DNA of 64,000 bases from contig JAIELG010000013.1 of the NCBI GenBank assembly GCA_019753155.1, positions 1 through 64,000 on the forward strand, read 5' to 3'. The position numbers were made by a program, and so were the translations under genes. This document shows, in pieces, positions 1-64,000 of the stretch (its first letter is position 1; every line of letters begins with the position of its first letter). The stretch is from Burkholderiales bacterium (GTDB lineage: Bacteria; Pseudomonadota; Gammaproteobacteria; Burkholderiales; JABEVD01). The notes beneath the pieces are model-generated. The model was not told where the DNA came from. It saw nothing but the letters and a program-made list of their open reading frames with translations, and searched no databases.

Positions 1-81
1 ATTGCTCTGCCAACGCGACTGAACATCAACCGCCTGCTGAAAAAACTGAATTTCCGGACACCCATGAAATATGCGGGTTAG
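1..81 (+). CDS. 3' end of an unidentified gene, possibly a DDE transposase
   Basis: The window opens inside an open frame that runs to a TAG at 79-81 and encodes 26 residues ending in NFRTPMKYAG. This is all that can be seen. Short C-termini of the form 'RTPxxY' occur at the ends of many DDE/integrase-type transposases, so a mobile element boundary is possible, but this is inference from a very short tail. It could equally be the end of another gene. No inverted repeat was identified in bases 82-249, which appear to be non-coding. Confidence 0.3.
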   Translation: MALPTRLNINRLLKKLNFRTPMKYAG

Positions 82-249
82 TGGTTTTCATTGATACACT
101 TATTTTTTGATTTGGCGAATATGGGCTATTTCGATAGTAGCTGATGATTATTGCGTTTTTATTCAATGGCCTGTGCCTGGAGTGGCTGGAGAAAGACTCA
201 CTTTTCTGCTGAACTGCCGGTCATCCTTGATTCCGGAAAACGGACGCAT

Positions 250-2313
250 TCAGTATCCCGGCTGCGTTTGGGCATGCGCCTGCCACATCCCCCACAGAGC
301 CGCTTCGAAATCTCGTGCGAATCGTAGCTGATCGAATAACGGTGACGCCAGTACGTTAGTGCGCAAGCTGCTGCGTAATTTCGCCAAGTGTTCCAGGTTG
401 CCGGAAAAAGCAATCGCCTTGGCGATGTAGTCCTCTTCGTCTTCCGCTATCCAATCAGGTAACCCGGCATTTTGCATCACACTTTCACCCAGGTGCGAGA
501 GATAATCACTGCCGCGCATGGTCAATATCGGCACACCCATCCATAAAGCCTCAAAACTGGTTGTGCCGCCCGGATATGGGAAAGGATCCAGGGCAATGTC
601 TATCTTGCCATAACTGTTCAAAGCTGCATTACGACCGGTAGTTGCCTCCAGAATCAAACGATTTTCAGCGATGCCATGAGCAACATACTTTTCCATGACA
701 TCTTGCCTGACGGTATTGTCCCTTAAGCTGCCCGTGTTCAGATACAATCGGCTTTTGGGGATCTTGCCCAGGATGCGTGCCCAGCATGCGACTACCTGTT
801 CATTCATTTTGGAGAGGTTGTTCAACGAGCCAAATGTGATCGATTGGTTCATCAATGCTGGCAATTCGTTGACTTCTATATACTCTTTCGGAGGTGTCAT
901 GCAGCTGCCTGTGTTGGGTAAACGCCAGCTTTTTTCCACAAAGTGATGCTCTTCTCCGTATGGAAGCAGCCATTTGTCCCCAACGATGTAGTCGATCTCT
1001 GCGACGCCTGTGGTCGCAAAATAGCCTAGCCACATTGCTTGTACCGGTGCAGGCTTCCATGCAAACACAGGCAGGCGGTTGTAGGCGGTATGGCCGGAAA
1101 GATCAAGCAGGATATGCACCCCATCGTCATGTATCAAGTGGGCGGCTTCGGAATCGCTTTTCCCGACCAACGATTTCCATGCTGAAAAACAGGGGCGGAT
1201 ACGGGCTGTAAGGTCATCTTCCTTGGATTGTGTCGGATAGGCGATCAATTCGATTCGAGACGGATTGATATTCGATATCAGGCCTTCGAGGAAATGTCCT
1301 GCCGAATGATTACGCAGATCGCCCGACACCATGCCGACACGCAAGCGTTCCGGTTGGGGGGCGCATTGCCAGGAGGAAAAACGCACGCTTACCCTGTTTG
1401 CAACCACCTGACCATATTTGTACGCCTGCTCAAGATAATAGGAATGTGGTTGATTGGCACTGTAGTTGAGAGTCAACAGCAGATTGCTGTATGCGTCAGT
1501 GTAATCGGGTCTGATATCCAGCGCCTTGCGGTAACTTGCCACTGCATCGTCGTGCCGCCCTATGTCTTTCTGCGTATTGCCGAGATTGAAATGCGCTTCC
1601 GCCAGATAGGGTTTAATCTCCAGCGCCCGCCGATAACTCTCCATGGCTTCTCCATACCGCCCCATGCTTTTCAGGGCAAGGCCCAGATTGTTGTGTGCTT
1701 CGGCGTAATCAGGCTTGATCTCCAGAACTTTGCGGCAATTTATCGCCGCTTCCTCGAATTGGCCAAGGTCAGTCAGAGTATTGCCCAGGTTGCAATATGC
1801 TTTCGGGTAATCAGCCTTGATCTCCAGGGCTTGGCGGAAGCTTGTCACTGCAGCATCGAATTGCTTGAGCTCGCTCAGGATTATGCCCATATTGCAGCAG
1901 GCTTCGGCAAAGTCCGGTTTTATTTCAATGGCTTGCCGGTAGCTTTTCACCGCACCCTCAAGATGCCCCATGCCTTTCAGGGCGTTGCCCAGATTGTAAT
2001 GCGCCTCGGCATCACGGGGCAGTAATTTCGCCGCATTTTGCATCGCAAACAGGGCGTCTTTTCCTTGTGCCAGCAGGGCAACGCCGAATATCTTCCAGAG
2101 GAACCCTGAATCCGGATATCGCTCGACCAGCGATACCGTTCGGCTTTCCAGTTCCACGTGGAGCCCGGCATTGAAGAGTGCAACAAGCTGGTTGATTTCT
2201 TCCTGTGTCGGCGCTGATTTTTTTTCGGGAATGTCCGGATTTGCAGCGCCGCAGCATTTCTTGTACTTCTTCCCGCTGCCACAGCTACATGGATCGTTTC
2301 TTCCCGGTTTCAC
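250..2313 (-). CDS. SEC-C / TPR / O-GlcNAc transferase-like glycosyltransferase
   Basis: A 687-aa protein in three parts. Residues 2-21 form a SEC-C zinc motif (PGRNDPCSCGSGKKYKKCC). Residues about 102-271 hold five consecutive canonical 34-residue TPRs, followed by a degenerate sixth. The rest is an OGT/SPINDLY-type GT41 catalytic region: GDLRNHSAGHFLEG carries the conserved His, FGSLNNLSKMN the conserved Lys, and DPFPYPGGTTSFEALWMG the nucleotide-sugar loop. Family members move a sugar from a UDP- or GDP-sugar to Ser/Thr of target proteins; the target here is unknown. The open frame extends to 2622, but that part lies inside the preceding gene. I chose GTG at 2313, directly before the SEC-C motif, with GAGCGAGGG upstream. 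It follows the EF-hand gene by 68 bp on the same strand. Confidence 0.85.
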   Translation of the reverse strand: MKPGRNDPCSCGSGKKYKKCCGAANPDIPEKKSAPTQEEINQLVALFNAGLHVELESRTVSLVERYPDSGFLWKIFGVALLAQGKDALFAMQNAAKLLPRDAEAHYNLGNALKGMGHLEGAVKSYRQAIEIKPDFAEACCNMGIILSELKQFDAAVTSFRQALEIKADYPKAYCNLGNTLTDLGQFEEAAINCRKVLEIKPDYAEAHNNLGLALKSMGRYGEAMESYRRALEIKPYLAEAHFNLGNTQKDIGRHDDAVASYRKALDIRPDYTDAYSNLLLTLNYSANQPHSYYLEQAYKYGQVVANRVSVRFSSWQCAPQPERLRVGMVSGDLRNHSAGHFLEGLISNINPSRIELIAYPTQSKEDDLTARIRPCFSAWKSLVGKSDSEAAHLIHDDGVHILLDLSGHTAYNRLPVFAWKPAPVQAMWLGYFATTGVAEIDYIVGDKWLLPYGEEHHFVEKSWRLPNTGSCMTPPKEYIEVNELPALMNQSITFGSLNNLSKMNEQVVACWARILGKIPKSRLYLNTGSLRDNTVRQDVMEKYVAHGIAENRLILEATTGRNAALNSYGKIDIALDPFPYPGGTTSFEALWMGVPILTMRGSDYLSHLGESVMQNAGLPDWIAEDEEDYIAKAIAFSGNLEHLAKLRSSLRTNVLASPLFDQLRFARDFEAALWGMWQAHAQTQPGY
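1501..2010 (-). repeat. five in-frame TPR units, 102-bp period
   Basis: Five successive 34-codon units inside the glycosyltransferase gene encode TPR motifs of the type AEAHYNLGNALKGMG...IEIKPDF. The units share about half their residues and keep exactly the 102-bp spacing. Such arrays form a protein-binding superhelix and can change length by recombination. Confidence 0.85.
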
Positions 2314-2381
2314 GTTCAGCCCTCGCTCCAAATTCGATATGATAGAAGATGACCCGTGTAGCTCAACTTCGCCGACCTGAT

Positions 2382-4454
2382 TCAGTGGCGATAAACCCAT
2401 GCCAGGGCGGCGCAGCCTGCCAGGATGGCCAGGACATACCAGACCCAGGTTCTTTTTTGCTCTGCATAAGGATCCGTCAGCGCGCGCTGCGATCCTTCCG
2501 GGAGCTTTGCCATTTCGGTCAGGGATGTGCCGAAGGGGATGTTGATTTTTGCCCTGGAATTGATCGCCCATCCGTTCGCATCCAGGATGGGTCCGAGGTT
2601 GCGCTGCCTGAGCTTGAGCCATGCGATCAGCATGGAAGGGCCGGAGACTGCCATGGTCAGGAAAAGCAGGGCGAATGGAAGCTGCCAGAATTTCAGGCCG
2701 AGGAGCCCCGTGACCACCGATGCGAGCGCTGTCCCGATCGCGCCAACGGCAAGCCCGATCGCAGCGAAAATGCCTGCGAATTTGCCCACGTCGAATGCCT
2801 GTTTCGATTCGGCCTTGCCTGATTCGATGATGGATTTTGCCGTGCTTTCCTGGACAGCGCGGCTGCGGGAGGCCGCGATTTTCTGGATCTGCTCGCCGAC
2901 CATCTTGCCTATCGTTTTGTAGGGCGCCATGAACGCCTGACCGATGCTGATCGGGTGTTCTATGATACGGATAATGCTCGCATCCCAGTCCAATCCCTTC
3001 CTGTCATAGAAAACGCCGTTCCTGCCCGTCATCAACTGGTCGGAATCCCCCGCCGTGAAGGCTGCCGCGATCGTCATCTTCTCGGCTCCCCGCCTGCATT
3101 CGCAGTAGACGAGACATATCCGGCTCAGGGTGGCGAGCGCAGCGTGCTTGGCCACATCATCGACGGATACGCACAATTCGCAGCTCCTTCCGTCGAGGTA
3201 AAGGGTTCCGGCCTGGAAGATGGCCTTGCCGCGCCGGGTATAGAAATCCCTGAAGGAGACGAAATTGTTGGCGAGGTTGGAAAGATCCCTGCAATAGCGC
3301 AGCAGCTTTTCGACCGAGGCGATCGCTTTCATCTCGGGTTCGAGCGCCATATCCTGCATGACGAGCGCGTCGAGCCCGGACTTTTCATCGCCCGATGCGA
3401 GCGCCAGAATGCGTTCCTTGCCCAGCTTTTCGATGGAAACTGCCGGTTTTCCGGATTGCCAGTTTTCGTAAGGCTGCAATTTCGAAGCGATGAAGCGCCA
3501 CTGCCTTTCGGTAAGGCTGGCTTGTTCGCCCAGAAGGGGGAGGACGGCGAAGTCGTGAAATCGGGAGGCCGCTTCCATCCAGAGGGGATTCACCGCCTCC
3601 ATGAGGGGCAGGGGTTTGTTCGCCGCCGCCGCTGCGATCGGGAAGGCTGCGATGTCCTCGTCGGCATGGGAGAGATCGCGGGATGCGAGCGCAATGAAGT
3701 CTTGTTCCGGACGGTTGACGAGCAGCGCTGCTCTCGGCTCGTATTCGGCGATGCGGCACCGCCTGAAATAATCTTCAGCCTTGTCTTTCAGCATCAGCCA
3801 TGACTGCGCGGCTTGTTCCGTATTTTCCGCGAGCGGCAGGATTTCGGGAGCGGAATCGGCCGCTTTGATCCAGGAAGCATAAGCTGCAATCTCTGCAAAA
3901 AAAGTGTCGATCATGGCTTGTGAAATGCCGGGCGGATCGTTTTTTTCCTCCATGCTGTCGAGGATGTCCTGCATGGTTTGCCTTTGCGATTCGGATTTCG
4001 CCGCTTCCGGCGGCACGATTCCGTCGCCGTTGAAAGGCAGCCCTGCGAAAATCTCTCGCATGGCCACGCAGTCGGAGAGGCTGATTTCTCCAGCTTCCGC
4101 CTTGCCCAGCGCTTTCAGAATGTGTTTCGCTGCGCCGAGTATGTCGCCCTCTATGGCTGAAAGCGGCAGGGTATCGGTGCCGCGGACGAGCCATTCCGGA
4201 TCATTCAGCAGCCCGGCGGCCCATTGCCCTGCCTCGATGATCTCCTGAGCGCGGATATGCCCGTCCCCGTCGGTATCGATCAGATCTATCGTTCCGCTGT
4301 CGAATTCGATGCCGCGCGTGGGGCAACTGAGCGCAACCCATAATTTCGGGTCGAGGCTTCCCAGCGCCGCAAGTTCCGCCCCGGTTTCAAGCCTGACCTG
4401 ATCGAATCCGCCTGCCCTGAAAAAACGCCACGTATCGCTCGCCATTCGAATCAT
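2382..4454 (-). CDS. EF-hand membrane protein of unknown function
   Basis: A 690-aa protein I do not recognise. Residues 60-71 are a textbook EF-hand calcium loop (DTDGDGHIRAQE, with acidic ligands at loop positions 1, 3, 5 and 12). A second, degenerate loop (FNGDGIVPPEA) lies near residue 145. The middle is soluble, with no family motif that I can name. The last 140 residues hold three hydrophobic stretches (about 555-580, 590-612 and 668-686), the final one ending WVYRH, so the protein is probably anchored by its C-terminus. There is no signal peptide. The start could be Met1 or Met4 (MASDTWRFF). It may be co-transcribed with the downstream glycosyltransferase. Confidence 0.75.
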   Translation of the reverse strand: MIRMASDTWRFFRAGGFDQVRLETGAELAALGSLDPKLWVALSCPTRGIEFDSGTIDLIDTDGDGHIRAQEIIEAGQWAAGLLNDPEWLVRGTDTLPLSAIEGDILGAAKHILKALGKAEAGEISLSDCVAMREIFAGLPFNGDGIVPPEAAKSESQRQTMQDILDSMEEKNDPPGISQAMIDTFFAEIAAYASWIKAADSAPEILPLAENTEQAAQSWLMLKDKAEDYFRRCRIAEYEPRAALLVNRPEQDFIALASRDLSHADEDIAAFPIAAAAANKPLPLMEAVNPLWMEAASRFHDFAVLPLLGEQASLTERQWRFIASKLQPYENWQSGKPAVSIEKLGKERILALASGDEKSGLDALVMQDMALEPEMKAIASVEKLLRYCRDLSNLANNFVSFRDFYTRRGKAIFQAGTLYLDGRSCELCVSVDDVAKHAALATLSRICLVYCECRRGAEKMTIAAAFTAGDSDQLMTGRNGVFYDRKGLDWDASIIRIIEHPISIGQAFMAPYKTIGKMVGEQIQKIAASRSRAVQESTAKSIIESGKAESKQAFDVGKFAGIFAAIGLAVGAIGTALASVVTGLLGLKFWQLPFALLFLTMAVSGPSMLIAWLKLRQRNLGPILDANGWAINSRAKINIPFGTSLTEMAKLPEGSQRALTDPYAEQKRTWVWYVLAILAGCAALAWVYRH

Positions 4455-4515
4455 TCCCTGACTGTATTTCCCGTTATCTTCACGCTCTGGGGCATATCAT
4501 GTTTTTCAATGGCAG

Positions 4516-7500
4516 TTACCCCACCCATTTTCGCGCATTTGCGAACATCCTCATCCAGGGGCCGTTTTCCCCCCACCCGTCGGGATGCCAGGAATGCTGC
4601 ACGGTCCTGAAAATCCGTTCTGGATGCGGCATCATGATCGTGAATCTTCCGTCCTCCGTAGTCAATCCGGTGATGCCGCCGGGAGAGCCGTTGGGGTTTG
4701 CCGGATAAGATTCGGTGGGATTTCCCCGGTTGTCGACAAAGCGCAATGAAACCAGGCTGTCGACATCCATCGTGCCGCGCCCAAATTCCGCGTAACCCTC
4801 GCCGTGGGAGACGACTATGGGCATTTCGCTCCCGGCCATGCCTTCGAAGAAGATGGAGGGGCCTTTTTCCACGCGGGCCATGACAAAACGCGCCTCAAAC
4901 TGCTCGGAGCGATTCCTGACGAAATGCGGCCAGTTTTGCGCGCCGGGGATGATCTCGTGAAGATTGCTCATCATCTGGCAGCCGTTGCACACGCCGAGAG
5001 CGAATACATCCTGCCTCAGAAAGAAAGCCTCGAATTGGTCTCTTGCCCTGGAATTGAACAGGATGGATTTCGCCCAGCCTTCGCCGGCGCCAAGGACATC
5101 CCCGTAGGAAAATCCGCCGCATGCTGCGAATCCCCTGAATTCATCCAGCTTCATTTTCCCCGAAATGATGTCGCTCATGTGCACATCGACTGCAATAAAG
5201 CCCGCGCGGTCGAACGCTGCGGCCATTTCGACATGGCCGTTGACGCCCTGTTCGCGCAGGATCGCGACTTTCGGTTTCCCCCGGTTGAAATAGGGGGCGG
5301 TGATGTCTTCTGCAGGATCGAAGGTGAGTCTTGCATGAAGGCCGGGATCCTGGGTGTCCAGGATCCTGTCGTACTCCTGTCTTGCACAATCGGGGTTGTC
5401 GCGCAGTTTCTGCATCTGGCAGGTCGTCTCCGACCATGCCCTGTTGAGGTCGATCCGGGATTCGTCGAGAAGCAATTTGCCGCCCCTGGTTATGCACAGC
5501 CTGTCCTTGTCGTTGAGCGTCCCGATCACATGAACCAGCCTGGAAAGCCCCGCTTCCATGAAGGTGTCCAGCACATGTGCAAGGTTATCGTTGCCGACCT
5601 GGAGCACGGCGCCAAGCTCCTCGTTGAACAGCACTTCGAAAATGCAACTGCTTTTTTCCTCGCAATGCATTTCGATGGCCTCGATGATTTTCGTCTCTAG
5701 GCACAGTTTGTCGAGTTCGATGTCGATCCCTACACGGCCTGCGAACATCATTTCGCACAGCGCAACGAACAGGCCGCCGTCCGAGCGATCATGGTAGGCG
5801 AGTATCCTGGATTCGGAGTTCAGCTTCTGTATGGCGGCGAAAAACGCCTTGAGCCGCAGCGCGTCGTCGAGGTCGGGCGCGATGTTGCCGACCTGGTTGT
5901 ACACCTGGGCGAGGATCGATCCGCCCAGGCGCGCTTTTCCCGCGCCGAGATCGACCAGGATCAGGGTTGTTTCCCCGCGGCGCAATTGCGGGGTGAGTGT
6001 TTTCGATGCATCGATGACGGGGGCGAAAGCGGTGATAATGAGGGACAACGGGGAGGTGACTTCCTTCTTTTCGCCCGAAGTCTCTGTCCAGGCTGTCTTC
6101 ATGGACATCGAATCCTTGCCGACCGGAATGCTGATGCCCAGATGCGGGCAGAGTTCCATGGTGACCGCATGGACGGTATCGAAAAGCGCAGCATCTTCTC
6201 CCGGATGCCCCGCTGCGGCCATCCAGTTGGCGGAAAGCTTGATCGAGCCGATATCCCCTATGTTGGCGGCCGCAATATTGGTGATGGCTTCCCCTATGGC
6301 CATGCGTCCCGATGCTGCCGGATGGATAAGCGCGATCGGCGTGCGCTCCCCCACGGAAAAAGCTTCCCCCCTGGAAGATTCGAAATCCGCGAGCGTCACC
6401 GCGACATCGGAAACGGGAACCTGCCATGGGCCGATCATCTGGTCCCTCGCAGTCAGTCCGCCCACCGTGCGATCGCCTATGGCGATCAGGAAGGTCTTGT
6501 CGGCAACGGCAGGCGCCCTGAGTACGCGGTATGCCGCATCGGCAAGGTTGAGCGCGTCGGGCCTGAGCGCATGCAGTTCTCTCTGGATGCGGCTTGCATG
6601 CCTCGTCATTTTTGGTGGTTTGCCGAGGAGCACGGAAAGCGGCATGTCCACCGGATGGTTCTGGAATACCGTGTCCGTGATTTCCAGGTTTTCGTCGAGC
6701 GTTGCAGTGCCGATTGGGGAGTAAGGACAACGCTCCCTTGCGCAGATGGCGGAAAAAAGACCCAGGCTCTCGGGCAGGATGGCCAGGACATAGCGTTCCT
6801 GAGCTTCGTTGCACCATAGCTGCATCGGGCTCATTCCGGGCTCTTCGCTCATGATGCTGCGCAGATCGATTCTGCCGCCGCGATTGGCGCCATGCACGAG
6901 TTCGGGAAGCGCATTGGAGAGGCCACCCGCGCCCACATCGTGAATGGACAGGATGGGATTGTCCTCGCCCAGTTGCCAGCAGCGGTCAATGACTTCCTGC
7001 GCCCTGCGCTGCATTTCGGCATTGCTGCGCTGGACCGAATCGAAATCGAGGTTTTCCGAATTGCTTCCGGTATCCATGCTCGATGCGGCGCCCCCTCCGA
7101 GGCCGATGAGCATGCCGGGTCCGCCGATCTGGATCAGTATGGCTCCTGTCGGGATATCGCGCTTGAAAGCCTGGCTCTCCAGGATGCTCCCCACTCCACC
7201 TGCCAGCATGATGGGTTTATGGTAGCCGCGCATTTCCCCGCCCACTTTCTCCTCGAAGGTTCTGAAATAACCGCAAAGGTTGGGGCGGCCGAATTCATTG
7301 TTGAAGGCAGCCCCGCCTATGGGGCCTTCGAGCATGATCTGAAGGGGGGATGCGATGCGCCCCGGCTTGCCGTATGAATCTGCTTCCCAGGGCTGAATGA
7401 ATCCCGGAATATTGAGATTCGATACGGAAAACCCGGTGAGACCTGCCTTGGGCTTCGATCCGCATCCCGTCGCGCCTTCGTCCCGGATTTCGCCTCCGGC

Positions 7501-8433
7501 CCCTGTCGCAGCGCCGGCATAAGGGGAAATCGCCGTGGGATGATTATGCGTTTCCACCTTCATGATGATGTGGGTCATGCAGGTTTCGCGCCTGTAGGCG
7601 CCATCCCGTCCGGGGAAAAGGCGCGAAGCATCGAATCCTTCCATGATCGCGGAATTGTCGCTGTAGGCGAGGATGGTATGCTGCGGGTTCATCCTGTGGG
7701 TATGCCGGATCATCGAAAACAGGGAATGGGGCTGCGCTATCCCGTCTATCACCCAGTCGGCATTGAATATCTTGTGTCGGCAGTGCTCGGAATTGGCCTG
7801 CGCGAACATCATGAGTTCGACATCGGTGGGATTGCGCCCCATGACGGCGAAATGTTCGACGAGATAGTCGATCTCGTCGGGCGAGAGGGCGAGTCCCATG
7901 CTTTCATTGGCTTCCATCAGGGCTTTCCTGCCGCCCGAGGCGATATCGACTATGCTAAGCGGTGCAGGCTCGAATTTCCTGAAGAGCTTTTGCGCGTCCT
8001 GCAGCGATGAAAAAACGCTTTCGGTCATCCTGTCGTGGATCAGCGGCAGGATTTCGGCTTTTTCCGATGGGTTCAGGCTGCTGTCGAAGTGGAAAGCAAG
8101 CCCGCGCTCCAGGCTTTCCACGAAATCCAGTCCGCAATGCCTGACGATATCGGTTGCCTTCGATGACCAGGGGGAGATGGTGCCGATACGGGGAAGAACG
8201 AGCAACATTTCGCCGCCATGAGGGGGATTCTCGCCTGCCGGACCGTATTCAAGGAGCCTTTCCAGGATCATTGCTTCCGCTGCGTCGGGTTGTCTGGAAG
8301 AGGAGACGAAATGCCAGAATTCCGCATGTATGCCCGAGAGCTCCGGCTTGATGAGCTGGATGGATTTCAACAGTTTGTTAAGTCGAAAATCGGAAAGGGC
8401 GCTGCGCCCCCGCAACATGACGAATTCAGACAT
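4516..8433 (-). CDS. purL: phosphoribosylformylglycinamidine synthase (PurL, single-chain type)
   Basis: A full-length 1305-aa FGAM synthase of the long proteobacterial type. It converts FGAR, glutamine and ATP to FGAM in de novo purine synthesis. The N-terminal part carries the PurS-like region and the paired AIRS-fold domains ([31 protein letters not shown]). The C-terminal third is a class I glutamine amidotransferase with nucleophile Cys in [15 protein letters not shown] and the catalytic His-Glu in HPERIF. Length matches E. coli PurL (1295 aa). The gene is transcribed away from nnrE-nnrD, with a minus-strand TATAAT at 8465-8460, about 27 bases before the start. Confidence 0.97.
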
Positions 8434-8459
8434 GGATGATCCGGATCAAGAGGTCATGT

Positions 8460-8465
8460 ATTATA
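8460..8465 (-). promoter_or_regulatory. -10 element for purL
   Basis: On the minus strand this reads TATAAT, 27 bases upstream of the purL ATG in the 41-bp gap between divergent genes. No good -35 lies 17 bp upstream. On the plus strand the same bases overlap TATTAT, which could serve nnrE-nnrD. Confidence 0.45.
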
Positions 8466-8474
8466 CCCTGACTT

Positions 8475-9956
8475 ATGCCCATTGCGCCCATGAGAGATCT
8501 TTCGAACATCCTTGAGCCTGTCCTTCTCGGCCGCGAAATCCGCGAAGTGGAGCAGGCGGCCGAGGGTACGCTCATGGAAAAGGCGGGGAGCTTTATCGCC
8601 GAATTTGTGTGTGGAACGATGCATGGGCGAAGGGTGCTCGTTCTGGTCGGCCCGGGAAATAACGGCGGCGATGCTTTCATCGCCGCGCGCCATTTGAAAT
8701 CCTCCTGGTTCGATGTCACGGTCGTTTTTGCAGGAGAAGCCGACTGGCTCCCCAAGGAGGCCGCACAGGCGCGCCTTGCCTGGCTCGATTGCGGCGGCGT
8801 TTGCCTTGGGAATATTCCTGCAGGCGGCAAATGGGATTTCGCGATAGACGGCCTGTTCGGCACCGGTTTGACAAGGCAAATCTCCGAGCCCTATCGGAGC
8901 ATGATCGATGCGCTCAATGCGCTTGGCCTTCCCGTGATCGCAATCGACATCCCAAGTGGGATTTGCGCGGATACCGGGACCGTGCTCGGCGCTGCCGTTC
9001 TTGCAAGTCACACCTTGACTTTCATCGCATACAAGCCGGGCCTGCTGACTTCGGACGGGCTCGATCATTGCGGCAAAGTCGTTCTCGACAGGCTCGGGCT
9101 TTCAGAAGCCGCATTGACCCGGTTTCAGGGCTGGAGAACCGGCCCGGAAATCCTGGGCGCGAGTTTCAATCGAAGGCCCAGGAACAGCCACAAGGGATCG
9201 TTCGGCAGCACTGCAATCATCGGCGGAAGCTGCGGCATGCTGGGCGCAGCGCTCCTTGCCGCGAGGGCGGCGCTCAAACTCGGCTCGGGAAAAGTCATCC
9301 TGTGTGCTTCGAGCATTCTGGCGGTCGACCCTGCTCAGCCGGAAATCATGATCGGGGACGCGCAGCAAGTGATGGAGGAGGGCGCATCCACCATCGTCGT
9401 CGGGCCTGGTCTCGGCAAATCGGATGCGGCGCGCGTTCTTGTCGATCTTGCGCTGTCTTCGAGACTGCCCCTGGTTCTCGATGCGGATGCCCTCAACCTG
9501 GTTTCCGGTGATTCGGCATTGTTGCAGCGATTGAAGGATCGGTGCGCGGTGACCATCTTGACGCCGCACCCGCTCGAAGCTGCGCGATTGATGGGGTGCC
9601 CGACATCGGACATTCAGAAGGACAGGGTGAATGCCGCGAAACATATGGCGGAGCGCTTCGGTTGCCCTGTCGTGCTCAAGGGCGCCGGCAGCGTATGTGC
9701 TTTCCCGGATGGGACATGGGCGATCAATACTTCCGGCAATCCTGGAATGGCTGCCCCCGGGATGGGGGACGTGCTTTCGGGGATGATCGGTGCATTCCTG
9801 TCCCAGGGCGTGGCGCCGGAAATGGCGCTGCTTTGCGCCGTATACCTGCACGGCGCCGCAGCAGAGCGTCTCTCCGAAGCATGGGGAGGGGAGATCGGCA
9901 TGACTGCAACGGAGGTGATCGATAGGGCGAGAGCGCTTTTGAACGGAATCACATGA
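8475..9956 (+). CDS. nnrD: bifunctional NAD(P)HX epimerase / ADP-dependent NAD(P)HX dehydratase
   Basis: A 493-aa two-domain repair enzyme that restores hydrated NADH/NADPH. The N-terminal YjeF_N epimerase domain has the Rossmann motif VGPGNNGGDAFIAARHL and GLFGTGL. The C-terminal ribokinase-like dehydratase domain has AIIGGSCGMLGAALLAA, VGPGLGKSD, LDADALN and the ADP-binding signature GNPGMAAPGMGDVLSG. Fusion of the epimerase (NnrE) and dehydratase (NnrD) is the common bacterial arrangement. Translation may begin at ATG 8475 or ATG 8490 (MRDLSN...); neither has a clear Shine-Dalgarno. It is followed by mlaA after an 82-bp gap. Confidence 0.93.
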   Translation: MPIAPMRDLSNILEPVLLGREIREVEQAAEGTLMEKAGSFIAEFVCGTMHGRRVLVLVGPGNNGGDAFIAARHLKSSWFDVTVVFAGEADWLPKEAAQARLAWLDCGGVCLGNIPAGGKWDFAIDGLFGTGLTRQISEPYRSMIDALNALGLPVIAIDIPSGICADTGTVLGAAVLASHTLTFIAYKPGLLTSDGLDHCGKVVLDRLGLSEAALTRFQGWRTGPEILGASFNRRPRNSHKGSFGSTAIIGGSCGMLGAALLAARAALKLGSGKVILCASSILAVDPAQPEIMIGDAQQVMEEGASTIVVGPGLGKSDAARVLVDLALSSRLPLVLDADALNLVSGDSALLQRLKDRCAVTILTPHPLEAARLMGCPTSDIQKDRVNAAKHMAERFGCPVVLKGAGSVCAFPDGTWAINTSGNPGMAAPGMGDVLSGMIGAFLSQGVAPEMALLCAVYLHGAAAERLSEAWGGEIGMTATEVIDRARALLNGIT

Positions 9957-10003
9957 TGGACAATACGGATTGTAAAAGTTTTCTTGTCCGGCTTGCGGAA
10001 AGC

Positions 10004-10009
10004 TATAAT
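10004..10009 (+). promoter_or_regulatory. -10 element for mlaA
   Basis: TATAAT, 29 bases before the mlaA ATG in the nnrD-mlaA gap. No convincing -35 is present at 16-18 bp, so activity is inferred only from the -10 and its position. Confidence 0.4.
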
Positions 10010-10038
10010 AAACGGCAAACCACGATCGTGAACAAGAA

Positions 10039-10755
10039 ATGAAGAAAACCGCCCTGTTGATGCTGATGCTGACCCTGTCCGGTTGCGCGTCCCCCTATAA
10101 CCGGAAAGATCCTCTGGAACCCCTGAACCGCAAGGTTTACAAATTCAACGACACGGTGGACAAGGCCGTTCTCAAACCTGTTGCCAAAGGCTACAAGTCG
10201 GTGGTGCCGCTCCCCGCCAGACTGATGGTAGGGAATTTCTTTTCCAACCTCAACGATGTAGTGGTGGTCGTCAACGATGTATTTCAGTTGAAGGGCAGGC
10301 AGGCATTCTCGGATGTGGGGCGCGTCCTGATCAATTCCACCTTGGGCTTTGCAGGTCTCGTCGATGTCGCTGGCCCTTCCGGATACCATAAACACGACGA
10401 AGATTTCGGACAGACGCTGGGGTATTGGGGATTGGGGCCTGGCCCTTACCTTGTATTGCCTTTTCTCGGGCCGAGCACATTTCGCGACGGATTGGGTGCT
10501 CTGGCCGATTCGCAATTCTATCCTGTCAACAGAACGAGCGTCGTGGCGAGGAGAAACAGGCTGATTCTCGCAAACGGCATCGACCGCCGGGCCGATCTGC
10601 TCGATACCGAGGATATCCTGATGCAGGCTGCGCTCGATCCCTATGCCTTCATACGGGATGCCTACCTGCAGCACCGCAGAAGTCTGATCTACGACGGCAA
10701 TCCGCCCATGGAGAACGATGACGACGAGGCGGACGATGCTTCGCCTGGAAAATAA
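10039..10755 (+). CDS. mlaA: outer-membrane lipoprotein MlaA (VacJ)
   Basis: A 238-aa lipoprotein. Residues 1-17 are a signal peptide with lipobox LSGC (Cys17 lipidated). The VacJ signature follows: DPLEPLNRKVYKFND, then GLVDVA and GPYLVLPFLGPSTFRDGLG. MlaA sits in the outer membrane and removes misplaced phospholipids from the outer leaflet, handing them to the periplasmic MlaC. The mlaBCDEF genes are not in the window, so this is an orphan mlaA. The C-terminus ends in an acidic tail (ENDDDEADDA). Confidence 0.95.
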   Translation: MKKTALLMLMLTLSGCASPYNRKDPLEPLNRKVYKFNDTVDKAVLKPVAKGYKSVVPLPARLMVGNFFSNLNDVVVVVNDVFQLKGRQAFSDVGRVLINSTLGFAGLVDVAGPSGYHKHDEDFGQTLGYWGLGPGPYLVLPFLGPSTFRDGLGALADSQFYPVNRTSVVARRNRLILANGIDRRADLLDTEDILMQAALDPYAFIRDAYLQHRRSLIYDGNPPMENDDDEADDASPGK

Positions 10756-10794
10756 AACCGGCCGGAGTCGAAATATATTCAAGTTGGGGAGAAG

Positions 10795-13164
10795 ATGGGA
10801 GCGATCCAGTGGCCGACGCCATTTCATTTCAAGTTCGAAGAAGATACTGAAGCCCTCGACAGCGAACCCTGCCTAGTCCTCTTCAAAGACGGCAAGGAGT
10901 TACTCGGCGATCTGGTTGGTTTTTCCCCGGAGGACGGCATACTCGATGTGTTGTCGAGTCGCGGCGACACCTCCACGATCAAGCTTCAGACGATCAACCA
11001 GCTTCGCCTCCTCCACCCCTTGCATCTCAGAAAGGAAATCGACCTCGCGGATCAGGGTGAGGTTTTTCAGCCTTCCGAAACGCAGAATTGTTCCGTGACG
11101 TTCTCCAACGGGAAAAGGATCGAAGGGGAAACTGTCGGTTTCGTCACCGGAGAATTCGGGCTTTATCTTTTCCTGGCGAATGCTGCGGATACTGTCGTTC
11201 GCTACTTCATTCCCGCTCAATCGATTGCAAACTATCAGATCGGGGATAGCATCGGCCAAATGCTGATCGACGAAAATGTCGCGACGGAAAACGAAATCCA
11301 GGCAGGTCTCGAAAAGCAGCAAAAACTCCGATCCCAGCGCATAGGCGAATACCTGACGGAAGAACAGATCGTCACGCCGGAGCAACTCGTCACGGCATTG
11401 AAACGCCAGCAGGCCGGATCCAACTTGAGGCTTGGGGATGCGCTGATCCAGGAAAAGCTGATCAGCGCCGAACAGCTCGAAGAGGCGTTGTCCAAGCAAA
11501 GAAATGACAGGAAGAAGGCTCTGGGCGAAATCCTGATCGGCATGGGGGTTGTCGACGAGGATACGGTCAAGCGCATGCTGGCGAAAAAGCTCGGGATTCC
11601 TTTCGTGAATGTCAGGAAGTTCCATGTCGACCTCAATACCATACAGTTGGTATCGGCAAACTTTGTCACCAAATACAGCATCATTCCGATCTACAAGACC
11701 GACAAAACACTGATCGTCGCAACCGAAGACCCGATGAATTGGGCGCCGCTCGATGAATTGCGTTTTTTGACCAACATGAATATCGCGCCTGTCATGGCGC
11801 TGCGCGAAGATATTCTGTTCGCCATCGATCAGTATTACAAATCGAGGCAGTCCGGACCCAAAATCGACGACCTCGCCACCGAGTTGATGGGCAGCGATGG
11901 TGCAGAAGAGTCGCCGGAAGAGGCGATTGCGGAATCGGACAATACCCTGGTGAGGCTCGTCAACAAGATGATACTGGATGCATACCATCAGGGCGTATCC
12001 GACATACACATCGAGACTTATCCGGGCAAGCGCAGCACCAGGGTCCGGTTTCGCAAGGACGGATCGCTGGTGGAATATTTCGAGTTTCCGCCGAATTTCA
12101 GGAACGCGCTGATTTCGAGAGTGAAGATCATGGCCAGACTGAATATTTCCGAGAAACGCAGGCCGCAGGATGGAAAAATCGAATTCATGCAGCAAGGCGG
12201 GGAAAAGATCGAACTCAGGATTGCGACAGTTCCGACTGCAAACGGCCTCGAAGATATCGTCATGCGGGTGCTTGCCGCCGCAAAGCCCATTCCCATCGAC
12301 GATCTTGCCCTGGCGCAGGATGTATTGCAGAAAGTGAAGCGGCAGGTGGCAAGGCCCTATGGTCTTTTCCTGATTTGCGGTCCGACAGGTTCGGGAAAGA
12401 CGACTACGCTCCATTCCGTGCTCGGTTTCATCAATACGCCGGATCGCAAGATATGGACTGCGGAGGATCCGGTCGAGATTACGCAGGACGGGTTGCGCCA
12501 GGTTCAGGTCAATTCGAATATCGGCTGGACATTCGCTGCGGCGATGCGCAGTTTCCTGCGGGCTGACCCGGATGTCATCATGGTGGGCGAAATGCGGGAT
12601 ATCGAAACGGCAAAGATCGGCATAGAAGCTTCCCTGACGGGCCATCTGGTGTTTTCGACCCTGCACACCAACAGCGCGCCCGAGAGCACGGTGAGGTTGC
12701 TCGATCTGGGCATGGATCCGTTCAATTTCTCGGACGCCTTGCTCGGCATTCTGGCGCAGCGCCTTGCCAAACGCTGCTGCGGCCATTGCAGGAAAAGCTA
12801 TGTCGCATCGACCGAGGAAATTCAGGAATTGGCGCAGGAATACTGCCTGGGGACGACCCTCGACCCCAGAGCCATCCAGCAGCAGTGGCGAAGGGCTTAC
12901 CTCAACTCGAGGGGGGAATTTACGCTTTCATCTGCTGTCGGGTGCGATGAATGCAATAACACCGGATACAGGGGCAGGATAGGCTTGCACGAATTTCTCG
13001 AAGCAAGCCCGCCCATCAAAAAACTGATCCAGCACCGGGCCACGGTCGAAGAACTGGTCAATACCGCAATCAATCAGGGCATGCGCACCTTGAAGCAGGA
13101 CGGCATCGAGAAAATCCTGCAGGGGCACACCGATATTCATCAGATCAGGGCCGTCTGCAGCTAA
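10795..13164 (+). CDS. PilB/GspE/MshE-type secretion ATPase with a duplicated N-terminal domain and four MshEN-like repeats
   Basis: A 789-aa hexameric traffic ATPase of the type IV pilus / type II secretion group. From the N-terminus: two copies of a roughly 46-residue beta-rich unit (residues 25-70 and 98-145, pattern CxVxFx(D/N)GKxxxG(D/E)xVGF), which I do not recognise; four 30-residue repeats at 152-271 resembling the c-di-GMP-binding MshEN motif (RLGDALIQEKLISAEQLEEA); a linker; then the ATPase core with Walker A GPTGSGKTTT, a Walker B region (RADPDVIMVGEMRD), the His box FSTLHTNSAPES, and a four-Cys zinc site (CCGHC ... CDECNNTGYRG). GGGGAG precedes the ATG. No pilin or PilC gene is adjacent, so the machine it powers is not identified. 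Confidence 0.88.
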   Translation: MGAIQWPTPFHFKFEEDTEALDSEPCLVLFKDGKELLGDLVGFSPEDGILDVLSSRGDTSTIKLQTINQLRLLHPLHLRKEIDLADQGEVFQPSETQNCSVTFSNGKRIEGETVGFVTGEFGLYLFLANAADTVVRYFIPAQSIANYQIGDSIGQMLIDENVATENEIQAGLEKQQKLRSQRIGEYLTEEQIVTPEQLVTALKRQQAGSNLRLGDALIQEKLISAEQLEEALSKQRNDRKKALGEILIGMGVVDEDTVKRMLAKKLGIPFVNVRKFHVDLNTIQLVSANFVTKYSIIPIYKTDKTLIVATEDPMNWAPLDELRFLTNMNIAPVMALREDILFAIDQYYKSRQSGPKIDDLATELMGSDGAEESPEEAIAESDNTLVRLVNKMILDAYHQGVSDIHIETYPGKRSTRVRFRKDGSLVEYFEFPPNFRNALISRVKIMARLNISEKRRPQDGKIEFMQQGGEKIELRIATVPTANGLEDIVMRVLAAAKPIPIDDLALAQDVLQKVKRQVARPYGLFLICGPTGSGKTTTLHSVLGFINTPDRKIWTAEDPVEITQDGLRQVQVNSNIGWTFAAAMRSFLRADPDVIMVGEMRDIETAKIGIEASLTGHLVFSTLHTNSAPESTVRLLDLGMDPFNFSDALLGILAQRLAKRCCGHCRKSYVASTEEIQELAQEYCLGTTLDPRAIQQQWRRAYLNSRGEFTLSSAVGCDECNNTGYRGRIGLHEFLEASPPIKKLIQHRATVEELVNTAINQGMRTLKQDGIEKILQGHTDIHQIRAVCS
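11248..11607 (+). repeat. four tandem 90-bp units encoding MshEN-like motifs
   Basis: Residues 152-271 of the ATPase divide into four units of exactly 30 residues, beginning SIGQML, RIGEYL, RLGDAL and ALGEIL. Each ends in a helix of the type LxxALxxQ. Units 2 and 3 keep the Arg at position 1 of the known MshEN c-di-GMP motif; units 1 and 4 have Ser and Ala. Confidence 0.75.
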
Positions 13165-13176
13165 TCCCGGATCGGG

Positions 13177-14574
13177 TTAAAGTTTCTCCGTGGCATAATC
13201 GGCCAGCCTCGAGCGCTCCCCTCTTTGCAGCGTGACATGTCCGCCATGGGGCCAGCCCTTGAAGCGGTCCACGACATAAGTCAAGCCGGAGCTGCCTTCG
13301 GTCAGGTAGGGCGTGTCGATCTGGGAAATGTTGCCCAGGCAAACCACCTTCGTTCCCGGACCTGCGCGGGTGATCAATGTCTTGATCTGCTTTGGGGTGA
13401 GGTTCTGGACTTCGTCGATAATCAGGAATTTCTCCAGGAAAGTCCTTCCGCGCATGAAATTAAGCGATTTCACCTTGATTCTGGAGCGGATGAGGTCGTG
13501 CGTGGCAATGCGTCCCCAGTCTCCGCCTTCCTCGTCGGTCTTGTTGAGTACGTCCAGATTGTCTTCCAGCGCACCCATCCATGGGCTCATTTTTTCTTCC
13601 TCAGTTCCCGGCAGGAAACCGATATCTTCGCCCACGGGGATCGTGACGCGCGTCATGATGATTTCGGAATAGATCTTGAGTTCGATGGTCTGCATCAGCG
13701 CGGAGGCGAGGGTCAGGAGCGTTTTCCCGGTTCCCGCCTGCCCCAGGAGCGTCACGAAATCGATGTCCGGGTTCATGAGCAGGTTGAGCGCGAAATTCTG
13801 TTCACGGTTTCTGGCCGATATGCCCCATACATTGTTTCTTTGATGGGAATAATCCTTGACGGTTTCCAGGATCGCGCTCTGGTCGTTCTGTTCCCTGACC
13901 CTGGCATAAAAGGGTTGGGAAGATTCCTGATAGACGAATTCGTTGGCATGCAGGCTGTTGCACAGCGGCCCCTTGATGCGGTAGAACGTTTGGGCGGCAT
14001 CCTTCCAGGACTCGATTTCGCCGCCGTGCGTTTCCCAGAAATCGGCCGGCAGTTCCCGGACGCCGCTGTACAACAGGTCGGTGTCTTCGAGAACCTTGTC
14101 ATTGAAATAATCTTCAGCCTCGACGCCGATCGCCCTTGCCTTGATCCTCATGTTGATGTCTTTGCTGACGAGGATGACCGAGCGGTGTTCGAGTTTGTTC
14201 CTCAAGTGCAGCGCGACCCCCAGGATCTGGTTGTCGGCTTTGAGTCCGGGGAGCGAAGCGGGGAGCGATTCCACGATGGCGCTCGTCTGCAGGAAAAGTC
14301 TGCCCGTTGCGGTTTTTGCCCCATGCGATTCGAGCGTGATGCCGTCGTCGATTTCGGTCATGACGCGGCTCACGATTTCGTCGAGGAAACGGCTGGCCTG
14401 GCGGGCGTTGCGCGCAACCTCGGACATGCCTTTCTTGTTGTTGTCGAGCTCTTCCAGTGTGGCCATAGGCAGGTAAATGTCGTGTTCTTCGAAGCGGAAC
14501 AGACTCGTCGGGTCGTGCATCAATACATTGGTGTCGAGCACGAACAGCTTGGTAGTGGAATGTTTCTTTATCAT
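13177..14574 (-). CDS. PhoH-family ATPase with N-terminal PIN domain (PhoH2 type)
   Basis: A 465-aa protein. Residues about 8-150 are a PIN-type RNase domain (FVLDTNVLMHDP, with the acidic residues of the metal site). Residues about 230-460 are a PhoH ATPase (GQAGTGKTLLTLASAL Walker A, FLIIDEVQNLTPKQIK Walker B, LGNISQIDTPYL). PhoH2 proteins are described as ATP-dependent RNA helicase-RNases in actinobacteria; the role in proteobacteria is less clear. It follows bcp by 7 bp on the same strand, so the two are probably co-transcribed. It converges with the ATPase gene, 12 bp apart stop to stop. Confidence 0.9.
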   Translation of the reverse strand: MIKKHSTTKLFVLDTNVLMHDPTSLFRFEEHDIYLPMATLEELDNNKKGMSEVARNARQASRFLDEIVSRVMTEIDDGITLESHGAKTATGRLFLQTSAIVESLPASLPGLKADNQILGVALHLRNKLEHRSVILVSKDINMRIKARAIGVEAEDYFNDKVLEDTDLLYSGVRELPADFWETHGGEIESWKDAAQTFYRIKGPLCNSLHANEFVYQESSQPFYARVREQNDQSAILETVKDYSHQRNNVWGISARNREQNFALNLLMNPDIDFVTLLGQAGTGKTLLTLASALMQTIELKIYSEIIMTRVTIPVGEDIGFLPGTEEEKMSPWMGALEDNLDVLNKTDEEGGDWGRIATHDLIRSRIKVKSLNFMRGRTFLEKFLIIDEVQNLTPKQIKTLITRAGPGTKVVCLGNISQIDTPYLTEGSSGLTYVVDRFKGWPHGGHVTLQRGERSRLADYATEKL

Positions 14575-14581
14575 GGTTTGT

Positions 14582-15031
14582 TCAGTACAGGGTTTTTAGA
14601 TGGGTTAGGACGGTACTGGCGTGGCCTTCGGCTTTGACGCCGCGCCATTCCTTCACGATTTTTCCGGCATCGATCAGAAATGTGCTGCGCTCGATTCCGC
14701 GCACGGGTTTGCCGTACATCATTTTTTGCTTGATCACCTCGAACGCATTGCAAACTTGCTCTTCGGTATCGCTCAGAAGATCGAAAGGAAGGGCGAATTT
14801 TTCCTTGAAGTTCTCGTGGGACTTGATGCTGTCCCTGGAAATGCCCAGGACACGGCAGTCGAGTTTTTCGAACTCGTCATGCAGATCCCTGAATTGCTGG
14901 CTTTCTGTGGTGCAGCCGGGGGTGTTGTCCTTGGGGTAGAAGTAAAGGAGAAGAAATTTACCGCTGTAATCGGATAACCGGAAACTCTTTCCGCCGGTGG
15001 AAGGCAATTCGAAATCCACTATGGTTTGCAT
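14582..15031 (-). CDS. bcp: thioredoxin-dependent peroxiredoxin, Bcp/PrxQ type
   Basis: A 149-aa AhpC/TSA-fold enzyme that reduces H2O2 and alkyl hydroperoxides. The active site is YFYPKDNTPGCTTESQQFRD, with the peroxidatic Cys in PGCT. The residue five positions on, Cys in E. coli Bcp, is Ser here, so the classical resolving Cys of the atypical two-Cys mechanism is missing and the enzyme may work as a 1-Cys form. Its promoter region has a perfect TTGACA. A strong AGGAG and a closer AGGA precede the ATG. Confidence 0.93.
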   Translation of the reverse strand: MQTIVDFELPSTGGKSFRLSDYSGKFLLLYFYPKDNTPGCTTESQQFRDLHDEFEKLDCRVLGISRDSIKSHENFKEKFALPFDLLSDTEEQVCNAFEVIKQKMMYGKPVRGIERSTFLIDAGKIVKEWRGVKAEGHASTVLTHLKTLY

Positions 15032-15067
15032 GATCCTGAAACGAACTCCTCTCTAATATTCAGCTTA

Positions 15068-15096
15068 CCTTAACTTAACTCCATTAGGATTGTCAA
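15068..15096 (-). promoter_or_regulatory. putative sigma-70 promoter of bcp
   Basis: On the minus strand TTGACA (15096-15091) is followed 17 bp later by TTAAGG (15073-15068). The -35 is a perfect match and the -10 is weak, which is typical of an activator-dependent promoter. A short tandem TTAAC repeat lies in the spacer/-10 region. The transcript leader would be about 35 bases. Confidence 0.45.
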
Positions 15097-15168
15097 AGCA
15101 GTTTATGTTGCCGTTTCGCAAGAAGGCGGCGCATGTGAAATTCAACCCCAGTCTCTGGAAAGTTTTGT

Positions 15169-15174
15169 TATAAT
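15169..15174 (+). promoter_or_regulatory. -10 element for the acyl-unit operon
   Basis: TATAAT, 82 bases before the ATG at 15256, in the divergent gap between bcp and the hydrolase. No clear -35 is visible. Confidence 0.4.
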
Positions 15175-15255
15175 CTTACATATTTGCGTGACTTGGCTCA
15201 GGCGGAAGTATACGGTCGGGATGAAGGAGCGCTCTGGCAAAAGGATGGCCTACGG

Positions 15256-16119
15256 ATGGTAGCACTGAATGAAATTACCAAGCATATCAATCTGGTTAAG
15301 GGAGAGCATGCGGTTTTGCTGATTCATGGTTTGTCCGGGACGCCGCTTGAGATGCAATTCGTTGCGAGAAGGCTCCATAAGGCTGGATTTACCGTCAGGG
15401 TTCCGCATTTTTCCGGTTACGGTTATGGTGAACGTTCTTCCACCAAGAAGTGGCAGGAATGGCATAAGGAGGTCACCGAGCATTTCGACGATATGAAGCA
15501 GAAATACAAGACGGTTTCAGTCTGTGGTTTGTGCATCGGCGCCGTTCTGGCCCTGAAGCTTGCAGCGGAAAAAAAGGATGAAGTCGCCGGATTGTCGCTT
15601 CTTGCGACCACGCTATTCTTCGATGGCTGGAGCATCCCATGGTATCGCTTTCTTTTACCGCTCGGCTACTATACGCCTTTCCGTTATTTCTACTCCTATC
15701 GCGAGAGGGAGCCTTATGGGCTCAAGAACGAGCAGTTGCGAGCCTGGATCGCCCGCGAAATGACTGAAAAATCGACTTCTGCTGCGGGTTCGGCGAGGAT
15801 ACCGATGAGCGGGATTTTCGAAACGGACAAACTCATCAACGAAGTGAAACGGACTATCGCAAATGTCACAGCCCCTGCCCTGATCATGCATTCTCTCGAA
15901 GATGATACCGCCACGGTCAGGAGCGCGGATTTCGTCGAGAAGCATGTCGGCAGCAAGAAAGTGCGTAAAATTCTCCTCGACAACTGCTACCATATTATAA
16001 CCATGGACAATCAGAAGGATATTGTTGCCGAGGAAACCATCCGCTTCTTCAAGGAAGCCATAGCAAATGAACTATCTTCCTCCCTCACCGCGGAATTCGA
16101 CACTATTCGTGTAGCTTGA
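15256..16119 (+). CDS. alpha/beta hydrolase, Est30-carboxylesterase-like, with Cys in place of the nucleophile Ser
   Basis: A 287-aa alpha/beta hydrolase. The oxyanion strand is LLIHGLSGTPLEM. The nucleophile elbow is CGLCIG (codon 15532-15534), so the usual GxSxG Ser is Cys. The acid is in HSLEDDTATVRSADF and the His in CYHIITMDNQKD, a layout much like Est30-type monoacylglycerol/carboxyl esterases. Cys at this position is known in PHA synthases and dienelactone hydrolases and favours acyl transfer or thioester chemistry. The open frame begins at a TTG at 15184; I prefer ATG 15256, with AAGGA upstream, because the fold starts there. It overlaps or abuts the acyl carrier protein gene, suggesting that it acts on an acyl-ACP (inference). 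Confidence 0.8.
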   Translation: MVALNEITKHINLVKGEHAVLLIHGLSGTPLEMQFVARRLHKAGFTVRVPHFSGYGYGERSSTKKWQEWHKEVTEHFDDMKQKYKTVSVCGLCIGAVLALKLAAEKKDEVAGLSLLATTLFFDGWSIPWYRFLLPLGYYTPFRYFYSYREREPYGLKNEQLRAWIAREMTEKSTSAAGSARIPMSGIFETDKLINEVKRTIANVTAPALIMHSLEDDTATVRSADFVEKHVGSKKVRKILLDNCYHIITMDNQKDIVAEETIRFFKEAIANELSSSLTAEFDTIRVA

Positions 16120-16127
16120 AACAAAAT

Positions 16128-16373
16128 ATGACTACTTTACAAAAAATACAAAAGCTCATGGCGGAAAATTTTGAAATGAGCGAGGCCGACCTTCAGCCCG
16201 AAAGATCGCTTGAAACGTTGGGACTCGATTCTCTTTCAGTTATCGAATTCATGTTCGTTCTGGAAGATGAATTCAAGATAAAACTGTCCGATGAGCGGGT
16301 CGAGATCAAGACGATCCAGGACATCGTGCTCATTGTGGATAAGCTTGTCGCCGAGCAGCACGCCCCAGGGTAA
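16128..16373 (+). CDS. acyl carrier protein
   Basis: An 81-aa acyl carrier protein. The phosphopantetheine site is LGLDSLSVIEFMF, with Ser in DSL, followed by the acidic helix EDEFKIKLSDE. It carries growing acyl chains as thioesters. This is not in a fabD-fabG-acpP-fabF cluster, so it is a dedicated, secondary ACP. An in-frame TTG at 16116 would overlap the hydrolase stop (TTGA), the coupling seen elsewhere in this genome, so the true start may be either. The ketosynthase gene follows after 5 bp. Confidence 0.9.
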   Translation: MTTLQKIQKLMAENFEMSEADLQPERSLETLGLDSLSVIEFMFVLEDEFKIKLSDERVEIKTIQDIVLIVDKLVAEQHAPG

Positions 16374-16378
16374 GCACA

Positions 16379-17614
16379 TTGAGAAAAGTCGTCATTACCG
16401 GCCTTGGGGTGGTTTCCCCCGTCGGCAACAAAACGAACGATTTTTTTGACAACCTCATGTCCGGTAAATCCGGCGTCAGGTCTTTATCCGCCGCTTTTTC
16501 GCAAAAGCTTTCCATCCGCGTGGCCGCAGAAGCGGATTTCGACCCTTCCGCGCATTTTTCGAGGATGAAGCTCGGATCTCTGGACAGGTTCAGTCAGTTT
16601 GCCCTGGTTGCGGCCAGGGATGCCGTCGAGGATTCGGCCCTGGCGCTGCTTGAATCCGAGAAGAGGCGCTCGGGCGTGTATCTCGGTACGGGCATAGGCG
16701 GGATAGGCACGATAGAAGAAGGCTACGTCGAGATTTACACAAGGGAAGTTCCCAGGTTCAAGCCGTTGACTGTGCTGATGGCGATGAACAATGCCGCGGC
16801 TTCCCAGATTTCTCTGGAGTATGGATTGCAGGGGCCGAACGTCACGTATTCGACCGCATGTTCATCTTCTTCGATAGCGATCGGGGAGGCGTACCGGCTG
16901 ATCAAGCACGGCTATGCCGATGTCATGGTGGCCGGAGGCAGCGAAGCGTTGCTGACTTTTGGCACGATCTCTGCATGGATTTCTCTCAGGACGCTTGCCT
17001 TGCCCGATGAGAAGGATATATCGGCTACCTGCAAGCCCTTTTCGAAAGACAGGACGGGACTCGTGCTCGGGGAGGGGGCTGCCGTTCTGGTTCTGGAAGA
17101 GGCCGGGCGCGCACTTGCGCGGGGGGCGAAGATTTATGGTGAAATAATCGGCTATGGCGCGGGAAGCGATGCCTGCCATATCACGAAACCTTCGATGGAG
17201 GGGCAGGTGCGCTCCATGAAAGATGCCCTGAACGATGCGGGGATCGCGCCTGAAGAGATCGACCATATCAACGCACATGGTACCGGAACAGCCGTGGGCG
17301 ACGCGGTTGAAACAGCGGCGATCAGGGAAGTGTTTGGGCAATACGCCTACAGGATACCGGTGACATCGACGAAATCCATGCATGGCCATATGATGGGGGC
17401 GACAGGGGCCGTCGAATTCATGGCGGCACTCCTCGCCATCAAAAACAGGAGCGTTCCCCCTACAGCCAATCTGGACGTACCGGACCCGGAATGCGATCTC
17501 GATTATGTGCCGAATGTCGGGCGGCGCGGGCTCGATATTCGCACGGTCATGTCCAACTCGTTCGCATTCGGCGGCAGCAACGCCGTGCTGATCGCGCGGG
17601 AATTCGAGAGTTAG
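16379..17614 (+). CDS. beta-ketoacyl-ACP synthase, FabF-like
   Basis: A 411-aa condensing enzyme beginning at TTG with AGGG upstream. The catalytic Cys is in TYSTACSSSSIAIG, the two His in INAHGTGTAVGD and SMHGHMMGATGA, and the Lys just before (TSTKSMHG). All residues for decarboxylative condensation of malonyl-ACP are present. It is the last gene of the hydrolase-ACP-KS unit. Its TAG stop overlaps the TAA stop of arnD on the other strand (TTAG). No ketoreductase or dehydratase is nearby, so the unit would need enzymes from elsewhere. Confidence 0.92.
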   Translation: MRKVVITGLGVVSPVGNKTNDFFDNLMSGKSGVRSLSAAFSQKLSIRVAAEADFDPSAHFSRMKLGSLDRFSQFALVAARDAVEDSALALLESEKRRSGVYLGTGIGGIGTIEEGYVEIYTREVPRFKPLTVLMAMNNAAASQISLEYGLQGPNVTYSTACSSSSIAIGEAYRLIKHGYADVMVAGGSEALLTFGTISAWISLRTLALPDEKDISATCKPFSKDRTGLVLGEGAAVLVLEEAGRALARGAKIYGEIIGYGAGSDACHITKPSMEGQVRSMKDALNDAGIAPEEIDHINAHGTGTAVGDAVETAAIREVFGQYAYRIPVTSTKSMHGHMMGATGAVEFMAALLAIKNRSVPPTANLDVPDPECDLDYVPNVGRRGLDIRTVMSNSFAFGGSNAVLIAREFES

Positions 17615-18504
17615 CTCAGAAATTCCTTGCCCTGCATCGCAAGCTTCCCCGCCCTTCCCGGAATTTCTTCGTATACCACTTCATGTCTGGGCAATATTTC
17701 CGGAAGAGATTCGAAGTATTCCTTCAGCGAAGCGAATTCGTATCCCATGCTTTTCCATCTCTGCAGCAGCTTTTCGAATGTCCCGATCAATTTCATGCCT
17801 TCCAGTTCCGCATGCAGGGTATAGACATGGCCGGTCGGACGTGGATTTTCGCTGAGCTTGAGCATATGTTCCAGAGCGTCGCCATCGAGTCCCATCACTT
17901 CATCCAGAGTGGGTAGCGTGGTCGGAAGCTGGGGACAGGCGATGATTTCGGCCTGCTGAACCGGGACGAAAGGCGAATGTCCGCGGGTATCCGATGCATA
18001 GCGAAATCCGAGCCTCTGGGTGAGGCGAAACGCATGCGGATTCATCTGCCAGCCCGCTGCGCCGTGGGTGAGGGCGGGCTGACCGAAGATCTCCTCGAAT
18101 CTCGCGCAGGCCGCATGCATTTCACTTTCCGTCCAGGTTGCATCCGCCACGGCTACATTGTTTTGCCATTTGACATGATCGTAGGTATGGATGCCGACTT
18201 CGAATCCGGCGCTAGCGACCTGTCGCATGAGTTCCCCGCAACGCCTTCCTATATCGGGTCCGGGCAGCAGCGTGCCGTAAAGAAGGGTCTTGATGCCGTA
18301 ATGATGGATAACCGAGGTGCGCGAAACCTTCTTCATGAATCCGGGCTTGAATGCGCGTTTGACGGCCCATCCGGTATGGTCCTTTCCCAGGCTGAAAAGA
18401 AACGTGGCATTCGCGCCTGTTTTATGCAGCAGGGAAACGAGCGGCAACAGACCTTCACGGGTTCCGCGGAAGGTATCGACATCGATTTTCAGGGCGAGCT
18501 TCAT
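17611..18504 (-). CDS. arnD: 4-deoxy-4-formamido-L-arabinose-phosphoundecaprenol deformylase (ArnD)
   Basis: A 297-aa NodB/polysaccharide deacetylase fold. [16 protein letters not shown] holds the catalytic Asp and metal-binding region, and [10 protein letters not shown] the two metal His. ArnD removes the formyl group from undecaprenyl phosphate-Ara4FN on the inner membrane before transport. The open frame runs upstream to 18612, but ATG 18504 ([10 protein letters not shown]) overlaps the preceding stop by ATGA and starts at the domain edge. Last gene of the arn operon. Confidence 0.92.
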
Positions 18505-19547
18505 GCGTCGACGAGTTTGCGCGCTTCCCCGACCTGATCCCTGTAGGCTTCGTAAATGTTGACGAGCGCATCCTCCATCGTCACTACAGGCTTCCAGTCC
18601 AGGTCGCGGCAAGTGTTGTCGATTTTCGGAACGCGGTTCTGCACGTCCTGATACCCCGTTCCATAATATTCCGCCGAAGTGGTCTCGACCACCTGGACCT
18701 TGCGCGCCGTGGATTCATATTCCGGATAGGTGAGTGCAAGATCGAGCATCATTTTCGCCAGATCCTTGACCGAATAATTGTTTTTCGGATTGCCGATGTT
18801 GTAGATTTGCCCGGATGCCACGCCGTTTTTATTGTCGATGATTTTCATGAGGGCATCGATTCCGTCGTCGATATAGGTGAAGGCGCGTTTTTGCGATCCG
18901 CCGTCGACCAGCTTGATGTTTTCTCCCCTGACGATATGGCCGAGAAACTGGGTGATGACGCGCGAACTGCCTTCCTTGTGGGTGTAGATGCTGTCGAGCC
19001 CCGCGCCGATCCAGTTGAATGGCCTGAACAGGGTGAAATCGAGTCCCTCCTGCATGCCGTAAGCCCATATCACCCTGTCCATGAGCTGCTTGCTGCAGGA
19101 ATAGATCCATCTCGGCTTGTTGATCGGCCCCAGGATCAATTCGGAATGGTCAGGGTCGAATTCGCCGTCCCTGCACATGCCGTAGACTTCGGAGGTTGAA
19201 GGGAATACCACGCGCTTGCCGTATTTGACGCAGGAGCGGACTATGGGCAGGTTCGCTTCGAAATCGAGTTCGAAGACCCGGAGCGGTTCCTTGACATAGG
19301 TTGCAGGCGTTGCGATGGCGACAAGAGGCAGGACAGTATCGCATTTCTTGACATGATATTCGATCCATTCCCTGTTGATCGTGATGTCACCCTCGAAAAA
19401 ATGAAACCTGGGGTGATCGAGCAGGTCGCTGATGCGATCCGTCTGCATATCCATGCCATAGACTTCCCAGTCCGTTGTATTGATGATGCGGTTGGAAAGA
19501 TGGTGGCCTATGAAGCCGTTTACGCCGAGAATCAGAATTTTTTTCAT
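18501..19547 (-). CDS. arnA: UDP-glucuronic acid oxidative decarboxylase (ArnA C-terminal domain as a separate gene)
   Basis: A 348-aa short-chain dehydrogenase. It has the NAD motif [10 protein letters not shown], the STSEVYGMC motif with Ser and Glu as in E. coli ArnA, and [11 protein letters not shown] with the catalytic Tyr and Lys. It oxidises and decarboxylates UDP-glucuronate to UDP-4-keto-arabinose. In E. coli this is fused to the formyltransferase in one 660-aa ArnA; here they are two genes overlapping by ATGA at 19544-19547. It overlaps arnD in the same way. Confidence 0.93.
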
Positions 19548-20476
19548 GGTTGTCCTTGGGGTAGGGAGATGGAAGAAGTGCCGAATTTTTTAAGAAACCA
19601 GTCCGCATCGGCCGCCTCGCCGTCGAGTCCGAAAGAGACCAGCCTCAGTACGCCGCCTCCGCCGCAATCGGCATAGCAGCGCCCATTTTCGCAATATATC
19701 GAAGGCGAATCGGATCGAGGGGGACGGTTTTCGATCAGCGTGCCGTACAGCGACAATTTGATCCCGTCGATCCATGCAAATGCGCCGGGATAAGGGGGGG
19801 CCACCGCGCGAACAAGATTGTGTATGGATTGGGCGGAGGCATGCCAGTTTATTTTCCCATCCTCGGCCTTGCGGCCTCCGAAGTAGCTTCCCTGGCCGAG
19901 ATCCTGCTTCCTGAGTATTGCCTGCCCCGAGACGAGTTCCGGCAAAGCCCTGCAGAGCATGATTTCCGCTGCGCATGTGACCTTGTGAAACACCTCGGTT
20001 GCAGTGTCGTCAGGCAGGATGGGAACGGCCTGCTGGTCCACGATGTCTCCGTTGTCCGGTTTTTCCGTCATCCTGTGCAGCGTCGCTCCGGTTTCGGTCT
20101 CTCCATGAATGATGGCCCAGTTGACCGGCACGCGGCCGCGGTATTTCGGAAGCAGCGAGCCGTGCATGTTGTATGCGCCCGATTTCGGCAGGGTCAGAAG
20201 CTCCGCCTTCAGCATGTTCCGGTAATAAAAGGAGAAGATGAAATCAGGCTGCAATGAGGCGATGATATCGACGACTTCAGGCGTATTCGGGTCGGCGGGT
20301 TTGATGACTGGGATATCGTGCAGGGCCGCGAGATCCGAGATGCTTTCGAACCAGATCGCCTCATCCGGATTGTCTTCGTGCGTGACGAGGAGGGGGACTT
20401 CCACATTCCGCGCGAGCAATACCTTGAGGCAGCGCACGCCCACGTTGTGATAGCCGAACACGACAGCGCGCTTCAT
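19544..20476 (-). CDS. UDP-Ara4N formyltransferase (ArnA N-terminal domain as a separate gene)
   Basis: A 310-aa 10-formyltetrahydrofolate-dependent formyltransferase. The active-site region is [20 protein letters not shown] (Asn, His) with Asp in [11 protein letters not shown]. It formylates UDP-Ara4N so the sugar can be moved to undecaprenyl phosphate. The domain lines up with residues 1-300 of ArnA. ATGA overlaps link it to arnC upstream and to the decarboxylase downstream, so the separated halves are still translated together. Confidence 0.92.
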
Positions 20477-21405
20477 TCCTTTCCTTCCAGTATGGTCTCG
20501 ATCAGATACCTGGGCCTGTGTCTGACTTCCTGGTAAATCCGCCCGATGTATTCGCCCAGCATTCCGATCCCGAAAAGGATGATGCCGATGAACAGAAAAA
20601 CGATGCCGAAAAGGGTGAACACGCCTTCCGCTTCAGGCCCCACGATGAGGCGCCTTATCCCCAGATAAGCGACGAACAGCGTGGAAAGGAACGAAATCAT
20701 GATGCCGAACAACGAAAACACCTGAAGCGGGACGACGGAAAATCCTGTCATGAGATCGAAGTTGAGCCGGATCAGGCTGTAAATCGAGTATTTCGACTCG
20801 CCTGCGGCCCGTTCCTCGTGTTCGACCTCGATTTCCGTGGGATTGCTCGCGAAGGTATAGGCGAGCGCGGGAATGAACGTATTGGTTTCACGAGCGGAGT
20901 TGATTGCGTTCACGATGCTGCGGCTATAGGCGCGCAGCATGCAGCCCTGATCCGTCATCTTGATTTTGGTGATGCGCTCTCTCAGGCGGTTCATCATGCG
21001 CGATGCGACGCTGCGCCAAAGGCTGTCCTGCCTGTTTTTCCTGATGGTCCCGACGCAGTCGTAACCATCGTCCATTTTTTCGACAAGCTTGCGGATTTCC
21101 TCCGGGGGATTTTGCAGGTCAGCATCCAGGGTGACGATGCATCGGCCGCGGGCATGCTCGAACCCGGCCATGATCGCCATATGCTGCCCGAAATTGCCCT
21201 TGAGCAGAATGACTCTCGTGACATCGCTGCGAAGATTGAATTGCTCCTGAAGCAGCATCGCAGAGCGGTCGCGGCTGCCGTCGTTGATGAATATGATTTC
21301 ATATGCTCTCGAAAGCTTGTCGAGCGCGGGATACAGGCGGTCGAACAGGGCATGGAGACCCTGTTCCTCGTTGTATACCGGGATGATGACTGAAATTTCG
21401 ATCAT
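20473..21405 (-). CDS. arnC: undecaprenyl-phosphate Ara4FN transferase (ArnC)
   Basis: A 310-aa GT2 enzyme with SVIIPVYNEEQGL, the DxD motif in VTLDADLQNPPEEI, DQGCMLRAYSR, and two C-terminal membrane helices (about 228-255 and 262-292). It transfers Ara4FN to undecaprenyl phosphate on the cytoplasmic face of the inner membrane. The open frame extends to 21435; ATG 21405 (MIEISVIIP) overlaps the arnB stop by ATGA and fits the family N-terminus. Confidence 0.94.
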   Translation of the reverse strand: MIEISVIIPVYNEEQGLHALFDRLYPALDKLSRAYEIIFINDGSRDRSAMLLQEQFNLRSDVTRVILLKGNFGQHMAIMAGFEHARGRCIVTLDADLQNPPEEIRKLVEKMDDGYDCVGTIRKNRQDSLWRSVASRMMNRLRERITKIKMTDQGCMLRAYSRSIVNAINSARETNTFIPALAYTFASNPTEIEVEHEERAAGESKYSIYSLIRLNFDLMTGFSVVPLQVFSLFGIMISFLSTLFVAYLGIRRLIVGPEAEGVFTLFGIVFLFIGIILFGIGMLGEYIGRIYQEVRHRPRYLIETILEGKE

Positions 21406-22511
21406 GGCTTGAGTATCCCTGAAACCGTCCTGCATACCCGCTCGACATCCTCCATCCGCATCATGGGAAAAAGCGGGAGCGTCACCGTTTCGCGACCGAT
21501 GCGCTCGGCATGCGGAAAGTCGCCTTCCCGGTATCCCAGTTTCCTGTAAAGACTGAATAAATGCAGGGCAGGGTAGTGGATTCCGACGCCTATTCCCTGA
21601 CCGTGCATGGCCCTGATGAATTCGCTTCGGGGAAAGCCGAGGCGCTCGAAAGGAATGAGCGGGGCGAACATATGCCAGCTATGCCCTTCGTCTTTGGCAG
21701 GCAGAAGGCAAGCTTCGAGTTCCCAGCATTCGAAATAACGGTCGACGAGCTGGTTTCGTTTCTCGTTGAATGAATCCAGGTTCTTGATCTGCCCGATGCC
21801 GACTCTTGCCGCGACATCGGAAAGATTGTATTTCCCGCCGGGAAGCGCGACATCCATGTTTCCCTCGCCATCTTTCACGATGCCGTGAAAGCGCAACTGA
21901 TCCAGCTTCCTGGCTTCCGTCGGATCGGATATGCTCAATGCGCCGCCTTCGATCGTGGTCATGTTCTTGTTGGGGTGAAAGCTGAACGACACGATGTCGC
22001 CGAAACTCCCGATTTTCCTGCCTTTGTGCCGGGTTCCGATCGCATGCGCGGCATCCTCGATCACCCTGAGTCCATGCTTTTGCGCAATGTCGTAAAGCCT
22101 GTCGCAATCGACCGAAAGCCCCGCGAAATGCACGGGCATGATGGCTCGGGTTTTCGGGGTGATGGCGGATTTGACCTGATCGAGGTCGATGTTGCGCGTA
22201 TCCGGATCGACATCGACGAAAACCGGTTTGGCCCCTACCCTGAGAATCACGTTCGGCGTGGCGGCGAAACTCATGGCAGGGGTGATGACTTCGTCCCCTT
22301 CGCCTATGTCGCAAAGTTCCAGCGCAACTTCGAGCGCGCCTGTTGCGGAAGTGAAGCTCTTGACGATCCGCCCGCCCAGATAATCCGAAAGACTGGATTC
22401 GAATTCGATCACCTTAGGTCCGCTTGCGAGCCAGCCGGAGCGCATTACATCCGCCACGCCCTGTATCGTTTCCTCGTCAAGGAAAGGTTTTGTGAAAGGG
22501 ATATAGTCCAT
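21402..22511 (-). CDS. arnB: UDP-Ara4O aminotransferase (ArnB)
   Basis: A 369-aa PLP enzyme of the DegT/DnrJ/EryC1 family. The N-terminal IPFTKPFLDEETIQGV is typical of ArnB, the Asp of VIEDAAHAIG binds PLP, and Lys in SFHPNKNMTTIEGG forms the Schiff base. It aminates UDP-4-keto-arabinose to UDP-Ara4N using glutamate. Separated from the SMR gene by 38 bp, the largest gap inside the operon. Confidence 0.95.
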   Translation of the reverse strand: MDYIPFTKPFLDEETIQGVADVMRSGWLASGPKVIEFESSLSDYLGGRIVKSFTSATGALEVALELCDIGEGDEVITPAMSFAATPNVILRVGAKPVFVDVDPDTRNIDLDQVKSAITPKTRAIMPVHFAGLSVDCDRLYDIAQKHGLRVIEDAAHAIGTRHKGRKIGSFGDIVSFSFHPNKNMTTIEGGALSISDPTEARKLDQLRFHGIVKDGEGNMDVALPGGKYNLSDVAARVGIGQIKNLDSFNEKRNQLVDRYFECWELEACLLPAKDEGHSWHMFAPLIPFERLGFPRSEFIRAMHGQGIGVGIHYPALHLFSLYRKLGYREGDFPHAERIGRETVTLPLFPMMRMEDVERVCRTVSGILKP

Positions 22512-22549
22512 TTTATCGATAAAATAATTTCAATATTCAATAAACAGCA

Positions 22550-22921
22550 TTAACTTCTGGAGACGATGTAAACGCCGACGACGATGATTCCGATGCCGGC
22601 AAGCTTCATGAGCGACAGATTCTCCCCGAAGAGGTACCAGGCGGCAAAAGCGTTGACCACGTAGCCGATCGAAAGCATGGGGTAAGCGATGCTTACCTCG
22701 ACCCTGGATAATGCCATGATCCAGACGACTACGGATATGGCATAGCAGGCGAGTCCTCCGATGATGGGCGGCTGGGATGCGATCTGCCAACCTATGGGGA
22801 GGATGTTTTCCCTGCTGAATGTGAATGATCCTACGGCGTTGGTTCCGGTTTTCAGCAGCAGCTGGGCTGCGGCGTTGAGCAGAACCCCGGTCAGGATCAA
22901 GGCGAAACTGGTCGGATTCAT
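22550..22921 (-). CDS. SMR-family Ara4N-lipid flippase subunit (ArnE/ArnF-like)
   Basis: A 123-aa protein with four membrane helices and the EamA/SMR pattern (LNAAAQLLLKTG, SIAYPMLSIGYVVNAFAAWYLF). In E. coli, ArnE and ArnF together move undecaprenyl phosphate-Ara4N across the inner membrane. Only one gene is present here, so it may act as a homodimer or pair with a subunit encoded elsewhere. Its ATG overlaps the arnT stop by ATGA. Confidence 0.88.
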   Translation of the reverse strand: MNPTSFALILTGVLLNAAAQLLLKTGTNAVGSFTFSRENILPIGWQIASQPPIIGGLACYAISVVVWIMALSRVEVSIAYPMLSIGYVVNAFAAWYLFGENLSLMKLAGIGIIVVGVYIVSRS

Positions 22922-24564
22922 GGTGTTTTCACCACTACGCGCCTCGTGTCCCGTGCGATCAACTGCATGGACAGATGATTTTCAAGCTGAGCATATATTT
23001 GAGGCGGCATGATTGCAAGCGCATAAGTTTGATTTTTCCAGGTGCGCTCGAAGGTTTCGAGATCCGCTATCCATTTTCCGGGTTCCTGGGTAATGCCGAA
23101 AGCCATTTCGTCCTGATAGGCGACCAGCGTGACGGTTCTCTTGATGTAGAAGGGCAGGGTTTGCTCGTACATGCTCACGCTGTAGAAAGGCGCATCGTTT
23201 TTCAGATAGGGCCGGATTTTCCGGGCGAGATCGTGCGCTGAATTTGCCGGTGCGAGACTGTCGTGACCGGCCATGATCAATTGTCCGCTGACCAGGATCG
23301 AAAGGGATAGCGCGACGATGGCGCCTTCATTTTTGCCATGGCGACTCATGTATAGCGCGTAGAGCGCTCCGATGAGGGCGGTGGTTGCCGCTGCGGCGAG
23401 CCAGGGCACGTAATTTTCATAAAGTGTTTGAGGCACGATGGGATCTGCGAAACGGACGACTTGAGGCGAGAGTGCAAGTCCGATTGCGCCCAGAATTGCG
23501 GTCGGCAGGATATGCCAGAAAAGCCTGTTTCCTGTCATGCTGGCGAGTCTTTGCCCGATGAGCAGTGCGAGCGCCGGAAAAATCGGCAGTATGTAGGAGG
23601 GCAATTTCGAATCCGAGAACGAGAAGAAAGCATAAATGAATACGATCCAGATGAACAGGAATCGACCGGGCTGGAATTTGCTTTCCTGAGGTTTCCAGGC
23701 ATGGATCAGAGCTTCGAACAGGGTGACGACCCATGGCAGGATGCCTGCAAGGAGGATGGGAATGAAATAGCTCCAGGGATGGTATCGCCCATGGTCTTTG
23801 GTCAGGAAGCGCTCGAAATGCTCATGGATGAAAAAGAAATGGAAAAATTCGGGATTGGCGCGGCTGACCGCGAAAAACCAGGGGGCGCTGATGAGCAGCA
23901 TGAGCGGGATGCCGCTGAAAAGATTGAGGCGTTTCCAGATGCCCCAGTCGCGCTGCACGAGCGTATAAATCACGAGCACGGCTCCCGGCAGGACAATGCC
24001 GATCAATCCCTTGCTCAGGATCGAAAATCCCATTGCAGCCCAGGCTGCATGCATCCACAGCTTGCGTGCTCCAGGCGTCGACGCTGTTGCCTGGGCAAGC
24101 AGGAATCCGCACATGCTGAGGCACATGAAAAAAGTCACGCCCATGTCGAGCGTATTGAGGTGTCCGATGACGGCGTAAAGCAGGCTGCTTGCCAGAACGA
24201 GCGCCGAATAGAACCCTGCGTCAGGCCCGAAAAGGAGCCTTCCCGTCAGATAGATCAGCACTATGCCCAGGAATCCGGTCAATCCGCTCCACAACCTTGC
24301 GGTCCATTGGCGTTCTCCGAATATCTCGTAAGCTGCCGCCGTCATCCAGTATTGCAAGGCCGGTTTTTCAAAGTATTTGATGCCGTTGAGGCGGGGCGTT
24401 ATCCAGTCGCCCGAGACGACCATTTCTCTCGGGATTTCGGCATAGCGCCCTTCGTCCGGCCTGACGAGCTTGCGGTATTCGAGGTTGCTGAACCACACGA
24501 GCGCAATCAGGGCAAAAATCCAGAAGACGTGATTTGGTTTGATTGCGTTATGCATGGACTGCAC
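22918..24564 (-). CDS. arnT: undecaprenyl-phosphate-Ara4N:lipid A transferase (ArnT)
   Basis: A 548-aa GT83 integral membrane enzyme. The first helix is followed by the periplasmic catalytic signature RPDEGRYAEIPREM and then about ten more helices, with a C-terminal periplasmic domain. ArnT transfers Ara4N to lipid A phosphates, lowering surface charge and giving resistance to polymyxin-type peptides. First gene of the operon, preceded by TATAAT. Met1 or Met4 could be the start. Confidence 0.94.
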   Translation of the reverse strand: MQSMHNAIKPNHVFWIFALIALVWFSNLEYRKLVRPDEGRYAEIPREMVVSGDWITPRLNGIKYFEKPALQYWMTAAAYEIFGERQWTARLWSGLTGFLGIVLIYLTGRLLFGPDAGFYSALVLASSLLYAVIGHLNTLDMGVTFFMCLSMCGFLLAQATASTPGARKLWMHAAWAAMGFSILSKGLIGIVLPGAVLVIYTLVQRDWGIWKRLNLFSGIPLMLLISAPWFFAVSRANPEFFHFFFIHEHFERFLTKDHGRYHPWSYFIPILLAGILPWVVTLFEALIHAWKPQESKFQPGRFLFIWIVFIYAFFSFSDSKLPSYILPIFPALALLIGQRLASMTGNRLFWHILPTAILGAIGLALSPQVVRFADPIVPQTLYENYVPWLAAAATTALIGALYALYMSRHGKNEGAIVALSLSILVSGQLIMAGHDSLAPANSAHDLARKIRPYLKNDAPFYSVSMYEQTLPFYIKRTVTLVAYQDEMAFGITQEPGKWIADLETFERTWKNQTYALAIMPPQIYAQLENHLSMQLIARDTRRVVVKTP

Positions 24565-24585
24565 GGATTCCCGGCAAATTGCGCA

Positions 24586-24591
24586 ATTATA
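24586..24591 (-). promoter_or_regulatory. -10 element for the arn operon
   Basis: On the minus strand TATAAT lies 22 bases upstream of arnT, in the 42-bp gap after mnmH. A poor -35 (CTGATT, inside the end of mnmH) is 17 bp upstream. A weak -35 would fit control by a response regulator such as PmrA, but no such box was identified. Confidence 0.45.
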
Positions 24592-24606
24592 CCATTTGGG
24601 CCTGGA

Positions 24607-25671
24607 TTAATCAGCCAGGCTGGATGCAAGAATCTTTTCGGCGAGCGCCTTGAAACCCGGTTCGGTAGGGTCGAAGACCTCGTGGACGGGCATTTCGGAA
24701 TACGTCGCATAATGCTTTGTTATCGATTTCTCGTAAGCCCGATCGTAATGGTTCTCAAGCAGCGTTTTGATCAGCAAGTCCCATTCGCCTCTTTCAGCCA
24801 TCGATTTCCATGAGCCTATCGTTTCATGCCCATGTAATTCCATGAGACGGTCAAGTTGCGCGAACAAGATTTCCGGCTGCCCGAAAAAATGCCGGTATTC
24901 CTCGTTGAGTATTCTGCTCCTGACCGATACGGAGGCTTCGATGCGGATGCAACGGCTTTTCCACATGGCATCCATGACAGCCTGGGGCACGCGCAGATTC
25001 CCGATTTTCTTGCTTTCGGACTCGATGTAAACGGGCTTTCCGGGATCGAATCCTGAGAGAATATGCCAGATGCAGCTTTCGAAGTATTTCTGGCCGGGTT
25101 GCTCGATCCCGGGCATTTTACCCAGAACCGAGCCTCTGTGTCGCGCGATTTCCTCGAGATCCAGCACCTGTTCGCCGATTCCGGACAATGCCTTGATGAG
25201 GCGGCTTTTGCCGCATCCGGTCGCTCCGCAGATCACCCTGAATTCGAAGCGCTCAGGCAATCGGTCGAGCGCTTCGAGGACCATCTTGCGGTAGGCCTTG
25301 TATCCGCCTTCGAGTCGCACGGTATGCCAGCCGATTTCGGAAAGGATATGCGCCATGGCCCCGCTGCGCTTTCCGCCCCGCCAGCAATAGATGAGGGGAC
25401 GCCATGTTCTGGGTTTGTCGAGCAGGCTGGTTTCGAGATGCCGGGCGATGTTGCGCGATACCATCGCAGCGCCCATTTTCTTCGCCAGAAACGGGTCCTG
25501 CTTGTAAAAGGTGCCGATTTTCGCCCGTTCCTCGTCGTCGAGCACAGGGCAGTTCCTGGCTCCAGGAATATGGTCGAGGCTGAATTCGGATGGCGAACGC
25601 ACATCGATGATCTCGTCAAACTCCGATAATTGTGCTAGGGTTGGGCTGCTTAAAATTTTCAAAAATGCCAT
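24607..25671 (-). CDS. mnmH: tRNA 2-selenouridine/geranyl-2-thiouridine synthase
   Basis: A 354-aa protein with an N-terminal rhodanese domain (EIIDVRSPSEFSLDHIPGA, catalytic Cys in YCWRGGKRSGAMA) and a C-terminal P-loop domain (GATGCGKSRLIKAL). It replaces sulfur at the wobble 2-thiouridine of tRNA Lys/Glu/Gln by selenium, using selenophosphate. The donor is made by SelD, encoded divergently next door. ATG 25671 (MAFLKILSS) is 6 bp from the selD ATG; the open frame also runs upstream into selD. Confidence 0.93.
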   Translation of the reverse strand: MAFLKILSSPTLAQLSEFDEIIDVRSPSEFSLDHIPGARNCPVLDDEERAKIGTFYKQDPFLAKKMGAAMVSRNIARHLETSLLDKPRTWRPLIYCWRGGKRSGAMAHILSEIGWHTVRLEGGYKAYRKMVLEALDRLPERFEFRVICGATGCGKSRLIKALSGIGEQVLDLEEIARHRGSVLGKMPGIEQPGQKYFESCIWHILSGFDPGKPVYIESESKKIGNLRVPQAVMDAMWKSRCIRIEASVSVRSRILNEEYRHFFGQPEILFAQLDRLMELHGHETIGSWKSMAERGEWDLLIKTLLENHYDRAYEKSITKHYATYSEMPVHEVFDPTEPGFKALAEKILASSLAD

Positions 25672-25677
25672 CCTGGA

Positions 25678-26709
25678 ATGCAAATCAAACTGACGAAATT
25701 TTCTCATGGGGGCGGCTGTGGATGCAAAATCGCTCCATCCCTGCTGCGCGAGCTGCTGTCGAAGTCATCCCTGTTTTATCCCGATCTTCTGGTGGGCAAC
25801 GATTCCAGCGACGATGCAGCAGTTTACCGCATCAACGATAGCCAGGCGATCGTCGCCACCACGGATTTTTTCATGCCCATCGTGGATGATGCGATGGACT
25901 TCGGGAAAATCGCAGCGACCAATGCAATATCCGATATTTATGCCATGGGTGCAAAACCGATCATGGCCCTCGCCATTCTCGGGATGCCGATCGATAAACT
26001 GCCTGCGCAAACCATGAAGGACATCCTGTCAGGCGGGGAATCCGTTTGCGCACTTGCAGGAATCCCGCTTGCAGGCGGGCATTCCATCGACTCTCCGGAG
26101 CCCATATATGGCCTCGCTGTAATAGGCATCGTCCATCCGGATCATATCAAGAGAAACGATCAGGCCAAATCGGGCGATGTGTTGATTCTCGGAAAGGCCT
26201 TGGGAATCGGCATTTTCAGCGCTGCGCTCAAGAAAGGGAAGCTGTCTCCTGAAGCTTATCGAAGCATGCTGGAGAGCACGACCCTGCTCAATACGCCTGG
26301 TTTGGAACTCGCCAGAATGCCGCAGGTACATGCCTTGACGGATGTCACCGGCTTCGGGTTGTTGGGCCACCTGCTTGAAATGTGCAGGGGATCGAAGCTG
26401 GGCGCTGAAATTTTCTTCGATCAGATCCCTGTTTTTCAGGAAGCGGAAGAACTCTGCATCGAGGGCATCGTCCCCGGCGCGATCGAACGCAATTGGACGA
26501 GTTTCGGTTCGGAAGTTGCCCTCAGGGAAGGCATGCCCGAATGGCAAAGAAAAATGCTTTGCGACCCGCAGACGAGCGGCGGACTGCTGGTGGCTTGTGC
26601 GCCTGATGCCGCTCACGATGTGCTCGAACTCTTTTTGCAAAGCGGATTCGGCTCTGCCCGGAAAATCGGCTGCCTGGGTGAAGGGGACGCGATCGTGACA
26701 GTTCGATAA
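25678..26709 (+). CDS. selD: selenide, water dikinase (selenophosphate synthetase)
   Basis: A 343-aa SelD. The N-terminal SHGGGCGCKI holds the catalytic Cys and Lys; in many relatives the first Cys of GCGCK is selenocysteine, but here it is an ordinary Cys codon. Other AIRS-fold motifs: DDAAVYRI, ATTDFFMPIVDD, GGHSIDSPEP, DVTGFGLLGHL. It makes selenophosphate from selenide and ATP. Pairing with mnmH and absence of selA, selB or selC here suggest that its main use is tRNA selenation (inference limited to this window). Confidence 0.96.
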   Translation: MQIKLTKFSHGGGCGCKIAPSLLRELLSKSSLFYPDLLVGNDSSDDAAVYRINDSQAIVATTDFFMPIVDDAMDFGKIAATNAISDIYAMGAKPIMALAILGMPIDKLPAQTMKDILSGGESVCALAGIPLAGGHSIDSPEPIYGLAVIGIVHPDHIKRNDQAKSGDVLILGKALGIGIFSAALKKGKLSPEAYRSMLESTTLLNTPGLELARMPQVHALTDVTGFGLLGHLLEMCRGSKLGAEIFFDQIPVFQEAEELCIEGIVPGAIERNWTSFGSEVALREGMPEWQRKMLCDPQTSGGLLVACAPDAAHDVLELFLQSGFGSARKIGCLGEGDAIVTVR

Positions 26710-26718
26710 CTGAAATCT

Positions 26719-27219
26719 GTGAATGCTAAAATGATTGGCCGGATTTTTATACAACGCATTGTTTTGCTTGTCGTGGTTTTTGCAGCCGGATGCGGTGGGG
26801 TCGTGGTTAAAAAGTCCGAACCCATTCCTTCGTCGGCTCAAGCCGGGAGCAGGGACGAAGTCGTGCTTTATGCGCTCGGGCTGATGGATACGGACTACCG
26901 GTTCGGGGGGAAGAATCCTTCCAGCGGGTTCGATTGCAGCGGAATGGTCAGTTATATCTACAAGAATGCTGTAGGAATGAATCTGCCGCATAATGCCTAC
27001 CGGATTGCGCAAATTTCGAAAAAAATCGAAATGAGCCAGATCAGGCCGGGAGATCTCGTTTTTTTCGATACGCAGCATCGACCGTTCTCGCATGTGGGCA
27101 TTTATATCGGAAACGGCAAGTTTGTCCATGCGCCGGGCAGCAACGGAAAGATCAGGATCGGCACCATCTCTTCGGGTTATTTCGCCAAAAGACTCGACGG
27201 TGCCGGAACGCTGTTTTAA
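26719..27219 (+). CDS. NlpC/P60 cell-wall peptidase, lipoprotein
   Basis: A 166-aa protein. The signal peptide ends in the lipobox FAAGC. The NlpC/P60 catalytic Cys is in GFDCSGMVSYIYK and His in FSHVGIYIGNGKFVHAPG. Members cleave D-gamma-glutamyl-meso-DAP bonds in peptidoglycan stem peptides. Located in the outer membrane or periplasm. Begins 9 bp after selD; Met5 is an alternative start. The next gene follows after 22 bp, so the three may be one transcript. Confidence 0.92.
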   Translation: MNAKMIGRIFIQRIVLLVVVFAAGCGGVVVKKSEPIPSSAQAGSRDEVVLYALGLMDTDYRFGGKNPSSGFDCSGMVSYIYKNAVGMNLPHNAYRIAQISKKIEMSQIRPGDLVFFDTQHRPFSHVGIYIGNGKFVHAPGSNGKIRIGTISSGYFAKRLDGAGTLF

Positions 27220-27241
27220 TTTTGCCGGGAATGGGTAGCCT

Positions 27242-28588
27242 ATGACGCTGTTAAAATTAGTGCGTGACCGCGGCAACTGGTTTTTACAGGTCAGTTACGT
27301 CACGTTGAATCTTTTCTTCAAAACGAAGATGCAGAACCATGCGGCGGCAGTGGCCTACTACTCCCTGCTCTCCATTGCGCCCATGATGCTGCTGATCGTT
27401 TATCTGCTCAATACCTATTTGTCGGGCTATCCTGAAATCCGGGAAGCCTTCAACAAAATTCTCTCTGCCGCCCATCTGAATTTCTTGAATGCGAGTTCCG
27501 CGCGAAACATCGATTCAGCCATGATCAGCTTTTCCGGCGGCGTGAGCATCCTGATCCTGCTATGGAGCTCGAAGGGGTTGATGAAATCCGTTCAGAGCGC
27601 CTTCGCCGTGATTTTTGCGGACTCCAGGAAGAGAAGCTTCATCGTCTCCAGCCTGATTTCATTCCTCTCCATCCCGTTCATACTCATGCTTCTGGCGCTG
27701 TCCATTTTCGGCGATTACCTGGTGGATCATTTCAATTATGCCGCCCTCGGTGTCCCCGTACTCGGGAGCATGCTGAAATTCTGTTTCATTTCCATTGGAC
27801 TTTTGACGCCGTTTCTTGGCGTGTGGGCTGTCGTTTTCCTGTTGTATTACCAGATGCCGCAGAAAAGGCCGCGCCTGTCTTCTACGCTGATCTACAGCTT
27901 TTTTTGCACTTCATCGGTGTACGTGCTCGAAGTCGTGTTCGCCAATGTCGTCGGAATCGAGCAATACATCAGGCTTTACGGCTCTCTGGGCGATATCATT
28001 TTCGTGCTGATCTGGGTTTATTTCGGCTGCATCCTTTTTTTCATGTGGGCGGAGTTCCTGTACGTGGCCGGGAAAATCGACGTCATCGCCCTGGAAAAGA
28101 TTTTTCTCGTCAGCGAAGACCGGAGCAAGTTCGAGTACCGCATCGAGCATTTTTTGTTCAACCGCTCCAGCAGGATTTTCAAAAAATACGGCCAGAATTG
28201 CCTGAAAGGCGATACGATCATCCGGCAGAACGACGATACCGCATCGATTTATTACCTGTACTCGGGTCAGGTCGGGCTTTATCGGGAAAATCACGGCAAG
28301 GAGGTCAGGATGGGGGGGCTGAGACCGGGGGAAATATTCGGTGAAATGGCCTATCTTCTGGGCGAGCGTAGAACCGCGACAGTCGTGGCGGAAGCCGATT
28401 GCTTCCTGTTCATACTTTCCCCGGAAACGCTGGAAGCCCTGATGAACTACAGCACGAAGCTATCCAGACAGATCATAGAGTCCTTGTGCCAGAGGATCGC
28501 CAAGATGAACAAGGGCGTGCTGGTATCGGGTTTCGCATCGTCCACTTACAAGCATCCGGTGTTCAATCCAGACGCGGGAACCGTTTGA
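27242..28588 (+). CDS. YihY/BrkB membrane protein fused to a cyclic nucleotide-binding domain
   Basis: A 448-aa fusion. Residues 1-285 are a YihY/BrkB-type domain with six membrane helices (KMQNHAAAVAYYSLLSIAP start; YGSLGDIIFVLIWVYFGC end). Residues about 300-425 are a CRP-like cNMP-binding domain with the phosphate cassette GEIFGEMAYLLGERRTATVV. Most YihY proteins lack the second part. YihY was once called ribonuclease BN but is not the nuclease; its transport or membrane role is not settled. The fusion suggests that cAMP or cGMP gates the membrane part (inference). Confidence 0.88.
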   Translation: MTLLKLVRDRGNWFLQVSYVTLNLFFKTKMQNHAAAVAYYSLLSIAPMMLLIVYLLNTYLSGYPEIREAFNKILSAAHLNFLNASSARNIDSAMISFSGGVSILILLWSSKGLMKSVQSAFAVIFADSRKRSFIVSSLISFLSIPFILMLLALSIFGDYLVDHFNYAALGVPVLGSMLKFCFISIGLLTPFLGVWAVVFLLYYQMPQKRPRLSSTLIYSFFCTSSVYVLEVVFANVVGIEQYIRLYGSLGDIIFVLIWVYFGCILFFMWAEFLYVAGKIDVIALEKIFLVSEDRSKFEYRIEHFLFNRSSRIFKKYGQNCLKGDTIIRQNDDTASIYYLYSGQVGLYRENHGKEVRMGGLRPGEIFGEMAYLLGERRTATVVAEADCFLFILSPETLEALMNYSTKLSRQIIESLCQRIAKMNKGVLVSGFASSTYKHPVFNPDAGTV

Positions 28589-28798
28589 CTGTTTACGTCA
28601 AGCGGCCTGCCGTTCGGTGCCGCGCCGATAATGGCGGCGAAGGGTTGTCAAGTCCGATGTCGCCGTGTGTGGAGGTCTGCGGGATTCTTTTGCACTCATC
28701 CTCGCCGACAGTCACAAAATATTAACAAAATCAATATATACTCGTCGCTTGCTGGATTGACGGGTTCGGTCGCGCGGGGAATCGCTGAAAGTCATTTT

Positions 28799-30646
28799 AT
28801 GAGAGAGTTATCTGAAATCGAGTATGCGCCCCAGGTTCACCAAGCGCCGCCCGGCATGAGATCGTTGCTTGGCGTGAGTCAGCACGATGAAGCCGAGCGC
28901 AGCAGAAAATCCGCACTGCTTCAGGATATCATCGAAAACTGCTCGCTGACGGCCGTGTTCCAGCCTATAGTCGACATGAGAAGCGGCAGCATCATGGGCT
29001 ACGAAGGCTTGATCCGCGGCCCTTCCGACAGCCCCCTGCATGCCCCCATCGCCCTTTTGCAGACGGCGGAAATGCACGGGAGATTGTTCGAGATCGAGCG
29101 CCTGTGCCGGAAAGTGACGCTCGAGAGCTTCATGAGGTTGAACCTTGGCGGCAGGCTCTTTCTCAACATCAGTCCGGAATGCCTGATCGAGCCCCTGTTC
29201 AAGGATGGCGAAACCCTCAAGCTGATCCACAGCCTCGGCATCAATCCGGACAAAATCATCATCGAACTCACCGAGGCGCATCCCACCTACGACTACCCTC
29301 TGTTGCGCGATGCCGTCAACCATTACCGGAATATGGGGTTCAGGGTTGCGATAGACGATCTCGGCGAAGGATTCTCGAACCTCAGGCTCTGGTCGGAGCT
29401 TCGGCCCGATTTCGTCAAAATCGACATGCATTTCGTCCAGGGCATCAATCAGGATTCGGTCAAGCACCAGTTCGTCAGTTCGATCCAGCAGATCGCCGAG
29501 AAAACCGAAACCAGGGTCATCGCGGAAGGCATCGAGACATTTGCCGAGCTTGCCGTCATCAAGAATCTGAATATCGCGCTGGGACAGGGTTATCTGGTAG
29601 GCCGGCCGAACGCCAACCCCATCGTTGCGGTTTCGACAGAGATCATCAAGGCGCTCACGACCTCCTCGCGCGGCAGGGGACCGTACCAGAAGAGCGCGAT
29701 AGCCAGGAAAATCCTGAAGAAGGTCGTTCCCGTATCCTCCCATACGCCCAACCAGACGGTGTTCCAGATATTCACGGAAAACCCTGAACTTCATTCGCTG
29801 CCTGTCGTCGATTCGATGAATCCCGTGGGACTCCTGAAGCGGCATCATGTCATCGAGAATTTCGCGAGGCCTTTCGTCCACGAGCTTTTCGGGAAGAAGC
29901 ATTGTTCCACGATGATGGATGCTTCCCCGATGATCGTCGACCAGAACATCAGCCTGCACGATCTGAGCAACCTGATTGTTTCGTCTGGAAGACATCATCT
30001 TCTCGACGGATTCGTCATCACCGACCATGGCAAATACGTAGGGATGGGGTCGGCGCACGATCTGATGCGTGAAATCACGGAAATCCAGATCAATACTGCA
30101 CGGTATGCGAACCCGTTGACGCTGCTTCCCGGAAATGTCCCCATAAACGAGCATATCGACATGTTGCTCGAAAACAATATCCCGTTTTGCGCCTGCTACT
30201 GCGACCTGGATAATTTCAAGCCTTTCAACGATGTCTACGGTTACAGGAAGGGCGACGACATGATCCAGTTGTGTGGAGAGATTCTGGCCGAGGGCTGCGA
30301 CATCGAAAGAGATTTCATCGGGCATATCGGCGGGGACGATTTCATCGTCCTGTTTCAGAGCCAGGATTGGCAGAAGCGTTGTGGCGATGCGTTGGAGCGA
30401 TTCGATGCAATGAGCTCCAGCTTTTTTTCGGAAGCGCACCGCAATGATAACGGGTTCACCACGCAGGACAGGCGTGGTGAAAAGGTGTTCGTCCCGATCA
30501 CCAGCCTTTCGATCGGCGCAGTGCCGGTGTTTCCGGGCACATACGACTCCCACCACGAGATTTCTGAAGCCGCCGCGACCGCCAAGAAAAACGCAAAAAA
30601 AATCCCAGGGAGCAGTCTGTTTATCGAAAGGCGCAAGCAGATCTGA
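28799..30646 (+). CDS. EAL - CBS pair - GGDEF protein with altered motifs
   Basis: A 615-aa cytoplasmic protein with no membrane helix. The EAL domain (about 35-280) has YEGLIRGP where EAL is usual, NISPE, ELTEAH, IDDLGEGFSNLRL and AEGIET. A CBS-pair region follows (about 300-440), then GGDEF (about 455-610) with HIGGDDFIVLF. The inhibitory I-site Arg is replaced by Ile (IERD instead of RxxD). Some phosphodiesterase residues remain, so either activity is possible. The open frame begins at 28631, but ATG 28799 (MRELSEIEYAP) fits best; the 210-bp gap before it has no gene. Confidence 0.85.
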   Translation: MRELSEIEYAPQVHQAPPGMRSLLGVSQHDEAERSRKSALLQDIIENCSLTAVFQPIVDMRSGSIMGYEGLIRGPSDSPLHAPIALLQTAEMHGRLFEIERLCRKVTLESFMRLNLGGRLFLNISPECLIEPLFKDGETLKLIHSLGINPDKIIIELTEAHPTYDYPLLRDAVNHYRNMGFRVAIDDLGEGFSNLRLWSELRPDFVKIDMHFVQGINQDSVKHQFVSSIQQIAEKTETRVIAEGIETFAELAVIKNLNIALGQGYLVGRPNANPIVAVSTEIIKALTTSSRGRGPYQKSAIARKILKKVVPVSSHTPNQTVFQIFTENPELHSLPVVDSMNPVGLLKRHHVIENFARPFVHELFGKKHCSTMMDASPMIVDQNISLHDLSNLIVSSGRHHLLDGFVITDHGKYVGMGSAHDLMREITEIQINTARYANPLTLLPGNVPINEHIDMLLENNIPFCACYCDLDNFKPFNDVYGYRKGDDMIQLCGEILAEGCDIERDFIGHIGGDDFIVLFQSQDWQKRCGDALERFDAMSSSFFSEAHRNDNGFTTQDRRGEKVFVPITSLSIGAVPVFPGTYDSHHEISEAAATAKKNAKKIPGSSLFIERRKQI

Positions 30647-30761
30647 CTGTTCCAATGCTCAGCAGGCAGGAGAGCAAGGCGGCAGGGCGACGAAGACAGT
30701 ACAGTGCGGCCGGGAGCCTAAGACGAAGCCGGCGGGTTATCGTTTTTATTCGGAACTGGCG

Positions 30762-31967
30762 TTACCACTTGTGGTGGTCCGGCGTATCCGATTCGAAATA
30801 ATCCAGATGATCGGCCAGCGCAGGCTTGGATGGCGCGGGATTGAGGTATTGATCCATGAGGGCTTCCTGTTCATCCGCCTTCCTTTTCCTGAAATACCAG
30901 TAACCGCCGCCCGCCACGCTCAGGAGTGCGAGGATGGCGACTATCCAGACATACTTTGGAACCTGCTTTTCTTCCTCGCGTGGCTGCGGTTTCACCGCGT
31001 CGATCCTGGAAAGCAGCTTGTTCGCCACCGCAATCCGGTTCTGGAGTTCGGTGAGTCTGGCTTCCAGCGATTTGACCTGATCCTTCAATTGCCGCAATTG
31101 AACGGTTTGGTCATCAGTCCTCGTGATGAGCTGGGTTTCCGTGCGCTTCAGATCCTGGGCGGCGCTGGTTCCGGTTTTGGATTCGCCGGATACGATATCC
31201 AGGTGGAATTCGGGTTTTGCTTTGGCCGCTGCTTTGGCTGGGGCGCTCTTTCTTTCGGGCGCATTCCGCTCCCGTTGCGGCTTTGGCGAAACTGCTTGGG
31301 ACTTGAGATCCGGTATGTTCAGCACGGATCCGACCTGCAGGCGATCCGGAACCAGTCCGGGATTTTCCCTCAGCACCGATGTGATGAACTGTCTGCGGGC
31401 TCTCCTGTCGTCGGGATACAAATCGTAAGCGATGCCTGACAGGGTATCGTGCGCCTTGATCCTGATTTCGCTGCCTTTCGGCTTGCTGTCCCTGACCTGT
31501 TGCGCCGGAGCGGGCGGCGCGACAAGTGGAACCTCGGGCGGGGCGGGCGGGGTCAGGGTTGCCGGATCCAGAAAAACGGTGAAAGTCTTGCCGATTTCGC
31601 CCTGGTTGCTGCAATGGATGTGAAGCTGGAGCGTCACGATAGGCTCGTTGATGCTCTGTCCAGTCGATATTTTGATGATCTGCCTGCCGCCCGAAGTCTC
31701 GACCGCAAGTTTTGCATTCTTCAACTGGTAGACGCTGTTCTCGGCCGTTCCCGGATCGAGCGAAATGCAGGAGGAAGACACGCCTTCTTCGGGAGTGGAC
31801 GTAACAGGTATGATGCCCCTGAATGCTTCGCCAAGGTGCGATTCGACCTGCAACGCGCCGATTTCCAGAGCACCTGCGCTGCTGCAATAGACCAGCATGA
31901 ATAGGGCAAAGGCGCGAGCAATGCGGTTTTCAGTAATCAAATCTTGCAAGCCAAATCCATAGCGCAT
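30762..31967 (-). CDS. FimV-like LysM protein
   Basis: A 401-aa protein. The N-terminal hydrophobic segment (about 17-34) is a signal sequence, then the FimV N-terminal domain (ALEIGALQVESHLGEAFRG), a LysM domain near 165-215 (IRIKAHDTLSGIAYDLYPDD), a coiled coil near 290-325 (LRQLKDQVKSLEARLTELQN), a membrane helix near 345-365 and a short cytoplasmic tail. FimV/TspA proteins bind peptidoglycan and support type IV pilus assembly and polar localisation. It lacks the long acidic repeats and TPR tail of Pseudomonas FimV. The adjacent 114-bp gap (30647-30761) shows no gene. Confidence 0.82.
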   Translation of the reverse strand: MRYGFGLQDLITENRIARAFALFMLVYCSSAGALEIGALQVESHLGEAFRGIIPVTSTPEEGVSSSCISLDPGTAENSVYQLKNAKLAVETSGGRQIIKISTGQSINEPIVTLQLHIHCSNQGEIGKTFTVFLDPATLTPPAPPEVPLVAPPAPAQQVRDSKPKGSEIRIKAHDTLSGIAYDLYPDDRRARRQFITSVLRENPGLVPDRLQVGSVLNIPDLKSQAVSPKPQRERNAPERKSAPAKAAAKAKPEFHLDIVSGESKTGTSAAQDLKRTETQLITRTDDQTVQLRQLKDQVKSLEARLTELQNRIAVANKLLSRIDAVKPQPREEEKQVPKYVWIVAILALLSVAGGGYWYFRKRKADEQEALMDQYLNPAPSKPALADHLDYFESDTPDHHKW

Positions 31968-32047
31968 AAAAAAGTAGCCTACCCAGCCGAATTGCTCATT
32001 TTAATGAATAGTCGCCGCAATTGAAATACGCTGGATCAAATTGTGGA

Positions 32048-33670
32048 TCAGACCTTGAATCTTGAAACCGACTCCTGGAGTTTCGCAGCCAGATGTTCGA
32101 GGTGGCGCAAGGCTTCCGATGTTTCCCTGATCGAAGAGAAATTCGCTTCGGCAAACCCTGCGATTTTTTCGACGCTTTGCGCAATTCCCTGGCTGGCAAT
32201 GCTTTGCTCATGGGTTGCGCCGACCATGGAGCGGATCTTTGCAAGGGTATTGAGCGCGCCTTCGTTGATCCTGGCGAGCGACTCGGCCGCTTCATTGGCC
32301 AAGCTGACGCCGGAGGATACCTCGCGGCTGCTTTGATCCATGACGGATACAGCCTGCTCTATTTCGTTGCAGAATATTTCGATGATGTCGGCGATGTCTG
32401 TCGTCGCATGTCCGGTACGCTCGGCGAGTTTCCTGACTTCGTCGGCCACGACGGCGAAGCCTCTTCCCTGTTCGCCGGCGCGCGCGGCTTCGATCGCAGC
32501 GTTGAGCGCGAGCAGGTTGGTCTGGTCGGCGATTTCCTTGATGACCATGACGATGTTGCCGATTTCGGTCGAGCGGTGTTCGAGAGAAGAAACGAGTCGC
32601 GCCGACTCGCCTACGGAGCCGGAAACCTTGGACAATTCCTGTGCTGCGCTGATTGCGACTTTCTGTCCCGCCCTGGATAATTCCTGCGCCAGATTGGCGA
32701 TGCTTTCGGTTTCGGCGGCGCTCTGTGCCACCTGGCTTATTTTCGAACTTATTTCGTCCACGCCGGCGGACGTGGAAGACGCCACGGCGCTTTGCTGCTG
32801 CGAACCCTGCGCTATTTTCGCGGAAGCCTGCGCAAGCTCCGTGGCGGATTGAGAAACTTCGAAGGCATAGCCATGCACCTGATGCACGATTTTCTGGAAA
32901 TTTTCCGCAAGCGCGTTGAAGGCTTTCGCAGCCTGACCGATTTCATCGTTGCTTTCGACTTCGACTCGCCTGGTGAGATCGCTGTCCTGCTGCATGCGCG
33001 TCATGACGGCTTGCAAATGCTTTGCGGGCCTGATGATGGTGCGGATGAACCAGCCGATGACGAAGAAGATAATGATCTGGAAAACGATCTGTCCGGCCCA
33101 TAGGCCCATGTCGAATCTCCTGAGACCCTCGTAATCTTCCGACAGGTCGAGTACGATGCTGGCGGCGCCATTGGAGCTCCCGGCCGCTACATGGTGGCAC
33201 ATCAGGCAGTTCGTTCCGCGGAAATTGGCGCTCTCGATAAAGGGGATTACCGCCCTCAAGGCGGGCTTGTCGCCTTCCATTTTCCGAAAAACAGCCTGCT
33301 TGGTTTCGATGGCTTCCCGATCCAGATCATCCTTTGCCTGTTCTTCCGGCAGGCCCGGCCCGAACTGATCCGAAACCTGCTTTGCGCGGATGATGCGCAG
33401 TTCCGTGATGCCTTTGGAGGCTCCCATTTTGCTGATCAGCAACTGTCTGTTTGCCGGGTCGCTGATCATTCCCGTGACCATCAGCATGTTCATGCCGTTG
33501 AGCAGCCCGTCTGCGGAAACCATGGCGCGGTTCTTCGCCTCGGCGAGCATTCTGGATTCGAAGTTGTTCATCGCCCAGCGCTGGGAAGCGGCAAGCACGA
33601 CGATCAGGAAACCCTGAATCAGGATTTGCAGCTTGGCTTGGATACTCAAAGAGTTCCAAAGTTTTTTCAT
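32048..33670 (-). CDS. methyl-accepting chemotaxis protein with periplasmic c-type heme motif
   Basis: A 540-aa chemoreceptor. TM1 spans about 12-30 and TM2 about 193-212. The periplasmic domain between them looks like the Tll0287/DUF3365 group and has CLMCHH: Cys155, Cys158 and His159 form a CxxCH heme c site. A HAMP domain (about 213-265) and a long signalling helix pair follow, with the hairpin tip [22 protein letters not shown] covalent heme would let it sense redox state, oxygen or NO, guiding energy taxis (inference). It ends the che operon, 12 bp after cheA. Confidence 0.92.
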
Positions 33671-33682
33671 TTACCAACCCTT

Positions 33683-35518
33683 TTAGGCGGCTGCTTCCAG
33701 ACGTGCTTCATTCTTGGATGTCGTTTGCACGAACAGGCTTTGTTTCGTGCCGGATTCTCCGGAGAGCAGCTCTTCCATGTCGAGAATCAGCACGATCGAT
33801 CCATCGCCTGACAAGGTCGCCCCCGCAACGCCCTTCGGTTTGATCCCCTTGAGCGGTTTGATGACGACATCTTCCCTTCCGACGAAATTGTTTACGGCGA
33901 GGATGAAGGATTTTACCCCGGATTTCATGAGCACGCCGTAGGCAGGGGCTTCGTCCTGCGACCAGCCGATCATCTCGACCAGCGCCCGTATGGGCAGCAC
34001 CTCGTTCCTTACCACCATCGTGGCGCGTCCGGACACGGACTGCACTTCCTCCGGGTGGATAGGTATGATTTCCCTCACCATCGCGAGCGGGACGGCGAAA
34101 GACTGTTTGCATACCTGCACGATGAGAACGGGCAAAATGGCGAGTGTCAGGGGGAGGTAGATCGAAAAGGTCGAGCCCTTGCCGGGGGTGGAGGCGATCT
34201 CTATCCTGCCGTTGAGCTTCTGGATGTTGGTCTTGACGACATCCATCCCGACGCCTCTGCCGGAAACGCTGGATATCTGATCCTTGGTCGAAAAGCCCGG
34301 CATGAAGATGAGGCCCAGGCTCTGCTGTTCGTCCAGGTTGCCGAGCGCCTCTTCGTCGATGATGCCTTTTTCCAGCGCCTTGCGCTTTAATGCATTCGCA
34401 TTCATGCCACGCCCGTCGTCGGTGATTTCGATAACGATATGGTCCCCGGCCTGAATCGCCGAAAGGGTGACGATGCTCTTCTCGGGTTTGCCCATCGCGC
34501 GCCGCTCTTCAGGCGTTTCGATCCCATGATCCACCGCATTTCTGATCAGGTGGACGAGCGGGTCGGAGAGTTCCTCGATCATGGTTTTGTCGAGTTCGGT
34601 TTCTTCACCGGAGATGACGAGTTCCATTTCCTTGCCGAGCTGGCGTGCGAGATCGCGCGCCATGCGCGGGTATTTCTGGAAGAGGCGGCCGACGGGCTGC
34701 ATGCGCGTTTTCATGACGGCGTTTTGCAAAACGCCTACCAGGAGGTCCAGTTGATTGACTGCTTCGTCCAGGTCTCGCAAGGTTTCCTGGTCCGTTTTTC
34801 CCTGGAGTACATGGTTCCTGAGGCAATTGAGGCGGTTTTTCGTCAGCCCGATTTCTCCCGAGAGGTTGAGCACCTGATCGAGCCTTGCGGTATCGATCCT
34901 GATCGTGGTTTCCTTCTCGACCGCCGCCTTGTCCGACTCGCGCCTCGTGTTCTTGGTAGAATCGGATTCGCGCTTCAATGTTCTGGGCGCATCCGCATCG
35001 CTCTCCCGCCTTGCCGGAACTTCCGCTTCGGCCACTGTGGGCGCAGGTGTGAGGCTATGATAGAGCTTGTCCCAATCAGGACCTGCCGCGGGTGCTTTGG
35101 CAGGCGCATGAGATGGCGCAATTGTTTCCCCCTTGAGCGCGCTCGCAAGCCTTGCAAGCAAATCCGGGTCGGCGGGGGAGGGTTGAGTCGAATGGGCGAG
35201 GGAGCCGAACATGTTCCTGATCTCGCCGGTTGCGGCGAAAATCGCATCCATGATGGCGGGGTTCATGGTGAGTTCGGCGTTTCTGAGCTTGTCGAAAAGA
35301 TTTTCTGTGAGATGGCAGAGTTTCACCATTTCCGTGGCGTTGAGAAACCCCGCGCCGCCCTTGATGGTATGGAAATTCCTGAAAATGTCGTTGAGCAGTT
35401 TTTTGTCGTCCGGATTTTTCTCGAGATCGACAAGCTTGTTGTCGACATCCGACAACAGATCGCCTGCCTCTTGCAGAAAATCCTGCAGTATTTCTTCGTT
35501 GCCCGCAAAGTCATTCAT
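33683..35518 (-). CDS. cheA: chemotaxis histidine kinase CheA
   Basis: A 611-aa CheA. The P1 domain has phospho-acceptor His50 in FRNFHTIKGGAGF. A charged linker (about 130-200) replaces a clear P2 CheY-binding domain. P3 dimerisation begins at RIDTARLDQVLNLSGEIGL. P4 ATPase motifs are the N box NAVDHGIETPEERR, ITDDGRGMN and SGRGVGMDVVK. The C-terminal P5 CheW-like domain (about 465-600) couples to receptors. It phosphorylates CheY and the CheV receiver domains. Lies between cheZ and the receptor gene. Confidence 0.96.
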   Translation of the reverse strand: MNDFAGNEEILQDFLQEAGDLLSDVDNKLVDLEKNPDDKKLLNDIFRNFHTIKGGAGFLNATEMVKLCHLTENLFDKLRNAELTMNPAIMDAIFAATGEIRNMFGSLAHSTQPSPADPDLLARLASALKGETIAPSHAPAKAPAAGPDWDKLYHSLTPAPTVAEAEVPARRESDADAPRTLKRESDSTKNTRRESDKAAVEKETTIRIDTARLDQVLNLSGEIGLTKNRLNCLRNHVLQGKTDQETLRDLDEAVNQLDLLVGVLQNAVMKTRMQPVGRLFQKYPRMARDLARQLGKEMELVISGEETELDKTMIEELSDPLVHLIRNAVDHGIETPEERRAMGKPEKSIVTLSAIQAGDHIVIEITDDGRGMNANALKRKALEKGIIDEEALGNLDEQQSLGLIFMPGFSTKDQISSVSGRGVGMDVVKTNIQKLNGRIEIASTPGKGSTFSIYLPLTLAILPVLIVQVCKQSFAVPLAMVREIIPIHPEEVQSVSGRATMVVRNEVLPIRALVEMIGWSQDEAPAYGVLMKSGVKSFILAVNNFVGREDVVIKPLKGIKPKGVAGATLSGDGSIVLILDMEELLSGESGTKQSLFVQTTSKNEARLEAAA

Positions 35519-35540
35519 CTTGGAACCTCTATGGTCATGA

Positions 35541-36251
35541 TCAAAAGCCCAGGCTTTCCAGGAGTTCGTCCACCTGAGCCTGATTTGTTACGATGTCAAG
35601 TCTTCCCTCGGGATGGATGACAGGGCCGTTCATCAGGCCGCTCGGCGTTTCGACCTGCGGCGAATTTTCGATCAGAAGTTGCAACAACTGGGATTCGAGC
35701 GATCTCACGATATCGATCACCTTCTTGATGACCTGCCCGGTCAGATCCTGAAAATCCTGCGCCATCATGATTTCGGTGAGTTGTTCGTTGGTGGCTTTAA
35801 CCTGACCCGGCATCTCATTCAGGTAATGTCTGGTCTGCATGACGAGTTCCTTGAACTCCTCCACGGAGAGCTTGTTGTCGAATACTTTCTGCCATTGTCC
35901 GGACAGAGCAGCCGCCTTGTTTCCGATCTCATCCTGGATCGGCCTTGCGATTTCGGTCGCATTCAGAACGCGTTCCGCAGCTTGCTGGGTCAGGTTGGCG
36001 ATATAGGCGAGGCGGTCGTTCGCATCCGGGATGGCGACCACCACTTTTTCCAGGGACTTGTCGTATCCGAGTTCGTGCAGGGCATCGAAAAGCTTGCGCG
36101 TGATATGGCCGATTTGAGAAAATACCACGGGATCGGCGTTGTGATGCGTCTTCTGCTCCGGTGCTGCGGCAGGAACCGGTTCTACTTCAGGCTCCTTGCC
36201 CGACTGAACAATGGAATCGAACAGTGCTTCCAGATCTTCAGTGTCTTCCAC
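35541..36251 (-). CDS. cheZ: CheY-P phosphatase CheZ
   Basis: A 236-aa CheZ. The long helical core contains MMAQDFQDLTGQVIKKVIDI with the catalytic Gln, and the C-terminal CheY-binding peptide is QVDELLESLGF. It speeds dephosphorylation of CheY-P and so ends the motor signal. The N-terminal 20 residues are acidic. It is separated from cheY by a single base, so the two are surely co-translated. Confidence 0.95.
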   Translation of the reverse strand: MEDTEDLEALFDSIVQSGKEPEVEPVPAAAPEQKTHHNADPVVFSQIGHITRKLFDALHELGYDKSLEKVVVAIPDANDRLAYIANLTQQAAERVLNATEIARPIQDEIGNKAAALSGQWQKVFDNKLSVEEFKELVMQTRHYLNEMPGQVKATNEQLTEIMMAQDFQDLTGQVIKKVIDIVRSLESQLLQLLIENSPQVETPSGLMNGPVIHPEGRLDIVTNQAQVDELLESLGF

Positions 36252-36252
36252 G

Positions 36253-36642
36253 CTATTCCCCCATGGTCTTGAAGATTTTGTTGAGCTTTTCGTCGAGCGT
36301 CGCCGCTGTAAACGGCTTGACGATATAGCCGTTCGCCCCGGCCTTGGCAGCTTCGATGATGTTTTCCTTTTTCGCTTCGGCCGTCACCATCAGAACAGGG
36401 AGGTGCTTGAGCGTCGGGGTGGAGCGGATCGATCTCAACAGGTCGATTCCACTCATGTTGGGCATGTTCCAGTCCGAGACGACGAACTCGAAGTTTCCGC
36501 CCTGTAGTTTCTTGAGCGCATCCACACCGTCCTCGGCTTCCGTGACATTGGGAAAGCCCAACTCCTTGAGCAGGTTGCGGATGATCCTGCGCATCGTCGA
36601 GAAATCATCGACCACCAGAATTTTCAAATCGGCCTTCGCCAT
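36253..36642 (-). CDS. cheY: chemotaxis response regulator CheY
   Basis: A 129-aa single-domain receiver: [11 protein letters not shown] (acidic pair), phospho-acceptor Asp in [12 protein letters not shown], Thr in [10 protein letters not shown] and Lys in YIVKPFTA. It is very close to enterobacterial CheY, including the [16 protein letters not shown] helix. Phosphorylated CheY binds FliM and changes flagellar rotation. It follows cheV after a 79-bp gap that contains a perfect hairpin. Confidence 0.97.
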
Positions 36643-36669
36643 AGCGTCTCCATAATCAATCCATTCTAT

Positions 36670-36687
36670 TGCGGCCTCGTGGCCGCA
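36670..36687 (-). other. perfect 7-bp hairpin between cheV and cheY
   Basis: TGCGGCC-ACGA-GGCCGCA on the minus strand is a perfect inverted repeat with a 4-base loop. It has no following T-run, so it is not a canonical terminator. It may be an attenuating or RNA-stabilising structure that sets CheY/CheZ/CheA levels apart from CheV. Confidence 0.4.
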
Positions 36688-36721
36688 CGAGGATTATTCC
36701 GAATAGGATCTATTTGGTCAA

Positions 36722-37651
36722 TTATCTTTCCAAAAACTGCCTCATGGTTTCGGCAAGTATGGTTGGATTGAATTTTGCGACATAATCGTCGACCCCCACG
36801 TTTTTTCCCATCGCCCTGTTCGCTTCCGATGAGAGGGAGGAATGCATGACGACCGGGATGCCGGAAAAACGGGCATCGGACTTGATATTCCGGGTAAGCA
36901 CATAGCCATCCATTTCGGGCATTTCAGCATCGACGAGGATCAGCTTGAGTTTCTCGCTCAAGGGAATTTCCGTTTCCTGGGCAGCCATGGCCAGGAGCTT
37001 GTCCCAGGCTTCCCTGCCGTTGTTGGCCTGGTAGTGTTTGACACCGAGCTTGTCGAGCACCTGCATGATTTCCTTGCGCGCAACCATCGAATCGTCGACA
37101 AAGAAGACCGTGGTTTCGCCTTCGTTTTGAACCGGGGCGACATTCGGGATATCGGTTTCGCCGAAAGCCTGCACCAGAATCTGTTCGACATCCAGAATGG
37201 AAACGAGCCTGCCGTCATCGAGTTCCGTCACGGATGTGATAAGACCTTCGTTGCCCGTGAGCATGGTTTCGGGGGATTTCACCCTTTCCCAGTCGACGCG
37301 GATGATGCGGTCGACGCTGTCCACGAGAAATCCCTGGGTCTGGCGGCTGTATTCGGTCACCATCATGGTTTGCCCGATGCCCTCTTTTTTTTCGATATTG
37401 AGGAAGCTGATCAGGTTGAGCACCGGGATGATATTGCCTCTGAGCGAAATGATGCCGACTACGCCCGGATGCATGTTGGGCGTTTTGGTGATTGGAGGTG
37501 TTTTTGTGACTTCCCTGATTTTGAAAACATTGATGCCGAATGTTTCGCAGGTGCCCAGGGAAAACAGCAGGATTTCCATCTTGTTCGATCCCGCAAGCGT
37601 CGTACGGGCATCGATGCTGGCCAGAAGAGTATTGTTTTCACTGAATTCCAT
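36722..37651 (-). CDS. cheV: chemotaxis coupling protein CheV (second copy)
   Basis: A 309-aa CheW-receiver fusion. The CheW-like part (about 25-165) has LLFSLGTCETFGINVFKIRE and GIISLRGNIIPVLNL. The receiver part (about 183-309) has VFFVDDSMVARKE, phospho-acceptor Asp in LVDAEMPEMDGYV and a Lys near the C-terminus (YVAKFNP). CheV couples receptors to CheA and adds phosphorylation-dependent adaptation. It is about 45% like the upstream copy by eye and starts 9 bp after it. Confidence 0.93.
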   Translation of the reverse strand: MEFSENNTLLASIDARTTLAGSNKMEILLFSLGTCETFGINVFKIREVTKTPPITKTPNMHPGVVGIISLRGNIIPVLNLISFLNIEKKEGIGQTMMVTEYSRQTQGFLVDSVDRIIRVDWERVKSPETMLTGNEGLITSVTELDDGRLVSILDVEQILVQAFGETDIPNVAPVQNEGETTVFFVDDSMVARKEIMQVLDKLGVKHYQANNGREAWDKLLAMAAQETEIPLSEKLKLILVDAEMPEMDGYVLTRNIKSDARFSGIPVVMHSSLSSEANRAMGKNVGVDDYVAKFNPTILAETMRQFLER

Positions 37652-37660
37652 CGATCTCTC

Positions 37661-38647
37661 CTATGCGAGCAGGCGCGTGAGTGTCGCTGCGAGCTTGTGC
37701 GGCTCGAATTTCGATACATACTCGTCTACCCCCACAGATTGCCCGAGTTGCTTGTTGGATGACCCGGAAAGGGAGGAGTGCATGATGACCGGAATGCCGA
37801 TAAATCTGGGGTCCGACTTGATTTTCTTGGTCAGAAGGTAGCCATCCATCTCGGGCATTTCCACGTCGGTCAGGATCAATTGGACGATTTCCTTCAGGGG
37901 CGTGTGCGTCGCATCAGAGCGGCCCGCAAGGACCAGCAGGTCTTCCCAGGCCTGTTTCCCGTTCACCGCGCTCATGTAATCGATCTGCATTGCTTTGAGG
38001 GTGCTTTCGATCTGGTGCCGCGCAACGGCCGAATCGTCCGCGAAAAATATCGTGTGTTTTTCCTTGAGCGGTTCGATGCCCACGAACAAGTGGCTATCGT
38101 CGAAATGGCTGGTTTCGGAGAGGATTTTTTCCACGTCGAGCAGCATGACAAGGCGACCATCCGCAAGCTCGGTGACTGCCGTGACAAGTCCGCCCATTTT
38201 GGCGGTCAGCATTTCCGGCGGAACCTTCATGGCCGACCAGTCCAGCCTGAGGATGATGTCGACCGCTTCGACCAGGAAACCCTGCGTGCGACCGTTGTAT
38301 TCCGTGACGATCAGGATTTCCGGCTTTTTGCCGGTTTCGATCCCGGCGTATTTCGCGATATCGACAACCGGGACCAGCACGCCGCGAAGGCTGACCATGC
38401 CTTCGACGGCCGGCGGCATTTCGGGTGCGCGTGTGATTTCAGGCGCACGCATGACTTCGCGCACCTTGAAAACGTTGATGCCGAAGCTCTCGTTTCGTCC
38501 TGTCCTGAGATCCGTTCCCAGAGAGAAAAGCAGGATTTCAAGCTTGTTCGTTCCCGCCAGCTTCGTTCGGGCATCGATATTCTTTAACAGTTCGGACATG
38601 CCGCTCGCCTTAATTTTGAGTTCGATTTTATTCTGCGATGCGCTCAC
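37661..38647 (-). CDS. cheV: chemotaxis coupling protein CheV (first copy)
   Basis: A 328-aa CheW-receiver fusion. The CheW-like part is marked by NKLEILLFSLGTDLRTGRNE and GMVSLRGVLVPVVDIAKY. The receiver has TIFFADDSAVARHQ, LILTDVEMPEMDGYLL and YVSKFEP. No separate cheW is seen in this operon, so the two CheV proteins may supply all coupling here (inference). Short insertions relative to the second copy occur near residue 53. Confidence 0.93.
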   Translation of the reverse strand: MSASQNKIELKIKASGMSELLKNIDARTKLAGTNKLEILLFSLGTDLRTGRNESFGINVFKVREVMRAPEITRAPEMPPAVEGMVSLRGVLVPVVDIAKYAGIETGKKPEILIVTEYNGRTQGFLVEAVDIILRLDWSAMKVPPEMLTAKMGGLVTAVTELADGRLVMLLDVEKILSETSHFDDSHLFVGIEPLKEKHTIFFADDSAVARHQIESTLKAMQIDYMSAVNGKQAWEDLLVLAGRSDATHTPLKEIVQLILTDVEMPEMDGYLLTKKIKSDPRFIGIPVIMHSSLSGSSNKQLGQSVGVDEYVSKFEPHKLAATLTRLLA

Positions 38648-38662
38648 GCCGCCATGTCTGCA

Positions 38663-38845
38663 TCAGCATTGCTGTAAAGCATACATTCTGCGGAGAAATG
38701 CGTCTATATCGGCAGCAGCCAAATCGACAGGAATGTCCTGTTTTTCAGTCGGATTTTGGATAAAAGGCATGGTATGAAGCGATTCGACATCGCCGCATTC
38801 CACTTTCTGCCATTCCAGAGAATCCATGTGCATGGTCCAGATCAT
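38663..38845 (-). CDS. 60-aa protein at the head of the che operon
   Basis: A small gene I do not recognise. ATG 38845 is preceded at 6-11 bases by a strong GGGAGG, which decides the start over the upstream Met codons of the open frame. The product begins MIWTMHMDSLEW and ends LRRMYALQQC; it is acidic in the middle, with no membrane helix. It ends 15 bp before the first cheV and lies downstream of a sigma-28-like promoter, so it is probably made with the chemotaxis proteins. Confidence 0.6.
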   Translation of the reverse strand: MIWTMHMDSLEWQKVECGDVESLHTMPFIQNPTEKQDIPVDLAAADIDAFLRRMYALQQC

Positions 38846-38885
38846 GATCGCCTCCCACATCGAAATGTATAAAGAGTTGATGGTA

Positions 38886-38912
38886 ATAACGGTCATCCAT
38901 GGAAAAGGTTTA
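38886..38912 (-). promoter_or_regulatory. putative sigma-28 (FliA) promoter of the che operon
   Basis: On the minus strand TAAACCTT (38912-38905), 11 bp, then ACCGTTAT (38893-38886). The FliA consensus is TAAAGTTT-N11-GCCGATAA, so the spacing is exact with 6/8 and 5/8 matches. It lies about 40 bases before the 60-aa gene. Chemotaxis operons are commonly under FliA control. Confidence 0.45.
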
Positions 38913-38932
38913 GCGCGAATTGGAGAGCGGGT

Positions 38933-38938
38933 TATAAT
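38933..38938 (+). promoter_or_regulatory. -10 element very close to a start codon
   Basis: TATAAT ends 7 bases before ATG 38946. Transcription from it would begin at or next to the ATG, giving a leaderless or nearly leaderless message. Confidence 0.45.
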
Positions 38939-38945
38939 TTTCAGC

Positions 38946-40031
38946 ATGTCAGCGATGAAAAAACATATCGTGCTGGATCTTTCGTTTCACGGGTTCGGTC
39001 ATATTTCACAGTCGGCTCCTGTGGTGAATGCGCTCGTCGGGCGATTTCCGCAGATCAAGGTGACGATCAGGTCGAGTGCGCCGGGAGACATCCTGAAGGC
39101 GCGCTTTGCCTGTCCTTTCGAACAGGTCCATGAATCATTCGATTTCGGGATCGTGATGAAGAATGCGATCGAAGTCGATGCCCCTGCAACAGCCGCAAGA
39201 TATGCGGCATTTCACAGGGACTGGGGGAAAAAAGTGGAGCGGGAGGCTGCAAGGCTGGCATCCCTGTCTCCGGATCTCGTTTTGAGCAATGTGCCTTATC
39301 TGAGTCTGGCTGCATCGATCAGGGCGGGGGTTGCCGCCGTCGCGTTTTGTTCGCTCAACTGGGCCGATCTTTACCGGCATTACTGCAGCGGATTCGAGGG
39401 AAGCGAAACCGTATTGGGAGAGATCCTGGACGCCTATCGGAGCGCGACGGCTTTTCTCAGGATCGAACCCTGCATGCCGATGAAGGGTCTGGATTTCGCA
39501 ATAAAAACAGGGCCTGTGGCAACGGCTGGCAGGGATAGGCGGGATGAAATAAGAACAATTCTGGGCTTGAGGAGGGATGAGCGGATCGGACTCATTTCCA
39601 TGGGAGGCATGCCTTATTCCATCCCTTTGGAAGGCTGGCCGGGGTTCGAAAAAATGCGCTGGCTGGTTCCGGGTAATGTTTGCCATCCGAACATGACTTC
39701 TTTTGAAACCTTAGGCATGCCGTTTGTCGATCTCGTCGCGTCGAGCGACATCATGGTCACGAAACCGGGTTACGGGAGCTTCGTCGAAGCAGCCATGGCG
39801 GGCGTCGCGGTATTGTATCTCTCCAGAGGAGACTGGCCGGAAGAACCCTATCTCATCGAGTGGCTGAAAGAGCATGATCGATGCCTGGAAGTGAGCCGGG
39901 AGCAAATCGAAACAGGCGCTATCGGTGAGGCCATCGAATCCCTGTTCGCCATGCCGGAGAAACCCAGGGCTGCCGCTGCCGGAATCGATGAGGCGGTTGA
40001 TTTTCTGGAAGCGGTGCTGCGTGCTACTTGA
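38946..40031 (+). CDS. GT-B fold glycosyltransferase-like protein
   Basis: A 361-aa protein resembling MurG/UDP-glycosyltransferase and L-arabinokinase N-terminal folds. N-terminal strand and loop HIVLDLSFHGFGHISQSAPV; C-terminal sugar-nucleotide region FVDLVASSDIMVTKPGYGSFVEAAMAG and LYLSRGDWPEEPYLIEWL. The GxGS/EAAMAG pattern is the donor-binding loop of these enzymes. The substrate is not evident. Start at ATG 38946 or 38955 (MKKHIVLDL). It is transcribed away from the che operon and overlaps the following lipoprotein gene by 8 bp, tail to tail. Confidence 0.7.
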   Translation: MSAMKKHIVLDLSFHGFGHISQSAPVVNALVGRFPQIKVTIRSSAPGDILKARFACPFEQVHESFDFGIVMKNAIEVDAPATAARYAAFHRDWGKKVEREAARLASLSPDLVLSNVPYLSLAASIRAGVAAVAFCSLNWADLYRHYCSGFEGSETVLGEILDAYRSATAFLRIEPCMPMKGLDFAIKTGPVATAGRDRRDEIRTILGLRRDERIGLISMGGMPYSIPLEGWPGFEKMRWLVPGNVCHPNMTSFETLGMPFVDLVASSDIMVTKPGYGSFVEAAMAGVAVLYLSRGDWPEEPYLIEWLKEHDRCLEVSREQIETGAIGEAIESLFAMPEKPRAAAAGIDEAVDFLEAVLRAT

Positions 40032-40338
40032 ACATCACCTTGGCGACGACGCCGTGTTCGAAAACGACCGTTGCGAACTGATCGGCCCGGCCTGAAACCG
40101 GGTCGAATGTGATGTTCCGGTATGTCCAGAGTATGCCGAATTGTCCAGCGTAATTGTTGTTGAGGAAAGGCTCCCCGAATTGCGACAGGACGACGCTGTC
40201 GGGCTTGCCCATGACGAGTCTGGTAAATTCTTCCCGAGGCCATTTCCTGAGTTCCGCTTTCGGGCTGGGCGCATGGTCGGTACAGCCTGAAAGTGCCACG
40301 AATGACGCGAGCGCAATGCCGGAAATATATCGGTTCAT
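40024..40338 (-). CDS. small lipoprotein, BamE/OmlA-like fold possible
   Basis: A 104-aa lipoprotein. Signal peptide ISGIALASFVALSGC with the lipobox LSGC at residues 16-19. The mature part has VMGKPDSVVLSQFGEPF ... ILWTYRNITF, a pattern seen in SmpA/OmlA (BamE-like) domains, where a 'GxPxxV' helix is followed by a WxY strand. That assignment is tentative. The open frame extends to 40377; ATG 40338 starts at the signal peptide. It lies 35 bp downstream of serB. Confidence 0.7.
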   Translation of the reverse strand: MNRYISGIALASFVALSGCTDHAPSPKAELRKWPREEFTRLVMGKPDSVVLSQFGEPFLNNNYAGQFGILWTYRNITFDPVSGRADQFATVVFEHGVVAKVMFK

Positions 40339-40373
40339 GATCTTGCCTCGTAAATTTCCATTATATCCGATCC

Positions 40374-41207
40374 TCAATTCTGGAACAGGTTGATGAGGGC
40401 GTCGAGTCCGCAGTAGTTGAAGGCATATTGCGTTTTTTCCCTGACCACTGGTTTTGCATGATAGGCGATGCCTGTCCCGGCTTGCGCCAGCATCTTGAGG
40501 TCGTTCGCGCCGTCTCCGATAGCGATCACCTGTGCCCGGTCGAGATTCAGTTGCAGCCTGATCCGCTCAAGCCAATCAGCTTTTCCCTGTGCATCGATGA
40601 TGGTCCCGAGCACTTTGCCCGTGAGCTTTCCGTCCCGGATTTCCAGGGTATTGGATGCGGTGAAATCCAGATCCAGTCTTGTTTTGAGCCTGTCGGTAAA
40701 AAACGTGAAGCCTCCCGATACGAGCAGGGTCTTGATGCCGAGCGATTTGAGCTTCGACAGCATGATTTCGGCTCCAGGACTCAATTTCAGGCGTTCTTCG
40801 TAAACCCTGGAGAGGGCGGATTCGTCGAGTCCCGAGAGCAGGGCGACGCGCCGCCTCAGGCTTTCCGAAAAATCGATTTCCCCGCGCATCGCAGCTTCCG
40901 TGACGGCGGCAACTTCAGGCTTGATGCCGAGCATGTCCGCAATTTCGTCTATGCATTCGATGGTGATCAGGGTCGAGTCCATGTCCATGACGACAAGGCC
41001 GAAGCCGGACAGCTTCGCGGATTCGGGGACGAAAGCATAGTCGACGCGGGCAGCTTCGCAAAGGGGGGGGATGGTTGCACCGAACCTGGCATCCTTCAGC
41101 CTGTATGCATGTTCAGCCAGTTGTTCGACCCCGCTCGAACAGGCGTGCCGCGAGATTTCGTCCAGAAGCCGGGGTGGGACTTCAGGCCCTTGTATGATCA
41201 GATTCAT
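40374..41207 (-). CDS. serB: phosphoserine phosphatase
   Basis: A 277-aa HAD phosphatase. DxDxT is VVMDMDSTLITIECIDEIAD; motif II is LLVSGGFTFFTDRL; motif III/IV is IAIGDGANDLKMLAQAGTG. An N-terminal extension of about 75 residues is usual in proteobacterial SerB. It performs the last step of serine synthesis. ATG 41207 overlaps the preceding stop by ATGA; the open frame also allows ATG 41216. Confidence 0.95.
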   Translation of the reverse strand: MNLIIQGPEVPPRLLDEISRHACSSGVEQLAEHAYRLKDARFGATIPPLCEAARVDYAFVPESAKLSGFGLVVMDMDSTLITIECIDEIADMLGIKPEVAAVTEAAMRGEIDFSESLRRRVALLSGLDESALSRVYEERLKLSPGAEIMLSKLKSLGIKTLLVSGGFTFFTDRLKTRLDLDFTASNTLEIRDGKLTGKVLGTIIDAQGKADWLERIRLQLNLDRAQVIAIGDGANDLKMLAQAGTGIAYHAKPVVREKTQYAFNYCGLDALINLFQN

Positions 41208-41959
41208 GCGTGCCATCTTTCGAAAAGATCGATGTCGGCGTATCGTTTGCCGTAACTCGAACCCTGCAGGACATTGAACGGGGTTTCCGGTTCTCCGAGA
41301 TCGGAGAGTATGGCGGCAGCGCCTGAAAAATTCTGATCCTTCGTGTAATCCGTGACCGTGATCACGGTTTTGATCCCTGCGCCCCGGCTTGCCTGAAAGC
41401 CGTTTTCCGAGTCTTCCACGGCAATGCAGGCCTGAGGCTGGACGCCCAGGCGTTCGATCGCCCAGAAATAAATGTCGGGGGCGGGTTTCTTGGCCGGCAC
41501 GATGTCTCCTGCTGCGATGACATCGAACCAGTTCGCCGCATCAGGGTCCAGGCTGCATTTAAGCAATGTGGTCACATTCCCGGGAGTCGTGGTCGTGACG
41601 ATGGCAAGCTTCATGTCGCGCGCCATCGCTTCCTTCAGGAGGCGTGAAATGCCCGGACGCATCGGGATGTTTCCGGCTTCGAGTATCTCGGCGTAATATT
41701 TCGTTTTCTCGCGGTGCAATTGGCTCACGAGGTCGTCGAAATCGGATGGCTTGACGTATGCCTTGTTCCAGTGATCCACGTAATGGCGGATGCGCTCCTT
41801 GCCTCCCGTCACTGCGAGCAGCCTGCCGTAGAGTTCGACATCCCAGTTCCAGTCGAGGCCGAATGCCTCGAAAGCCTTGTTGAACGCGATTCTGTGTCCA
41901 TCGCGCTCGGTATCCGCGAGCGTGCCGTCCACATCGAAAAGAATGCTGGTCAGTGTCAT
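41204..41959 (-). CDS. HAD phosphatase, CbbY/beta-phosphoglucomutase-like
   Basis: A 251-aa HAD enzyme: nucleophile ILFDVDGTLADTERDGHRIA, helical cap (residues about 20-95), Thr motif LAIVTTTTPGNV, Lys and acidic motif PAKKPAPDIYFWAIERLG and IAVEDSENGFQASRGAG. Close to CbbY, which dephosphorylates xylulose 1,5-bisphosphate, a Rubisco inhibitor. Without Rubisco genes here the substrate is not certain. The open frame runs far upstream into mfd; ATG 41959 overlaps the mfd stop by ATGA. Confidence 0.9.
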   Translation of the reverse strand: MTLTSILFDVDGTLADTERDGHRIAFNKAFEAFGLDWNWDVELYGRLLAVTGGKERIRHYVDHWNKAYVKPSDFDDLVSQLHREKTKYYAEILEAGNIPMRPGISRLLKEAMARDMKLAIVTTTTPGNVTTLLKCSLDPDAANWFDVIAAGDIVPAKKPAPDIYFWAIERLGVQPQACIAVEDSENGFQASRGAGIKTVITVTDYTKDQNFSGAAAILSDLGEPETPFNVLQGSSYGKRYADIDLFERWHA

Positions 41960-44900
41960 GAAGCCTCCTGGTTTTGTAATGATTTGATCATGCTCCTCGC
42001 CATCCTGATCCTGCTTTCCGCGTCTGGGAAATTGCCTTCGATTTTCAGCCTGTCGGGGCCGGCAAACCTGTAATTGCGGTTGTTCTGGACGAGCCGGATG
42101 ATGTGGCCTGGGTCGATGGGCGGGTCGGGCAGGAACTGGACGAGGATGCCGGCTTCGCTTGCGTCGATCTTGAGGATGCCGAGGGGATTCCCCAGGATGC
42201 GCAGGCGGTGGGAATCGATCAGCGCTTTTGCGGGGAGTGGCAACAGGCCGAAGCGATCCACGAGTTCCTGATGCAGGCTGTCGATTTCGTCCAGGGTGTC
42301 GCAGCTTGCAAGACGTTTGTACAGGACGAGACGCTCGTGTATGCCCTCGCAATAGTCCTGCGGCAGGAGGGCCGGGGTGTGCAGATTGATTTCGGTCGTC
42401 ACCCCAAGCGGATTGGCGAGATCCGGTTCTTTGCCCTGTTGCAGGGATTTGACCGCAGCATCGAGCATCGCATTGTACAGGGAGAAACCTATTTTCTGCA
42501 TTTCTCCGCTTTGCGATTCGCCGAGCAGTTCGCCCGCCCCCCGTATTTCGAGGTCATGCATGGCAAGGAAAAATCCCGCGCCGAGTTCCCCCATTTTCCG
42601 GATGGCATCCAGCCTTTTTTTCGCCTGAGGGGGCAGCGCCTCTTCTTCCGGCGTCAGGAGATAGGCATAGGCCTGATGATGGGAGCGCCCGATCCTGCCG
42701 CGCAACTGGTGCAACTGCGCGAGGCCGAAGCGATCTGCGCGGTTGATGAGGATGGTGTTCGCAGTCGGCACGTCGATTCCGGTTTCGATGATCGTCGTGC
42801 ACAGGAGAATGTTGAAGCGCTGGTGGTAGAAGTCGCGCATGATCCGCTCCAGATCGCGTTCCGGCATTTGCCCGTGAGCGACATCGATGCGCGCTTCCGG
42901 AAGGAGTTTTTCGAGCTTCTCGCGCATCGCTTCTATGGTCTCGACCTGATTGTGCAGGAAATAGATTTGGCCGCCGCGTTTCAGTTCGCGCGAGCAGGCT
43001 TCCCGGATGATGCCTTCGCTGTAGTTGCATATGAATGTCTTGATCGCAAGCCTGCGCGCAGGTGCAGTTGCGATCATCGAAAAATCCCGCAGGCCTTCGA
43101 GCGACATGGCGAGCGTTCTCGGGATAGGGGTCGCCGTCAGGGTCAGCACGTCGATTTCGGCGCGCAGGGACTTGATCTGTTCTTTCTGGCGCACGCCGAA
43201 GCGATGTTCCTCGTCGATGATGACGAGTCCGAGATTGTCGAAGGATACATCCTTCTGCAGTAGTTTGTGGGTTCCGATGATGATGTCGATTTTTCCTTCC
43301 CTGAGCCCTTTCATGGCTTCCGCCTGCTCTTTGGCCGAGCGAAAACGCGAAAGTTCCGCGATTCTGACCGGCCACTGTGCGAAACGGGCGGAGAAATTCT
43401 GGAAATGCTGTTCGGCAAGCAAGGTCGTGGGCACGAGCAGGGCAACCTGTTTTCCATCCATGACCGCGACGAAAGCGGCGCGCAGCGCAACTTCCGTTTT
43501 TCCGAAACCGACATCGCCGCAAATGAGGCGGTCCATCGGTTTTTCGCTGCGAAGGTCTTCGATGACGGCGCGGATGGCCTCCGTCTGATCCGGCGTTTCG
43601 TCGAAACCGAAGCCTTCCGCGAAGGCGTCCAGGTCGTGTTGCCTGACGTCGAATCGATGGCCCTTGCGGATGGCGCGCTGGGCATAGATGTTGAGGAGTT
43701 CTGCGGCCGTGTCGCGAACCTGCTCCAGCGCCTTTCTCTTCGCCTTTTCCCATTGCCCGCTGCCCAGCTTGTAAAGCGGCGCATGTTCGTTCGCAGTGCC
43801 GTTGTATCGGCTGATGAGGTGAAGCTGCGAAACCGGGACATAGAGCTTGTCGTCGTCCGCATAGCCTATCATCAGGAATTCCGTTTTTCCGTCCCCTAGG
43901 TCGAGATCGATCAGCCCGAGGTAGCGGCCGACGCCGTGCTGTTCATGCACGACCGGATCGTTCGGGTTGATTTCAGAAAGGTCGCGCAGCACGGCATCAG
44001 AAAGGGATTTCCCTTTTCTTTCCACCCGCGTGCGGGAATGCAGGGCATAGAGTTCGGTTTCCGTGACGAGCGCCAGGCTTTCATCGGTCAGATCGAATCC
44101 GTTCAGAACCGGGCCGGAACCCATCATGAAGCGCGCGTCGGATGAAAGGAAGCCCGCAAAACTTTCGCATGGCGCGGGTTGCAGGCCGTATTCCCTGAAA
44201 TAATCCATCATGATTTCCCGCCTGCCCAGGCTCTCCGCGAGCACCAGTATCCGGCCTTCGAAGGCTTCCAGGAAGGTTTCGAGCCTGAAAACGGGGTTGT
44301 CCGCCCGTCTTTCGATCTGCAAGGGGGGCAGGGGGGAGGTCGCAATCGCGGCAGCGGCGCGCTCCCCGAGAATCTCCATCCTGGGGAAGGCGTGGATCGC
44401 GGCAAAGAAAGCGTCGAAAGTCAGGAACAGTTCTTCGGGCGGCAGAACGGGGTTGAGCTTGTTGCCGTGGAGGAGATCATGGCGGGATTTCGTTTCGCGC
44501 CAGAAATCCTGGATCGCCCCCCTGACATCCTGATGCAGGCAAATCGTTGCATGTTCCGGCAGGTAGTCGAAAAGCGTTGCCGTTTTTTCGAAAAAGAGGG
44601 GAAGATAGTATTCGATGCCGGTCGGGGCAAGACCGTTGCTGACATCCTTGTAAAGCTTGATCCTGGAAGGGTCGCCCTCGAATTTTTCCCTGAAGTTGCG
44701 GCGAAAGCGGCTTTTCCCCGCCTCGTCCAGAGGGAATTCCCGTGCAGGAAGCAGCTTGATCTCCTTGACGGGATAGATGCTGCGCTGGGTATCGACATCG
44801 AAAGTCCTGATATTGTCGATTTCGTTGTCGAAGAGATCGATCCGGTAGGGAAGCGGACTCCCCATCGGGAAAAGGTCGATCAGCCCGCCCCTGAAGCTGT

Positions 44901-45390
44901 ATTCTCCGGGACTCACGACCTGACTCACGTTCGAATAGCCTGCGACCGTCAACTGGTTTCTCAGTTCTGCAGGATCGATGGTTTTCTTCTGCTCGAGGAA
45001 AAAAGTATAGGCAGCAAGGAACTCGACCGGGGGAAGCTGGTATAGTGCTGTGCTCGTCGGGACGATGACGACATCCAGCGAGCGCTTCATGACCTTGTAC
45101 AGCGTGGCGAGGCGTTCGGAAATCAGGTCCTGGTGCGGGGAAAAATTGTCGTAAGGCAGCGTCTCCCAATCCGGGAAAACGCCCACTTCGAGGTTGGGCG
45201 CGAAATAGCGGATTTCATCGAGCAGGCGGTGGGCGTCCAGCGCTTTTTCGGTGACGATGACGAGCGGTTTCGATTGTGCCGCGACTCTCGAAAAAAGGAG
45301 CGAGTCGCTCGATCCGATGGGGGAAGCATACTTGGCGTTCAAGGCTGATGGCATGTCTGGGGCATAAAGCTTGGGCCGGATCCTTGACAT
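41956..45390 (-). CDS. mfd: transcription-repair coupling factor
   Basis: A 1144-aa Mfd. N-terminal UvrB-like domains (about 1-350), RNA polymerase-interacting domain (about 470-560, DPVVHEQHGVGRYLGL), SF2 translocase with Walker A CGDVGFGKTEVALRAA and IIDEEHRFGV, TRG motif region, and a C-terminal UvrA-masking domain. It removes RNA polymerase stalled at DNA damage and recruits UvrA. ATG 45390 (MSRIRPKLYA) is preferred to the in-frame GTG at 45405. Confidence 0.96.
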   Translation of the reverse strand: MSRIRPKLYAPDMPSALNAKYASPIGSSDSLLFSRVAAQSKPLVIVTEKALDAHRLLDEIRYFAPNLEVGVFPDWETLPYDNFSPHQDLISERLATLYKVMKRSLDVVIVPTSTALYQLPPVEFLAAYTFFLEQKKTIDPAELRNQLTVAGYSNVSQVVSPGEYSFRGGLIDLFPMGSPLPYRIDLFDNEIDNIRTFDVDTQRSIYPVKEIKLLPAREFPLDEAGKSRFRRNFREKFEGDPSRIKLYKDVSNGLAPTGIEYYLPLFFEKTATLFDYLPEHATICLHQDVRGAIQDFWRETKSRHDLLHGNKLNPVLPPEELFLTFDAFFAAIHAFPRMEILGERAAAAIATSPLPPLQIERRADNPVFRLETFLEAFEGRILVLAESLGRREIMMDYFREYGLQPAPCESFAGFLSSDARFMMGSGPVLNGFDLTDESLALVTETELYALHSRTRVERKGKSLSDAVLRDLSEINPNDPVVHEQHGVGRYLGLIDLDLGDGKTEFLMIGYADDDKLYVPVSQLHLISRYNGTANEHAPLYKLGSGQWEKAKRKALEQVRDTAAELLNIYAQRAIRKGHRFDVRQHDLDAFAEGFGFDETPDQTEAIRAVIEDLRSEKPMDRLICGDVGFGKTEVALRAAFVAVMDGKQVALLVPTTLLAEQHFQNFSARFAQWPVRIAELSRFRSAKEQAEAMKGLREGKIDIIIGTHKLLQKDVSFDNLGLVIIDEEHRFGVRQKEQIKSLRAEIDVLTLTATPIPRTLAMSLEGLRDFSMIATAPARRLAIKTFICNYSEGIIREACSRELKRGGQIYFLHNQVETIEAMREKLEKLLPEARIDVAHGQMPERDLERIMRDFYHQRFNILLCTTIIETGIDVPTANTILINRADRFGLAQLHQLRGRIGRSHHQAYAYLLTPEEEALPPQAKKRLDAIRKMGELGAGFFLAMHDLEIRGAGELLGESQSGEMQKIGFSLYNAMLDAAVKSLQQGKEPDLANPLGVTTEINLHTPALLPQDYCEGIHERLVLYKRLASCDTLDEIDSLHQELVDRFGLLPLPAKALIDSHRLRILGNPLGILKIDASEAGILVQFLPDPPIDPGHIIRLVQNNRNYRFAGPDRLKIEGNFPDAESRIRMARSMIKSLQNQEAS

Positions 45391-45419
45391 CGAATCCGAA
45401 TCCACGCATAAATTGGTTT

Positions 45420-45427
45420 ATTATAAA
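45420..45427. promoter_or_regulatory. overlapping divergent -10 elements
   Basis: The sequence ATTATAAA reads TATAAT on the minus strand (45425-45420, for mfd) and TATAAA on the plus strand (45422-45427, for the 161-aa gene). Both lie at about 26-35 bases from their start codons. No clear -35 was found for either direction. Confidence 0.45.
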
Positions 45428-45452
45428 ATATTTTGGCTGGTTAAGCTCGGTT

Positions 45453-45938
45453 ATGGATATCAGTGTAATCTTGACATTTATCGGCATCGCGGCCGCGATT
45501 GCCGGAATCATTTATGCAGCAGGCTCGGGGCTGCTCAGAAGAAAACCGGCAGGCGCCAGGGATCTGGGCAAGGTGGCGGATGTCACCATCGCCTACTTCA
45601 GGGAAAGCGATGTCGATGCGAAAGTGGACTGTGTGTTCGTGGAAGGCAAGGGGCTCGTTGCGCTCATCGAGGTGGACCCGCAAATCAGGTTTAGAAGCTC
45701 CTACATCATTGAGCAAACCCTGAAGGAACAGATCCTGCGCCTCACCGGAAAGCATCTGGCGGAAGTGTTCTGGCGTTTTCCGATGATCGAAAAGCTGGTC
45801 GATGCAACGCATGCAGGCCCGGCTTACGCTGCGTCGAAATCCAAACCCGAAGACCTGCATTACGATATCGGCGAGGTTTCCTGGGAAGAATACGAGCGCG
45901 CGATGGCGGAGGAAAAGGTCAGGAAAGATTCAGCCTGA
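45453..45938 (+). CDS. small membrane-anchored protein of unknown function
   Basis: A 161-aa protein I do not recognise. One N-terminal hydrophobic helix (residues 4-26, ILTFIGIAAAIAGIIYAAG) is followed by Arg-Arg-Lys, so the rest is likely cytoplasmic. The soluble part has alternating beta and helix character (KVDCVFVEGKGLVALIEVD) and an acidic C-terminus. The open frame runs upstream to 45276, but ATG 45453 gives the membrane helix at the N-terminus. The last 20 bases overlap the hydrolase gene on the other strand. Confidence 0.65.
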   Translation: MDISVILTFIGIAAAIAGIIYAAGSGLLRRKPAGARDLGKVADVTIAYFRESDVDAKVDCVFVEGKGLVALIEVDPQIRFRSSYIIEQTLKEQILRLTGKHLAEVFWRFPMIEKLVDATHAGPAYAASKSKPEDLHYDIGEVSWEEYERAMAEEKVRKDSA

Positions 45939-46554
45939 ACCAGTTTTCTGCCTCGAAAGCAACGGCTTCCAGCGTTCCCGGCTCCTCGAAGAGGTGAGAT
46001 GCGCCGGGAACGATCTTCATTTCCTTCATGCAGTTCAGGCTCAGATATGCCCTCTGATTGAGTTCGATGACGATGTTGTCGAGTCCGCCTACGATCAGCA
46101 GCGTCGGACTGACGACATGTGCAAGTTCCTCGTCGCTTGCGAGATCTGGACGCCCGCCCCGGCTGACGACTGCGGAAATTTTGTCTCCGAGGGCGGAAGC
46201 CGCCTTCAATGCCGCAGCAGCCCCGGTGCTTGCGCCGAAGTAGCCGATTTTGAACAGCTTCGTGTCGGCCCGGGATGCGATCCAGGATGTGGCCGCCACG
46301 AGTCTGCGGGCAAGCAGGTCAATGTCGAAGCGCATGTCGTAATCGCGGTCTTCTTCAGGGGTCAAAAGGTCGAGAAGCAGGGTGGCAAAGCCGGCATTAT
46401 TCAGGATGCCGGCGACATAATTGTTGCGCGGGCTGAACCGGCTGCTGCCGCTGCCATGGGCGAAAGCGACGACGCTTCCCGCATTTTCGGGCAAAACGAG
46501 CATGCCTTCGAGGCGCGCGCCGCCTGATGCAATGACGACGTCGCTTCTTTTCAT
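45919..46554 (-). CDS. dienelactone hydrolase-like alpha/beta hydrolase in the AmmeMemoRadiSam operon
   Basis: A 211-aa alpha/beta hydrolase. Oxyanion region VVAFAHGSGSSRFSPRN; nucleophile Ser in GYFGASTGAAAALKAA; acid near TLLIVGGLDNIV; His in GASHLFEEPG. This small family has been noted beside phosphoribosyltransferases in other bacteria; the substrate is unknown. ATG 46554 overlaps the amrS stop by ATGA, making it the fourth gene of the operon. The longer upstream open frame is not likely to be used. Confidence 0.85.
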   Translation of the reverse strand: MKRSDVVIASGGARLEGMLVLPENAGSVVAFAHGSGSSRFSPRNNYVAGILNNAGFATLLLDLLTPEEDRDYDMRFDIDLLARRLVAATSWIASRADTKLFKIGYFGASTGAAAALKAASALGDKISAVVSRGGRPDLASDEELAHVVSPTLLIVGGLDNIVIELNQRAYLSLNCMKEMKIVPGASHLFEEPGTLEAVAFEAENWFRLNLS

Positions 46555-47618
46555 GCGCCTATCCTGAGGGGAATCCGTTTCCTGCCGAAACTTTTGGGCG
46601 CTTCCTCGAATCTTCCCGGAATCTGCACTGCGCAATTTGGGCAATATCCGCCCTGCGCCCTGTATTCGAGTATGTTGTGCCAGTCCCGCACGATCAGATT
46701 GGCGTGGCATGACGGGCATGATGTGGTGCCGCCATCGGTATCGTAGACGTTTCCGGTATAGACGTAGAGCAGCCCGACCTCCTGTGCGATTTTTCTTGCA
46801 CGGAACAGCGTCTCGTGCGGCGTGGGCGCGATGTCCTTCATTTTGTAATCGGGGTGAAATGCGGTGAAATGCAGCGGGATATCCTTTCCCAGCCTGGACG
46901 CGATCCACTCCGACATGGCGGTGACTTCCTGGTCCGAGTCATTCATTCCCGGAATCAGAAGCGTCGTGATCTCGAGCCATACATCGGTTTCGTGCCTGAG
47001 ATAGAGCAGCGTGTCGAGAACGCTCTGGAGCCTGGCGCCGGTCTGATTGAAATAGAATTCGTCGCTGAAGGCCTTGAGATCGACATTGGCGGCATCGATT
47101 TTGGAATAGAAATCGCGCCTGGGTTTGTCATGCATGTAGCCGGCGGTCACGGCGACCGTTTTGATCCCGAGGCGATGGCAGGCATCTGCCACATCCATCG
47201 CGTATTCCACGAAAATGACGGGATCATTATAGGTGAAGGCCACGCTTTTGCACCCGCATCGTTCCGCCGTTTTTGCAATTTCATCGGGGGATGCGCGGTC
47301 CATCAGGCGTTCCATGTCCCTCGATTTGCTGATGTCCCAATTCTGGCAGAATTTGCATGCGAGGTTGCACCCTGCTGTCCCGAACGAAAGGACGCTCGAT
47401 CCAGGGTAGAAATGGTTGAGCGGTTTTTTCTCGATCGGGTCGATGCAGAATCCCGATGAGCGCCCGTAAGTGGTGAGAATGATCCGGTCATCCAGCCTTT
47501 GCCTCACGAAACAGGCGCCGCGCTGTTCTTCCCTCAATTTGCAGTCGCGCGGACATAAATCGCACTGGATGCGTCCGTCGTCGATTTGATGCCAGTAGCG
47601 GCCTGGATAATTAGCCAT
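46551..47618 (-). CDS. amrS: AmmeMemoRadiSam system radical SAM enzyme
   Basis: A 355-aa radical SAM protein. The N-terminal Cys cluster is IQCDLCPRDCKLREEQRGAC. The 4Fe-4S/SAM motif is AGCNLACKFCQNWDISKSR (CxxxCxxC). A C-terminal four-Cys element (TSCPSC ... GYCPNC) may hold zinc or another cluster. It resembles pyruvate formate-lyase activating enzymes, but no glycyl radical partner is encoded nearby. The chemistry of the system is not established. Its start overlaps the AMMECR1 stop by 8 bp. Confidence 0.93.
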   Translation of the reverse strand: MANYPGRYWHQIDDGRIQCDLCPRDCKLREEQRGACFVRQRLDDRIILTTYGRSSGFCIDPIEKKPLNHFYPGSSVLSFGTAGCNLACKFCQNWDISKSRDMERLMDRASPDEIAKTAERCGCKSVAFTYNDPVIFVEYAMDVADACHRLGIKTVAVTAGYMHDKPRRDFYSKIDAANVDLKAFSDEFYFNQTGARLQSVLDTLLYLRHETDVWLEITTLLIPGMNDSDQEVTAMSEWIASRLGKDIPLHFTAFHPDYKMKDIAPTPHETLFRARKIAQEVGLLYVYTGNVYDTDGGTTSCPSCHANLIVRDWHNILEYRAQGGYCPNCAVQIPGRFEEAPKSFGRKRIPLRIGA

Positions 47619-48156
47619 GAACTTCCTTCCATTTGGATACGGTATAGCGGGAGAGCCTGATTTCTTCCGCCCAGAAGCCGGCGGGAAATCCCGCTTTCTG
47701 TTTCAACTGGGCGAGGAAAACGCGAGGTTCGGACAGGCTTTCCCATACCTGGGGCAAAAAAGTGCTGCGCCTCGATCCACACTCGAAGATGATGCCGTCA
47801 GTCCCCGGCCTCAATTGCAGCAGCGCTTCCTCCTCGCTCGAAAAAGCAAGCGGCTCGGCTTCGGACAACAGGGAGACTTCGATTCGAATCAGGTCATACT
47901 CGGTTTCGAGCAGGGGAGGAAATCTCGGGTCGTGAAAAGCCGCCGCCTTCGCATTTTGCCTGGTGTCGATGACAATTGATCGATGGGCTTCCAATGTGCC
48001 GATGCAGCCCCGCAGTGCGCCGTCCCTCGTGAGCGTGACGAAAGTCGCGCCATGCTCCAGAAATTGCGGCGGGCAATCAGGTTTCCGGACATTCAGGCCG
48101 AAACGCTCCGAAATCGAAGCTCGCGCAATGCTCGGCAGGATATCGCCATAATTCAT
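47611..48156 (-). CDS. amrA: AmmeMemoRadiSam system protein A (AMMECR1 domain)
   Basis: A 181-aa AMMECR1-domain protein. The invariant motif LRGCIG is at about residue 49, followed by AAAFHDPRFPPLLETEYD and STFLPQVWE. Its human homologue is linked to Alport syndrome with intellectual disability, but no biochemical role is proven. ATG 48156 overlaps the Memo-gene stop by ATGA; the upstream open frame is inside the Memo gene. Confidence 0.92.
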   Translation of the reverse strand: MNYGDILPSIARASISERFGLNVRKPDCPPQFLEHGATFVTLTRDGALRGCIGTLEAHRSIVIDTRQNAKAAAFHDPRFPPLLETEYDLIRIEVSLLSEAEPLAFSSEEEALLQLRPGTDGIIFECGSRRSTFLPQVWESLSEPRVFLAQLKQKAGFPAGFWAEEIRLSRYTVSKWKEVHG

Positions 48157-48935
48157 GGGTTTTCCCCGAAAAAAAATGAGGCGTAGCCCACCACGCGCTT
48201 CCTGTCGCCTGCGGTATCGCCGGAATTCTTCATGTCGAGAAGCGTGGGTTTGAGTCCGCGCTTTTTTGCGCAAAGCAGCAGTGCATTGATCGGCGTTGCG
48301 CCGCAGGCCGCTTCGTGATCGAGGGTCGCGTCCAGATTCGATATCGCCCGAACGGTGGCTTCATCCAGTTTTTGGGCTTCATGATAGGGATGGAAGTGCG
48401 AAAGATCCGAACTCACCACGACCAATGTTTCGGGTTCGTCCAGAAAGAGGTCGATCACCTCGGAAACCGCGTCAGGCGCCGCTGCGCCGACGAGCAGGGG
48501 AACGATGGAAAAGCGCTCGAAAACCGCCTGAAGAAACGGGAGTTGAACTTCGAGGGCATGTTCGAGCGCATGAGCTTCATCGCTCCTGAGGATCTGCGGC
48601 AGCGATGCAAGCTTCGCCGGGAAGTCGACAGGCACGCATCCCATGGGGGTTTCGAACGCAGTCGATTCGGGCAGCGCGATTCCCCGGAAGTAGACGCGGT
48701 GAGCCGGTCCCACGAGAATCACGCGGCTGAAATCGCACCGCGCCAGAGGCGAGTATGCCTGCGCCGCCACCTGCCCGGAATAGACATATCCCGCATGCGG
48801 TGCGATCAATGCTCTCGGTCTGGGCAGGTCGGGTCCTGCCGTCTGCGCCAGCATGGCATCGATGGCGGCCGCGAGCGCTTCCGGATTTTTCGGGTAAAAT
48901 GACCCCGCGCAAGCCGCAGGTCGCGTTTTATGCAT
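48153..48935 (-). CDS. amrB: AmmeMemoRadiSam system protein B (Memo family)
   Basis: A 260-aa Memo-like protein related to extradiol-type dioxygenase folds. Motifs: RPAACAGSFYPKNPEAL, LIAPHAGYVYSGQVAAQAY, LVGPAHRVYFRG, SSDLSHFHPYHEA, and ACGATPINALL. These supply the conserved His residues and a C-terminal-side Cys that bind metal in human Memo1. First gene of the four-gene operon. ATG 48935 (MHKTRPAAC) or 48950 may be the start. Confidence 0.92.
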   Translation of the reverse strand: MHKTRPAACAGSFYPKNPEALAAAIDAMLAQTAGPDLPRPRALIAPHAGYVYSGQVAAQAYSPLARCDFSRVILVGPAHRVYFRGIALPESTAFETPMGCVPVDFPAKLASLPQILRSDEAHALEHALEVQLPFLQAVFERFSIVPLLVGAAAPDAVSEVIDLFLDEPETLVVVSSDLSHFHPYHEAQKLDEATVRAISNLDATLDHEAACGATPINALLLCAKKRGLKPTLLDMKNSGDTAGDRKRVVGYASFFFGENP

Positions 48936-49106
48936 GATTTCAGCATCCAAATGAAAATTTAGACAGAAATTTTCCGGATAGATTCATCCACAATAGTGGA
49001 GGCGCACGAGTCTTTCAAGGCACGCCTTGTGATAAGCCGAAAAAACACTTATTCTATCAGACGCTTTGCCCGCGTTCTGGAAAGTGTAGAGGTCATAAAA
49101 CAAATC

Positions 49107-52100
49107 ATGGACGTAACTCGATCTTTCCTGGGGATGCTGGTCCTTGCGACCGTTTTCCTGGCTGCTTCGGTTTTTTTTCCTTTCCTGCCGGAAAATCTCT
49201 ATTTCAGGGATGCCGCAGCGCATGCCATGGTCGAGATTTTCGGCGTTGTTTCCGCGTTTTTTTTCGCCTTTCTGATCCTCATCCAGTGCCGTCAGGGCAT
49301 ACGCGATCCCTGTTTTTATCCCGTTGCGCTCGGCTTCATATCCATGGGTATTCTGGATGGCTTTCATGCGATTTCCAATGATGCCTTTCCGGGTTTCGTG
49401 TGGCTGCACAGTCTCGCGGTTTTTTTCGGAGGCGTGTTCTCCTCCCTCGTATGGGCGAAATGGCGACCGCTGCAGCATGCATGGCATCGCCTCGTCATCC
49501 TTGCATCGGCTTCGCTGGGGAGTTTCTTTCTGTTCTATCCCGAGGCGCTGCCGGCAATCGACCCTGGCGGGAAATTCAACCGTGTACTCGACTACCTCAC
49601 TGTTTCTGCAGGCCTGCTTTTCTTCGCTTCATCCGGTTTTTTCATGCTGCGCTACAGGCGATTGAAAGGATCCGAAAACCTGGTCTTCGCAACGCTCTAT
49701 CTGATATTCGGATGCGCATCGGCGGTCTTTCCGATGTCAATGCTTTGGGACGGCACATGGTGGTTTTGGCACATGTTGCGGCTTGCGGCTTACGGCATCG
49801 CAATCCGTTACTGCTTTACGGATCACGTGAGGCTCATCGGGGAGATGAAAACCCGGATCTCGGAGCGCGAAGCATCCCAGACGCGCATCGAGCGCCTCTC
49901 CAAGCTTTACCGGGCGTTGAGCGAAGTCAATCAGGCCATCGTGCGAATGGAAGACGAGGGGAAGCTGTTTCCCCTGGTATGCAGGATGGCTGTGGATTTC
50001 GGCGGATTGAGAATGGCATGGATAGGCCGGGTCAACGAGGAAAACGCTCTGATCGAGCCCGTGACGAGTTACGGGAGTGGCGCGGATTACCTCAAAGGCA
50101 TCGTGATCTCATCGAATGAAGGCAGGATTGAGGGACGCGGGCCGGCAGGGATAGCTTTCCGCGAAAATCGCATCGTGATCGTCAACCGCTTCCTGGAGCA
50201 GGAAATCACGAAGCCCTGGCATGAAGAGGCCCGACGTTTCGGATGGGGCAGCAGCGGCTCTTTTCCGATTCCACGGGGAGGCAAACCCTTTGCCTTGCTG
50301 GGGGTTTACCACGATCAACCGGACGCTTTCGACGATGAAATGATCGAACTGCTCGGTGAGATGGCGCGGGATGTTTCTTTTGCCCTGGACAGCTTCGACC
50401 GGGAAGGACAGGCGAAGCAGACACGGGAAGCGCTCCTCGACAGCGAACGGCATTTCCGCGCCTATTTCGAGCGCGCCACTGTGGGTATGGCTGCCACAAG
50501 CGAGGAGAGGGGCTGGCTGGAAGTCAACGACGCGCTGTGCGATATGCTGGGTTATTCCAGGGAGGAATTGATGCACATGACCTGGACGGAACTCACTTGC
50601 GCGGAAGATCTGCCACGGAACGAGGCGCTGTTCGAGCAGGTTCTGCGCGGCGAGAGCGATGAATACGAGATGGACAAGCGTTTCATCCGGAAAAACGGCA
50701 AAATCGTCCATGTCCATATCGCGATCCGCGCAGTGCGCAAGGCGGGCGGCGCCCTCGACTATACCGTGGCCCTCATCGAGGACATCACCGAGCGCAGGCG
50801 AACCGAGAACCGGGAGCGCCTGCGCAATCGCGTGCTGGAGATGCTGACAAGAGGGGCGCCGCTTGCCGGGATTCTGGATGTGGTGGTGCGCGGAGTGGAG
50901 GCCGAAAATTCCGCCATGTTGTGCTCCATACTGTTGCTCGACGAGGAAGGCCGACACCTTTTGACAGGCGCCGCCCCCAGCCTGCCCGAATCCTACAATG
51001 CGGCCATTCATGGCGCGGAGATCGGCCCTGGGGCGGGTTCCTGCGGCACTGCCGCCTATACCGGGGAGCGCGTGATCGTCGAAGACATTCAGAGCCACCC
51101 TTACTGGAAGGATTACAGGGAGCTGGCGGGTGCGGCGGGACTCGCTTCCTGCTGGTCCGAGCCGATAAGGGGAGCCTCCGGCAAGGTGCTCGGCACATTC
51201 GCCATTTACCACCGCGAGATCAGCGCGCCGACCGATACCGACATCGCATTGATCGAAAGTACCGCAAATCTGGTCGGAATCAGCATCGAGCGCAAGCACA
51301 TCGAAGAGGAACTGAAACTCGCATCCATGGTTTACCGCAATACCAGCGAGGCGATGATGGTCACCGATGAGGAAAACCGCATCATCGCGATCAACCCTGC
51401 ATTTTCGCAAATCACGGGATACAGCCTGAGCGATGTGATCGGCCGCGACCCCCGCATCCTGAATTCCGGTCGCCATGACAAGGATTTTTACCAGCTCATG
51501 TGGCGCGAAATCGAAACCACGGGCTTATGGCAGGGGGAGATATGGAACCGGCGCAAGAATGGCGAGATCTACCCCGAATGGCTGACCATCAACACCATTT
51601 TCAACCAAGATGAGAGGGCTCATCGCCATGTCGCCCTGTTTTCCGATATCACCGACAAGGTGCGCACGGACGAACTGATATGGAAACAGGCCAATTTCGA
51701 CCTGCTCACCGGCCTGCCCAACAGGCGAATGTTCTATGACAGGCTGGAGCAGGAAATCAAGAAGACGCATCGAGGCGGGCTCACGCTTGCGCTGCTCTTC
51801 ATCGACCTCGACCGTTTCAAGGAAGTCAACGACACGCTGGGACACCAGACCGGGGACATCCTGCTTATCGAGGCTGCGCGCCGCATCGTATCCTGCGTGC
51901 GCGAATCGGATACGGTTGCCCGCCTGGGCGGGGACGAATTCACGGTTATCCTGACCGAATTGCCCGATACAAACCATGTCGAGATGATCGCGCAGAACAT
52001 CATCTCGAAGCTTGTCGATCCATTCGTTCTGGGCGACGAAATTGCCTATGTGTCCGCAAGCATAGGCATTACTTTTTATCCGGGCGATGCGCTCGAAGTG

Positions 52101-52985
52101 GAACAACTCCTGAGAAATGCCGACCAGGCGATGTACGTCTCCAAGAATGCAGGTCGCAACCGCTTCAGCTATTTCACGAGTTCCATGCAGGAAGCGGCGC
52201 AATCGAGACTCAGGCTGCTCAACGATTTGCGCGGAGCGCTGACGGCGAACCAGTTCATGCTCTATTTTCAACCAGTCGTGGATCTGTCGACGGGGCGCAT
52301 TGTCAAGGCTGAAGCCCTGCTGCGCTGGGGGCATCCGGACCGCGGCATGGTCAACCCCATGGAATTCATTCCGCTCGCGGAAGAAACCGGCCTGATCATC
52401 GATATCGGCAATTGGGTGTTCAGGGAAGCGGCGCGCTGGGTGAGCCGCTGGGTCGACATGAATCACGCCGGCTTCCAGGTCAGCGTGAACGAATCCCCGG
52501 CTCAGTTCCAGAGCGAAAACAGGGATATCGATGCGTGGCTCGCTTATCTGGAAGAGCTCGGCCTGTCGGGGCGGAATATCGTCATCGAGATCACGGAAGG
52601 ACTGCTGCTCAACGCGGACTCGAATGTCACGGACAAGCTGATTCATTTCAGGGATGCGGGCATACAGGTGGCGATCGACGATTTCGGCACGGGTTACTCA
52701 TCGCTTTCCTATCTCAAGAAGTTCGACATCGATTACCTGAAGATCGACCGGACTTTCGTGCGGGATCTCGCGACTGACCCGAGCGATATGGCGCTTTCGG
52801 AAGCGATCATCGTGATGGCGCACAAACTCGGACTCAAGGTGATTGCGGAGGGCGTGGAGACGCAGGAACAGAGGGACTTGCTGGCCGAAGCAGGCTGCGA
52901 TTGTGCCCAAGGTTTCCTGTTTTCGAAGCCCGTGCCGCCGGACGAATTCGAGTCAATGCTTGCAGCCGACAGGGCTTCGACATGA
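49107..52985 (+). CDS. membrane sensor: 7-8 TM - GAF - PAS - GAF - PAS - GGDEF - EAL
   Basis: A roughly 1292-aa c-di-GMP enzyme. The N-terminal 235 residues form seven or eight membrane helices like a MASE-type sensor ([22 protein letters not shown]). Two GAF and two PAS/PAC domains follow. The GGDEF domain has [14 protein letters not shown], with both active site and I-site intact. The EAL domain has [34 protein letters not shown] and AEGVET, so both cyclase and phosphodiesterase motifs look functional. An in-frame GTG at 48996 is an alternative start. Its stop overlaps the ispD ATG by ATGA. Confidence 0.88.
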
Positions 52986-53671
52986 CGCAATATCTCGCAC
53001 TCGTCCCCGCCGCAGGTTCGGGTTCGCGCATGGGGGGCGCAGTTCCCAAACAATATTCGATGCTCGCGGGCAAGCCCATGATCCGTCATGCAATCGAGAG
53101 CCTGTGCAATTTGCCGGAAATTCAAAGGGTTTTCGTGGTGCTCTCAGGTGATGACGCATACTGGCGGCAGTACGACTGGTCCGAGTTTGCGGGCAGGCTC
53201 GTGCCCCTGCATTGCGGAGGGGAAACCCGTGCAATGAGCGTGATGAACGGATTGAAAGCCATCGATGCGGGGGGTGAAGATTGGGTGATGGTGCATGATG
53301 CCGCGAGGCCCTGCATCGATCTCGAATCGCTGAAAAGACTGATGGACGGACTCGCGCATGACGCCGTGGGTGGGCTCCTTGCCCTGCCTGTGGCGGATAC
53401 GCTGAAGCGGGAGAATGGAGCGGGGCGCATTGCCGCCACGGTGTCCCGCGAAGGGCTGTGGCAGGCGCAGACCCCGCAGATGTTCCGCTACCGCCTGCTT
53501 CTGGATGCCTTGAGCCATGCGCCGGCCGGACAGACGGACGAAGCTGGGGCGGTCGAAGCGCTGGGGTTTTCGCCCAAACTTGTATTGGGCGATCCGCGTA
53601 ATTTCAAGGTGACTTATCCGCGCGACATCGAATTTGCGGAAATGATTTTGGCTGACAGGAATCGATCATGA
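52982..53671 (+). CDS. ispD: 2-C-methyl-D-erythritol 4-phosphate cytidylyltransferase
   Basis: A 229-aa IspD. The CTP-binding loop is [19 protein letters not shown], with the catalytic Arg and Lys, and [12 protein letters not shown] and [11 protein letters not shown] follow. It makes CDP-ME in the non-mevalonate isoprenoid pathway. ATG 52982 overlaps the GGDEF-EAL stop; the longer open frame lies inside that gene. The ispF ATG overlaps its own stop. Confidence 0.96.
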
Positions 53672-54141
53672 GAATAGGGCAGGGGTTTGACGTGCATGCG
53701 CTCGTCGAAGGGCGCAAACTGATCGTGGGCGGCGTGGATATCCCATACGGGAAGGGGCTGCTCGGGCATTCGGACGCCGATGTGCTGCTGCACGCAATAT
53801 GCGATGCGCTGATCGGCGCGGCAGGACTCGGGGACATCGGCAGGCACTTTCCCGACACCGACAGGAACTTCGAAAACATAGACAGCAGGATACTCCTGAG
53901 GGAAGTGGGAAAGCTGCTGGGCGATTCGGGTTACAGGGTCGTGAATATCGACGCCACGATCATTGCCCAGGCGCCCAAAATGGCGCCTCATATTCCGCTC
54001 ATGGTGGAGCGCATTGCATCCGACCTCGGCATGAGCGCAAGGGATGTCAACGTCAAGGCCAAAACGACCGAACATCTGGGTTTTTCCGGAAGGGGCGAGG
54101 GCATCGCGGCCGAGGCTGTGGCATTGATCGGAAGTGTCTGA
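53668..54141 (+). CDS. ispF: 2-C-methyl-D-erythritol 2,4-cyclodiphosphate synthase
   Basis: A 157-aa IspF. Zinc ligands lie in [10 protein letters not shown] (Asp, His) and the metal/diphosphate site in [31 protein letters not shown] and [20 protein letters not shown] complete the family pattern. Converts CDP-ME 2-phosphate to MEcPP. The start overlaps ispD by ATGA, and the thpR start overlaps its 3' end by 8 bp. Confidence 0.97.
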
Positions 54142-54677
54142 GCGGCTGTTTTTCGCCCTCTGGCCGGACGAGTCGACGAGAGCTCGCCTGGCGGATGCTG
54201 CGAGAATTCTATACCGGGAATGCGGCGGGAATTCTATACCGGGAATGCGGCGGGAAGAAGACGAAAGCTGAATCGATCCACCTCACCCTGGTCTTTCTGG
54301 GAGCGGTCGAAACCGGAAAAGTCGGGCTGCTGCGCGGCATTGCCTCAAAAATTGCGGAAAGCGCTTTCGAAGTCAGGATGGATCGGGCGGGATACTGGAA
54401 GCATAACCGGATAGCCTGGGCGGGAATGACGACCATCCCGCCTGAACTCGATCGCCTCGTGGCCGTGTTGCAGCAGGGGCTGCGCGCCGGGGGCTTCGAA
54501 TTCGACGGGCGGGCCTGGTTTCCCCATGTCACGCTCGTGCGCAAGGCTGATGCACCCGAAACAGACCCCGATTTCCAGGCGTTTTCCTGGCCCGTATCGG
54601 AATTTTGCCTCGCAGCATCCACGGCTTCGGGCTATGCGATTCTCGATAAATGGCCTTTGCCGGTTCCTCAAAGGTAG
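54134..54677 (+). pseudogene. thpR: RNA 2',3'-cyclic phosphodiesterase (2'-5' RNA ligase-like), frameshifted by a 25-bp duplication
   Basis: The GTG start at 54134 opens [22 protein letters not shown], a typical ThpR N-terminus. A 25-bp tandem duplication (54205-54254) then shifts the frame and translation ends after 45 residues at TGA 54269-54271. The original frame resumes after the repeat and encodes the rest, including both HxTx motifs (HLTLVFLG and HVTLVRKA). Deleting one repeat copy gives an intact 172-aa protein, the usual family length. An ATG at 54194 could restart translation without the first strand. The gene may be a fresh pseudogene or a reversible switch. Confidence 0.88.
54205..54254 (+). 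repeat. perfect 25-bp tandem duplication inside thpR
   Basis: Two identical 25-base copies (54205-54229 and 54230-54254), starting AATTCTATACC and ending GCGGCGGG. As 25 is not a multiple of three, the extra copy shifts the reading frame by one. Confidence 0.97.
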
Positions 54678-55108
54678 ATGCAGCCCTCGAGGTGACCGGC
54701 CAGGGTCTTTTCGTCCACCTTGGTGTAATCCTTTTCGAAATGATCCGACACCATGCCTTTGAGCGCAGATCCCGTGTTGCCGTTGATGAGGCCCATGAAT
54801 TGGGGCGGGGCGACCAGGATCAGGCGCTGGAATTCGTTCGAGTTTCGTCCCTGTTCGAGTTCCCGCGTCAATTGAAGGGCGAACTGTTGCGCTTCGTTCT
54901 GTTTCGGGTCGGTTGGGGGAATATATGCGCCGTGGCCGTTTCCTGCGCTCTTGTAATGTCCGGGCCTGTCGGAGACGAGGTCGGATGCTTTCTCCCGGCT
55001 TGCAGCATGTTCATATGCCCTGATTTTTTCCAGCCCCTGTTTGGGGCCCCTGTTCGTATACAGGAATGCTGAACTTGCGTTGGCAACGAGAATCCACGTG
55101 ATGGTCAT
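54668..55108 (-). CDS. host attachment family protein (PF10116-like)
   Basis: A 146-aa protein starting MTITWILVANASSAFLY, then LILVAPPQFMGLING and KDYTKVDEKTLAGHLEG. These are the marks of the 'protein required for attachment to host cells' family, related in fold to bacterial eRF1-like proteins. Named after an Agrobacterium phenotype; the molecular role in free-living bacteria is unknown. ATG 55108 is chosen over the longer frame (55138) because it gives the conserved N-terminus. Overlaps the 3' end of thpR by 10 bp, tail to tail. Confidence 0.85.
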   Translation of the reverse strand: MTITWILVANASSAFLYTNRGPKQGLEKIRAYEHAASREKASDLVSDRPGHYKSAGNGHGAYIPPTDPKQNEAQQFALQLTRELEQGRNSNEFQRLILVAPPQFMGLINGNTGSALKGMVSDHFEKDYTKVDEKTLAGHLEGCIYL

Positions 55109-55152
55109 AATGTTCTCCCTGGTTTGAAAGTGCTTCAAGACCGCACAATTCC

Positions 55153-55160
55153 ATTATAAT
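55153..55160. promoter_or_regulatory. symmetric -10 serving divergent genes
   Basis: ATTATAAT is its own reverse complement and contains TATAAT on both strands (plus 55155-55160 for tsaB, minus 55158-55153 for the host-attachment family gene). It sits in the 78-bp divergent gap, 27 bases before the tsaB TTG and 45 before the other ATG. Confidence 0.5.
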
Positions 55161-55186
55161 ACAGCCTGAATTTCCGGCCCTGAGCT

Positions 55187-55858
55187 TTGAATATACTCGC
55201 TTTCGACACATCCAACGAATACTGCTCGCTGGCCCTGCTCATGGGGGATGACATGCTCGAGATGGACATGCTTGCAGGACAAGGCCATTCCGAAATGATC
55301 CTGCCCATGATAGGGGAAATCCTCGCCGATGGCGGAATTTCGCTGCATGGGCTGGACGGTATCGCTTTCGGCTCGGGGCCGGGCTCGTTCACAGGCCTGC
55401 GCATCGCCTGCGGCGTCGCGCAGGGACTGGCATACGGCGCAAGGCTTCCAGTAGTCGGGGTGGGTACGCTGCATGCGCTTGCTGCAAGCGTGCATGCCGA
55501 TCGAATCGTGGCCTGCCTGGATGCGAGGATGGGGGAAATCTACCATGCGGCTTTCGTGAGAAACGAAGGCAGGCTGCAGTGCGTGCATGAGCCCGGACTT
55601 TACCGGCCTGAGCAGGCGCCGCAGCTGGAAGGGGACAACTGGACGGGCTGCGGCAGCGGCTTCATGGCCTGCGGGGACGCGCTCGAAGACCGTTATGCAG
55701 GCAAGCTCGAGCGCATCGAAGCCGGACTCAGGCCGGCTTCGCGGGAAATGGCGCAGCTCGCGGCCTGCGAATTCAAGGCCGGGCGAATACTGGAGGCGGC
55801 TCAGGCAACCCCGCTTTACGTCAGGAACAAGGTCGCGCTCAAGGAGTCGGAGCGTTGA
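55187..55858 (+). CDS. tsaB: tRNA t6A37 synthesis protein TsaB
   Basis: A 223-aa ASKHA-fold protein starting at TTG. NILAFDTSNEYCSLALL and GSGPGSFTGLRIACGVAQGLA are the YeaZ/TsaB hallmarks. It forms a complex with TsaD and TsaE to place threonylcarbamoyl on A37 of ANN-decoding tRNAs. The rimI TTG overlaps its stop (TTGA), and tsaB-rimI linkage is widely conserved. Confidence 0.95.
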   Translation: MNILAFDTSNEYCSLALLMGDDMLEMDMLAGQGHSEMILPMIGEILADGGISLHGLDGIAFGSGPGSFTGLRIACGVAQGLAYGARLPVVGVGTLHALAASVHADRIVACLDARMGEIYHAAFVRNEGRLQCVHEPGLYRPEQAPQLEGDNWTGCGSGFMACGDALEDRYAGKLERIEAGLRPASREMAQLAACEFKAGRILEAAQATPLYVRNKVALKESER

Positions 55859-56310
55859 CTGCATTCGACGGCATTTCATTTCGTCAGATGGGCTTTGGCG
55901 ATCTGGACAGGGTGATGGAAATCGAGCGTGAAATCTATGATTTTCCCTGGACGCGCGGCAATTTCGGCGATTCGATAGAATCGGGTTACCGCTGTATCGT
56001 CATGGAAAGGGGCGGCTTCATGGCAGGTTACGGTGTGATGATGGACGTTCTGGACGAAGCACACCTGCTCAACCTGAGCGTGGCGAAGAACTGGCAGGGC
56101 ATGGGCATGGGCAGGAAATTGCTGGAGAATTTCATGGGGATTGCGAAGCGCGAGTCGCTGAAATTCTTCTATCTCGAAGTGAGGCTTTCGAACAGTGTCG
56201 CGCTGAAACTGTACGAAAGCGCAGGGTTCAGGGAAATCGCCGTCAGGCCGAATTACTATCCCGCCGCGACGGGGCGGGAAGCTGCGCGCTTGATGGGGGC
56301 TGAAATTTGA
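55855..56310 (+). CDS. rimI: ribosomal protein S18 alanine N-acetyltransferase
   Basis: A 151-aa GNAT. Begins at TTG 55855, MTAFDGISFRQM. Acetyl-CoA site LSVAKNWQGMGMGRKLLENF (Q/RxxGxG/A), and the later NSVALKLYESAGFREIAVRPNYY block with catalytic Glu/Tyr positions. Acetylates the N-terminal alanine of S18. Overlaps both neighbours. Confidence 0.93.
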   Translation: MTAFDGISFRQMGFGDLDRVMEIEREIYDFPWTRGNFGDSIESGYRCIVMERGGFMAGYGVMMDVLDEAHLLNLSVAKNWQGMGMGRKLLENFMGIAKRESLKFFYLEVRLSNSVALKLYESAGFREIAVRPNYYPAATGREAARLMGAEI

Positions 56311-56987
56311 GACCGGGCGACAGGGATGAGGCCATCCTCAGGGAAATGGGGCTTTATCCTGCGTGGAGGCTGAAGGGTTCGAAAGAGCCGGTCTGCGAAG
56401 AAGCCGCCCCTGATGCAGCCGGCGCATCCGAAATGGATTGGGATGCAATCAGGGAAAGCATTGCATCCTGCACAGCCTGCCCCTTGAGCAGGGGACGCAA
56501 CAAGGTCGTGGTGGGCGTGGGAAGCGAACAGGCGGACTGGCTTTTCGTGGGGGAAGCTCCAGGCGCGGAAGAGGATCTCAAGGGGGAGCCCTTCGTCGGA
56601 CAGGCGGGGAAGCTGCTCGACAATATGCTCGCGGCGATCGGCCTTTCGAGACAAAACAACGTCTATATCGCCAATACCGTGAAATGCCGTCCTCCCGGAA
56701 ACAGGAATCCGGAACCCGTGGAGATGGCGGCTTGCCGACCCTACCTTTCGCGGCAGATCGAACTCGTCAAGCCCAAACTGATCGTGCTTCTGGGCAGGAT
56801 CGCAGCCCAGTCCGTACTGGATACCGATGCGTCGATTTCCGCGCTGAGAGGAAAACGTCTCGCTTTGGGGAATATCCCCGTTGTCGTGACCTATCATCCC
56901 GCCTACCTGTTGAGAAATCCGGTGGACAAGGCAAAAGCCTGGGAAGATCTCTGTTTTGCCAAAACCATGATGGCGCAATTATCGTGA
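56307..56987 (+). CDS. uracil-DNA glycosylase, family 4 (Fe-S)
   Basis: A 226-aa family 4 UDG beginning at TTG 56307. Four Cys for the 4Fe-4S cluster: CTACPLSRGR, VKCRPPGNRNPEP and MAACRPYL. Active-site motifs FVGEAPGAEEDLKGEPF and YHPAYLLRNP. Removes uracil from DNA. The first 50 residues are an extra N-terminal extension with an acidic linker, seen in proteobacterial members. Fourth in the tsaB-rimI-udg run. Confidence 0.94.
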   Translation: MRPGDRDEAILREMGLYPAWRLKGSKEPVCEEAAPDAAGASEMDWDAIRESIASCTACPLSRGRNKVVVGVGSEQADWLFVGEAPGAEEDLKGEPFVGQAGKLLDNMLAAIGLSRQNNVYIANTVKCRPPGNRNPEPVEMAACRPYLSRQIELVKPKLIVLLGRIAAQSVLDTDASISALRGKRLALGNIPVVVTYHPAYLLRNPVDKAKAWEDLCFAKTMMAQLS

Positions 56988-57001
56988 CGCTCTGAGCCGA
57001 T

Positions 57002-58171
57002 TCAGTTGATGCCGCTCATTTTCTTCGAAAAACCATAGATGAGGGCCATTGCGGAGCTGATGAAAAGGCCGAAGAGGATGATGATCCAGTTGATGTCCAT
57101 ATCCGATCTGACCATGCCGGCGTAGCAGCCCAGAAGGATCAGTATTCCTATGTTTTCGTTGAAATTCTGCACTGCGATCGAGTGTCCAGCTCCCATCAGG
57201 ACATGCCCCCTGTGCTGGAGCAGGGCATTGAGGGGAACGACAAAAAAGCCGCCCAGGACGCCGATGAGGAACAACGCGACGGAGGCGATTTTCCAGTCCG
57301 ACATGAAACTGATCGAAACCACCAGAAGTCCCATCATGACCCCGGCAGGAAGCGATCTGGCTGCGTGTTCGAGCTTGATGTAGCGCGCTGCGAAAAAGGA
57401 GCCTATCGCGATGCCGAAGGCTACGACCGCCATCAGGTATCCGGCTTGTTTGACCGAAAAATCGAGTATCTGACTCGACCAACTGATGACGACGAACTGG
57501 AGCGTTGCGCCCACGCCCCAGAACAGGGTGGTGACCGCAAGCGAGATCTTCCCCAGTGGGTCGCGCCAGAGCAGCTTGAAAACATGCCAGAAATCATGCA
57601 CGACGAAAGCGGGGTTCTTTTTCGGCAATTTATGGTCGATCGGGACATGCGGGATGAAGAAATTGAAGAGCGCTGCGGTCAGGTAAAAACCGATGACGAT
57701 TCTGATCGCGAAAAACGGGTCGGTGGAAGCGGAAACGCCGCCGACGACAAAGCCGATGATGATCGCGGCGACGGTGGAGCCTTCCATCCAGCTGTTTGCG
57801 GTTACGAGCAGCCTTGCCGGCAGGATCTCCGTCAGAATGCCGTATTTCGCCGGCGAATAGGCTGCCGCTCCGGTGCCGACGATGGCAAAGGCATAAAGGG
57901 GCGGCATCCCGAAGAGCATCGATATGCAACCTGCAAGCTTGATCGCATTGCTGGCCAGCATGACGCGCCCTTTGGGGATGGCGTCTGCGAATGCGCCGAC
58001 GAAGGGCGCAAGCAATATGTAAGCGATGACGAAGAATTCCCGCAACAGCGGCTCGTGCCACTCGGGGGAAGCCAGCAGCTTGAGCAGCGCTATCGCTGCA
58101 AAGAGGAGGGCATTATCGGCGAGCGCAGAAAAAAACTGGGCAATCAGAATGATGTAGAAACTGCGATTCAT
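57002..58171 (-). CDS. lplT: lysophospholipid transporter LplT
   Basis: A 389-aa MFS protein with about 12 membrane helices. FYIILIAQFFSALADNALLFAAIALL, AFADAIPKGRVMLASNAIK and LGGFFVVPLNALLQHRGHVLMG match LplT. It flips 2-acyl-glycerophosphoethanolamine into the cytoplasm for re-acylation. The partner acyltransferase (aas) is not in the window; standalone lplT next to alr is common in Betaproteobacteria. Converges with udg, 14 bp apart. Confidence 0.92.
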   Translation of the reverse strand: MNRSFYIILIAQFFSALADNALLFAAIALLKLLASPEWHEPLLREFFVIAYILLAPFVGAFADAIPKGRVMLASNAIKLAGCISMLFGMPPLYAFAIVGTGAAAYSPAKYGILTEILPARLLVTANSWMEGSTVAAIIIGFVVGGVSASTDPFFAIRIVIGFYLTAALFNFFIPHVPIDHKLPKKNPAFVVHDFWHVFKLLWRDPLGKISLAVTTLFWGVGATLQFVVISWSSQILDFSVKQAGYLMAVVAFGIAIGSFFAARYIKLEHAARSLPAGVMMGLLVVSISFMSDWKIASVALFLIGVLGGFFVVPLNALLQHRGHVLMGAGHSIAVQNFNENIGILILLGCYAGMVRSDMDINWIIILFGLFISSAMALIYGFSKKMSGIN

Positions 58172-58220
58172 CCAGGTAGGCTGAGTTCTTTGTTACAGTT
58201 ATAGAAGGATCCTCCCCGGT

Positions 58221-58249
58221 TTTATACCACGAAAGCGCAAAAGTGCGAA
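58221..58249 (-). promoter_or_regulatory. sigma-70 promoter of lplT
   Basis: On the minus strand TTCGCA (58249-58244), 17 bp, TATAAA (58226-58221). Four and five matches to consensus with ideal spacing. The leader would be about 43 bases. No clear promoter was seen for alr in the same 149-bp gap. Confidence 0.5.
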
Positions 58250-58320
58250 GATTTTATTACCTGAATCTACCCTGCAGAGCGGATTTGTGATTGAATTGGG
58301 GAATCAAGCATCGACGAAAT

Positions 58321-59379
58321 ATGACCAGACCCATAGCAGCCAGAATCAGCCTCGATGCGCTTTCAGAAAACCTGTCCAGGGTTCGCGATTACGCGCCCGG
58401 ATCCGGCGTGCTTTCGGTGGTCAAGGCCAATGCTTACGGCCACGGCCTGCTTCCGGTAGCGGGCGCACTGTCGGATTCGGATGGCTATGCGCTGCTCGAT
58501 CTCGATGATGCGCTCAAGCTGAGGGCGTCGGGTTTCAGACAGAAGATCGTCCTGCTCGAGGGGTTTTTCTCGATCGATGAACTTCAGGCGATATCCGAAA
58601 ACGGCATCGATGTCGTCGTCCACAGCGTGGAACAGATCGACATGCTCGCATCTGGCAGGCTGACCGGGAAGATCAACCTGTTTCTCAAATGCAATACCGG
58701 GATGAACCGTCTCGGATTCAGGCCGGATGTGTTGTCCGATATGCTTTGCAGACTGGGAAATTGCGGAAAAATCGTTTTGATGACCCATTTTTCGAGCGCG
58801 GACGGGGAAGAAGGGGTGTCTCGCCAGATGAATGCCTTTGACGCGGCGACAGCATCCATGGGGTTTCCCAGAAGCCTTGCCAATTCTGCGGCTCTGATCC
58901 GTTACCCGGAAACCCGCGCGGATTGGGTGCGGCCTGGAATCATGCTCTACGGCGCATCTCCATTTCCGGAAGTGAAGGCTGAAACCCTGGGATTGAAGCC
59001 TGCGATGACGCTTGTCTCCAGGATCATCGCGGTTCAGGAAGTGAAAGCCGGGGAAAGCGTGGGATATGGTGCAATGTTCCGGGCGGAGCGGCCCATGCGG
59101 ATCGGGATAGTCGCCTGCGGCTATGCGGACGGTTATCCCCGCCATGCGCCCAACGGCACGCCTGTTCTGGTTGCGGGCAGATTGACCGGAACGATGGGGC
59201 GCGTATCGATGGACATGCTCTATGTCGACATCACCGGAATCGGTTCGGCTGGAATCGGCACGGAAGTCGTATTGTGGGGGGCGGGGCTGCCCGTCGAGGA
59301 TGTGGCGAAGGCTTGCGGCACCATCAGCTATGAACTTCTTTGCGCCCTGGCTTCCAGGGTGCCCGTCACCTATTATTGA
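58321..59379 (+). CDS. alr: alanine racemase
   Basis: A 352-aa PLP enzyme. The Schiff-base Lys is in SVVKANAYGHGL, the catalytic Tyr in ESVGYGAMFRAE, and the PLP-binding region is ILYG-like (GIMLYGASPF). Supplies D-alanine for peptidoglycan. The frame is open from 58291, but ATG 58321 (MTRPIAARISLDAL) fits the family. radA begins 2 bp after its stop. Confidence 0.96.
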   Translation: MTRPIAARISLDALSENLSRVRDYAPGSGVLSVVKANAYGHGLLPVAGALSDSDGYALLDLDDALKLRASGFRQKIVLLEGFFSIDELQAISENGIDVVVHSVEQIDMLASGRLTGKINLFLKCNTGMNRLGFRPDVLSDMLCRLGNCGKIVLMTHFSSADGEEGVSRQMNAFDAATASMGFPRSLANSAALIRYPETRADWVRPGIMLYGASPFPEVKAETLGLKPAMTLVSRIIAVQEVKAGESVGYGAMFRAERPMRIGIVACGYADGYPRHAPNGTPVLVAGRLTGTMGRVSMDMLYVDITGIGSAGIGTEVVLWGAGLPVEDVAKACGTISYELLCALASRVPVTYY

Positions 59380-59381
59380 CC

Positions 59382-60731
59382 ATGGCCAAATCCAAAACTT
59401 TCTATTCCTGTACGGAATGCGGCGGGCAGAGTCCGAAATGGCAGGGACAGTGCCCGCATTGCAATGCCTGGAACACGCTCGTCGAAACCACCCAGGAGCC
59501 CGCTTCCTCGCGCTTTGCGGCCATTTCGAAGACGAGTGTCATCAGGCGCCTGGGGGAAGTCGAGGCGGAGGATTTTCCGCGTTATCCGACGGGGATAGAA
59601 GAATTCGACAGGGTTTTGGGCGGGGGGCTTGTCGAAGGCGGGGTGGTGCTGATCGGGGGAGATCCCGGGATCGGGAAATCCACCCTCCTCCTGCAGGCGC
59701 TTTGCCTCATGAGCAGGTCCATGCGCGTGCTTTACGTGAGCGGCGAGGAATCGGCCCAGCAGATCGCGCTGCGGGCCAAAAGGCTGCAACTCGATGCCGG
59801 ATCGGTCGAAATCCTGGCCGAGATCCAGCTCGACAGGATACAGCATGCGCTGCTTTCCCATGCGCCGAGGATTGCCGTAGTCGATTCGATTCAGACCCTC
59901 TATTCCGATGCGTTGTCTTCCGCCCCGGGTTCCGTCGCGCAGGTCAGGGAATGCGCAGCCCAACTCACCCGTCTTGCCAAGCAGTCCGGAATCACGGTCA
60001 TACTGGTCGGTCATGTCACAAAGGAAGGGGCGATTGCCGGCCCCAGGGTGCTCGAACATATCGTGGACACGGTGCTGTATTTCGAAGGCGACACCCATTC
60101 CAGCTTCAGGCTGGTGCGGGCGTTCAAGAACCGCTTCGGCGCCGTCAACGAGATCGGCGTATTCGCCATGACGGAAAGGGGGTTGCGCGAAGTGAGCAAT
60201 CCTTCTGCGCTCTTCCTGTCCCATCATGCGGAGGAAGTTTCGGGTTCCTGCGTGATGGTGACCCAGGAGGGAACAAGGCCGCTGCTTGTCGAAGTTCAGG
60301 CGCTCGTCGACGAAGCGCATGCGCCCAACCCCAGGCGCCTCACCGTCGGACTCGACCAGAACAGGCTCGCCATGCTGCTCGCCGTGCTGCACCGCCATGC
60401 CGGCATCGCCTGCTTCGATCAGGATGTCTTCGTCAATGCCGTGGGTGGAGTGAGAATCAACGAACCCGCATCGGACCTTGCCGTGCTGCTTGCGATCGTA
60501 TCCAGTTTCAAGGATAGGGCGTTGCCGCAGAAACTTGTTGTTTTCGGGGAAGTCGGCCTCGCCGGCGAAGTGCGCCCCGTGCAGCGCGGGCAGGAGCGCC
60601 TGAAGGAAGCGGCAAAGCTCGGGTTCACGAGAGCCATCATCCCCAAGGCCAACAGGCCCAGGGGTGAGATTGATGGGATGGAAATCACCGCCGTGGAGCG
60701 GCTTTCGGAGGCGATTTGCCGCCAGGTTTGA
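59382..60731 (+). CDS. radA: DNA repair ATPase RadA/Sms
   Basis: A 449-aa RadA. N-terminal C4 zinc finger (CTECGGQSPKWQGQCPHC), RecA-like core with Walker A GDPGIGKSTLLLQ, the RadA-specific KNRFGAVNEIG motif, and a C-terminal Lon-like domain without protease activity. A branch-migration helicase in recombination. ATG 59382 gives the zinc finger at the N-terminus. Confidence 0.96.
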   Translation: MAKSKTFYSCTECGGQSPKWQGQCPHCNAWNTLVETTQEPASSRFAAISKTSVIRRLGEVEAEDFPRYPTGIEEFDRVLGGGLVEGGVVLIGGDPGIGKSTLLLQALCLMSRSMRVLYVSGEESAQQIALRAKRLQLDAGSVEILAEIQLDRIQHALLSHAPRIAVVDSIQTLYSDALSSAPGSVAQVRECAAQLTRLAKQSGITVILVGHVTKEGAIAGPRVLEHIVDTVLYFEGDTHSSFRLVRAFKNRFGAVNEIGVFAMTERGLREVSNPSALFLSHHAEEVSGSCVMVTQEGTRPLLVEVQALVDEAHAPNPRRLTVGLDQNRLAMLLAVLHRHAGIACFDQDVFVNAVGGVRINEPASDLAVLLAIVSSFKDRALPQKLVVFGEVGLAGEVRPVQRGQERLKEAAKLGFTRAIIPKANRPRGEIDGMEITAVERLSEAICRQV

Positions 60732-60779
60732 GTCTTTGCAAGGCGCTATATTTTATCGATTTTCTGAAGGGCGCTTGGC

Positions 60780-61469
60780 ATGAAGGCCATTGATAACCCA
60801 AACCGTATCCTGGCGCTATCCGTCAAGGACAAGCTTGTTCTGGGTGCGGCTTACCTTCCTTTTTTGAAAAACGGAGGCATATTCGTTCCGACAGAGCACG
60901 CTTTCGAACTCGAAGACGAGGTCTTCATATTGTTGAGCCTCCTGAATGCGCCGGAGAAAATTCTAGCCAGGGGAGAAGTGAGCTGGATCATCCCCAGGGA
61001 TTGCCAGGAAGGGCGCTTGCAGGGTATCGGGGTCCATTTCGACGAAAGCGAAAACAGCAAGATGCTGCGCAAGAAAATCGAGGCGCATCTCGGCGGCAAT
61101 GACACCTACGCGCCCGGACTGAATGAGGGCACAGCCAGTCGGGTCATGGAGGTCAGCGAAATCGATCCCCTGGACGGAGTGGCCATCTATATCGAGTACG
61201 GTCATTACGAACACGCGGCCCAAACCCTGCGCTGGCATGTGGAGCGGATGGCGGGGCGCGATCTCAATGCCCTCAGGAAACTGCTGGAAGTCTATTTCAG
61301 GCTGGGACAGATCGACGATTACGCGAAAGTCATCGAGCGACTGCACCTTGCCGGGGAGCACCCGGATTTCGTCAAGCTGGCGCTCTTTACGGGACTCAGG
61401 CAAGCGCATGACCATGCGCAATTGCGTGTGCTGGCCAAATCCCATCTGGCCCCGGGTTCCCTGGAATGA
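60780..61469 (+). CDS. type IV pilus PilZ-domain protein with a C-terminal helical extension
   Basis: A 229-aa protein. Residues 1-115 match the pilus-assembly PilZ subgroup (LSVKDKLVLGAAYLPFLKNGGIFVPTE ... QGIGVHFDE shortened here in two motifs). This subgroup usually lacks the RxxxR c-di-GMP-binding motif, and none is obvious here. Residues about 135-229 form TPR- or FimV-tail-like helices (DPLDGVAIYIEYGHYEHAAQ, then LLEVYFRLGQIDDYAKVIER). It could connect the PilB-like ATPase to envelope proteins (inference). Confidence 0.82.
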   Translation: MKAIDNPNRILALSVKDKLVLGAAYLPFLKNGGIFVPTEHAFELEDEVFILLSLLNAPEKILARGEVSWIIPRDCQEGRLQGIGVHFDESENSKMLRKKIEAHLGGNDTYAPGLNEGTASRVMEVSEIDPLDGVAIYIEYGHYEHAAQTLRWHVERMAGRDLNALRKLLEVYFRLGQIDDYAKVIERLHLAGEHPDFVKLALFTGLRQAHDHAQLRVLAKSHLAPGSLE

Positions 61470-61550
61470 AAAGCATGGCATGAATATCGAATCCGTTGTC
61501 ATGCGCTAAAATTGAGCTTATCTTGGCGAAACTAGGATATCGGGAATACG

Positions 61551-61730
61551 ATGGATAGCCATCCCTTCGGGACGCTGCTTCAGGACATTGTCGAAAGCAG
61601 GCAGGCAGCGCATGAATTACGCGACAGCGAAGAAAAATTCCGCTCGATCTTCGATGCCATGTCCGATGGTGTCGTCATGCAGCTTGACGACGGCCGCATT
61701 TATGCCGCCAACAGCAGCGCCGAAATTTAA
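61551..61730 (+). pseudogene. truncated PAS-domain sensor gene (59 aa)
   Basis: The frame from ATG 61551 encodes MDSHPFGTLLQDIVESRQAA then LRDSEEKFRSIFDAMSDGVV and ends NSSAEI-stop. This is a PAS domain N-terminal cap and first strands, which should run on for some 80 residues and then into a GGDEF or kinase domain. It stops inside the fold, 15 bp before the valS stop. Most likely the remnant of a deleted sensor gene. Confidence 0.65.
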
Positions 61731-61745
61731 CCGATCAGCGCTTCC

Positions 61746-64000
61746 CTAACCGAGCTTTGCGAGCTGCGATTTCAGTTTTTCCAGGGTCGAATCGAAGCCC
61801 GCGTGCCTTGCCCGCTCCTGGTCCACCACCGATGCGGGGGCGCGCTCGACAAAGCCCGGGTTGGAGAGTTTCGCATCGCATTTCACGATTTCCCCCTCTA
61901 TCCTCGAAATTTCCTTCGCAAGCCTTGCCTTTTCGGCTTCGATGTCGATCTCGATTCTCAGCATCAGCCTGAACTGCCCGATAATCGCAACGGGCGCATC
62001 GGCTTCGGGCAATTCCTCCGCGATGGAGACCTCCGAAAGCCTCGCGAGCGCCTTGAGATAGGAGGAAAAGGGGAGAACGGCAGCCCGTTCCCCAGCGACG
62101 GCAAGCGGCACCTTCTCCGCGGGGGAGAGATTCATTTCGCCGCGCAACTGGCGGCAGGCGTTGACCATTTCCTTGAGAAGGGCGATTCTCGATATGGCAT
62201 TCCCGTCTATGCGCGCCATGTCCGGCTCCGGATAGGGCTGGAGCATGATGCTCTCCCCGGATTTTTCCGCAAGCGGCGCGACCCTGTGCCAGAGTTCCTC
62301 CGTGATGAAGGGGATGATGGGATGCGCGAGGCGCAAGGTGGCTTCCAGTACGCGCACCAGGATTCTTCTGGTCGCGCGCTGGATGGCGGCATCTTCGCTG
62401 CCCAACTGGACCTTTGCAAGTTCGAGGTACCAGTCGCAGTATTCGTCCCACACGAATTCGTACAGGGCGCGCGCCGCCATGTCGAAGCGGTAGTTCGTGA
62501 AGGCTTCCCCGATGTCGGACTCCGCCTGCTGCAGGCGCGAGACGATCCACCTGTCCGCATCCGAAAAGCTCAAGGGCAGATCGCCATCGAGATCGTGGCC
62601 TTCGGTATTCATCAGCACGAAACGGGTCGCATTCCACAGCTTGTTGCAGAAATTGCGGTAGCCATCGCAGCGCTGGAGGTCGAACTTGATATCGCGTCCG
62701 TGAGAGGCGAGGCTTGCGAAAGTGAAGCGCAACGCATCCGTGCCGAACGAAGGGATGCCTTCCGGGAAATGCTTTCTCGTCGTCTTTTCTATCGCCTCGG
62801 CCTGCTTCGGATTCATCAGGTTGCTGGTGCGTTTCTTGACCAGGGTCTCCAGGGAAATGCCGTCTATGAGGTCTATGGGGTCGATCACGTTCCCCTTGGA
62901 CTTGCTCATCTTGTGCCCTTCGGAATCGCGGATGAGTCCATGCACGTAGACTTCCCTGAACGGCACTTCCCCGGTGAAATGCAGGGTCATCATGACCATG
63001 CGCGCAACCCAGAAGAAGATGATGTCAAACCCCGTGACGAGCGTGGAAGTCGGCAGGAAAGTCGCAAGTTCCTGGGTATCCGATGGCCAGCCCAGTGTCG
63101 AAAAAGGCCAGAGCGCCGAGCTGAACCAGGTGTCCAGAACGTCTTCGTCCCGCGTGAGTTCCCTTTCGTCTCCAGCCTTCTCGCGTGCTTCCTCGATATT
63201 GCGCCCGACGAAGATGTTGCCGTTCGCATCGTACCAGGCGGGAATCCTGTGCCCCCACCAGAGCTGGCGCGAGATGCACCAGTCCTGGATGTTCTCCAGC
63301 CACTGGAAATAGGTGTGCGCCCAGTTTTCCGGAACGAATCTGACTTTTCCGGCTTCGACCGCTGCAATGGCGGGTTTTGCGAGCTGCTCCATGGCGACGA
63401 ACCACTGGTCCGTGAGCATGGGCTCGACCACGCTATGGGTTCTTTCGCTCTTGGGAACCATGAGCTTGTGGGGTTTGGTTTCCAGCAGGAGTCCCGCCCA
63501 ATCCAGATCCTTCAATATCCGGCGTCGCGCATCGAATCTGTCGAGCCCCTGGTATTCCATGGGGGCCATTTCGTTGATTTTCGCGTCCAGCGTGAAGATG
63601 CAGATGGGGACGAGATTATGGCGTTGCCCGACCTGGTAGTCGTTGAAGTCGTGGGCCGGGGTGATCTTGACGCAACCCGAGCCGAATTCAGGATCGACGT
63701 AATCGTCCGCGATGATGGGGATGGTGCGCTCGCAAAGCGGCAGCCTGACATGCCTGCCGACCAGATGCCGGTAACGCTCGTCCCCGGGATGGACGGCAAC
63801 CGCCGCATCGCCGAGCATCGTCTCGGGCCTCGTGGTCGCGACTTCGAGATATTCGTCGCTGCCTTCGACCGGATAACGTATGTACCAGAGATGTCCGTCC
63901 GTCTCCTCAGCGACCACTTCGAGGTCGGAGACCGCTGTTTGCAGCACGGGATCCCAGTTGACGAGGCGTTTGCCGCGATAGATCAGTCCTTGTTCATATA
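61746..64000 (-). CDS. valS: valyl-tRNA synthetase, partial (5' end outside window)
   Basis: The frame is open to the window edge, covering about 751 C-terminal residues. The editing (CP1) domain begins near the edge ([38 protein letters not shown]), followed by [16 protein letters not shown], the [12 protein letters not shown] signature, the anticodon-binding domain and the C-terminal coiled-coil arm ([20 protein letters not shown]). The N-terminal HIGH motif is beyond the window. Confidence 0.97.

Follow-up and report, generated by a model that had tools for sequence, protein, structure and literature searches.

The thpR gene described here contains a 25-bp tandem duplication, and it is probable that this single, recent event, an ordinary slippage accident, inactivated the gene in the sequenced lineage. 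The gene lies in a stretch of 64,000 nucleotides (the window) on contig C4 of a 2.66-Mb genome (59 contigs, 99.7% complete) and follows ispF, the 3′ end of which overlaps the start of thpR (Table 1). From the GTG start codon at 54134, the reading frame encodes the FFALW strand (at 54149) and ends at a premature TGA (54269–54271); this start frame lines up with the starts of the thpR genes of eight same-genus genomes, and the 45-aa piece alone gave no family match in profile searches. The downstream frame, which ends at a stop codon at 54675–54677, encodes both catalytic HxTx motifs and lacks the FFALW strand. It scored 77.6 bits against TIGR02258 (RNA 2′,3′-cyclic phosphodiesterase; cut-off 65.7; profile positions 28–166 of 180) and also exceeded the cut-off of PF02834, and it failed the stricter, enterobacterial-type model NF011704 (76.1 vs. 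184). The locus thus has the profile match and the two HxTx motifs of the ThpR/LigT family (TIGR02258), but not one uninterrupted frame that includes the start strand; as judged from its sequence, it is a broken member of this family rather than a working one. The original prediction of a thpR gene broken by a clean 25-bp tandem duplication is borne out by the TIGR02258 match, by the run of identities at lag 25 and by relatives that are shorter and in frame. Its statement that the start region and the two motifs lie in different frames holds for the start region (FFALW) only, since both HxTx motifs share one frame.

Table 1. Coordinates (positions in the window) of the features at the thpR locus.
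Feature	Coordinates	Strand	Evidence or remarks
ispF	53668–54141	+	Intact, upstream of thpR; TIGR00151, 217 bits, profile 1–153 of 155
thpR start frame, 45 aa	54134–54271	+	GTG start, FFALW strand, premature TGA; translation
Downstream thpR frame, 160 aa from internal ATG at 54195	54195–54677	+	TIGR02258 match
Left element of imperfect 12-nt seed repeat, ATGCTGCGAGAA	54195–54206	+	10/12 identical to 54245–54256
Copy 1 of 25-bp unit	54204–54228	+	Tandem Repeats Finder; lag-25 identity run
Copy 2 of 25-bp unit	54229–54253	+	Tandem Repeats Finder; lag-25 identity run; exact 25-nt gap in 8 same-genus genes
Right element of seed repeat, ATGCGGCGGGAA	54245–54256	+	10/12 identical to left element
First HxTx motif, HLTL	54279–54290	+	Translation; alignment with relatives
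Second HxTx motif, HVTL	54525–54536	+	Translation; compared with relatives

The duplication consists of two perfect copies of the 25-bp unit, followed by the first three bases of a third copy (54254–54256); together these give 28 consecutive identities at lag 25 across a 53-bp array (54204–54256). Tandem Repeats Finder, run on the 64-kb window with a minimum score of 40, reported 54195–54256 with a period of 25 and a score of 110, while the remaining rows scored 40–49; the array was not produced by chance. No other site with three or fewer mismatches to the 25-bp unit was found in the genome, at least one stretch of which was masked. As claimed originally, removal of one copy would restore a 172-aa protein by arithmetic: the region from 54134 to 54677 comprises 544 nt, and 544 − 25 = 519 nt corresponds to 172 codons and a stop codon. 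One candidate for a second lesion, an ATG that several relatives have at the thpR start and that is absent from the window, was not counted because the GTG at 54134 fits two relatives (L024 and L027) in which an MPERVFF start occupies the same place. With identical copies and a thpR gene that is otherwise without lesion, the earlier claim of a recent event agrees with our data; these two features are the sole basis on which the duplication would be called recent, and an absolute age cannot be given because the nearest relatives, the same-genus ThpR proteins, are just 50–64% identical to the window gene. The two-copy form is known from one assembly.

Comparison with relatives places the lesion in this genome only. 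All eight same-genus genomes have a thpR gene above the TIGR02258 cut-off, and the DNA alignment of each shows an exact 25-nt gap. In 43 of 45 relative rows, a pattern search gave 35 residues as the spacing from FFALW to the first HxTx motif, and the start strand was FFALW or a close variant in all 45. Seven rows (L032–L038) represent second copies of same-genus genes and were left out, which gives 38 relatives; 36 of these have a spacing of 35 by pattern and one (L012) by eye, and the spacing is 32 in the remaining one (L016). The two exceptions are both same-order relatives: L012 has FFGLW instead of FFALW, and L016 is the sole relative with three residues fewer between FFALW and HLTL. The distance from FFALW to HLTL is thus 130 nt in the window and 105 nt in 37 of the 38 relatives, a difference of exactly 25 nt (130 = 105 + 25). 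Relatives with a naturally longer, in-frame version had been named in advance as an observation that would speak against the duplication; none of the 38 is lengthened at this site (37 have a spacing of 35 and one of 32).

We also compared 200 genomes of the same order (own genome included; completeness ≥90%), 103 of which had a match above the TIGR02258 cut-off; weaker matches below the cut-off, some of which also start late, were left out of the 103. The match begins at profile position 28 in the own genome and at positions 1–9 in the other 102, and no internal stop was found in the TIGR02258 matches of the 103 genomes. A single late-starting match among 103 argues for a lesion of one genome and not for a feature of the group. 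A second thpR copy was looked for and not found; the searches of the genome gave one PF13563 match and one TIGR02258 match.

An imperfect 12-nt direct repeat (ATGCTGCGAGAA and ATGCGGCGGGAA) marks the ends of the duplicated stretch; at the homologous place in the eight same-genus genes, only 3–6 of 12 positions are identical. Pairs of 12-mers at least this good and with a matched 3′ end occurred at 172 of the 2,302,434 position–lag pairs in the window (lags 15–50; the locus itself counted). Before the event, the two imperfect repeats would have lain 25 bp apart; most likely, the replicating strand then slipped back between them, such that the intervening stretch was replicated a second time. 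Because a 25-nt insertion shifts the frame, translation that begins at the GTG stops after 45 codons, and the HxTx-bearing part would no longer be produced as part of the enzyme. The locus has what is expected of slippage-type duplications (i.e., perfect copies and short direct homology at the ends), and a single slippage event seeded by the 12-nt repeat is the simplest history of the duplication. A mutator background was considered and rejected on the basis of mutL, the one repair gene searched for this purpose, which is intact. In a survey of perfect tandem duplications with units of 12–300 bp (277,471 bp of unmasked sequence from the window and 11 of 12 further stretches of the own genome), we identified one more, with a 42-bp unit, which is in frame. 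This array (L058, positions 2548–2645, contig C8) contains about 2.3 copies within a 647-aa ORF and the encoded repeats, of the ELDQQRKQNEQLDL type, have a coiled-coil look by eye.

Slippage can remove one of two perfect short tandem copies again, and the 25-bp unit alters the reading frame; the original prediction had therefore offered two readings, a new pseudogene or an on/off switch, of which the pseudogene is well supported. A reversible phase switch, in which thpR would be turned on and off in the population by slippage between the perfect copies and under selection, is very unlikely here. Copy number at the site does not vary among the relatives as it does in contingency loci (0/38 longer, one three residues shorter), neither a repeat tract nor the seed is conserved (10/12 identical positions here vs. 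3–6/12 in the eight same-genus genes), and there are two copies only; for these reasons, a dedicated switch is unsupported. To our knowledge, a cytoplasmic enzyme acting on RNA ends is not a usual contingency gene, which also counts against a switch. Published examples point in both directions. Reversible silencing via frameshift indels (sequential indels) is proposed for M. tuberculosis in the available text of PMC8339072, and the accessible part of PMC6686034 describes reversion of 2 of 30 passaged agr-negative variants of S. aureus, one with a duplication and an inversion, both of which count in favor of a switch; the same part of PMC6686034 describes an S. aureus agrA duplication mutant that gave no revertants, which counts against one.

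Loss of the enzyme activity is the most likely consequence of the frameshift, as far as the sequence allows us to infer. According to the portion of PMC5283653 available to us, Arg6 in strand β-1 of E. coli LigT binds the 5′-phosphate of NADP+ in the complex, the sugar ring of which packs on Phe8; by analogy, the Arg6/Phe8 region may correspond to the strand lost here. An active product could be imagined if translation started at the internal ATG at 54195, given the 160-aa frame that includes the two HxTx motifs, or if ribosomal frameshifting occurred at the premature TGA. That the gene still works in either way is highly improbable: the 160-aa frame lacks the start strand, found as FFALW or a close variant in each of the 45 relative rows, and inspection by eye revealed neither a recognizable ribosome-binding site ahead of 54195 nor a convincing slippery site. 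The downstream frame is also open backwards through ispF, forming a misleading 292-aa ORF (53799–54677); this was taken as a composition effect because the thpR frames of four same-genus genomes are likewise open (327–332 aa). Annotators could miscall the 292-aa or the 160-aa frame as an intact thpR gene. On the minus strand, a 156-aa ORF (54668–55138) converges on the end of thpR with a slight overlap and had no match in NCBIfam up to an E value of 0.1.

The inactivated allele appears to be tolerated, the enzyme being dispensable. This is suggested by the 91 of 200 same-order genomes in which no thpR match was found and by a LigT knockout in E. coli, which, in the accessible text of PMC5283653, had no obvious effect on growth under laboratory conditions. 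The literature searched, as far as its text was accessible, contained no description of a thpR pseudogene, and nothing wider is claimed.

It is improbable, though less so than a switch, that the duplication arose as an artefact of assembly or library preparation, or that the assembler chose a minority variant from a population that has one copy. The genome is a draft in 59 contigs, and some of the same-genus relatives are metagenome-assembled genomes that carry the label Proteobacteria or Burkholderiales; both facts leave room for such an error. By reasoning, however, the seed elements of the one-copy form would share no exact stretch of more than four bases (ATGC), and there would therefore be no de Bruijn graph loop to unroll; assemblers usually collapse tandem copies rather than expand them; and an ordinary short read exceeds the 53-bp array in length. 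A gene-splitting check also counts against an artefact: 40 other window proteins (ispD and 39 of 54 chosen ORFs) were compared with NCBIfam, 28 of these matched at 1e-30 (the 12 without match being uninformative), and among the 28 no gene was seen to be split by a frameshift. Several NCBIfam matches were partial, either because the domain make-up of the family differs or because the gene leaves the window (valS). An apparently split ArnA was rejected as a candidate; the adjacent ORFs at 18504–19547 and 19547–20476 each match one half of the bifunctional ArnA model and were read as two whole genes because each matches a one-function model near full length. Elsewhere in the window, the region between serB and mfd (41217–41955; about 740 bp) contains no chosen ORF of at least 80 aa, and neither a tRNA nor an Rfam family passed the threshold in any part of the window.

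The presence of thpR across the order is associated with that of rtcB, encoding an RNA ligase. In the 200-genome sample (matches at E values up to 0.001), 74 genomes had both genes, 35 had thpR only, 12 had rtcB only and 79 had neither (odds ratio 13.9, Fisher p = 1.5e-15, uncorrected for shared ancestry). For one control gene of similar frequency, katG, no association was seen either with thpR (43/66/45/46; odds ratio 0.67 and p = 0.20) or in the comparison with rtcB (34/52/54/60; odds ratio 0.73 and p = 0.31). Six of the eight same-genus genomes have an rtcB match, and none was found in the own genome. It is possible, but unlikely, that ThpR and RtcB act together in a bacterial RNA-repair pathway and that the duplication represents the last dismantling step in a lineage that lacks an rtcB match and is losing thpR. 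Two observations speak against a tight dependence: thpR occurs without rtcB in 34 other genomes of the sample, and two same-genus genomes without an rtcB match, G006 (82% complete) and G007, have an intact thpR; decay of thpR through loss of its partner is, for this reason, a lead only. When the 20-kb surroundings of rtcB in two relatives were used to look for a former rtcB site, no DNA match longer than 150 bp turned up on contig C4, and the site was not located. The biological function of ThpR was called unknown in the available parts of PMC5283653 (2017) and PMC3400036 (2012), and the co-occurrence of thpR and rtcB across the order may provide a testable hint on its role. A report of this co-occurrence was not found in the literature searched, as far as its accessible text goes, and no wider claim is made.

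Taken alone, the broken thpR gene matters little; it represents a clear and very young pseudogene with a readable one-event history, which is ordinary biology. With ThpR/LigT enzymes (2H phosphoesterases; TIGR02258, PF02834), the locus shares the two HxTx motifs as well as FFALW, the latter in another frame; unlike in these enzymes, the frame is interrupted after the start strand and before the first HxTx motif. With phase-variable (contingency) genes that carry repeat tracts, it shares a frame-changing repeat in the coding region; unlike these genes, it has two copies, no longer form among 38 relatives and a seed that is not conserved in the eight same-genus genes. With frameshift pseudogenes that arise by short tandem duplication, it shares perfect head-to-tail copies, short flanking homology, a duplication length that is not a multiple of three and the absence of any further lesion, and it has nothing distinctive that would set it apart from them.
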